Assembly: GCA_016936815.1 (NCBI GenBank)
Contig: JAFGXD010000064.1
Span: 1-35,609, forward strand
Source: Bacteroidales bacterium
GTDB lineage: Bacteria > Bacteroidota > Bacteroidia > Bacteroidales > GWF2-38-335
DNA length: 35,609 bases
Direction of reading: 5' to 3'
The position numbers were made by a program, and so were the translations under genes. Numbering within the stretch: position 1 is the stretch's first letter; each line of letters begins with the position of its first letter. Under the pieces are notes generated by a model that ran no database searches, had not been told where the DNA came from, and worked only from the letters and a program-made list of their open reading frames with translations. Of the stretch, positions 1 through 35,609 are shown piece after piece.

Positions 1-126
1 GAAAAGTTTAAAATTAGTGGAGGTTTTTTAGGAGGAGGAGTAATAAAGAGAAGTGGGGATCAACGAAAAACTCTTAATATTCCAAGAAAGTCGAGAAAAT
101 TGCTAAAAAACTTTTACGGAATTTAA
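1..126 (+). CDS. 3' end of an unidentified protein (partial)
   Basis: Frame 1 is open from the first base of the window to a TAA at 124-126, giving the last 41 residues of a protein. The tail is basic and glycine-rich near its start (GGFLGGGV) and ends in a Lys/Arg-rich stretch finishing NFYGI. The stop lies 5 bases before the start of the next gene on the same strand, which fits an operon. No family can be recognised from so short a tail. Chance openness over 41 codons in AT-rich DNA is possible, so this is a modest call. Confidence 0.45.
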   Translation, partial: EKFKISGGFLGGGVIKRSGDQRKTLNIPRKSRKLLKNFYGI

Positions 127-131
127 TAATT

Positions 132-443
132 ATGCCCGTTGTTGTTTTTATTATGCATTCCATGAAAGATGGAAGGTTTTGGTTTGGACATGCCGTTGAT
201 GTTGAAAAAAGAATTGCTGCTCATAATTTAGGTAAATCTGAATTCACAAAACCTTTCCGACCATGGAAATTGTTTGCTACAAAAGAGGTTGATAATCATT
301 CGGATGCAGTGTTTTTTGAAAGAAGATTAAAAACTTTACAAACTGAGGAAGGTATGTTGGTTTTTATGCTTTACAACGATTTTAAGTTAACTCCGGAATA
401 TCAATTGCGACTTAATAATATTCAGCAAAAACGTGAAGACTAA
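132..443 (+). CDS. GIY-YIG domain protein with degenerate catalytic motif
   Basis: This 103-residue protein has the length and layout of the small single-domain GIY-YIG (UvrC/URI-like) proteins, which are putative nucleases of mostly unknown role. The usual pattern is visible: SMKDGRFWFGH, then a DVEKRIAAHN segment with the conserved Arg, the RPW motif, and a Glu-bearing helix (FFERRLK). The two signature tripeptides are altered. The GIY tyrosine position reads VFI (Phe) and YIG reads WFG. Those tyrosines take part in catalysis in known members, so activity may be lost or changed. The stop overlaps the stop of the reverse-strand lipoprotein gene by 3 bases. There is a short gap to the partial gene upstream and no Shine-Dalgarno sequence. 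Confidence 0.75.
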   Translation: MPVVVFIMHSMKDGRFWFGHAVDVEKRIAAHNLGKSEFTKPFRPWKLFATKEVDNHSDAVFFERRLKTLQTEEGMLVFMLYNDFKLTPEYQLRLNNIQQKRED

Positions 444-988
444 TTGTTTTTTAGCTTTCCAATTGTTTTGTATCTGCCATATCCCATATATTCTTTGCCT
501 CCGGAGTCTTTTGCTATATAATACCAAAGTCCGTTACGAGGTGTCAAGTCCTTTCTTTTTATCGAATAATTATGATTATCGACATATTCTACTCCTTTCT
601 TTAAAATTCCATCGGTACAAAAACCTTTTAAACCGGTTTTGGTTTTACGCTGATACCACATTTCAAAATGCTCTTTTGTAAAAGATTGCTTGGTGTAATT
701 TCCTAAAATCCAATTACCATTAATAAAATTCATTGAACCAAATTCAACTATCTGCAAATCTCTTCGTAATGAAATTATTGATGTTTTGTGTCTCCAAATA
801 TAGTAGTTGCTGTCTTTTTCATATACAACAGCATAAATTTCAGAAGGATCATGAACTACCTGTATTTCTTCGGGAAGATTTTTAATCTTATCAGGTAAGT
901 CTGGCGAAATCTCAGTATTTGTTTTGTTGTTTTCTTTACATGAAAAAAGAAATAATAATAACAAAATATAAACTAAACCTCTCTTCAT
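440..988 (-). CDS. small hypothetical lipoprotein
   Basis: The product is a 182-residue protein starting at the ATG at 988; an in-frame TTG at 997 is less likely. The N-terminus MKRGLVYILLLLFLFSC is a clear type II signal peptide with lipobox LFSC, so the mature protein should be a lipid-anchored envelope protein. The residues after the cysteine (KENNKTN) form a polar linker. The rest is rich in Tyr, Trp, Lys and Gly. A C-terminal segment contains WYYIAKDSGGKEYMGYGRY, which suggests a repeated beta-strand fold. I do not recognise a family. The gene is convergent with the GIY-YIG gene and their stops overlap. Two promoter-like -7 boxes lie 34-57 bases upstream. Confidence 0.7.
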   Translation of the reverse strand: MKRGLVYILLLLFLFSCKENNKTNTEISPDLPDKIKNLPEEIQVVHDPSEIYAVVYEKDSNYYIWRHKTSIISLRRDLQIVEFGSMNFINGNWILGNYTKQSFTKEHFEMWYQRKTKTGLKGFCTDGILKKGVEYVDNHNYSIKRKDLTPRNGLWYYIAKDSGGKEYMGYGRYKTIGKLKNN

Positions 989-1021
989 TAAGTTCAATTA
1001 AAAAAAATATTAAACAGTTGC

Positions 1022-1045
1022 CAAAAATAATTCGTGCCAAATGTA
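1022..1045 (-). promoter_or_regulatory. candidate Bacteroidota -7 boxes for the lipoprotein gene
   Basis: On the reverse strand two matches to TAnnTTTG occur: TATTTTTG (1029-1022) and TACATTTG (1045-1038). They lie 33 and 49 bases upstream of the ATG at 988. Neither has a good -33 TTTG at about 20 bases, so only the -7 element supports them. Confidence 0.35.
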
Positions 1046-1114
1046 ATAAATTTCATTTACTATTTAAATAATATTTATACGAACTACAAAAATTAATGAT
1101 GAAAGAATATTTTT

Positions 1115-2587
1115 TTAAGATTTCATCAGGGCGGTTAATACTGTTTCAATTTTCTTTTTCATTTTATTGGAGCTGCAATTAAAATTGTTAACTATTATTG
1201 AAAATGAATAAACTTTTCCATTATTAGCTTCAATATAACCTGCAAAAGACCTAACTCTTGAAATTGTTCCTGTTTTTGCGTGAATTTTTCCATCTGTGGA
1301 TGTACCTCTAGCAAAAGAACTCATTGTTCCCGATTTTCCTGATACGGGCAAGGATTCAAAGTAAACTTTTTTGTTTTTTGATTTATACATATAGCTTAGT
1401 ATTCCACAAATTTGCCTTGCTGTTATTACATTCATTCTAGATAATCCGCAACCATCGTTAATATACATTCCTTTTGTGTCAATTCCTTTCGATGCCCAAA
1501 AGTTTTCCACGGCCATTGTTCCGGAATATGTGTCGCCACAAGAGTATCTCTTAACGCCTAAATGCTTTACAAAATGCTCTGCAAAAAGATTATAGGAAAC
1601 CATATTTGTTTGATTTACAAGTGAGGCCAGGGTAGGCGACAGTGTTTGGGTAATGGTTTTTCGAGGTAAAGTATCAATATTATTATCCAATTCCAGCATT
1701 AAGCTTGTGGTTGTTTCTCCAACAATATTTATACTTTTTGCTATAAGTTTTTCTTTTAGAAATTCTGCTGCAAGTAGCGCAGGATTAGGAATAGAACCTT
1801 TAATTCTAAAATCTTTTTTTCCTTTTGGAATGGTGCCATGAATAATTCTGAAGTCGGAATATGGCCCACCATATATGTAAGCATTGTCGGAATTATTATC
1901 AGATGACTTTACTTTATTAAGAAAAACCATATTTGGAATTTTTGGAATAATTGAATCTATTCTGGTAGAATCCCCGTTTTTTAATCCCGAAGAAAAACTC
2001 AATTCATAAGTATTATCAAATATGGTAAGACCACTGGCATAAGCTCCAAAGTAGTTTCCAATATCGCTCCAGGTCCAGCTTCCGGGAACAACAGGAACAG
2101 GAAAAATGCTTTCATCAGCAATTATTCTTCCATTAATAGTTTTTATTCCTATTTTCTCAACAGAATCTGCCCATGCAGAAATAAAATTTCCATAATGATC
2201 TTTGTAAAACCTTGAACCTAAAGCAGGATCTCCACCTCCGGTAATGTAGAGGTCTCCGTTTAAAACTCCATTGGAATCTATTTCTCCATTATACTCTATT
2301 TTGGTAACAAATCTATGTCCTGAGCCAAAAAGCTCAAGAATTGTAGCTGTTGTAACGGCTTTTTGAACTGAAGCCGGTATAAGACTCATGTCAGGATTCA
2401 ATTCTGATACTGTTGTTCCATCGCTTACATCTATTGCTAAAAAACTTATTGATGCATTTTTTAAGTCGCTGTCTTTTTCAAAAATTGCAATTTGTGTGTC
2501 TATTGGCTTGGGAATTATATTGCTAACAGTCTGACTAACAATTATATTTATTATTAGACTAAAGATAAGAAATATTAATTGTCTCAT
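1115..2587 (-). CDS. dacB: D-alanyl-D-alanine carboxypeptidase/endopeptidase, PBP4 type (peptidase S13)
   Basis: The product is a 490-residue periplasmic penicillin-binding protein that trims or cleaves peptidoglycan cross-links. All three active-site motifs are present in order: SxxK at about 73-76 (ASVQK), SYN at 331-333, and KTG at 438-440 (HAKTGT). The S13 motif before the last one reads DGCGLSR, with Cys in place of the usual Ser. A hydrophobic N-terminus (residues 3-18) is the likely signal peptide. The long insert between SxxK and SxN is normal for PBP4. The gene starts 8 bases after the stop of the nucleoside phosphorylase gene and is probably cotranscribed with it from the 3514-3545 promoter. 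Family assignment is firm; the cellular role (recycling or remodelling) is inferred from the family. Confidence 0.93.
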   Translation of the reverse strand: MRQLIFLIFSLIINIIVSQTVSNIIPKPIDTQIAIFEKDSDLKNASISFLAIDVSDGTTVSELNPDMSLIPASVQKAVTTATILELFGSGHRFVTKIEYNGEIDSNGVLNGDLYITGGGDPALGSRFYKDHYGNFISAWADSVEKIGIKTINGRIIADESIFPVPVVPGSWTWSDIGNYFGAYASGLTIFDNTYELSFSSGLKNGDSTRIDSIIPKIPNMVFLNKVKSSDNNSDNAYIYGGPYSDFRIIHGTIPKGKKDFRIKGSIPNPALLAAEFLKEKLIAKSINIVGETTTSLMLELDNNIDTLPRKTITQTLSPTLASLVNQTNMVSYNLFAEHFVKHLGVKRYSCGDTYSGTMAVENFWASKGIDTKGMYINDGCGLSRMNVITARQICGILSYMYKSKNKKVYFESLPVSGKSGTMSSFARGTSTDGKIHAKTGTISRVRSFAGYIEANNGKVYSFSIIVNNFNCSSNKMKKKIETVLTALMKS

Positions 2588-2595
2588 TTTTTTGT

Positions 2596-3474
2596 TTAAT
2601 TTGATTTTGTAATTTTTTCCAAAGTATATTCAATAAGTTTTACTACTGTTTTTTTGTAGTCCATACTAATAGTTTTACTTACTCTGTTGGCAATTATTGC
2701 ACAAAGTGTAACAGCATTATGACCAAGTAAAGAAGATAATCCGTAAATTGCTGAGCATTCCATTTCAAAATTTGTGATTTTCCTGCCTTCAAATTCAAAA
2801 CTTTCAATTTGGTCGTTTAGATTTCTGTATGCAGTTTTAAGCCTTAATTCCCTGCCTTGAGGGCCGTAAAAGCCCGGGGCTGAAATTGTTATTCCGGCAA
2901 TTGCTTTTTCTTTAAGTATGTTGAAAAGATTACCCGGTGCATTTACAAAATATGGAGAAGTAAGTCTTTCATTCCAATTTACATGATTTTTGAAAGCGTT
3001 TTCAATCTTAATATCTGAAATATCATCTCTGCCGTCATAAAAGTTTAATAATCCGTCGAATCCGCAAGCAGTCTGACTAATTAGAAAAGAATCAACAGGA
3101 ACAAATTCTTGCAAACTGCCACTAGTTCCTATTCTTATGAGATTTAGGCTTTTTTGTTCGGTTTTAAATATCCTTTTCTCTAAATCAATATTAACCAAAG
3201 CGTCAAGTTCGTTAACTACAATATCAATATTATCGGTACCTATTCCTGTGCCAATAACAGTTAAATGCTTGTTATTCAGGTAACCTGTGTGAGTAATAAA
3301 TTCTCTGTTACTTATTTTGTGCTCAATTTTGTCGAAATATGAAGAAACTATCGCTACTCGTTGCGGGTCACCCACCAAAATAATTGTTTCAGCAATATGT
3401 TCAGGTCGTAGGTGTAAATGATAGATACTTCCATCATTATTTAGTATTAGTTCAGATTCTTTTATTGGTTTCAT
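2596..3474 (-). CDS. nucleoside phosphorylase (uridine phosphorylase-like)
   Basis: The product is a 292-residue PNP/UDP-family phosphorylase, which splits nucleosides with phosphate to give a base and (deoxy)ribose-1-phosphate. The phosphate-binding GDPQRV motif lies at about 35-40, TGIGTDN at about 75, and the RIGTSGS segment follows. The substrate-binding E-M-E cluster appears in NFEMECSAIYGL. That cluster, and the general layout, fit uridine phosphorylase better than purine phosphorylase, but the substrate cannot be fixed from sequence. I start it at the ATG at 3474 (MKPIKESEL). An in-frame start at 3525 would extend it by 17 residues across the divergent promoter region and is unlikely. 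It leads a two-gene unit with dacB. Confidence 0.88.
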   Translation of the reverse strand: MKPIKESELILNNDGSIYHLHLRPEHIAETIILVGDPQRVAIVSSYFDKIEHKISNREFITHTGYLNNKHLTVIGTGIGTDNIDIVVNELDALVNIDLEKRIFKTEQKSLNLIRIGTSGSLQEFVPVDSFLISQTACGFDGLLNFYDGRDDISDIKIENAFKNHVNWNERLTSPYFVNAPGNLFNILKEKAIAGITISAPGFYGPQGRELRLKTAYRNLNDQIESFEFEGRKITNFEMECSAIYGLSSLLGHNAVTLCAIIANRVSKTISMDYKKTVVKLIEYTLEKITKSN

Positions 3475-3495
3475 AATTAAAAAATTATAATTTTG
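3465..3495 (+). promoter_or_regulatory. promoter of the universal stress protein gene (Bacteroidota sigma-ABfr type)
   Basis: A -7 box TAATTTTG lies at 3488-3495 and a -33-like TTG at 3465-3467, separated by 20 bases. This fits the TTTG/TAnnTTTG Bacteroidota pattern. The predicted leader to the ATG at 3532 is about 30 bases. It overlaps the start region of the divergent gene. Confidence 0.5.
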
Positions 3496-3513
3496 CAGTG
3501 TTTGTTTAACATT

Positions 3514-3545
3514 CAAATCTATCAAAATATTATGAATTCAGCAAA
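3514..3545 (-). promoter_or_regulatory. promoter of the phosphorylase-dacB unit (Bacteroidota sigma-ABfr type)
   Basis: On the reverse strand, -33 TTTG (3545-3542) and -7 TAGATTTG (3521-3514) are separated by exactly 20 bases, a full match to the Bacteroidota consensus. The leader to the ATG at 3474 is about 33 bases. The -33 box lies inside the first codons of the divergent stress-protein gene. Confidence 0.6.
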
Positions 3546-4398
3546 AAATAAAATTTTAGTCCCGGTTGATTTTTCCGAACACTCTATTGCAGGCCTTGAA
3601 CAGTCGTTTATTTTTGCACGACTTGCTAATGCGGAAATTGTTCTTTTACATGTAATTGCAGATTCGGGTGCCTTATGGGGAATGTTTTCAGGTAGTGAAA
3701 AAGATGAAATGGAAAAGAAATTGGATGAGAAATTAAAATCCTATGCAGAAGTAATTTCAAAAAAAGAGGATATTAAAGTCTCAACAATTATTGAAAAAGG
3801 AAAGCTAATCGACACAATTATCAAAGTTTCGGAGAAAATTGAAGCTAAAATGATTGTGGTTGGTACCACCGGCTCAAAAAACATTATGCAAAAGATTATT
3901 GGTTCAAATGCTTTGAGATTAATTAGAGAAACAACTTGTCCTTTAGTTACTGTTAAAGACGGTGCAAAGAGAGAAAATTGTAATAATATTGTTTTGCCTC
4001 TAGATCTTACAAAGGAAACAAATCAGAAAGTTTCTACTGCTATTGGTATTGCAGAGTTTTTCCATTCTAAAATATGGGCTGTTTCAGTTGCTACTACAAA
4101 AGATGAGTATATAATTAGAAGATTGAAAACTCAGCTTAGTAAGGTGAAAAAATTTATTCAGGATAGTAATGTTGAATGTGATACTATGCTTGTTAAATCA
4201 TCTAACAGAAAAGAAAGTATGGCGGAGGCTCTAATGGAATTCTCACATAAGGTTAACGCAGATTTAATGCTAATAATGACTCAACAGGAAGCGGAAATTG
4301 TTGAATATTTTATTGGTTCTTTAGCTAAGGAAATAATTCATAAGGCAGATTTACCCGTTATGAGCGTTGTTCCTAAAAGAAAACTTAAAAGCAACTAA
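3532..4398 (+). CDS. universal stress protein with two UspA domains
   Basis: The product is 288 residues and holds two UspA folds, as in UspE-type tandem proteins, which are cytoplasmic stress proteins that often bind ATP. Domain 1 (about 5-142) begins KILVPVDFSEHS and keeps the nucleotide-binding pattern G-2x-G-9x-G-S in GTTGSKNIMQKIIGSNA. Domain 2 (about 150-280) begins NIVLPLDLT, but the matching stretch reads MTQQEAEIVEYFIGSLA, so the ATP motif is not intact. The start at 3532 is preferred to an in-frame TTG at 3493, which lies inside the -7 box. The gene has its own promoter and a hairpin terminator that includes its stop codon. The physiological role is not known from sequence. Confidence 0.9.
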   Translation: MNSAKNKILVPVDFSEHSIAGLEQSFIFARLANAEIVLLHVIADSGALWGMFSGSEKDEMEKKLDEKLKSYAEVISKKEDIKVSTIIEKGKLIDTIIKVSEKIEAKMIVVGTTGSKNIMQKIIGSNALRLIRETTCPLVTVKDGAKRENCNNIVLPLDLTKETNQKVSTAIGIAEFFHSKIWAVSVATTKDEYIIRRLKTQLSKVKKFIQDSNVECDTMLVKSSNRKESMAEALMEFSHKVNADLMLIMTQQEAEIVEYFIGSLAKEIIHKADLPVMSVVPKRKLKSN

Positions 4399-4414
4399 AA
4401 AGTTGCTTTTTTTT
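4387..4414 (+). terminator. rho-independent terminator after the stress-protein gene
   Basis: A perfect 10-bp stem (AAAAGCAACT at 4387-4396, AGTTGCTTTT at 4401-4410) with a 4-base loop runs into a T-tract. The left arm contains the last codons and the first base of the TAA stop at 4396-4398. Confidence 0.85.
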
Positions 4415-4495
4415 ATTACTTCTATTCGTAATTCATAATTCAATCCCAAAATCTATGTTATTGGCAATATTATTCCAAAATACTGCAATAAATAC

Positions 4496-4503
4496 TATTT
4501 TTG
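4496..4503 (+). promoter_or_regulatory. candidate -7 box of the hutU-mqnE unit
   Basis: TATTTTTG matches TAnnTTTG and ends 22 bases before the hutU ATG at 4526, which predicts a short leader of about 15 bases. No convincing -33 box is seen at the usual spacing. Confidence 0.4.
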
Positions 4504-4525
4504 CAAAGATTAAAATTGAAGTATT

Positions 4526-6532
4526 ATGACACAACAAGAGTTTAAAAATGCAGTTCTGGAAGGAATTCCTGAAATTCTACCAAATCATAAACCTTATGAA
4601 CAGGGTATTAATCACGCCCCAAAAAGAAAGGATATTTTAACCAAAGAGGAGAAAAAACTTGCTTTAAGAAATGCTTTACGTTATTTCAAAAAGGAAGATC
4701 ACTCTGTTCTGGCTCCTGAGTTTGCTGAAGAATTGAAAAAATACGGTCGTATTTACATGTATAGGTTTCGTCCCGACTATCCAATTTCAGCAAGAAGCAT
4801 TTTCGATTTTCCTCATAAATCTGTGCAGGCAGCGGCTATTATGCTAATGCTAAGCAATAATCTCGATTATGCGGTTGCTCAACATCCTCACGAATTAATT
4901 ACTTATGGTGGAAATGGTGCAGTTTTTCAAAATTGGGCACAGTATAGAATTGCTATGAAGTATTTAGCTCAAATGACTGATGAACAAACTCTTGTTATGT
5001 ATTCCGGTCACCCTATGGGTTTGTTTCCTTCGCATAAAGATGCCCCTCGAGTTGTGGTTACTAACGGAATGATGATTCCAAATTATTCGAAACCAGACGA
5101 TTGGGAAAAATTTAACGCTTTGGGTGTAACGCAATACGGACAAATGACAGCCGGCTCTTTTATGTATATTGGTCCTCAGGGAATCGTTCATGGTACTACC
5201 ATTACTGTTCTAAATGCTTGTAGAAAGATTTCGAAAAACGGCGAAGGAACTGAAGGAAGAATTTTTGTTACTGCCGGTTTGGGAGGAATGAGTGGGGCTC
5301 AACCAAAAGCCGGAAATATTGCAGGTGTTGTTAGCATTACTGCCGAAATAAACCCACAGGCCGCCCACAAAAGATACGAACAAGGTTGGGTTGATGAACT
5401 TATAGAAGATGTTGATATAACCATAGATAAAGCATTGGAATACAGTAAACAAAAGAAAGCTAGATCTATTGCTTTTCTGGGAAATATTGTTGATTTATGG
5501 GAAAGAATGGTTGAAAGAAATGTGAAAATTGATTTGGGATCAGACCAGACTTCTTTGCACAATCCATGGGCCGGTGGCTATTACCCTGTGGGACTTTCTT
5601 ACGATGAATCTGTGGTTCTTATGGCCGAAAATCCTACAAAATTTGCTGAATATGTTCAAAATAGCTTAAGAAGACATGTTAAGGCTATTAATGCTATGGT
5701 TGCTAATGGAATGTATTTCTTCGATTATGGAAATGCTTTTCTTTTAGAATCGGGTAGAGCAGGAGCCGATATTTTTAAGGAAGACGGTAGTTTTAAATAT
5801 CCTTCTTACGTCCAGGATATTATGGGGCCAATGTGCTTCGATTACGGCTTCGGACCTTTCCGTTGGGTATGTACTTCTTCTAAGACTGAAGATTTGGATC
5901 TTACTGACAAAATTGCAATGGATGTGTTGAGCGAAATTGCAAAAACTGCTCCTTCCGAGATTTCACAACAAATGCAAGATAATATTCAGTGGATTAAAGG
6001 AGCCAGAGAAAATAAATTGGTGGTTGGCTCTCAGGCAAGGATACTTTATGCAGATGCAGAAGGGCGAATAAAGATAGCTGACGCATTTAATAAAGCTGTT
6101 CGTAAAGGTCAAATTACTGCTCCTGTGGTACTTGGAAGAGATCATCACGATGTTTCGGGAACCGATTCTCCTTTTAGAGAAACAAGCAATATTTACGACG
6201 GTTCTGCCTTTACTGCTGATATGGCAATTCAAAATGTAATAGGCGATAGCTTCAGAGGAGCTACTTGGGTTTCAATTCATAACGGAGGTGGCGTTGGTTG
6301 GGGCGAAGTTATTAATGGTGGATTCGGAATGGTTTTAGATGGCTCGGAAGATGCAGATAGAAGACTAAAAATGATGCTTCATTGGGATGTAAATAATGGT
6401 ATTGCCAGAAGAAGCTGGGCAAGAAACGAAGGAGCTGTTTTTGCAATTAAACGAGAAATGGAAAGAACTCCGGGATTGCTTGTTACTTTACCTAATTTTG
6501 CCGACGATAAGCTAATTGATTCCTTATTTTAA
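4526..6532 (+). CDS. hutU: urocanate hydratase (urocanase), long form
   Basis: This is the cytoplasmic enzyme of histidine breakdown that hydrates urocanate to imidazolonepropionate using tightly bound NAD as an electrophile. At 668 residues it belongs to the long type; classic bacterial HutU is about 555. Visible hallmarks are HELITYGGNGAVFQNW (about 121-136), SGHPMGLFPSH, the glycine-rich NAD-site region GLGGMSGAQPKAG, NPWAGGYYPVG, a Cys just before the conserved GFGPFRW, and a glycine-rich C-terminal segment NGGGVGWGEVINGG. No other hut gene (hutH, hutI, hutG) is in the window. Its stop overlaps the mqnE start in TAATG, so the two are probably translationally coupled although they belong to unrelated pathways. 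Confidence 0.96.
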   Translation: MTQQEFKNAVLEGIPEILPNHKPYEQGINHAPKRKDILTKEEKKLALRNALRYFKKEDHSVLAPEFAEELKKYGRIYMYRFRPDYPISARSIFDFPHKSVQAAAIMLMLSNNLDYAVAQHPHELITYGGNGAVFQNWAQYRIAMKYLAQMTDEQTLVMYSGHPMGLFPSHKDAPRVVVTNGMMIPNYSKPDDWEKFNALGVTQYGQMTAGSFMYIGPQGIVHGTTITVLNACRKISKNGEGTEGRIFVTAGLGGMSGAQPKAGNIAGVVSITAEINPQAAHKRYEQGWVDELIEDVDITIDKALEYSKQKKARSIAFLGNIVDLWERMVERNVKIDLGSDQTSLHNPWAGGYYPVGLSYDESVVLMAENPTKFAEYVQNSLRRHVKAINAMVANGMYFFDYGNAFLLESGRAGADIFKEDGSFKYPSYVQDIMGPMCFDYGFGPFRWVCTSSKTEDLDLTDKIAMDVLSEIAKTAPSEISQQMQDNIQWIKGARENKLVVGSQARILYADAEGRIKIADAFNKAVRKGQITAPVVLGRDHHDVSGTDSPFRETSNIYDGSAFTADMAIQNVIGDSFRGATWVSIHNGGGVGWGEVINGGFGMVLDGSEDADRRLKMMLHWDVNNGIARRSWARNEGAVFAIKREMERTPGLLVTLPNFADDKLIDSLF

Positions 6533-7632
6533 TGCTTTCTTTTATTTCCAATACTCAAACCAAAATTATTGCCAATAAGGTAATTAACAATGAGAGAATA
6601 AGTCCCGATGATGCTTTGTTTCTCTTTGAAAAAATGCCTTTGCATATTGTTGCTTATTTAGCTGATATTGTTAATGTTAGAATAAATCAACAGAACGTTT
6701 GGTTTAACCGAAATTTTCATCTGGAACCTACAAATATTTGTATTCATAATTGTAAGTTTTGCTCATATTCAAGAAAGAAAAATCAGGATGGTGCATGGGA
6801 ACACAGCATTAAGGAAATGCTGGAAATAGCTGCTCCTTACAAAGGTTCGCTTGTTACCGAAGTGCATATCGTTGGCGGTGTTCATCCGGAAAGAAATATT
6901 GACTTTTATGGTGAATTAATTTATGAAATTAAAAAGCTTCTTCCCGGAATTCATGTAAAGGCTTTTACTGCTGTGGAACTCGATCACATGATAAAAAAGT
7001 CGGGGCTCTCTGTTTTTCAAGGACTTAAGAAATTGAAAGAATATGGACTAGATTCAATTCCCGGAGGTGGTGCAGAGATTTTTAATTCGGAAATAAGAAA
7101 GCAGATTTGTCACGAAAAATCTAATGCTGATACTTGGCTTAATATTCATCGTCAGGCTCATTTAAACGGTATTCCTTCAAATGCTACAATCTTGTACGGT
7201 CATATTGAGAATTATGCTCACCGAGTAGAACATTTGGGTAAACTTAGGGAGTTACAGGACTATACGCATGGTTTTAATGCGTTTATTCCGCTTAAATACA
7301 AAAATCGTAATAATTTACTTAGTCATATAAAAGAGGCTGTTATTTCGGAGGATTTAAGGAATTATGCTGTTTCTCGTATTTTTCTCGACAATATTCCTCA
7401 TATAAAAGCCTATTGGCCAATGACCGGTAAAGAAATGGCACAGCTTGCTTTGGAATATGGGGTTGACGATTTAGACGGAACAATTGACGATTCTACTAAA
7501 ATATATTCTATGGCAGGAAGTGTTGAGCAAAAGCCGGAAATGACTGCAGGTGAAATGATTGAATTGATTAAGAATGCCGGAAAAGTACCGGTTGAAAGAG
7601 ATTCTCTGTACAATATTATCCGGAAATACTGA
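6532..7632 (+). CDS. mqnE: aminofutalosine synthase, radical SAM (futalosine pathway of menaquinone)
   Basis: The product is a 366-residue radical SAM enzyme. The cluster motif CxxxCxxC is at C70, C74 and C77 (CIHNCKFC). MqnE-type signatures follow: VHIVGGVHPE, KAFTAVELDH, SIPGGGAEIF, ILYGHIE and RELQDYTHGFNAFIPL. MqnE joins the adenosyl moiety of SAM to 3-[(1-carboxyvinyl)oxy]benzoate to give aminofutalosine. MqnC and CofH are relatives, but these motifs fit MqnE best. The ATG at 6532 overlaps the hutU TAA by one base. The 3' end overlaps the convergent phosphoesterase gene by 17 bases. No other menaquinone genes are nearby, so the pathway must be completed elsewhere if it operates. Confidence 0.9.
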   Translation: MLSFISNTQTKIIANKVINNERISPDDALFLFEKMPLHIVAYLADIVNVRINQQNVWFNRNFHLEPTNICIHNCKFCSYSRKKNQDGAWEHSIKEMLEIAAPYKGSLVTEVHIVGGVHPERNIDFYGELIYEIKKLLPGIHVKAFTAVELDHMIKKSGLSVFQGLKKLKEYGLDSIPGGGAEIFNSEIRKQICHEKSNADTWLNIHRQAHLNGIPSNATILYGHIENYAHRVEHLGKLRELQDYTHGFNAFIPLKYKNRNNLLSHIKEAVISEDLRNYAVSRIFLDNIPHIKAYWPMTGKEMAQLALEYGVDDLDGTIDDSTKIYSMAGSVEQKPEMTAGEMIELIKNAGKVPVERDSLYNIIRKY

Positions 7633-8356
7633 TTCCTTCAATTCTCTTATTTTCAAAATCAATTATGCAAAAGCCGTTTTTCTTTTTTCCTGAAGATAAG
7701 GCAGGTACGAAGATATGTCGGTGTTTCTCTTTAATTTGATAAGCTCCATATTTCCTGTATCTTCTTGATTTATTGCTGAAAAACAAAAAACCTTCGGTAT
7801 GCATGTGTCCAGAAACCGAAATATTACAGTCTTTTTCGTTTACAAAAGCAAAATGTTCACGACATTGTTCGGGCCATGGTCTAAAAACTCTGGTATCACC
7901 TGTAATGTCTGGAAAAAGATAATGCGATAGAAATAAGCCGTTTTCAAGACAAATATATTCCGGTAATTTACTTAAATAATAAATTGAAGTAGAGTCTAAT
8001 TTTGTCTGATTATCATCTTCATAAGTCCATAATATGTCTGAACATAATTCGTTTCTTTCTTCTTGTTCCAGCTTGTACCAATTATTGGGATATTTAAAAA
8101 GCAAATTGTTTTGTGGGGTTCTCTTAGCATGAAAATTATCATGATTTCCGGAAACAACAAACCTGCAATTCTCTTTCACAAGCCTAACACATTCGTTTGC
8201 ATTTGCCGAAGCTGAATATGGATAGTAAAGTTCGGAAAAGCCCACAATATCGCCAAGACAAGCAATTTCATCAACTGAGGAATTGTCTATTTTCTTTAGA
8301 GCTTTTTCTAGCGATACAATGTCTTCGTGAATATCGCTTATAATTGCTAAACGCAT
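7616..8356 (-). CDS. calcineurin-like metallophosphoesterase
   Basis: The product is a 246-residue protein with the dinuclear-metal motifs of the metallophosphoesterase fold in order: D-x-H near the start (ISDIHED), GDxxG (CLGDIVG), GNHD (VSGNHDN), a His in the SHYLFPD segment, and GHxH (SGHMHTE). Such enzymes hydrolyse phosphomono- or diesters; the substrate is unknown. I start it at the ATG at 8356 (MRLAIISDIH). The in-frame TTG at 8371 lies inside the -7 box of the likely promoter. It is convergent with mqnE (17-base overlap) and divergent from the ornithine aminotransferase gene. Confidence 0.85.
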   Translation of the reverse strand: MRLAIISDIHEDIVSLEKALKKIDNSSVDEIACLGDIVGFSELYYPYSASANANECVRLVKENCRFVVSGNHDNFHAKRTPQNNLLFKYPNNWYKLEQEERNELCSDILWTYEDDNQTKLDSTSIYYLSKLPEYICLENGLFLSHYLFPDITGDTRVFRPWPEQCREHFAFVNEKDCNISVSGHMHTEGFLFFSNKSRRYRKYGAYQIKEKHRHIFVPALSSGKKKNGFCIIDFENKRIEGISISG

Positions 8357-8368
8357 TGCTTTTTCTTT

Positions 8369-8376
8369 CAAAGATA
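8369..8376 (-). promoter_or_regulatory. candidate -7 box of the phosphoesterase gene
   Basis: On the reverse strand TATCTTTG (8376-8369) matches TAnnTTTG. It lies only 12 bases before the ATG at 8356, which predicts a very short leader. No clear -33 box. Confidence 0.35.
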
Positions 8377-8481
8377 TTATTGCAATATTTAATAGAATAT
8401 GTTAAGGAACATGTATTTTGTAAAATATTGCTAATCAATTCAGTATAAAAAAAATAGCATAACTTAATTAAGATTTTAAAC

Positions 8482-8512
8482 TTGAAAACTAAAAAACAAA
8501 TTCTCAACTTTG
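8482..8512 (+). promoter_or_regulatory. candidate promoter of the ornithine aminotransferase gene
   Basis: A TTG at 8482-8484 and a near-consensus -7 box CAACTTTG at 8505-8512 (first base differs from TAnnTTTG) are separated by 20 bases. The ATG is at 8560, so the leader would be about 40 bases. Confidence 0.45.
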
Positions 8513-8559
8513 TAAAGTAAAGAAAGTAAATAATTTATTCATTAAATAAGGCTGAAGTT

Positions 8560-9780
8560 ATGACAAAAATGACAACAAACGACTACATTGCCCGCGAAGG
8601 AAAATTCGGCGCGCATAACTATCATCCGCTACCTGTTGTATTAGAGCGTGGCGAAGGCGTTCATGTATGGGACGTTGAAGGAAAGCATTATTACGATTTC
8701 CTTTCTGCTTATTCTGCAGTAAATCAAGGACATTGTCATCCAAAAATTATTGGAGCCCTTAAGGCACAAGCTGAGAAAATGACTCTTACTTCCCGTGCGT
8801 TTTACAACAACGTGTTGGGAGAATACGAAGAGTTTGTAACAAAATATTTTGGTTACGATAAGGTTCTTCCTATGAATACCGGTGCAGAAGGTGATGAAAC
8901 TGCTATTAAACTGGTAAGAAAGTGGGGATATCTTAAGAAAGGAATTCCTGAAAATCAGGCAAAAATTATTGTATGTGAAGGAAACTTCCATGGAAGAACA
9001 ACTACAATTGTTTCTTTTTCAACAGATCCGGATGCCAGAAAAGATTTTGGTCCTTTTACTCCAGGGTTTATCACTATTCCTTATAATAATCTATCTGCTC
9101 TTGAAGAAGCTGTTGCCGATCCTAATGTTTGTGCTTTCCTTGTTGAACCTATTCAGGGTGAGGCTGGTGTATACGTTCCCGAAGAAGGATACTTAAAAAA
9201 GGCTTTCGATATTTGTAAGAAGAAAAATGTTCTTTTTATTGCCGATGAAGTACAGACAGGTATTGCTCGAACAGGTAAAATGCTTGCCTGCGACCACGAA
9301 GGCGTTCGTCCCGATGTTCTTATTTTAGGTAAAGCTCTTTCAGGTGGTGTGTTTCCCGTTTCTGCTGTTTTAGCCGACGATGATATTATGCTTTGCATAA
9401 AGCCGGGCGAACATGGGTCAACTTTTGGCGGAAACCCACTTGGTTCAAAGGTTGCAATTGCTGCTCTTGAGGTTATTAAAGAAGAAAAACTTGCTGAAAA
9501 TGCTGAAAGACTAGGAAAAATTTTCCGTGATGAGATTAGAAAAATTGATTCAGAAATGATTTCTTTGGTTCGAGGAAAAGGTCTTCTTAATGCTGTTATT
9601 ATTAAGCCTAAAAACGGAAAAGAAGCTTGGGATGTTTGTGTTGCAATGAAAGACAATGGTTTAATTGCAAAACCAACTCATGGCGATATTATTCGTTTTG
9701 CTCCTCCATTGGTAATAAATGAAAAAGAACTAATGGAATGTGTGGAAATTATTGCTAAGTCGATTAAACAATTTGAATAG
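8560..9780 (+). CDS. rocD: ornithine aminotransferase (PLP enzyme, class III)
   Basis: The product is a 406-residue class III aminotransferase that moves the delta-amino group of ornithine to 2-oxoglutarate, giving glutamate semialdehyde in arginine/ornithine breakdown or proline synthesis. The start region [19 protein letters not shown] and [15 protein letters not shown] are typical of ornithine aminotransferases. [14 protein letters not shown] holds the phosphate-binding turn, FIADEVQTG (about 227-234) the PLP-ring Asp, and [10 protein letters not shown] the Schiff-base lysine at about 258. Close relatives such as acetylornithine aminotransferase exist, but the N-terminus fits OAT better. 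An alternative ATG three codons downstream cannot be excluded. The gene is monocistronic with its own promoter and terminator. Confidence 0.92.
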
Positions 9781-9800
9781 TATATCATTAATAATTAATA

Positions 9801-9838
9801 AAATGCCGCTAAATTTATTGTCTAGCGGCATTTTTTTT
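9801..9838 (+). terminator. rho-independent terminator of rocD
   Basis: A perfect 11-bp GC-containing stem (AAATGCCGCTA at 9801-9811, TAGCGGCATTT at 9823-9833) is followed by a T-run to 9838. The T-run touches the stop codon of the convergent ABC-F gene. On the reverse strand the same stem is followed by TTTTATT, so it may also stop ABC-F transcripts. Confidence 0.88.
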
Positions 9839-11705
9839 ATTCGTTTCTTTCATCTAACTCTAGCCAACGAAGTTCTTTTTCGTCAATTAGTTCAATTAAT
9901 TCGCCTAAACGTGCAGATTTTTCGACTAATTCAGCGCTATTGGAACTTCCGGATGAAAGAAATATTTCTAATTTTTCCTTTTCTTTGTGAAGGACTGCAA
10001 TTTCAGCTTCAAGATTCTGATATTCAAACTTTTCGTTAAAACCAAGCTTGTTGGTGGGAGAGGACTTAGTCTTTTTTTCTTTAGTTGGTTTTTCTGATAT
10101 TAACTTTTTCTTTGAATTTTCTTCATCTTCTTGTTCTTTATTTCTGAATTGAGTGTAGTTCCCCGGAAAATCTTTAACGCAACCATCGCCCTTAAAAACA
10201 AAAACATGATCTACTATCTTATCCATAAAGTACCTGTCGTGTGAAACAACCAGCAAACAGCCTGAAAAATTTTTAAGATAATCTTCTAACACATTTAAAG
10301 TTATGATATCCAAATCGTTTGTAGGCTCATCAAGGATTAAGAAATTGGGATTTTGCATTAGAACAGTTGCCAGATAAAGTCTTCTTCGTTCTCCTCCACT
10401 TAGCTTGTAAAAATGTGTTTGTTGTCGTTTTGGTGGAAAAAGAAAATAATTTAGGAAATGCGAAACTCCAACAGTTGTTCCATTAGAAAGACTTACAACC
10501 TCGGCAATTTCTCTGGCAACATCAATTACCTTTTCGTTTTCCGAAAATTGGGGCAATTCCTGACGATAATATCCAAACTTTATTGTTGTCCCACTTTCTG
10601 CAAAACCGGTATCTGTCTGAAGATTTCCTGTTATTAAATTTAGAAAAGTAGTTTTTCCTGTACCGTTTTTGCCCACAATACCAATCTTTTCTCCCGGAGC
10701 AAAATCATAGCTAAACGATTTAATTACAGGATTTTCACCATAAGATTTTGAAATATTCTTTATTTCAAGTATTTTCTTGCCCATTCGTGTGGCTTGAACA
10801 TTAAATCTAACGGTTTCGTCGCTTTTTTGAAAACCGGCTCTATCTTTCAGTTCATAAAACTGTTCTGTTCTAAATTTTGATTTATGGGTTCTGGCTTTTG
10901 GCATTCTGAGCATCCATTCCAATTCGGTACGCATTAAATTTCTCGCCTTTTCGGCCTCTGCATTCTGATTGTAAATTCTTTCCTCCCTTTTTTCAAGATA
11001 AATTGAATAATTACCCTGAAACTTATATATCTTATTATCATCTAGTTCCAAAATATGGTTGCAGATTCTGTCAAGAAAATATCTGTCGTGCGTTACCATA
11101 AGAAGAGTTGCTTTCGACCTAATTAGATAATCTTCAAGCCATTCAATCATATCCAAATCTAAATGGTTAGTAGGTTCGTCAAGAATCAGCATATCAGGCT
11201 CTCCAATAAGCACTTTTGCAAGGGCAACACGTTTAAGCTGACCACCAGATAGAGTTTCTATTTTGGCTTCTATATCCTCAAGACCAAGTTTTGAGAGTGT
11301 TTGCTCAATGCGCGACTCATAATCCCAAGCTTGCAGTCTGTCCATTTCACTTAAGGATGTTTTTGTCTGTAACTCATCTCCAGAAGATAAGTTTTTTAGA
11401 TAATTCTTTATGGTGTTAGCTATTTCTGTTGGTGAATTAAGGACTTCTTCAATTATTGAATTCTTTGCGTTAAGTAGTGGCAATTGTTCAAGGTATCCGA
11501 TTCTAATTCCTGATTTATAAGTTATTAATCCTGAGTCTTGAGAATCTTTTCCGACAAGAATATTTAACAAAGTAGATTTTCCTGCACCGTTTGGAGCAAT
11601 AAGAGCAACTTTATCGTCTTTATCAATATTTAAAGAAATGTTCTCGAACAAAATTATGTCTCCAATCCTCTTCGAGATTGTTTCTGCTTGAAGGTAGCTA
11701 ATCAT
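9837..11705 (-). CDS. ABC-F family ATPase, Uup-like
   Basis: The product is a 622-residue soluble protein with two ABC domains and no membrane segment, the ABC-F layout of ribosome-associated ATPases. Domain 1 has Walker A APNGAGKST (about 37-45; the first Gly of the usual GPNGAGKST is Ala), signature LSGGQLKR and Walker B LDEPTNHLD. The linker (about 230-320) includes the ABC-F stretch PKARTHKSKFR. Domain 2 has GKNGTGKTT, LSGGERRRLYLA and LDEPTNDLD. A charged, coiled-coil C-terminal domain (about 540-622, ending RWLELDERNE) is typical of Uup. It follows the PPK2 gene by 59 bases without a visible terminator, so cotranscription is plausible. Uup is linked to DNA-transposition stability and ribosome function in E. 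coli; the role here is inferred. Confidence 0.9.
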   Translation of the reverse strand: MISYLQAETISKRIGDIILFENISLNIDKDDKVALIAPNGAGKSTLLNILVGKDSQDSGLITYKSGIRIGYLEQLPLLNAKNSIIEEVLNSPTEIANTIKNYLKNLSSGDELQTKTSLSEMDRLQAWDYESRIEQTLSKLGLEDIEAKIETLSGGQLKRVALAKVLIGEPDMLILDEPTNHLDLDMIEWLEDYLIRSKATLLMVTHDRYFLDRICNHILELDDNKIYKFQGNYSIYLEKREERIYNQNAEAEKARNLMRTELEWMLRMPKARTHKSKFRTEQFYELKDRAGFQKSDETVRFNVQATRMGKKILEIKNISKSYGENPVIKSFSYDFAPGEKIGIVGKNGTGKTTFLNLITGNLQTDTGFAESGTTIKFGYYRQELPQFSENEKVIDVAREIAEVVSLSNGTTVGVSHFLNYFLFPPKRQQTHFYKLSGGERRRLYLATVLMQNPNFLILDEPTNDLDIITLNVLEDYLKNFSGCLLVVSHDRYFMDKIVDHVFVFKGDGCVKDFPGNYTQFRNKEQEDEENSKKKLISEKPTKEKKTKSSPTNKLGFNEKFEYQNLEAEIAVLHKEKEKLEIFLSSGSSNSAELVEKSARLGELIELIDEKELRWLELDERNE

Positions 11706-11764
11706 TTAAAAAATTAAAATTTTGAAAAAGTAAATTATTTCTCAAAAGAAAAAACATAAGCAGA

Positions 11765-12682
11765 TTAAAGCGAAGGATTAATCGTTTTTTCTAATGGTTT
11801 GATATCCTCATTAAGAAGCAGTGTTTTGGCTTCAATAATTTTTCTTTTTGCATTGTATTCAACATCAGGGTATTTAATATCAAGTTTTTCAAGCTTTTCG
11901 AGAACAGTATTACATATTGCAAGACGTGAAAACCATTTTTTATCTCCGGGAATAATATACCAAGGTGCGTAATCTGTTGTGGTATTTAGAAATGCAGAGT
12001 TGTATGCATCAATATAATTATTCCAGTAAGCTCTTTCTGAGAGGTCATCGGGACGAAATTTCCAGTTTTTAGCCGCTCTGTCAATTCTTCTTAAAAACCT
12101 TACTTTTTGTTCTTCTTTCGAAATATTAATGAAGAATTTCAATACTATAGTACCATTGTTAGTTAAGTATTTTTCAAAATTGTTTATGTCTTCGTATCGT
12201 TGATTCCAAAAGGCTTGCAGTTCTTCATCTGTTTTAGGTATTTTTGGTAAATTTTGTTTTGCCAAAAACTGTGGATGAACTTTAGCAATTAGTACCTCCT
12301 CATAATAACTACGATTAAAAACTCCAATAAATCCCCTTTCCGGAAGTGCTTTGGAGCATCTCCATAAAAAATCGTGCGCGAATTCCTCAGAACTAGGTGT
12401 TGAAAAACTCTTCACTTTAAGTCCTTGAGGGTTAATACCTGTAAAAACGTGTTTAATAATTCCATCTTTACCAGAGGCATCCATTCCTTGAAGTATTATT
12501 AAAACACTGTATTTTTTGTGGGCAAATAGCATGTCTTGTAATTCTGCCAACCTTTTAATATGTTGCTTCAATAGAGTTTCTCCTTCAGGTTTTCCGCTTC
12601 CGTCAGAAAAAAGGTCGGTACTAAAATCTTTTTTAAGATTATGTTTTTGTGGTTGAAAAAGAAATTTTTCGCTTGAAATCAT
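11765..12682 (-). CDS. polyphosphate kinase 2 family, class III-like
   Basis: The product is 305 residues. PPK2 enzymes transfer phosphate between polyphosphate and nucleotides. Walker A is GMDASGKDG (about 66-74), followed by the INPQG and PSSEEFAHDFLWR segments and the Walker B/lid stretch VFNRSYYEEV (about 121-130). This combination, with ALPERGFIG before it, resembles class III PPK2 proteins that phosphorylate AMP and ADP using polyphosphate. The class assignment rests on remembered motifs. WYIIPGDKKWFSRLAI near residue 245 is also typical of the family. It lies upstream of the ABC-F gene in the same orientation. Confidence 0.9.
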   Translation of the reverse strand: MISSEKFLFQPQKHNLKKDFSTDLFSDGSGKPEGETLLKQHIKRLAELQDMLFAHKKYSVLIILQGMDASGKDGIIKHVFTGINPQGLKVKSFSTPSSEEFAHDFLWRCSKALPERGFIGVFNRSYYEEVLIAKVHPQFLAKQNLPKIPKTDEELQAFWNQRYEDINNFEKYLTNNGTIVLKFFINISKEEQKVRFLRRIDRAAKNWKFRPDDLSERAYWNNYIDAYNSAFLNTTTDYAPWYIIPGDKKWFSRLAICNTVLEKLEKLDIKYPDVEYNAKRKIIEAKTLLLNEDIKPLEKTINPSL

Positions 12683-13016
12683 AAAAAATAACTATTATAG
12701 ATGATTAATAATCACCATATTAAAAAAAAAGAAATTGTTGTTTGTTTATTAACGCTAAAATAGTCTTTTTTTATCATTGACTTCATCTTTTTTGGTATTT
12801 TTTATGATATTATGACTGCTTATACTTTTTCTTGTTTTTTATTGAAAAATATCGTCATCTTTCATTTCCTTTGGTTAACAAAAAAATCAATAATCGTATT
12901 TGTGATTACAATTCTTACGAAAAATTCTTCCGACTAATTCTAACAAGTTAATATACAGTAAAATCCAACTTTATCAACTTTCAAACTTTACAAACTAAAA
13001 ACTACCTTGTTATATC
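12683..13016 (-). other. 334-base AT-rich intergenic region
   Basis: This stretch lies between the start of the PPK2 gene and the stop of the six-gene operon. It is very AT-rich and has many T- and A-runs. I found no open frame with gene-like content, no TAnnTTTG box in the right orientation for PPK2, and no strong hairpin with a T-tract for the operon. It should contain both the PPK2 promoter and the operon terminator, but neither can be pointed to. Confidence 0.6.
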
Positions 13017-13475
13017 TTAATAGCCTCTTTTTCTACCCGAAAAACTGCTGATTTCTATTTTCATTACACATACATCTTCAACTGCCGGAAGATTATAGGA
13101 AAACTCTTTGCCTGTGTAATGCTTCATAATAATGTTAAGTGCTTCAATTTTTTCTTCGTTTGTCTCTACAAAATGTAGTTTTCCCTCTGCTATTACAGAA
13201 CGAAATTTCATGCTGTAGCTGCATGCAACGCCTTCATTTACAAAATGTAACACAGAATCTTTTTCAAACGAAATACATACATTATTGTTTTTTCTAAGTA
13301 TATCAGATTTTCTGCCTCCTTTTCCTGAATGTATGTAAATGGTTTGTTCTTTATAACCAAAATTAAATGGCAAAACGTATGGTTTATCTCCATCAACCAT
13401 TGCTATGTGGCATACATTAACAGATTTTATTATTGCTTCAATTTCAGGCTGAAAATCGATTTTAAAATGTTTCAT
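13017..13475 (-). CDS. pyridoxamine 5'-phosphate oxidase-fold flavin-binding protein
   Basis: The product is a 152-residue protein of the PNPOx-like split-barrel superfamily, of the kind that includes NimA-like reductases. It shows NVCHIAMVDGDKPYVLPFNFGY, a strand pair ending in YIHSG, the G-x-KSD turn (GGRKSDILRKNNNVCISF) typical of the FMN-phosphate site, and a C-terminal MKIEISSFSGRKR. Such proteins usually bind FMN or a related flavin; the substrate is unknown. It is the last gene of the six-gene operon and starts 1 base after the radical SAM stop, so it is likely to be translated from the same mRNA. A general detoxifying reductase is the alternative to a dedicated operon role. Confidence 0.82.
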   Translation of the reverse strand: MKHFKIDFQPEIEAIIKSVNVCHIAMVDGDKPYVLPFNFGYKEQTIYIHSGKGGRKSDILRKNNNVCISFEKDSVLHFVNEGVACSYSMKFRSVIAEGKLHFVETNEEKIEALNIIMKHYTGKEFSYNLPAVEDVCVMKIEISSFSGRKRGY

Positions 13476-13476
13476 C

Positions 13477-14517
13477 TTATTTGGTTTTGTTATTATTTGC
13501 TATTTCGTCCAATATGGTTAAAATGGGATCAACACTTTCCAAACCAAGTCCCATTTGTTCCGATGCTGCTCTACAACCGCCTAAACATTTATTGAAAATA
13601 TTACAATTACTGCAAAAATCCGGAACTATTTCTGTCCATTTTTTTAGATAATCGTTCTCTAAAATTTCTTCAATCTTGTTTTCATAAATATTTCCAATAA
13701 TAATGGGACTATGATTGCAAATTCGCATATTGCCTTCTATATCAAGAGTTAATGGTTTATTTAGTATATTTGAACTGCATGATGTAAAACCTATTTGAGG
13801 AAAATCGGTGGGGTTTAACAGACAAAGTGGAGTGCAAACATTGGATGTTAATCTTACTCCAAATTCCTTGGCCGCCAAATTTGCCTCAGAAAAAGCAAAA
13901 TTAATTTCTTCTTTGCTCATTACCAACTCTTTAATTTGTGTAATTCCTGCCCCTCCAATATTGTAACGATTTAACATTATTCGGTTTACTCCAATACTTT
14001 GAATAAATCTGATGGTCTCTTTTATTGATTTGTAATTGTGCTTTGTTATTACAATAACTGCAACAACATTGCCGCCCAAATCTAAAATTTGCTTTGTTTT
14101 TTCAACAGAATTTGTCCAAGACCCATTAACATTTGCCATAAAGTCGTGTTCTTCACTAATATAAGAGTGAATGGGTAACTCGAAAAGTCCTACGCCCATT
14201 TTAATCAACATAAAAAAATCGTCTCTAGACCCCGCATTTCCATTGGTAATTATCGAAACTTGCTTTTTTCGTAGTCTTGCAAATAGAACTAATTCCAAAA
14301 ACCTTTCTGCTAAAAGAGGTTCTCCGCCGGTAAATGTTATTTGATCTACTTGAACCTTGCTAAATAGCCTTTTTAAAGTCTTTCTTGCTTTTTTATAGGA
14401 GTCAAACTTGTACTTTTCGCCAATTGGAGCCTTCCAAATATTATAGCAATATCTGCAATTTAAATTACAAACCGATGTTGTTTCAAAAATAATAAATGGT
14501 AGTTCCGGTTTAGGCAT
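13477..14517 (-). CDS. radical SAM/SPASM-type peptide or protein modification enzyme
   Basis: The product is a 346-residue radical SAM enzyme. The cluster motif is at C17, C21 and C24 (CNLNCRYC), followed by the SAM-binding FTGGEPLL at about 62-69 and IITNGN at about 89-94. The C-terminal part holds eight further cysteines at about 228, 232, 247, 267, 302, 305, 311 and 315, ending in CSNCNIFNKCLGGC. This is a SPASM-like arrangement that could hold two auxiliary 4Fe-4S clusters. SPASM enzymes commonly modify ribosomal peptides or protein side chains. It starts 3 bases after the stop of the second paralogous membrane protein and ends 1 base before the PNPOx gene. From memory it resembles the enzyme of the Bacteroidota 'rSAM/lipoprotein' systems (TIGR04133). 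That is unverified. Confidence 0.88.
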   Translation of the reverse strand: MPKPELPFIIFETTSVCNLNCRYCYNIWKAPIGEKYKFDSYKKARKTLKRLFSKVQVDQITFTGGEPLLAERFLELVLFARLRKKQVSIITNGNAGSRDDFFMLIKMGVGLFELPIHSYISEEHDFMANVNGSWTNSVEKTKQILDLGGNVVAVIVITKHNYKSIKETIRFIQSIGVNRIMLNRYNIGGAGITQIKELVMSKEEINFAFSEANLAAKEFGVRLTSNVCTPLCLLNPTDFPQIGFTSCSSNILNKPLTLDIEGNMRICNHSPIIIGNIYENKIEEILENDYLKKWTEIVPDFCSNCNIFNKCLGGCRAASEQMGLGLESVDPILTILDEIANNNKTK

Positions 14518-14520
14518 TTC

Positions 14521-15060
14521 TTAATATTTTGTTGAATCAGAAATATTTAGTACAAATCGTCTGTTGTAATTTTCCAGATTTTCATATCGGCCGGAATAAA
14601 TCCTTAAATCGTATTGTCCCTCGGGAATATCAGATGGAATTGGAATTAAAAAGTCTTCGTAATTGCTGTTAAAATCTCCATCGGAAGGAATTAAATTGCC
14701 CTCAAACTTTATTGTATCAAGTTCCAAAATCTTATAATCGTATTGAGATAAAGTGCTGTTTCTTATAAAGCCCTTAACAACAGTATCTTCACTAATGCAA
14801 ATATTTACTGTGTCTCCGTAAACATCATTTATTTGAATTTCGTTATTTTGTTCAGGCTCAGGCATATCGTAACATGTAGCAACGCAACCTTGGTGACTTA
14901 CTATTGTGCTTGTAAGTGCAAGAATTGCTGCTCCTGTTCGTATTTTTCTTTTGGTTAGCTTTGCTGAATTGGGGTAAAGGAATAAAAGAACAGTTACAAT
15001 TAGAAAAATGCATGTAAGTGCCAAAATTACTGCAGGTGCTAAAAAATTATTTTTATCCAT
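14521..15060 (-). CDS. membrane-anchored protein with CY-x-M-P motif, paralogue B; candidate radical SAM substrate
   Basis: The product is 179 residues and clearly paralogous to the upstream gene product: MDKxNxLxPA at the N-terminus, a shared KxxRKIxxGAAIL, and a similar C-terminal domain. TM1 covers about 8-29. A basic loop (KLTKRKIR) follows, then a second hydrophobic stretch (about 43-56) that looks like an internal signal peptide. Directly after it come C59 and the C63-Y64-D-M-P67 motif. The loop charge predicts that the motif and the following ~110 residues face the periplasm. That part looks like a small beta domain (GQYDLRIYSG near the end). It contains three Asp-Thr-Val/Ile sites and a terminal Asp-Ser-Thr. 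No known function is recognised. The position just before the radical SAM gene suggests it is a substrate. Confidence 0.75.
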   Translation of the reverse strand: MDKNNFLAPAVILALTCIFLIVTVLLFLYPNSAKLTKRKIRTGAAILALTSTIVSHQGCVATCYDMPEPEQNNEIQINDVYGDTVNICISEDTVVKGFIRNSTLSQYDYKILELDTIKFEGNLIPSDGDFNSNYEDFLIPIPSDIPEGQYDLRIYSGRYENLENYNRRFVLNISDSTKY

Positions 15061-15083
15061 ATTTTATGATGCTAATGTTTTTT

Positions 15084-15632
15084 TTAAAAGTAACAAGTAT
15101 TATTAATGAATTTCTTGTTTTCAATTATGGTTATGTTTTGTTTTAAAATAAAAACAGGGCTTTTCGAACCATTTTTTGTTTCTGTTATTGTAATTGAATA
15201 ATCACCCACCTCAATTTTTTTTATTGGAACAAATATACTGGTGTCTCTAATAATTAATTTTCCTGATTGTTGAATTTTTTCATTTTCATCCACAATTGAA
15301 AAATTATATTCCGATTCTTTGTTAAAATCATAAATCCTTCCTTTTATTGTATCTTTATGCTGATAAAACAACTGACCGCCTACAAATTGATTCTCGTAAA
15401 TTTTTATTTTTGAGTTTTTTACCGTTTTGGGAACCGAATAACACATTGGTTCTTGAGCACTTAAACCGGTATTTAAAAAACTGCTTAAACTAAGAATTGC
15501 AGCTCCAAGTTTAATTTTTCTACTAATAAGTTTCTTGTTTTTTGGTTTTAAAAAAAGCAGAAATGTAATTACAACAAAAGAAACTGTTAAGGCTATTATC
15601 AGGGCGGGGGAGAGTATGTTTTGTTTATCCAT
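15084..15632 (-). CDS. membrane-anchored protein with CY-x-V-P motif, paralogue A; candidate radical SAM substrate
   Basis: The product is 182 residues. It has the same plan as paralogue B: TM1 at about 7-28, a basic loop (KPKNKKLISRKIK), and a second hydrophobic segment GAAILSLSSFLNTGLSAQ that on its own would read as a signal peptide with an A-Q-like cleavage site. Immediately after come C64-Y65-S-V-P68 and a ~110-residue beta-rich domain with KDTIKGRIYDF, IFVPI and VGDYSITI segments that match paralogue B. Only two cysteines lie outside the membrane: C64 and C180. The latter sits in the extreme C-terminus TCYF, a second Cys-Tyr pair. The gene starts 2 bases after the GT2 stop and is followed by paralogue B after a 23-base gap. 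Function unknown. Confidence 0.75.
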   Translation of the reverse strand: MDKQNILSPALIIALTVSFVVITFLLFLKPKNKKLISRKIKLGAAILSLSSFLNTGLSAQEPMCYSVPKTVKNSKIKIYENQFVGGQLFYQHKDTIKGRIYDFNKESEYNFSIVDENEKIQQSGKLIIRDTSIFVPIKKIEVGDYSITITETKNGSKSPVFILKQNITIIENKKFINNTCYF

Positions 15633-15634
15633 TT

Positions 15635-16384
15635 CTAATTTCTTCTTTTATAAATTGAATAACTTGCAAGCCCCCATTTCTGAAATCTATGTCGAAATGA
15701 TGTTCCAAGAACTCCAAAACCATATTTCATACTTCTTTTGAAATTTATTGATGAAGCTTCATCGAAATACTTTGTGGGACAAGTAATTTCAGCAATTTCG
15801 TATCCTGCAAACAGTATTTGAGAAAGCATTTGGTTGTCGAAAACAAAATCGTTGGAATTTGCTTCATAATTAATTGTTTCCAATACTTCTTTCGAAAAAG
15901 CTCTGTATCCCGTATGGTATTCGGAGAGTTTTGCTCCAATAATAATATTCTGACTTAATGTAAGAAACCTGTTGAAAACATATTTATACAAAGGCATTCC
16001 TCCTCTTAAGGCTCCATTTCCAAGAATTCTGGAACCTAAAACCACTTGATACAAATCGTTGGCAATTAGGTAAACCATTGAATGAATAAGTTTTGGAGTG
16101 TATTGATAATCGGGGTGCAACATTACAACAATATCTGCTCCCAGTTCCAATGCTTTATTGTAACAAGATTTCTGATTTCCTCCGTAACCGGTGTTAATTT
16201 CGTGTCTTACAATGTGTTTAATGCCAATTTCTATTCCTTTTTCTACTGTTTTATCATGACTTCTATCATCAACAAGAATAACGTCATCAACAATTTCAAA
16301 AGGTATTTCGTTATAAGTTTTTTCTAAAGTTTTTTCGGCATTGTAGGCCGGAAGCACTACTACTATTTTTTTACCCTTAATCAT
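15635..16384 (-). CDS. family 2 glycosyltransferase, polyprenyl-phosphate sugar synthase-like
   Basis: The product is a 249-residue single-domain GT-A enzyme. The N-terminus VVVLPAYNAEKTL, the D39-D40 pair (ILVDDRSHD), the NTGYGGNQKSCYNKAL helix and the metal-site region MLHPDYQYTP (HPD in place of DxD) match the group related to dolichyl-phosphate mannose synthase. GYRAFSKEVL and NDFVFDNQML follow in the acceptor half. There are no obvious C-terminal membrane segments. Such enzymes load a sugar onto a polyprenyl phosphate for later transfer by GT-C enzymes on the outer face. The gene starts 1 base after the stop of the GT-C-like TPR gene, which supports such a pair. The sugar is unknown. Confidence 0.88.
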   Translation of the reverse strand: MIKGKKIVVVLPAYNAEKTLEKTYNEIPFEIVDDVILVDDRSHDKTVEKGIEIGIKHIVRHEINTGYGGNQKSCYNKALELGADIVVMLHPDYQYTPKLIHSMVYLIANDLYQVVLGSRILGNGALRGGMPLYKYVFNRFLTLSQNIIIGAKLSEYHTGYRAFSKEVLETINYEANSNDFVFDNQMLSQILFAGYEIAEITCPTKYFDEASSINFKRSMKYGFGVLGTSFRHRFQKWGLASYSIYKRRN

Positions 16385-16385
16385 T

Positions 16386-18953
16386 TTACTGCTGTTTAAA
16401 TAGTGATGGGTCTAGTTTGGCGATTAATTGTATTACCTGTTGCTCTTTTTCAGGCATTTGAAGATTGCGGTAAACCTGAACCATGTTAAGAAGCGATTGT
16501 GCATCTTCTTTTTTTAGGTTTATAGAAAAAATCTTTTCAAGCATTTGAAGTCCCTCTGCATTATTGTTCATTTTGAAAAAATTCATTGCCTGATTTATTA
16601 TCATTGTTGCATCGTTAGGAGCAATTTTTAGTGCTTGCCCGAGATACTCAGATGACTTCCCGAAATTTTGTTTCATTCCGTAAGCAGTTCCAAGATCTTT
16701 TAAAACATCTAAATTGCCGTTTTGCAGATTATTAGCCTTTTCAAGATAATAAATAGATGAATCGAGATTATTTCTAAACCTTCCGTAATTTCTACCCAAA
16801 TGATGATTTACTTCCCAACTTAAATCGCCAAATTTTTTGTATTCTACTTTGCCGGTTTTATAAGTTATTTTTCCTGAAATATTTTCCAGATAATGCAAAT
16901 GTTTAAGACTGCTGTTAACATTTTCCGGTTTATTAAATTCCTGAGTAATAATCGTTTCGAAGAGGTTTTTTCTGGTTCGGTCGTGGTAGGGATTTAATTC
17001 TAGAATTCGGCCGTAATACAATAAGGTGCTATCCATGTTTTTGTTAAGCTCCCAATGTGCATTTCCCAACAGAATAAGAGCATCGGCATAAGAAGGATGA
17101 ACTTTTACAGATTGTTCCAAATGCTTAATAGCTTTTCTAAGCATTTGTTCCCTTTGATGTTCGTTTTCCTTCCATCCCGAATATTTAACTAATTCTCCGC
17201 CATAAGAACAATTGCTTTTTGCTGAGTTTACAGATGTTTTAACATCGGTTTCAAACAGAGTAAAATCGTTTTTCCAGGCTTTATTTCTATCAATTGTTTT
17301 GAATGAATATAGAATTAGCAAAATAATAAATATTCCAGCTACAGAATAAAGTTTTGATGAGCTGGATTTCAGGTATTTAGGAAGATAAACAGAAATAAGC
17401 CAAGCTAGAATAAGTGCAAAACCTATTGAAGCACCGTAAACAAATCTTTCGTTCATAAAAACCCCAATTGGAAAGAATAAGTTTGAAGTTGGCAAGATTG
17501 TTATAAAATAAAGCATTGCTCCAAAAGCCAACACAGGATTGCCTTTCCTTTCAATTTTTGGAAGATTGTTTGAAATAGATTTATAAATGGATTTAATATT
17601 TACAAATGCCAAATAAATAATATATCCAAGCAAACCAAGATTCAAAAGGAGCGAAAATATGACTGTAGGTTTGCTAAGGCTAATTGAAAGATCTATAAGA
17701 TGATAAGGATAATAATCGTATGTAAGAGGATGTGGAATTGTTAGTACCTTTAAATAGTAGCCCAAAGTAAAAATCTTAGCTGCAAGTGCCTGAGAAGGAT
17801 TCATGTCTTTAAAAGAATCGTTCATTAATTCGGGAGTAATATCTGCTGAGCTTATTCCCGCAATAACATTTTGCCTAATGTACAAATAGACAATAGTTGC
17901 AAGGAAAAGCGGAACTATTGAAATAAGAATGTTTGCAAACTTTTCCTTTGTAAAAAAGTAAATAGCAAGAGGAATAACCGCTAAAAAAGGAATTGCAACT
18001 TCTTTTGAAAAAACTGCAGTAAGAAAAGCAAGAAATGTAAGTGCCAGCCACAAAATATTTTTAGTGGATGTATATTTAATAACAAACCAAAGCGAAATTA
18101 GGGAAAACAAAAGAGCCATTATTTCGTCGCGGCCTTTAATATTGGCAATAACCTCGGTATGTACGGGGTGTGCAACAAAAATTAGTGAGGCAATAAAAGG
18201 GAAGGAGAAATACCATTTTTTTGTATTGTATTTTATTAGTAGAAAGCTCAAGACCATAAAGAGAAAAATTCCGGTAAGCGCATATAATAAGACATTTACA
18301 AAATGAGAAACAAACTGAACCTTAGGAATTCTTTCTTGCATAAAAGAAAGATTATCTCTTATAACTTGTTTTTCCTGAGCGGAAAGCATATTGTGTTTGC
18401 TTAGCAGATTTTCAATATTGGCAGTCCTTTTAACAGTATCTTCAATAAATAAGCACTTAAATAATTCTTTATGCAGAAATCTGAAATTGCTAATGAATCT
18501 TATCTCTTTTTTGTTCTCGTCGAATCGTCTGGGTTGATTAAGATTAACCTTTCTTTCAATAGTTTTTTCGTCTAGCCCATCGAAAGGAGTGCCCATAAAA
18601 AACTCATATTCAAGGGCAAAAGTAAGCAGCGACATTGGTCTGTAACGGCCACCAACTACAAGATTTTTGTCTTTTTGGTCGAAAAAGCCGTTAAACAATT
18701 CTTCTGAAAAAATATCTTTAATTCCATCTGTTCCCGAAAGCACATATTCATTTTCCTTAATAACAATTGCATCATCAAGAGTATATTCGTGATTTAGAGT
18801 ATTGCCATAGAGAATAAAAGTTAGAATTAGAATAACAAGGTAAGCAGGATAGTTGTGTTTAAAAGCCGGTTTAGATAATTCCGGAACTTTGTCTAAAATT
18901 TCTTTCTGTTGCAATTTGTTTTTCTGTTTGCCGCTCAACTTATTTTTGTTCAT
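16386..18953 (-). CDS. polytopic GT-C-like membrane protein with C-terminal TPR repeats (TMTC-like)
   Basis: The product is 855 residues from the ATG at 18953; an in-frame TTG at 18968 is less likely. After a basic cytosolic start, TM1 (about 36-51) leads to NHEYTLDDAIVIKENEYV with an Asp-Asp pair at about 60-61. This is the position of the catalytic acidic motif in GT-C glycosyltransferases and in TMTC proteins. A large outer loop (about 62-200) is followed by about ten membrane segments to roughly residue 540, including FIASLIFVAHPVHTEVIANIKGRDE, a hallmark of the TMTC-like group. The last ~300 residues are TPR-like helical repeats (for example KVHPSYADALILLGNAHWEL and APNDATMIINQAMNFFKM). 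It probably transfers sugar from a polyprenyl carrier to a protein. It is the first gene of the six-gene operon. Confidence 0.8.
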   Translation of the reverse strand: MNKNKLSGKQKNKLQQKEILDKVPELSKPAFKHNYPAYLVILILTFILYGNTLNHEYTLDDAIVIKENEYVLSGTDGIKDIFSEELFNGFFDQKDKNLVVGGRYRPMSLLTFALEYEFFMGTPFDGLDEKTIERKVNLNQPRRFDENKKEIRFISNFRFLHKELFKCLFIEDTVKRTANIENLLSKHNMLSAQEKQVIRDNLSFMQERIPKVQFVSHFVNVLLYALTGIFLFMVLSFLLIKYNTKKWYFSFPFIASLIFVAHPVHTEVIANIKGRDEIMALLFSLISLWFVIKYTSTKNILWLALTFLAFLTAVFSKEVAIPFLAVIPLAIYFFTKEKFANILISIVPLFLATIVYLYIRQNVIAGISSADITPELMNDSFKDMNPSQALAAKIFTLGYYLKVLTIPHPLTYDYYPYHLIDLSISLSKPTVIFSLLLNLGLLGYIIYLAFVNIKSIYKSISNNLPKIERKGNPVLAFGAMLYFITILPTSNLFFPIGVFMNERFVYGASIGFALILAWLISVYLPKYLKSSSSKLYSVAGIFIILLILYSFKTIDRNKAWKNDFTLFETDVKTSVNSAKSNCSYGGELVKYSGWKENEHQREQMLRKAIKHLEQSVKVHPSYADALILLGNAHWELNKNMDSTLLYYGRILELNPYHDRTRKNLFETIITQEFNKPENVNSSLKHLHYLENISGKITYKTGKVEYKKFGDLSWEVNHHLGRNYGRFRNNLDSSIYYLEKANNLQNGNLDVLKDLGTAYGMKQNFGKSSEYLGQALKIAPNDATMIINQAMNFFKMNNNAEGLQMLEKIFSINLKKEDAQSLLNMVQVYRNLQMPEKEQQVIQLIAKLDPSLFKQQ

Positions 18954-18995
18954 ATAATAAGAATTCAAATGTCAAAAATTTAAACCAATAAGTTT

Positions 18996-19128
18996 CAAAA
19001 ATAGTAAATTGAATCTAATTTTTTTCTAATCTTCCAAAAAACTTAAGACAACTATTAATTAGGTTTGATTAATATAGGCAATGTCTTTAGTTTACTGGAA
19101 GAATTTTTATTTTATAAATTCAAAGCTA
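18996..19128 (-). promoter_or_regulatory. two candidate -7 boxes for the six-gene operon
   Basis: On the reverse strand TATTTTTG (19003-18996) lies 43 bases before the ATG at 18953 and TAGCTTTG (19128-19121) lies 168 bases before it. Both match TAnnTTTG. The distal one has TTTA about 20 bases further upstream as a weak -33; the proximal one has none. Confidence 0.35.
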
Positions 19129-19250
19129 AAAGAACGCAAATATTGATTTAAATTGTAATTATTTGGGAATAATAATGCAAAGAAAAGATTAACAATTGTT
19201 ACAAAATTTGTAATTAAAAATAATAACTACCAGAAACAATAAATTGCATA

Positions 19251-19286
19251 AAAAAAGAGGCTGTAATAATGAAAACAGCCTCTTTT
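19251..19286 (-). terminator. rho-independent terminator of ppdK
   Basis: An 11-bp perfect stem (AAAAGAGGCTG at 19253-19263 with CAGCCTCTTTT at 19276-19286) and a 12-base loop are followed on the reverse strand by T6. It lies 19 bases after the ppdK stop. Confidence 0.88.
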
Positions 19287-19304
19287 AATAATTTTTATAA
19301 ATTA

Positions 19305-22007
19305 TTACCTTAGGTTTGCCTGAGCAGCGGCAAGTCTTGCAATTGGCACACGATAAGGAGAGCAGCTAACGTAGTTCATTCCAACCCTGTGGCAGAATTC
19401 AACCGAACTTGGTTCTCCTCCATGTTCGCCACAAATACCAACTTTTAAATCTGGTTTTGTCTGGCGACCTCTTTCAGTACCCATTTGAACAAGTTGTCCA
19501 ACACCTTCCTGATCTAAAATCTGGAATGGGTCTGATTTCAAGATGCCTTTTTCCATATAAACAGGAAGAAATTTTCCGGCATCGTCTCTTGAATAACCAA
19601 AAGTCATTTGAGTAAGGTCGTTCGTTCCAAAAGAGAAAAATTCTGCAGTTTCGGCAATCTCATTAGCAGTAAGTGCAGCTCTTGGAATTTCAATCATTGT
19701 ACCAATAAGGTATTCAATGCGTTCGCCTCTTTCAGCAAAAACCTTTTCAGCAATTTTCTCAACAATATCTTCCTGCATTCTGTATTCTTTTGCTGTTCCT
19801 GTAAGCGGAATCATTATTTCCGGAATTGCTCTTATTCCCCTCTTTTTTAGGTTTAATGCAGCTTCAATAATTGCTCTTGCCTGCATTTCAGTAATTTCGG
19901 GGTAGGTATTTCCTAAACGGCAACCTCTGTGACCAAGCATTGGATTAAATTCTTCGAGGTCGTGAATTTTGTTTTTAATTGCTTCAACAGTAATACCCAT
20001 CTGTTCTGCCATTTCCTTTTGATTTGCTTCTTCGTGAGGAACAAATTCATGTAATGGAGGATCGAGCAGACGAACAGTAACAGGAAGATCGTGCATTGCT
20101 TCAAAAATTCCTTCGAAGTCGGTTCTTTGAATAGGAAGTAGTTTTTCCAAAGCTTTTCTTCTTCCGGCTTCATCGCTGGCAAGAATCATTTCTCTCATTG
20201 CTCTAATACGTTCGCCTTCAAAAAACATGTGTTCGGTACGACAAAGACCGATTCCCTGAGCGCCAAAATCTCTTGCTACTTTTGAATCGTGAGGTGTATC
20301 GGCATTTGTTCTAACCTGCATTTTCCTGTATTTATCAGCCAATTCCATTATTTTCCCAAAATCACCGCTCAAATCCGGATCCATTGTTTCTAGTTTGCCT
20401 GAGTAAACCTCTCCTGTAGAACCGTTTAACGACAGCCAATCGCCTTCTTTAAAAGTTTTTCCATCGGCAATCATTTCTCTGGTTTTGTAGTTAATTTTTA
20501 CTGAACCGGCTCCCGAAACGCAGCATTTTCCCATTCCTCTTGCAACAACGGCAGCATGGGAAGTCATTCCACCGCGGGCAGTCAGAATACCTTTTGCAAC
20601 GTTCATACCTTCAAGATCTTCGGGTGAAGTTTCAATTCTAACCAAAATAGTAGCAGGGTAGTTTTTTGCTTCATCGGCAAAGAAAACTATTTGTCCTGAA
20701 GCTGCTCCCGGAGATGCCGGAAGTCCTTTAGCCAAAACTGTAGCTTCTGCAATAGCTTTTTTGCTGAAAACCGGGTGAAGAAGTTCATCAAGTTTGTTAG
20801 GTTCCTGACGAAGAATCGCTGTTTTTTCGTCAATTACACCTTCGTTAAGCATATCAACAGCAATTTTTACCATAGCAGCGCCGGTACGTTTTCCGTTACG
20901 AGTTTGCAGCATCCACAATTTACCATCCTGAATAGTAAATTCAATGTCTTGCATATCTTTATAATGCTCCTCAAGTTTTCTTTGAGTGTCGAACAATTCT
21001 TTATATACTGTTGGCATTAATTCTTCAAGTGAAGGGAAATTTTTAGCTCTATCTTCTTCAGAAACAGTAGCAAGTTTAGCCCATCTGAGAGAACCTTCTT
21101 TTGTAATTTGCTGGGGAGTTCTAATACCTGCGACTACATCTTCTCCTTGTGCGTTAATAAGGTATTCGCCATTGAAAATATTTTCTCCTGTTCCTGCGTC
21201 TCTTGTAAAAGCAACGCCTGTTCCGGAGTTATTACCCATATTTCCATAAACCATTGCCTGCACGTTAACAGCAGTTCCCCACTCGGCAGGATAATTATTC
21301 ATGGCTCTATAGTAACATGCACGAGGATTCATCCAAGAATCGAAAACTGCACAAACAGCACCCCAAAGTTGTTCCCATGGATTTGTAGGAAAATCTTTTC
21401 CGGTTTGTTTTTTTACGGCAGCCTTAAATTTTGAAACCATGTTTTTTAGGTCTTCAACATCTAAATCTGTATCCAGTTCAACACCTTTTGCATGTTTAAT
21501 TTCTTCCATAATTTCTTCGAAAGGATCAATGTCTTCTTTCGATTCGGGTTTCATACCCATAACAACATCTCCATACATTTGCACAAAACGGCGATATGAG
21601 TCCCATGCAAACCTTTCGTTACCGGATTTTTTAGCAATACCTTGAACAGCATCATCATTTAGACCTAGATTAAGAACTGTGTCCATCATACCCGGCATAG
21701 AAACTCTAGCTCCCGATCTAACTGAAACAAGCAATGGGTTTTCTTTGTCGCCGAATTTCATTCCCATTATAGATTCAACTTTGTTCATTGCAGCTTCAAC
21801 TTCAGCTTTCATTAGCTCCACAACTTTGTCTTTTCCTAGTTGATTGTACTCTGTGCATGTTTCGGTTGTAATAATAAAACCGGGAGGCACAGGAACACCA
21901 ATAAGATTCATTTCGCAAAGGTTAGCACCTTTTCCACCAAGCAGGTTTTTCATGTCGGCTCTGCCTTCAGCCTCTTTGTTACCAAACGTATAAACGCGTT
22001 TTGTCAT
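19305..22007 (-). CDS. ppdK: pyruvate, phosphate dikinase
   Basis: The product is 900 residues from the ATG at 22007 (MTKRVYTFGNKEAEG), the normal family start. An in-frame ATG 16 codons upstream is less likely. PPDK interconverts pyruvate, ATP and phosphate with PEP, AMP and pyrophosphate. Domains in order are: the ATP-grasp domain with KNLLGGKGANLCEM and VSVRSGARVSMPGMMDT; the swivelling phosphohistidine domain with GGMTSHAAVVARGMGKCCV (His carrier and neighbouring Thr); and the PEP-binding barrel with GLCRTEHMFF, MLGHRGCRLG, FSFGTNDLTQMTFG and the catalytic-Cys segment VGICGEHGG. The gene is monocistronic with its own terminator. It may work in either direction. Glycolytic PPi-saving and gluconeogenic PEP formation are both plausible in an amino-acid user. 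Confidence 0.97.
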   Translation of the reverse strand: MTKRVYTFGNKEAEGRADMKNLLGGKGANLCEMNLIGVPVPPGFIITTETCTEYNQLGKDKVVELMKAEVEAAMNKVESIMGMKFGDKENPLLVSVRSGARVSMPGMMDTVLNLGLNDDAVQGIAKKSGNERFAWDSYRRFVQMYGDVVMGMKPESKEDIDPFEEIMEEIKHAKGVELDTDLDVEDLKNMVSKFKAAVKKQTGKDFPTNPWEQLWGAVCAVFDSWMNPRACYYRAMNNYPAEWGTAVNVQAMVYGNMGNNSGTGVAFTRDAGTGENIFNGEYLINAQGEDVVAGIRTPQQITKEGSLRWAKLATVSEEDRAKNFPSLEELMPTVYKELFDTQRKLEEHYKDMQDIEFTIQDGKLWMLQTRNGKRTGAAMVKIAVDMLNEGVIDEKTAILRQEPNKLDELLHPVFSKKAIAEATVLAKGLPASPGAASGQIVFFADEAKNYPATILVRIETSPEDLEGMNVAKGILTARGGMTSHAAVVARGMGKCCVSGAGSVKINYKTREMIADGKTFKEGDWLSLNGSTGEVYSGKLETMDPDLSGDFGKIMELADKYRKMQVRTNADTPHDSKVARDFGAQGIGLCRTEHMFFEGERIRAMREMILASDEAGRRKALEKLLPIQRTDFEGIFEAMHDLPVTVRLLDPPLHEFVPHEEANQKEMAEQMGITVEAIKNKIHDLEEFNPMLGHRGCRLGNTYPEITEMQARAIIEAALNLKKRGIRAIPEIMIPLTGTAKEYRMQEDIVEKIAEKVFAERGERIEYLIGTMIEIPRAALTANEIAETAEFFSFGTNDLTQMTFGYSRDDAGKFLPVYMEKGILKSDPFQILDQEGVGQLVQMGTERGRQTKPDLKVGICGEHGGEPSSVEFCHRVGMNYVSCSPYRVPIARLAAAQANLR

Positions 22008-22100
22008 GTTTTTATGTTTTGTGTTGTTAATTAATAACTTATGTAAGAACGGCATAAAACCTTGCCGAAAGGGAATTCAAAGTTGCAAAAAATAAATGAA

Positions 22101-22128
22101 AAAAAAGCAGGCCTAAGCCTGCTTTTTT
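22101..22128 (-). terminator. rho-independent terminator of the giant T9SS cargo gene
   Basis: A perfect 12-bp stem (AAAAAAGCAGGC at 22101-22112, GCCTGCTTTTTT at 22117-22128) has a 4-base loop. On the reverse strand it ends in a T-tract of at least six, just after the stop codon at 22134. Confidence 0.88.
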
Positions 22129-22133
22129 ATTAA

Positions 22134-25100
22134 CTATCGTTTTTGTATTACGATTTTCTTAGTAAACAAATCATCCGGGGTTTTAATCTGGATTTTGTAA
22201 ATGCCATCCGAAACATTTTTAAGGGCAATGTTTTCATTAATGGTATTAATGTTTGAATAATCTTTTGTCCATATTTCCTGTCCCAAAGTATTAATAATAC
22301 TTATATTAACATCTTTTGAATTTTCCATTCCCATTTTCAAGGTAAATTCTCCGTTGGAAGGGTTTGGATAGACTTCAAGTTCTGAAATATTTATAGGTAG
22401 TTCTGTGGTAACAGGGAAATCGATTAATACAGAGTCTGTTGCAGTACATCCGTTAACATCGGTTACATCTACATAATACCAGCCGTAAGCAGAAGCAGGG
22501 AAAATAGCAGTTGTTCCTGTAATACTATAATCTGCGTTATGCCAGAAATAATTGAAGAATCCTCCAACAGTTGTTAGACCGTAAGGAAGAGAAGCTGATG
22601 CAACGTGAATAGTATCGCCGCCTGCAATTTGAACCGACAATTCGTAATGTTCAATGAAACCTACAACAGAATCGTTTAAGTAATTTGCATCTCCGTCGTA
22701 AATAATATTAATTACAAAATTGTAAGTTGTAAGAGCAGACAAATCTATGGTTTCGCTAAACACGAAGCCAATGAATTCTCCCGGATTAACATCAGTAGCA
22801 ACAATAATTGTGTCCTCAATATGATATCCTGAATCGAAATCTGCAATTGCAATAATGGTATCATTAGCAGGAATTATTACTTCTCCGGTATTGTGAATTT
22901 CGCAGTAAAGCAATTCTGAATCTCCCAAGCCGCAAGTAGTAGTATTAGCATCAGGAAACTGAATTCCAAGATCGGCAGCATAAGGAGTTAAATCAATCAT
23001 AAAATTGAAAACACCTCCAACATAAGCATCATCCCAAAGAATCAAATATGTAGAATCTGAACTAACTGTTAATGTTACAGTTGATTGCAGGCTACATCCA
23101 TCATCGTTTTCAGCAATATGAGCCATTGTAGCAACAGAATCACAATCTCCATAAACATAAAGCCATGTGTCAATACTTGCCAACCCACAAGAATAAATTG
23201 TAGCCACACCTGATTGAGGAGGATTGAAATAGAACCACTGTTCGTAATCGGAATTATCGGCAGCATTCAGACCAACAAAAGCCTCCAGGCCGTAATCGCA
23301 TGAAGAACCTTCCGGAGCAGCATCTTGAGTAACAGTAACAATCCAATCCTGAGTTGTTACAGCATCTTCTGCGGTTACTAAATATGTAACAGGTAGAGTA
23401 AAATCGTTTGAAGTAAGTCCTGAAACTTGAGGAACTGCAGCTATTGTAGCATTTGCACCATAAGAAAGGGTGAAATTTGCAATTAGGTTTGTAATATCAG
23501 CCATCCAGTTAACATTAATGTTTACAGTATGATTTATAGGATCGATAACAGCAGGGGCGGTTTGTTCTGCAAAAGAATATGTAATAATATCTGTTTCTGA
23601 AAGTACAGGTGAAACAGTTACGTTTACTGTCCAGTCTTCGCTAGTACCATCTTCGGCAAAAATTGTGTAAGTTACTGTTAAAGAAAAATCATTTGTAGTT
23701 ACACCGGAGATTTGACCCACACTCGATATTTCAGCATAAGCACAAGAAGTAAGAGTGAAAGAAGCAACTAAATTGCTAATATCGGTACCAAAACCTACAG
23801 AAATATCAACATTATTTGAACCATAATCTATTGTTGCAGGAGCTGTTTGTGTTGGGAAGCTAAAGCTTACAAAATCAGCTTCAGAGCTTTCAAGTCCAAA
23901 AACTAGTTCAACAAATTGCAAGCTTCCATCATCAAGGCTAGGGTAGTTGTCAATTAAATGAAGAATCCAAACTCCATTTGGATCTGAACCATCGTTGAAA
24001 TCTGCAAAATCGCCATCAGGAATATATGAACCAACAAAAGGAGCAATTCCAGAACTAATTGAAGTTGGAGCACACATAATGAAATTAGTAAAATGGCTAC
24101 AGGTTCCATCAATTATTCCATAATCATAATTTCCTCCACCATTTCCAACAGATAAATCAATCATTACCCCTGAAGGAGATTCAAGATACATTTCCACATC
24201 AGCATCAAAATCGTGTTGTATAATAACATTAACCTCTCTTATCATAACATCAGTTCCAAGTTGTGTTCCTGAAGCAGCATCAACCAGAATTGGAATTGTT
24301 AAGTTGTTTGGGCCAAATGCCATGTTAACACCACAAGCAGTTGGATTAGTTAAAGGAGTCATAAGAGTTGTAAACTGGAAAGGACCAGTCCATTCTGATG
24401 TTTCGGAAGAACAATCTGCTCTTAGGTAAAAATCATAAGTTGTTTCACCTGTAAGTCCTGTGAATGTAAAAGGATTAGATGTAGTATTTTCAATACTAGG
24501 TGTTCCTGTTGGAGTAAAAGGGCTAATTCCGTATTCAATATCCCATTCGGTTGCATCAAAGCCATTCCATGCAATTGTAGCTTCGGTATCTGTAATTCCA
24601 TAGCTTGTAACATCAATAGGAGAAGGACAGTTTGCAGGAGTTGTTATTGTTAGAGGTCCAATAAAAAGGCCAACATCACCAACGCCGCATGAATCCTGAA
24701 CGTAAAAATCGTAAGCAGTTTCGGCGGAAAGTCCGGATATTGTAGCAGGGTTTGAAACGTCTTCAAGAAGAGTTCCTGTTCCGGGAGTAAATCCTGAAGG
24801 GCCATATTCAATATTCCAATTTGCAGAACCACCTGTTGTCCATGAAAGTTGAGCTTCATCGGCATCGTAATAATCAACAGCGAAATTAGTTGGTTCAAAG
24901 CAGGTTGGTATTTTTCTTACCCAGAAATTATCAATAAAGAAATCATTATCAGCATCGGAAATAGTTGATTCTGTGTAGAATGCAAATTTCACAACTCCTG
25001 TGTAAGCAGAAAGGTCGTAAACATGATGCTCTCCTGTGTTTGAAATGGTTGAAGCGCTGGTGAAAACTTCTAAAGCATCAGCCAAATTCCAGGTAGCTCC

Positions 25101-27926
25101 TGCGTCGGTTGAAATAGCAACAACAATTTTGTCGTCTGTTCCCAAAGTTGTAGCAGCAGTTCCGGCATAATTTGTAAGAGCCATGTCGAATTCCAATTGG
25201 TATCCAATTGAACCATCACCCAAATCAATATTTGGAGAAATAATCCATTCATAATGATTTGTTGACCAAACATTTACTCTTGCTGCTCCAGTAGATCCAA
25301 TATTTGCAAAACCATCTACTCCCCAGTTAGAAATAGTGGAAGTAAAAGTTGTTGGGTCTGCAATTTGGCCTTTTGCTTCGCTCCAGCAAACAGGTAAATA
25401 TGTGTCGAAATTTTGAAGGTAAGAAGGAATAAAATCTTCACATTCGGTAGTGAAAGTAAAAGGTCCAACCCATGCGCTGGAGTCGGTAGAACAATAGTTT
25501 CTAATATAAACACTATAGGTTGTTGCAGGAAGAAGACCTGAAAGCGTGTAAGGGCTAACTCCAACATTGTAAATTGTAGGAATTCCTGTTGGAGTAAAAG
25601 GATCAATACCATATTCAAGGTCGAATGCAGTACCGTCAAAGCCTGTCCAACTTAAATCTACTGAAGAGGAAGTGATATTTTCCCCGGTAAAAGAAATTGG
25701 AGCAGGGCAGAATTCAGTCGTAGTAATAGTAAGTGGACCAATCCAAAGACTTACATCACCCACTGCGCAAGAATCTTGCACGTAGAAATCGTAAGCAGTT
25801 TCGGCAGAAAGACCGGTTATTGTTGCCGGGTTTGAAACGTCTAGAAGAAGAGTTCCTGTTCCGGGAGTAAATCCTGAAGGACCATATTCAATATTCCAGT
25901 TTGCCGCACCACCTGTTGTCCATGAAACAGTAGCTTCATCTGAATCGTAATAATCAACTGAAAATGCAGAAGGTTCCATACATGTAGGAACTTGTCGCAC
26001 CCAGAAATTATCTATAAAGAAATCGTTATCCACATCGGAAACGGTAGATTCTCCATAGAAACCGAATTTCACAACTCCTGTATAACCTGATAAGTTATAA
26101 ACTCTGTGTTCTCCGGTATTTGAAATAGTTGATGAATTGTCCCAAACCTCCAAAGCATCGGCCAAATTCCAAGTAAGCCCATTGTCTGTTGAAATAACAA
26201 CTGCAATTTTGTCATCAGTACCCAAAGTGGCACTTCCTGTTCCGGCATAAACAGTGTAAGCCATATCAAATTCCAATTGGTATTCAATAGAACCATCACC
26301 TAAGTCAATTGATGGGGAAATCATCCATTCAAAACGATTTGTTGAATAAATATTTATTCTTGCTGCACCTGTAGATCCAACATTTCCAAATCCATCAGCA
26401 ATCCAATAAGAAGTAGATTCTGTGAAGCTTGTTGGATTTGCTAGTTGACCTCTGGCTTTGGACCAGCATTCGGGAAGAAAACTAGCATAATCTTGAAAAT
26501 AGGATGGAACAAAATCAGCACAAGGAGTAGTAAAGTTAATAGGTCCAACCCAAGCACTTTGCTCAGCTCCACAATCGTTTCTAATGTAAACTGAATAATT
26601 AGTTACAGGATTTAAACCGGTAATATTGTAAGTACTTGGAGCTACATCTTCAATAGTTGGGGTTCCTGTTGGAGTAAAAGGACTTGCACCATATTCAATA
26701 TCGAATGCAGTTCCATCGAAACCTGTCCAAGTAATATCTGCAGAAACACCTGTAATATTAGATGCAGCAACATTTATTGGAGTGGGACAAGCATCTGTAG
26801 TAGTTATAGTTACAGGTCCAACCCAAACACTTTCGTCGCCAACGCCGCAATAATCTTGTACATAAAAATCGTATGTTGTTTCAGAAACAAGACCTGAAAT
26901 AGTTACAGGGTTTGAAACATCGGCAACATAAGTACCTGTTCCAATAGCAAAACCGGTTGGACCGTATTCAAGATTCCATGTACTTGCGCCTCCACCGGTC
27001 CATGATAATTGCACCTCATCTGAATCATAGTAGTTTGCAGTAAAATCAGTAGGAGCAGGGCAGGTTGGAAGAGTTGTAAAATCGAAAGGACCAATCCACA
27101 GACTTTCATATCCACTACAATCAGATTGAATATATATTTGATAATCGGTATCGGCCGATAATCCGGTTAAAGTGTAAGGATTATCTGTAACAGCAATTGT
27201 TGTTCCGGAACCTTGAGCAAAACCTGCAGGGCCGTATTCAATATTCCAATTAGTTTCTGAACCACCTGCAGTCCATGAAAATTCTGCCTGATAAGTATCA
27301 ATATTAGAAACAATAAAATTTGAAGGTTCCCAGCAAACTAATGGTCCGAAGAATCTAATGTTGCTGTATTCCATTGAAATCCCACTATAACCAGGAGGAG
27401 TATTAAAGTCTGAATAACCATAAGCGGTTCTATTTACAGTTCCTGTAGTTTTGTAATTTTTATAAATTGTTGAACTGTAGGCGCCTTCATCACCCCAAAT
27501 AATTTCAACAATTAGATTATCGGTTCCATTATAGGCAAAATCGTTAATATCAATAATTGCCCAACCGGGGGTTGAACCCAGAGTGTAAGACGGACTAAAG
27601 AATACCTGTGTGGAACCGGTCATGTCGGCATAAGCACCTGTAGTTAATTCTGTTGCAGTAGTGTACTTAAAATTGATTGTTAAGTTTGTCAAGACTTCAT
27701 AACCTGAAGCTGCTATGGCTTGTAGGTTATAACCAATTTTGTCGATTGTAAAAGCACCACCAATTTCCGATTGGAAGTACAAAGTTTGCGATTTTCCGTT
27801 TTCGTAGAAGGTGTAAAACGGAAAATAATCGGATCCGGTACTTGTACCGGTGCCAATTTCAACTACCTGACCATTAACAAAAAAGCCGGGTAGCATGAAA
27901 AGCAATAAGTAAATTAATTTTCTCAT
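22134..27926 (-). CDS. giant secreted multidomain protein with fibronectin III repeats and T9SS sorting domain
   Basis: The product is 1,930 residues with signal peptide MRKLIYLLLFMLPGFFVNGQ. Rough layout: an N-terminal beta domain (21-195); FnIII domain 1 (199-289); FnIII 2-3 (290-469); a jelly-roll 'choice-of-anchor'/MAM-like domain (470-649); FnIII 4-5 (650-829); a second such domain (830-1009); FnIII 6-7 (1010-1189); a proprotein-convertase P-like domain (1190-1338); two similar ~95-residue domains with NLxAxFTL and TxNDFxLxVTY patterns (about 1340-1522); a PPC-like domain (about 1525-1640); a CARDB-like domain (about 1645-1760); a short Ig-like module; and a type A T9SS sorting domain (about 1841-1930) with VYPNPSNGEF and DGIYKIQI. 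No catalytic motif is seen. It is probably a cell-surface adhesin or matrix protein exported by T9SS. Confidence 0.9.
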   Translation of the reverse strand: MRKLIYLLLFMLPGFFVNGQVVEIGTGTSTGSDYFPFYTFYENGKSQTLYFQSEIGGAFTIDKIGYNLQAIAASGYEVLTNLTINFKYTTATELTTGAYADMTGSTQVFFSPSYTLGSTPGWAIIDINDFAYNGTDNLIVEIIWGDEGAYSSTIYKNYKTTGTVNRTAYGYSDFNTPPGYSGISMEYSNIRFFGPLVCWEPSNFIVSNIDTYQAEFSWTAGGSETNWNIEYGPAGFAQGSGTTIAVTDNPYTLTGLSADTDYQIYIQSDCSGYESLWIGPFDFTTLPTCPAPTDFTANYYDSDEVQLSWTGGGASTWNLEYGPTGFAIGTGTYVADVSNPVTISGLVSETTYDFYVQDYCGVGDESVWVGPVTITTTDACPTPINVAASNITGVSADITWTGFDGTAFDIEYGASPFTPTGTPTIEDVAPSTYNITGLNPVTNYSVYIRNDCGAEQSAWVGPINFTTPCADFVPSYFQDYASFLPECWSKARGQLANPTSFTESTSYWIADGFGNVGSTGAARINIYSTNRFEWMISPSIDLGDGSIEYQLEFDMAYTVYAGTGSATLGTDDKIAVVISTDNGLTWNLADALEVWDNSSTISNTGEHRVYNLSGYTGVVKFGFYGESTVSDVDNDFFIDNFWVRQVPTCMEPSAFSVDYYDSDEATVSWTTGGAANWNIEYGPSGFTPGTGTLLLDVSNPATITGLSAETAYDFYVQDSCAVGDVSLWIGPLTITTTEFCPAPISFTGENITSSSVDLSWTGFDGTAFDLEYGIDPFTPTGIPTIYNVGVSPYTLSGLLPATTYSVYIRNYCSTDSSAWVGPFTFTTECEDFIPSYLQNFDTYLPVCWSEAKGQIADPTTFTSTISNWGVDGFANIGSTGAARVNVWSTNHYEWIISPNIDLGDGSIGYQLEFDMALTNYAGTAATTLGTDDKIVVAISTDAGATWNLADALEVFTSASTISNTGEHHVYDLSAYTGVVKFAFYTESTISDADNDFFIDNFWVRKIPTCFEPTNFAVDYYDADEAQLSWTTGGSANWNIEYGPSGFTPGTGTLLEDVSNPATISGLSAETAYDFYVQDSCGVGDVGLFIGPLTITTPANCPSPIDVTSYGITDTEATIAWNGFDATEWDIEYGISPFTPTGTPSIENTTSNPFTFTGLTGETTYDFYLRADCSSETSEWTGPFQFTTLMTPLTNPTACGVNMAFGPNNLTIPILVDAASGTQLGTDVMIREVNVIIQHDFDADVEMYLESPSGVMIDLSVGNGGGNYDYGIIDGTCSHFTNFIMCAPTSISSGIAPFVGSYIPDGDFADFNDGSDPNGVWILHLIDNYPSLDDGSLQFVELVFGLESSEADFVSFSFPTQTAPATIDYGSNNVDISVGFGTDISNLVASFTLTSCAYAEISSVGQISGVTTNDFSLTVTYTIFAEDGTSEDWTVNVTVSPVLSETDIITYSFAEQTAPAVIDPINHTVNINVNWMADITNLIANFTLSYGANATIAAVPQVSGLTSNDFTLPVTYLVTAEDAVTTQDWIVTVTQDAAPEGSSCDYGLEAFVGLNAADNSDYEQWFYFNPPQSGVATIYSCGLASIDTWLYVYGDCDSVATMAHIAENDDGCSLQSTVTLTVSSDSTYLILWDDAYVGGVFNFMIDLTPYAADLGIQFPDANTTTCGLGDSELLYCEIHNTGEVIIPANDTIIAIADFDSGYHIEDTIIVATDVNPGEFIGFVFSETIDLSALTTYNFVINIIYDGDANYLNDSVVGFIEHYELSVQIAGGDTIHVASASLPYGLTTVGGFFNYFWHNADYSITGTTAIFPASAYGWYYVDVTDVNGCTATDSVLIDFPVTTELPINISELEVYPNPSNGEFTLKMGMENSKDVNISIINTLGQEIWTKDYSNINTINENIALKNVSDGIYKIQIKTPDDLFTKKIVIQKR
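24361..27060 (-). repeat. 1,080-base tandem modules inside the giant gene (two and a half copies)
   Basis: Copies run 24361-25440, 25441-26520 and the half copy 26521-27060. Rows of sequence 1,080 bases apart line up without gaps. An example is the CCTGTTGGAGTAAAAGG stretch near 24500, 25580 and 26660. Each full module is 540 bases encoding two FnIII domains plus 540 bases encoding one anchor-like domain, so module borders fall on exact multiples of 180 codons. Copies differ by many substitutions, so the duplication is not recent. Confidence 0.9.
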
Positions 27927-28003
27927 AGGTTAATCTATTATTAAAATTTATACATTAATTGTTTTTAGGTAAATGGTTGCTAATTCTTCTCCTAAAAACA
28001 ATG

Positions 28004-28011
28004 CAAAATTA
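28004..28011 (-). promoter_or_regulatory. candidate -7 box of the giant T9SS cargo gene
   Basis: On the reverse strand TAATTTTG (28011-28004) matches TAnnTTTG, 77 bases before the ATG at 27926. TTTT at the -33 position is only a partial match. Confidence 0.4.
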
Positions 28012-28159
28012 CAACAAAACTGGGGGTGTTAAAATAGTATTAGTCATGTTTGAATAAAAAGTTACTAACATTTTTTAATCAAATTCCTAATTAGGATTTT
28101 AGAATATAAATAATTGAAAAAGATAGATTAGTGTGGAAATATTCAGAAGATAATTTTGC

Positions 28160-28199
28160 AAAAAAAAACCTAAGAAAAGGCTATTTGTCTTTTCTTAGG
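28160..28199 (-). terminator. rho-independent terminator of the carboxyltransferase-biotin carrier unit
   Basis: An 11-bp perfect stem (CCTAAGAAAAG at 28169-28179, CTTTTCTTAGG at 28189-28199) has a 9-base loop. It is followed on the reverse strand by nine T residues. Confidence 0.9.
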
Positions 28200-28213
28200 G
28201 TTAAATAGTAAGA

Positions 28214-28528
28214 TTATTCAAATTCTATTAATAATTTATTTTTTGGGATTTTTTCTCCCACTTCAACATTAATAGATTTAACAGTTCCTGTAATAGGTGC
28301 AAGAATTCTGTTTTGCACCTTCATTGCTTCAAGTATAAGAATTCTCTGACCTTCCTTTACTTTTTGTCCTTCAGTTACGAATAATTTTAGAATGGTTCCC
28401 GGAATAAAACTTTTCAAAATTCTTTTATCCGGTTGTTCCCATACTTTTCTATTTTCATATTTTTCAGGAATAAGAGTTTTATACTTTGTGCCGTCAATAT
28501 TCAGCATTTTAAAATCTTTATTTTCCAT
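28214..28528 (-). CDS. biotin carboxyl carrier protein (biotinyl-domain protein)
   Basis: The product is 104 residues. The C-terminal ~70 residues form a biotinyl/lipoyl domain with the biotin-acceptor lysine at about K70 in EAMKVQNR; Val replaces the commoner Met after the lysine. The flanking glycine turns (SFIPGTI and VKEGQRILI before, APITGTVKSI and VEVGEKI after) are in place. The first ~35 residues are polar and lack the Pro/Ala-rich linker of other carriers. It starts 11 bases after the carboxyltransferase stop and shares a terminator, so the two are surely one unit. It should carry carboxybiotin for that subunit. Confidence 0.92.
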   Translation of the reverse strand: MENKDFKMLNIDGTKYKTLIPEKYENRKVWEQPDKRILKSFIPGTILKLFVTEGQKVKEGQRILILEAMKVQNRILAPITGTVKSINVEVGEKIPKNKLLIEFE

Positions 28529-28539
28529 ATCTTTAATTA

Positions 28540-30084
28540 TTAAAATGGAGGAATACCATGTTTTTTCTTTGGTCTGTCTTCAACCTTTTCAGAAGATAAT
28601 TGAATAGCATGAATTAATAGTTTTCGTGTTTCTTCAGGTTCAATAACAGAATCAATATACCCTTTTGCAGCAGCTACATAAGGATTGGCAAATTTTTCCT
28701 TATACTCTTTCACCTTTTGTTTACGCATTTTTTCAGGATCTTCAGCTTCTAAAATTTCCTTACGGAAAATAATATTGGCAGCACCTTCCGGTCCCATTAC
28801 AGCAATTTCAGCTCCTGGCCAAGCAAAAACAAAATCAGCATGTAAATGTCTGGAATTCATAGCTATATAACCACCGCCGTAGGCTTTTCTAAGAATAACA
28901 GTAATTTTTGGAACTGTGGCTTCCGAGTAAGCATAAAGCATTTTAGCACCGTGACGAATAACTCCTGCATGTTCCTGATCTACTCCCGGTAAATATCCTG
29001 GAAGGTCGACTAAGGTAACCAATGGAATATTAAATGCATTACAATAGCGAATAAATCTAGCTGCCTTATCGGATGAATCAACATCTAAAACTCCTGCAAG
29101 AACAAGGGGTTGATTGGCAACGAAACCAATAGTGTCGCCTGCAATCCTACCAAATCCTATTACAACGTTTCCAGCCCAATTCTCCATAATTTCAAAGAAA
29201 TCAGAATCATCAACAATAGATTTAATTACATCCCTTACATCATAAGGTTGTTTTGGGTCGGAAGGTATTATTTCACCAATTTTAAGTGTTTTCTTTGGCT
29301 CTTTGCTCTTGAAGGCTTTTGCTTTTCTAAGGTTGTTCCATGGAATGTAAGAAATAAGTTTTTTTATTTGTTCAAAGCATTCCAATTCCGACATTGCAAA
29401 GAAGTGAGCATTACCTGTAATTTCGCTGTGTACACGAGCTCCACCAAGGTCTTCCATAGATATTTCTTCGCCAAGAACTGTTTTAATTACTTCCGGCCCT
29501 GTAATAAACATTTTTGAAATATTATCCACAACAAAAACAAAGTCTGTAAGGGCAGGGGAGTAAACAGCTCCACCGGCGCAAGGACCGAGAATAACAGATA
29601 TTTGAGGAATTACACCTGAAGCAAGAGTGTTTCTGTAGAAAATCTCTCCGTATCCGGCAAGTGAATTTACACCTTCTTGAATACGAGCTCCACCGGAATC
29701 GTTAATACCAATAATTGGCACCTTCAATTTCATGGCATGATCCATGATTTTGGTAATTTTTCTGGCGTGCATCAATCCTAATGAACCTCCGGCAACCGTG
29801 AAATCTTGGGCATAAATGCATACCGGAGCACCAAAAATGGTTCCGGTACCAATTATTACACCATCGCCATGAAGAATTTTTTTGTCCATGTCGAAATCAC
29901 GAGCTTCGTGTTCGACAAACAAATCGTATTCGTGGAAAGAATCTTTATCCAAAAGAGCTAAAATACGTTCTCTGGCCGTCATCTTTCCCATTGCTGCTTG
30001 CTTCTTAATGGCCTGCTCACCTCCACCTTGCTGGACTTGCTCGCGGCGCTTAAGTAGCTCTAGCGTTTTACGTTTTAATGACAT
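28540..30084 (-). CDS. acyl-CoA carboxylase carboxyltransferase subunit (propionyl-CoA carboxylase beta / methylmalonyl-CoA decarboxylase alpha type)
   Basis: The product is 514 residues with the crotonase-like double fold of biotin-dependent carboxyltransferases. The N-terminal half has KMTARERILALLD and the oxyanion region NDSGGARIQEGVNSLAGYGE. The C-terminal half has the second acyl-CoA site GGGYIAMNSRHLHADFVFAW and GPEGAANIIF. It moves CO2 between biotin and propionyl-CoA or methylmalonyl-CoA. Sequence alone does not separate a carboxylase (needs a biotin carboxylase) from a sodium-pumping decarboxylase (needs membrane subunits). Neither partner is in the window, and only the biotin carrier follows. 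A -7 box lies upstream. Confidence 0.93.
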   Translation of the reverse strand: MSLKRKTLELLKRREQVQQGGGEQAIKKQAAMGKMTARERILALLDKDSFHEYDLFVEHEARDFDMDKKILHGDGVIIGTGTIFGAPVCIYAQDFTVAGGSLGLMHARKITKIMDHAMKLKVPIIGINDSGGARIQEGVNSLAGYGEIFYRNTLASGVIPQISVILGPCAGGAVYSPALTDFVFVVDNISKMFITGPEVIKTVLGEEISMEDLGGARVHSEITGNAHFFAMSELECFEQIKKLISYIPWNNLRKAKAFKSKEPKKTLKIGEIIPSDPKQPYDVRDVIKSIVDDSDFFEIMENWAGNVVIGFGRIAGDTIGFVANQPLVLAGVLDVDSSDKAARFIRYCNAFNIPLVTLVDLPGYLPGVDQEHAGVIRHGAKMLYAYSEATVPKITVILRKAYGGGYIAMNSRHLHADFVFAWPGAEIAVMGPEGAANIIFRKEILEAEDPEKMRKQKVKEYKEKFANPYVAAAKGYIDSVIEPEETRKLLIHAIQLSSEKVEDRPKKKHGIPPF

Positions 30085-30124
30085 ATGTATTGGTTTTAGT
30101 TAGAATTTCCGTTTTAAAAGGGCT

Positions 30125-30132
30125 CAAAAATA
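30125..30132 (-). promoter_or_regulatory. candidate -7 box of the carboxyltransferase unit
   Basis: On the reverse strand TATTTTTG (30132-30125) matches TAnnTTTG and lies 40 bases before the ATG at 30084. There is no clear -33 element. Confidence 0.4.
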
Positions 30133-30196
30133 ATTCTTTTTTTTGCTGAAAAAGCTATTTTTTAACATCCGTTATTAACCTTTTACCAACAAATAG

Positions 30197-31276
30197 TTAT
30201 TTTGGTGCTCTAGTATACAGATAATAAGCAATTAAAGAGAAAATAATATTAGGAAGCCAAATGGCTAAAATTGGTGTCATGGTTCCTCCTTTGGCAAAAT
30301 TTGTTGAAACTTGCATAAAAAGAATATAGGCAAAACTTAATCCCAAACCCAATCCCAAATGCAATCCAATTCCACCTCTAACTTTTCTGCATGCAACTGA
30401 AACACCAATTAAGGTTAAAATAAAAGCAGCAAAGGGCATAGAACTCCTTTGGTGTTTTTCCAATATATAGTTAATAATCTTTTCATCGCCTTCAAGTTCC
30501 TTTTTTCTAATAAAATCGTTTAATTCATTGTAATCCATTGTTTCTTTAAGATTATCTCTTTCAATAAAATCGTCTGGATGCAATTTTATTACTGTATCAA
30601 GCATGCTGCCTTTTGTAAAGGTTTCGTCAAGTGTGTCTAATTCCCTTGTAAAATAGTTAATCATTTCCCAACACTCCTTTTCTTTGTTCCATCTAACATC
30701 ATTACAAGCTACTCTGGAAACAAGGTCTACTCCATTAATTGTTTCTACATAAAATCTTTCGCCTTTTTGTTCAGTAGCAACATAATCTTCCATGTAAATA
30801 TAGACTCCAGGACTAATTTGTTTATGAATATGGTTTTGATCAACCCAATAAGGGTTTTTCATGTATTTGTTTTCGAACTCAATGCGTACTTTATTTGCAG
30901 GAGGAATAATAAAATTTCCCAACCACCAGGAGAATACAGCAATTAGGAATGCCGAAATAAAAAATGGTCTTAACATTCGCCGAAAACTTATTCCGGAACT
31001 TAAAATTGCAATAATTTCGGTGTTAGAAGCCATTTTTGAAGTAAAGAAAATGACTGAAATAAAGACGAATAGAGCAGAAAATAAGTTTGCAAAATATGGA
31101 ACAAAATTCAAGTAGTATTTAAAAATAATTCCCTCTGTTGGAACTTTGTTATCAAGAAAATCATCAACATTTTCTGCGAAGTCGAAAATTACTGCAATAC
31201 TTATTATTAAGATAATTGAGAAAATAAACGTCCCAAGGAATTTCTTAATAATATAAATATCGAGTTTCTTTAACAT
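30197..31276 (-). CDS. LptF/LptG-family permease (YjgP/YjgQ)
   Basis: The product is a 359-residue inner-membrane protein of the LPS export ABC transporter LptB2FG, which extracts lipopolysaccharide from the inner membrane. It opens with the family pattern LDIYIIKKFLGTFIFSIIL. TM segments lie at about 12-35, 55-80 and 100-125. A periplasmic domain follows (about 125-275, with VYIYMEDY and the SMLDTVIKLHPDDF region). Three more segments lie at 280-355, including HQRSSMPFAAFILTLIGVSV and LGLGLGLSFAYILF. LptF and LptG are alike, so I give no symbol. The gene is the third of the tgt - methyltransferase - lpt unit, 8 bases after the methyltransferase stop. Confidence 0.9.
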   Translation of the reverse strand: MLKKLDIYIIKKFLGTFIFSIILIISIAVIFDFAENVDDFLDNKVPTEGIIFKYYLNFVPYFANLFSALFVFISVIFFTSKMASNTEIIAILSSGISFRRMLRPFFISAFLIAVFSWWLGNFIIPPANKVRIEFENKYMKNPYWVDQNHIHKQISPGVYIYMEDYVATEQKGERFYVETINGVDLVSRVACNDVRWNKEKECWEMINYFTRELDTLDETFTKGSMLDTVIKLHPDDFIERDNLKETMDYNELNDFIRKKELEGDEKIINYILEKHQRSSMPFAAFILTLIGVSVACRKVRGGIGLHLGLGLGLSFAYILFMQVSTNFAKGGTMTPILAIWLPNIIFSLIAYYLYTRAPK

Positions 31277-31284
31277 TGTGTAAT

Positions 31285-32121
31285 CTATTGTTTTTTAAAC
31301 AAATAGAACATGTACTTCTTATAAATTTTGAAATTCTTTCCGTTTCTTTGCCCTGAAAAGTGTTTATCGTCAAGCTTAGCAAGTTTCTTTTTGTATTTCC
31401 ATTTAACGAATTTCAGAATTAATGGAAAACGGTCTTCTGCTAAAGCAAAAACAACTCTCCAAATTGGCTGTAGTACTTCTGTTGAAAGTTGACTAACCAA
31501 ATCTATTGTAGGAGCAGTTTCTTCTGTAATATCTTCTTCCTTAATGGTTTCCAGTTTAAAATTAGGTTTTACTTCCAACCATTCAGAATACTTATGTCCT
31601 CCGCCAAGCATTGATTTTCCAGGAGCATCGGTTTTAAAGAAGTCGGCAATCATTATATATCCACCTTCTCGGGTAAAATTTATTGCGCCTTCCATAGCAT
31701 CTTTAATATGAATGTATTGAAAACTTTCGCTAAACATTACCATATCGTATTTTTTACTTGTAACCAAGTCTTGAAAACGACAATTAAATAACTCAATGCG
31801 ATCGCCAATTTTTTCTTTAACATAGTTTGAAAGTAAGTTTCCGGGAGCAACTGCATCAACTTTATAACCTTTTTCTAAAAGAGTCTCAGCCATTTTTCCT
31901 GAGCCGCATCCAACATCAAGAATTGTTTTTACATCTTCCGGAATTGAAGATAGTAAATAATTGGCATATTGTTCCTGAGCTTTTGCCAGATTAGAGATAT
32001 CGGTTTCTAAATTTTTGAAATACCCGTAATGTAGATATTCAGTTTTAAGAAAAAATTTAAAAAAATGAAGACCAATTTCCAATCCGGCTTCTTTAGAATC
32101 AACCTTTTTCTGTTTTCCCAT
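31285..32121 (-). CDS. class I SAM-dependent methyltransferase
   Basis: The product is 278 residues. SAM-binding motif I is ILDVGCGSGKMAETL at about 67-81, followed by a post-I stretch YKVDAVAPG, YDMVMFSESFQYI (motif II region) and GGYIMIADFF (motif III region). A long C-terminal part (about 190-278) has very basic helices (KWKYKKKLAKL) and ends in aromatic and basic residues. It may sit at the membrane surface or bind an acidic partner. The substrate is unknown. Lipid, quinone and small-molecule methyltransferases share this architecture. It lies between tgt (11-base gap) and lptG (8-base gap) in one operon. Confidence 0.85.
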   Translation of the reverse strand: MGKQKKVDSKEAGLEIGLHFFKFFLKTEYLHYGYFKNLETDISNLAKAQEQYANYLLSSIPEDVKTILDVGCGSGKMAETLLEKGYKVDAVAPGNLLSNYVKEKIGDRIELFNCRFQDLVTSKKYDMVMFSESFQYIHIKDAMEGAINFTREGGYIMIADFFKTDAPGKSMLGGGHKYSEWLEVKPNFKLETIKEEDITEETAPTIDLVSQLSTEVLQPIWRVVFALAEDRFPLILKFVKWKYKKKLAKLDDKHFSGQRNGKNFKIYKKYMFYLFKKQ

Positions 32122-32132
32122 TATTTTTAATG

Positions 32133-33263
32133 TTAAAGCCTTTCGGCCAGTTTATTAACTATTGAATTTTTCCACTGTTTAAATGTTCCGTTTTCAATTT
32201 TTGCTCTAGCTTCATCAACAAGCCAAAGGTAGAATGCTAAATTGTGCAATGAGGCTATTTGAGGGCCAAGCATTTCACCCGCAATAAACAAATGTCTTAA
32301 ATAAGCCTTAGAATAATATGTGTCAACATAAGATTTTCCGTTTTCGTCCAATACAGAAAAATCGTTTTTCCATTTCTCGTTCTTAATGTTTATTATTCCT
32401 TCCGATGTAAACAACATACCATTTCTCCCGTTTCTTGTTGGCATAACGCAATCGAACATATCTATTCCTCTGTCTATCCCTTCCAGAATATTTGCAGGAG
32501 TACCAACTCCCATGAGGTATCGAGGTTTATCTAAAGGCAAAATTTCATTAACTACATCTATCATTTCATACATTTCTACAATTGGTTCGCCAACAGAAAG
32601 ACCGCCAATTGCATTTCCTTCTGCGCCAAATGATGCTATTTTTTCAGCAGAAATTTTTCTTAAGTCCTTAAAAACGCTTCCCTGAACAATAGGAAAATAC
32701 GTTTGTGAATAGCCATATAATGAATCTGTTTTTTGAAAATATTCGAATCCTCTTTCTAGCCAGCGATGTGTTAGCTCCATAGATTTTTTTGCATAATTGT
32801 AGTCACAAGGGAAAGGAGTACATTCATCCAAGGCCATCATTATATCGGAGCCTATTACTCGCTGAATATCAATTACATTCTCGGGAGTGAAAATATGTTT
32901 TGATCCATCAATATGCGATTTAAAAATGGCCCCATTTTCGGTTAATTTTCTGTTTTGAGAAAGTGAAAATACCTGATAGCCACCAGAATCTGTTAAAATA
33001 GGTTTGTTCCATGAAGAAAATTTATGCAAACCTCCTGCCTGTTTTAGTGTTTCAATACCCGGTCGTAAATACAAATGATACGTGTTTCCCAAAATAATTC
33101 TTGCTTCCACATCGTTTTCCAAATCTCTGTGAAATACTCCTTTAACAGAACCAACAGTTCCAACAGGCATAAAAACGGGTGTAGAAATTGTTCCATGATA
33201 GGTTTCAATTTTTCCCGTTCTGGCTTTGGAAGCCGGACAATTTTTTATGATATCAAATTTCAT
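32133..33263 (-). CDS. tgt: tRNA-guanine transglycosylase
   Basis: The product is a 376-residue enzyme that exchanges G34 of GUN-anticodon tRNAs for preQ1 on the way to queuosine. The active-site aspartates lie in ILTDSGGYQVFSL (D92) and MFDCVMPTRNGRNG (D271). MALDECTPFP, VQGSVFKDLR and IGGLSVGEP are also typical. The usual bacterial zinc site CxCxxC near residue 310 is absent: the aligned residues are G309, S311 and D314 in the stretch ENGKSYVDTYYSKAYLRHL. The fourth ligand (H340, in SLHNLAFY) remains. I recall the same change in other Bacteroidota Tgt proteins. First gene of a unit with the methyltransferase and lptG. Confidence 0.96.
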   Translation of the reverse strand: MKFDIIKNCPASKARTGKIETYHGTISTPVFMPVGTVGSVKGVFHRDLENDVEARIILGNTYHLYLRPGIETLKQAGGLHKFSSWNKPILTDSGGYQVFSLSQNRKLTENGAIFKSHIDGSKHIFTPENVIDIQRVIGSDIMMALDECTPFPCDYNYAKKSMELTHRWLERGFEYFQKTDSLYGYSQTYFPIVQGSVFKDLRKISAEKIASFGAEGNAIGGLSVGEPIVEMYEMIDVVNEILPLDKPRYLMGVGTPANILEGIDRGIDMFDCVMPTRNGRNGMLFTSEGIINIKNEKWKNDFSVLDENGKSYVDTYYSKAYLRHLFIAGEMLGPQIASLHNLAFYLWLVDEARAKIENGTFKQWKNSIVNKLAERL

Positions 33264-33271
33264 TTCGGCTA

Positions 33272-33279
33272 CAAAGATA
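33272..33279 (-). promoter_or_regulatory. candidate -7 box of the tgt unit
   Basis: On the reverse strand TATCTTTG (33279-33272) matches TAnnTTTG and lies 8 bases before the tgt ATG at 33263, so the transcript would be leaderless or nearly so. No -33 box seen. Confidence 0.35.
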
Positions 33280-33383
33280 ATATTCTAATTCAATAGATTG
33301 TTTGAGTTCTTTTGGTTCTTTTTTTATTTTTTGTCATCTTGTTTCCTTATTTTAGTTCTTGAGGCGAGTAAATTGACAAACAC

Positions 33384-33410
33384 AAAAAAAGCCCCCAATT
33401 TTGGAGGCTT
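33384..33410 (-). terminator. rho-independent terminator of rplS
   Basis: On the reverse strand AAGCCTCC pairs with GGGGGCTT using one G-U wobble, then T7 follows. The wobble makes the hairpin stronger on this strand than on the other. It lies 19 bases after the rplS stop. Confidence 0.82.
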
Positions 33411-33428
33411 CTAAATATCAAATAGTAA

Positions 33429-33776
33429 TTAGAATCTTTTTTCTTTAATTCTGGCCTTTTTACCTGTAAGTTCGCGTAAGTAAAAAATCCTTGCTCTACG
33501 CACACTTCCTCTTTTGTTTATCTCGATGCTGTCAATAGCAGGAGAATGAACAGGGAAAATACGTTCAACACCAACGCCACCCGACATTTTTCTAACTGTG
33601 AAAGTTTCTGTTGAACCAACACCGCGTCTTTGCAGAACAACGCCCCTAAATTGCTGAATACGCTCTTTGTTACCTTCACTAATTTTGTAATTTACAGAAA
33701 CAGTGTCTCCAGCTTTAAAATCAGGATGTTTTGTTTCAACCGCAAATTCTTTTTCAACAACTTTAATTAAATCCAT
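33429..33776 (-). CDS. rplS: 50S ribosomal protein L19
   Basis: The product is 115 residues, the usual L19 length. It contains [16 protein letters not shown], the hallmark [45 protein letters not shown] and the basic C-terminus [19 protein letters not shown]19 sits at the 30S/50S interface. The gene stands alone here with its own promoter box and terminator, without the rpsP-rimM-trmD genes that accompany it in many other bacteria. Confidence 0.97.
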
Positions 33777-33815
33777 TACTTATATCTTTAGTAGTTAACA
33801 TTCAAAATTGGAGCG

Positions 33816-33823
33816 CAAAGGTA
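33816..33823 (-). promoter_or_regulatory. candidate promoter of rplS
   Basis: On the reverse strand TACCTTTG (33823-33816) is a good TAnnTTTG match, with TTTA about 21 bases upstream as a weak -33. The leader to the ATG at 33776 is about 33 bases. Confidence 0.5.
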
Positions 33824-33897
33824 ATTTATTTTTTTTGTTTTTAATAAAATTTCAAGAAAAATATTAAGCCAACTTAAAAAATATTAATCAAATACCT

Positions 33898-35609
33898 CTA
33901 GTGTCCGCCTTCAGGAACTAAAAAATGTTCACCTGTTTCTTTAACAACTCTTCTTTGCCAATCTTCGCCATAACCGGGAAACTTAACTTTTGGCGGAATA
34001 TATTTATGGTCGGCAGGTGTTTCAATTTTTTCTTTTACGTTACCATCCATATATTTTACAAATAGGTATTCGTAAAAACTTCTCCAATCTTTGGTTAATT
34101 TATTTCCGGTATTAACCGAGTAATTTGTAATATATTCAATACCAAGATTTTTATCCTCTTTGTAAAGCTCGTCAGCAGCTTTATCAACCGCCTTAATGGT
34201 CTTAAGGTATTTGTTTTCGTAATTGTCAATTTTCTCCTTAATTTCAGGATGAATCATATTGTATCTGGTATAAGCAAGGTTACAAACTTCATTAAAAACC
34301 CAAAAAGCTGCTTGTTTACTGTAAGTCATCATATCTCCATTTCCAACGGCAAAGCTCCATGGTATTTCTGTTGAGCCGCAATACATTGGAAAATAAACTG
34401 TTGAAGCTGCATCGTCAACGCTAAACCAAAAAATACCTCCAATTGGATTGGGTAACCAGTTTCTACTTTGTGCAACAAAAGAAAAACCTGTTTGTTGTGT
34501 TGCTGTAGCTCTTTCGTGACAATATTCTTTGCCGTCAACTTTCCATGTAAGAGGTCTCCAACGATAAGGATTTTCCCAAGGTCCGGCACCCATATCTTTT
34601 GTCATATCTAAAGGAGTTCCTTCCAAATGGTCGCGCATAAAATCGAACATATCTTTTGGAGAAATTTTTCTATCGGGCTTAATCCAAAGTGGCATTCGGT
34701 TTTTTAAATCATGACCTTTTACATATTCCAGATATTTGTCCATGTCTTTGTTAACTTTTCTAAACATCGACCATACTCTAACTTCACAAAATCTTGCTCC
34801 TCCAAATTTTACAGGAGCATAAGTGTCTGAGAAGCTAAATTCTTTATCTTTTCCGCTGAACAATTTGAGTTCTTTTGCAAAAGAAATAACATCGTGTGCA
34901 TAAACACATTCAATTTCCGGTTGAAAAACCTTGCTAAGATTCTTTGAAGAAATTGATGTTTTTCCGTTTTCTAGTGGGAAAGTAGTTATTCTGGCCTGAT
35001 TTGCGTGTCCTGATACATATCCATCTGGAATTTTTAATGCTACCCAAACTGCACCTTTCTTATCTTTTCCTTTTCCTATCATTTCCAAAATCCAAACTTC
35101 GTCTTTATCTGCAATTGAAAAAGATTCTCCGCTGCTGTAATAACCATATTCTTCAACCAGTTCGCCCATAATTTTTATTGCTTCTCTGGCATTTTTTGCT
35201 CTTTGCAAGGTTATATATATAAGACTTCCATAATCAATAATTCCTGAATTATAGTTGGCAAGTGTGTCTACTCCTCCGTAAGTTGTTTCTCCAATAGCAA
35301 GTTGGTGCTCATTCATGTTTCCAATAACCGCATAAGTGTGTGCAATTTGATTTATTTCTCCCAAAAATTTTCCGGTATCCCATTCGTAAATTTTTAATTT
35401 TGCACCTTTAGGATAATCGGCTGCCGGCCAGTGATATAGTTCTCCATATAGAGTGTGCGAATCGGCAGCATAAGATATCATTACCGAACCATCTGTTGAT
35501 GCGCCTTTAGTAATAAGGTAATTTGTACAGGCAAATGTTGCTGCCGACAATAAAACAAAAGTCAGGGTAAATGTTGCTACCACAAGTCGTAAAGAAAAAT
35601 GTTTTCTCA
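33898..35609 (-). CDS. secreted C69-family dipeptidase (start codon at the window edge)
   Basis: This is an Ntn-fold cysteine peptidase of family C69 (PepD-like), which cleaves dipeptides. The frame stays open to the last base. Upstream of the GTG at 35583 it reads RKHFSLRL and is preceded by a codon ending in TG, so the true ATG probably begins one base outside the window, giving about 570 residues. The N-terminus is then a signal peptide ending LLSAATFA. Cleavage there would expose Cys of CTNYLITKGASTDGS, the N-terminal nucleophile. Further family segments are NEHQLAIGETTYGG, YGSLIYITLQRAKNAREAI, DKDEVWILEMIG and VSGHANQARIT. Probably acts in the periplasm or outside on peptides taken as food. 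Confidence 0.92.
   Translation of the reverse strand, partial: RKHFSLRLVVATFTLTFVLLSAATFACTNYLITKGASTDGSVMISYAADSHTLYGELYHWPAADYPKGAKLKIYEWDTGKFLGEINQIAHTYAVIGNMNEHQLAIGETTYGGVDTLANYNSGIIDYGSLIYITLQRAKNAREAIKIMGELVEEYGYYSSGESFSIADKDEVWILEMIGKGKDKKGAVWVALKIPDGYVSGHANQARITTFPLENGKTSISSKNLSKVFQPEIECVYAHDVISFAKELKLFSGKDKEFSFSDTYAPVKFGGARFCEVRVWSMFRKVNKDMDKYLEYVKGHDLKNRMPLWIKPDRKISPKDMFDFMRDHLEGTPLDMTKDMGAGPWENPYRWRPLTWKVDGKEYCHERATATQQTGFSFVAQSRNWLPNPIGGIFWFSVDDAASTVYFPMYCGSTEIPWSFAVGNGDMMTYSKQAAFWVFNEVCNLAYTRYNMIHPEIKEKIDNYENKYLKTIKAVDKAADELYKEDKNLGIEYITNYSVNTGNKLTKDWRSFYEYLFVKYMDGNVKEKIETPADHKYIPPKVKFPGYGEDWQRRVVKETGEHFLVPEGGH

Follow-up and report, generated by a model that had tools for sequence, protein, structure and literature searches.

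A candidate maturation cassette in Bacteroidales pairing exported Cys-Tyr proteins with a radical SAM/SPASM enzyme

Twin proteins encoded beside a radical SAM gene

The window analysed here is a 35,609-nucleotide stretch of contig JAFGXD010000064.1 from a Bacteroidales bacterium. On its minus strand, genes for a TPR protein, a GT2 glycosyltransferase, the proteins P0001, P0002 and P0003, and a PNPOx-type protein follow one another with gaps of 1 to 23 bases, and three bases separate the stop codon of P0002 from the gene for P0003, a radical SAM/SPASM enzyme. The PNPOx-type flavoprotein gene (13017-13475), which begins one base past the enzyme gene, weakly resembles Nim nitroimidazole reductases (48.3 of 260 bits). 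Elsewhere in the window, positions 22134-27926 encode a protein of 1930 residues that has fibronectin-III repeats and, at its C terminus, a secretion sorting domain (PF18962).

P0001 and P0002 align over 161 columns with 36% identity (E 3e-22). An initial annotation, made from the letters of the DNA, had described both as carrying a first membrane helix, a basic loop and a segment that by itself resembles a signal peptide, with a Cys-Tyr (CY) pair soon after it, and this twin layout is confirmed by the sequence and hydropathy of both ORFs (Table 1). Specifically, segment 1 is a strong membrane helix (Kyte-Doolittle 17-residue means of 2.9 in P0001 and 3.15 in P0002) and segment 2 is a weaker hydrophobic stretch (1.28 and 1.34, respectively). 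As judged by eye, a plausible cleavage site closes the second segment in each protein, GLSA↓QE in P0001 and a lipobox-like HQGC in P0002, and the Cys-Tyr pair lies no more than five residues past this site in both. The P0001 site fits the Q-rule for signal peptidase I sites of Bacteroidota, as given in the available part of PMC10653852. The TCYF end that had also been noticed in P0001 is real, and similar ends, TCYF and TCYY, recur in two of its relatives (loci L011 and L016).

No Pfam or NCBIfam family covers P0001 or P0002 (NCBIfam: 0 families at E ≤ 1), and their Pfam matches to DUF3199 and GpP-like (E 0.05-0.08) were dismissed as chance. In an AlphaFold model of P0002, built from 11 sequences (mean pLDDT 82.8), residues 7-28 and 33-54 are helical and a beta domain starts at residue 74, with strands between 74 and 174. 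The domain after the motif thus modelled appears to be a beta-sandwich with generic matches only, the best VIA match having a Z of 8.8 (2.9 Å over 90 residues) and Foldseek giving three matches below 1e-3. A beta-sandwich domain is predicted for P0001 by homology. A match between the P0002 model and galactose oxidase was given no weight, because it runs via the C-terminal beta domain of that enzyme (residues 544-639) and not via its Tyr-Cys site.

Table 1. Genes and sequence features of the cassette, with positions in the window
Feature	Position	Strand	Basis
P0001, paralogue A, predicted substrate with two CY sites, 182 aa	15084..15632	-	ORF and homologues
P0001 first hydrophobic helix, residues 7-28	15549..15614	-	hydropathy 2.9
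P0001 basic loop, residues 29-41, 7 Lys/Arg, no acid	15510..15548	-	
P0001 second segment, residues 42-59, ending GLSA↓Q, putative signal peptidase I site of Q-rule type	15456..15509	-	sequence; A↓Q in relatives
P0001 Cys64-Tyr65, first proposed site	15438..15443	-	sequence and homologues
P0001 Cys180-Tyr181 of the C-terminal TCYF, second proposed site	15090..15095	-	recurs in L011, L016
P0002, paralogue B, lipoprotein-type predicted substrate, 179 aa	14521..15060	-	ORF and model
P0002 first hydrophobic helix, residues 7-28	14977..15042	-	hydropathy 3.15; helix 7-28 in model
P0002 basic loop, residues 29-41, 5 Lys/Arg, no acid	14938..14976	-	
P0002 second segment, residues 42-58, lipoprotein-signal-like	14887..14937	-	hydropathy; helix 33-54 in model
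P0002 Cys59, lipobox-type (SHQGC)	14884..14886	-	sequence; lipobox-type Cys in 48/59 family members
P0002 Cys63-Tyr64, proposed site	14869..14874	-	sequence and homologues
P0003, radical SAM/SPASM enzyme, proposed maturase	13477..14517	-	PF04055, PF13186; orthologues; fold

The enzyme family and the genes that precede it

P0003 matches PF04055 (74.2 bits) and PF13186 (26 bits), both above their cut-offs. Three SAM-cluster Cys residues (CX3CX2C) and eight further Cys residues are invariant in 18 of 18 enzymes, a complement that would be enough for the SAM cluster and two auxiliary clusters. Because the SAM motif begins as early as residue 17, there is no space ahead of it for an N-terminal peptide-binding domain. 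The solved proteins nearest in sequence are SkfB (75.7 bits), PqqE (56.2 bits) and two viperin-like radical SAM chains (~50 bits). P0003 falls below the cut-off of every NCBIfam model among its best 25 of 92, and belongs neither to the SkfB family TIGR04403 (49.3 of 300 bits) nor to the PapB family NF047865 (55 of 340 bits), which places it below the sactipeptide and ranthipeptide cut-offs. The folds ranked highest for the P0003 model (mean pLDDT 88.9) are those of SkfB, SuiB and anSME, all of which modify peptides or proteins, and viperins appear from rank 8. Viperins act on nucleotides, and their place close behind the peptide modifiers counts against reading P0003 as a peptide maturase.

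A scan of the genome collection with P0001 and P0002 alone gave no match, and homologues of these proteins occur in six of 99 related genomes. The enzymes adjoining those homologues were aligned and the collection was then scanned, which yielded at least 80 loci. Among the matches listed, P0003 orthologues with 40-64% identity are present in L015-L033, whose hosts are Bacteroidales MAGs, a Marinilabiliaceae bacterium, Paludibacter, Prevotellaceae and Alistipes MAGs, and two Clostridia MAGs. At E ≤ 1e-60 the enzyme is found in 22 of 393 genomes of the order, with the matches in two of them (G263 and G173) judged to be of another family, and a phylum-wide draw of 395 genomes gave three matches: the window's own genome, L157 (with a CY substrate upstream) and L158. 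The enzymes of G263 and G173 (L115 and L116; ~210 bits) and that of L158 have no CY neighbour and were dropped as members of other enzyme families. The L157 enzyme (L157:1474-2625, minus strand) has ~38 extra residues near its N terminus that resemble a repeat element inserted in frame.

The enzyme set comprises 32 distinct full-length versions including that of the window, of which two (L108 and L020) end at a contig edge, leaving 30 with upstream sequence. The gene adjacent upstream encodes an exported protein with a Cys-Tyr pair in 27 of these 30 loci. In 26 of them the gene was found by script and in L101 by eye, the script having chosen a farther gene there when the adjacent one encodes a protein with two CY pairs. 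By comparison, 84 other ORFs from 13 loci contain 18 CY in 29,530 residues, or roughly a 10% chance per 170-residue protein; against this background the binomial probability of the observed count is about 2e-24, which is a rough value as the loci are related and not independent. The earlier suggestion of a link between the Cys-Tyr motif and the radical SAM enzyme is borne out by this count and by the genome-level distribution given below.

In L110, five consecutive genes of 75-81 residues directly precede the enzyme (L110:342-1501), and each product carries [TS]-Cys-His in place of Cys-Tyr; four of the five have a lipobox-type Cys, which in three is immediately followed by His. Two rumen Bacteroidales loci (L028 and L033) hold a full-length enzyme with no CY gene adjoining it, and their substrates may lie elsewhere or have been lost. 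Outside the set of 32 are L031 and L032 (frame break, with CY genes upstream in both), L034, L035, L113 and L114 (broken or cut) and L157. The radical SAM genes of L031 and L032, from two Clostridia MAGs (L031:873-1902 and L032:1666-2695), share a +1 frame break just before HGGEP; they are 85% identical over 1032 bases without gaps, and before and after the break alike most of their differences are at third codon positions. The break is possibly a site of programmed frameshifting. At L034:5875-6606, a substrate leader is fused in frame to the middle of the enzyme gene, with an apparent deletion of the Cys-Tyr part and the SAM-cluster motif.

Window-type substrates are present in 14 of the 393 order genomes, and each of these 14 is among the 22 enzyme-positive ones (hypergeometric probability 2e-20); at least four of the 14 supplied rows to the search profile. 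One of the 14, G070, has only a partial enzyme (L114:1175-1708, minus strand) that reads RINSHSP where others have RxCNHSP, so that one cluster ligand is seemingly lost. At E < 1e-4, a profile of the short substrates picks up substrates, whatever their format, in seven of 99 genomes. All seven belong to the eight enzyme-positive genomes below G099 (5e-10), and only G001 among them had given sequences to that profile. At E 0.01, 21 of the 99 genomes pass, and the 14 that do so only at 0.0015 or worse were counted as chance.

An all-against-all comparison of ORFs within ~6 kb at 20 loci reveals no third gene, beyond the enzyme and its substrates, that is shared by more than two loci, and four further pairs of ORFs are common to two loci each. 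The PNPOx, GT2 and TPR genes are packed against the cassette in the window, yet none lies near the enzyme in the other 19 loci compared, and they were rejected as candidate components.

Formats, leader and motif of the substrates

We gathered 59 substrates, partly by looking for CY. The overall enrichment (85 CY, including one in the L023 leader, where 2000 shuffles average 5.5 and never exceed 15) is therefore biased, and the enzyme-anchored count of 27 in 30 is the fairer test. Four formats can be distinguished. Substrates such as those in the window have two hydrophobic segments followed by a beta-sandwich domain, whereas those of another format have an N-terminal segment, mostly a lipobox, a linker and a TonB C-terminal domain (PF03544 in both proteins scanned, from L019 and L023). 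A third consists of short lipoproteins of ~70-150 residues that have one to three CY and little else in common after the lipobox, and that form tandem runs of six in L021 and seven in L024. The fourth, from Clostridia MAGs, comprises a signal, CY, a membrane helix and a Lys-rich tail. Apart from the leader and the Cys-[Tyr/His] pair, these substrates seem to be unrelated to one another.

A single enzyme can be accompanied by many substrates. In G001, a genome of the same genus, there is one enzyme-linked substrate, an array of eight on contig C13 (L218:3350-5817) and two short members on C27 (L219:967-1574), neither contig being that of the enzyme. Seven of the eight are short, one of them without an in-frame ATG, and the remaining member resembles P0001 and ends in TCYF. 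The flank of this array also holds TPR and GT2 counterparts, which we read as same-genus synteny. The window's own genome has one enzyme and, away from the window's contig, four further substrates, three of them short and in a row on C184 and the fourth on C169. Also on C169 (L003:1225-1767, minus strand) lies a disrupted third paralogue, whose frame contains a TAG and which lacks an ATG where one is expected.

A leader motif (a basic or aromatic residue, a hydrophobic residue, any two residues, Gly) is present in 52 of the 59 substrates. The two window proteins had been read as having a helix added in front of an ancestral secreted or lipid-anchored protein. As a peculiarity of these two this is not supported: at least 20 residues precede the leader motif in 47 of the 48 members that have both a Met start and the motif, the 48th reflecting a wrong start chosen by the script. 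Among these 47, the hydropathy of the preceding segment is 2 or more in 25, 1-2 in 11 and below 1 in 11. Thus, the N-terminal helix of the window pair is best seen as a membrane-inserted version of a leader element that most relatives appear to share. At least one member (L024:3892-4095) has no N-terminal segment before the leader motif.

By regular expression, a lipobox-type Cys is found in 48 of 59 substrates, although in a few of these calls the script took a later Cys than the lipobox read by eye. A Q-rule site is found in five, three more are Q-like by eye, and three Clostridia substrates fit neither pattern. The number of residues between lipobox and CY ranges from 3 to 76. This spread argues against the earlier proposal that the helix fixes the motif at the membrane face, and the recurrent cleavage sites suggest that the helix is removed.

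The motif had been drawn as CY-x-(V/M)-P, of which the Cys-Tyr part recurs and the remainder is too narrow: Pro is common at positions +2 to +7 from the CY Cys (64 of 85), but it shifts position and is sometimes absent. Thr, Met or Ser precedes the Cys in 70 of 85 cases. When the homologues were compared for free variation at the Cys, Tyr and Pro positions, Cys was present in every substrate read and Tyr was likewise fixed, with His replacing it throughout the single cassette L110, whereas Pro varied freely. Cys residues other than those of CY occur in the script-defined mature part of 20 of the 59 substrates.

Proposed maturation and comparison with known systems

We consider it likely that P0001, P0002 and P0003 form a two-component cassette, in which a radical SAM/SPASM maturase modifies the Cys-Tyr pair of its substrates in the cytoplasm before they are exported by the Sec system. 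Sequence comparisons show that the cassette is conserved, that its substrates were found only with the enzyme, and that one enzyme is accompanied by many substrates on the same and other contigs. The leader, composed of the N-terminal segment, the basic turn and the signal segment, would hold the precursor at the inner face of the membrane. There, cytoplasmic P0003, lacking a separate N-terminal peptide-binding domain, would modify the Cys of each Cys-Tyr, or the Cys together with its neighbour, and the Sec system would export the chain after modification. Signal peptidase II would cut before Cys59 of P0002 to yield a lipoprotein whose lipid lies four residues from the modified pair, and signal peptidase I would cut P0001 between A59 and Q60. 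Counting against this model are the two enzyme loci with no CY gene beside them (L028 and L033), the partial enzyme of G070 with its changed cluster Cys, and the 20 substrates with non-CY Cys residues in the mature part.

Since conservation extends to no third residue, a change confined to the pair itself is favoured, either a thioether from Cys to the neighbouring aromatic residue or an oxidised Cys side chain. Cys or Tyr had both been offered as the modified residue. Cys is the likelier of the two because the five-gene cassette carries Cys-His throughout.

Several other readings of the locus were weighed against this one. P0001 and P0002 could stay uncleaved, with helix 1 (N terminus out) and helix 2 (N terminus in) forming a hairpin that displays the Cys-Tyr pair and the beta domain at the periplasmic face, and with segment 2 not serving as a functional signal peptide, a picture much like that of the initial annotation. 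The strong hydrophobicity of helix 1, the weaker helix 2 and a basic loop that agrees with the positive-inside rule are consistent with such a hairpin, as are the two helical segments of the P0002 model. However, a lipobox-type Cys or a Q-rule-like site ends segment 2 in 56 of 59 substrates (three by eye), including both window proteins, and the first segment has a hydropathy below 2 in 22 of 47 members, which makes the hairpin unlikely, particularly as a rule for the family. It is distinctly unlikely that the cassette makes a small secreted natural product to which the beta-domain and TonB-type proteins are incidental relatives. The short lipoproteins with several CY in tandem do resemble precursor arrays, but no conserved peptidase, transporter or second tailoring enzyme is present in the ~6 kb around the enzyme at 20 loci, and the folded domains past the motif favour modification at the protein level.

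Another reading leaves the Cys-Tyr pair unmodified, serving metal binding or disulfides in the envelope, and gives the radical SAM enzyme a different product within the same pathway. Metals are commonly bound by Cys together with Tyr or His, which suits such a role, and the Cys residues of exported proteins often pair. Yet the substrates, otherwise unrelated, are found only with the enzyme and directly before it, and the single CY of many substrates suits neither a disulfide nor a chelate within one chain; we regard this reading as very improbable. A more ambitious version of the maturation model is that one radical SAM enzyme installs the same change, most simply a Cys-Tyr or Cys-His thioether, on membrane-anchored proteins of unrelated fold, that the product is a redox-active or metal-binding cofactor of the envelope and not a natural product, and that the export leader doubles as the recognition leader. 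Cross-links of this kind are familiar from the Tyr-Cys cofactor of galactose oxidase and the Cys-His of tyrosinase, but for the cassette this full version is rather unlikely.

If the two-component model is correct, the cassette offers a simple system, two genes and one dipeptide, for a possibly new Cys modification. The natural Tyr-to-His swap, the one to three sites per substrate and the unrelated protein formats that go with a single enzyme family open both the chemistry and the rules of the leader to direct tests.

A sister-like pair is TIGR04133/TIGR04134 of Bacteroidales, which likewise joins a radical SAM/SPASM enzyme and a lipoprotein in two genes. Three of four TIGR04134-type lipoproteins inspected have Tyr-Gly-[Thr/Ser]-Pro soon after the lipobox; in contrast to the window's substrates, none of the four has a Cys directly before the Tyr, although two have one two residues before it. 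The TIGR04133 enzyme is only 24% identical to that of the window. P0001 and P0002 have no match to TIGR04134 even at E 1 (curated cut-off 39.8 bits), and TIGR04133 (cut-off 425 bits) is absent from the best 25 of 92 families for P0003, the last of which scores 45.2 bits. The two systems share genomes above expectation (4 of 7 enzyme-positive genomes versus 10 of 80, p 0.004). In an Alistipes locus (L030:4996-8095), a TIGR04134-like lipoprotein (26.4 bits, below 39.8), a window-type substrate with its enzyme, and a TIGR04133 enzyme (581 bits, cut-off 425) stand in a row. The same architecture may help to explain the TIGR04133/TIGR04134 pair.

NF058595 ('invert_tail', lipo-invert) was considered as a lead for a helix placed before a signal, as the L030 substrate scores 20.5 of 37 bits, and was rejected because matches below the cut-off occur in 11 of 14 control genomes and matches above it in 0 of 60 relatives. 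The enzymes anSME, SkfB and SuiB share 14-18% identity with P0003. anSME, which converts Cys to formylglycine, modifies Cys in proteins, many of them exported, with a substrate motif that differs from that of the window.

Among the literature matches listed, which were compared by title and abstract opening with most subscription papers outside the scope, none describes this cassette. The main text of a survey of Bacteroidales RiPPs (PMC10352776) contains neither 'lipoprotein' nor 'signal peptide'. The lipoprotein-like proteins of graspetide systems, in the available part of PMC8939145, go with ATP-grasp loci and do not represent this system.

The layout seems to parallel closely that of the RiPP-lipoprotein hybrids and bufferins made by MNIO enzymes. 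In the hybrids, termed DAG-RiPPs (DybA/DybH and NedABC, with Bacteroidota examples), a lipoprotein signal is joined to a Cys-based core that is modified in the cytoplasm and then lipidated, and the same subfamily of enzymes also modifies proteins larger than 30 kDa and precursors of the signal peptidase I type, as described in the available part of PMC12636315. Their enzyme is an MNIO, whereas that of the window is a radical SAM protein, and their cores are CPACGMG, EGKCG and CxxxxC; neither 'radical SAM' nor 'rSAM' appears in the main text of that paper (PMC12636315). For bufferins and other Sec-signal MNIO substrates, the available part of PMC12452194 describes a Sec signal peptide that replaces the ordinary leader, precursors that are in some cases very long and a membrane-protein family that is also suspected of being modified. 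These systems differ in that the MNIO mostly acts with a partner protein, the Cys motifs are other ones and bufferins bind copper (PMC12452194, same part). No MNIO (DUF692) is present in the window cassette, where P0003 is a radical SAM enzyme and the neighbours scanned against Pfam are PNPOx, GT2, TPR and fibronectin-III proteins. On the proposed reading, the cassette would be a radical SAM counterpart of the lipidated RiPPs made by MNIO enzymes, and signal-peptide-led protein modification would reach from MNIO enzymes to the radical SAM superfamily.
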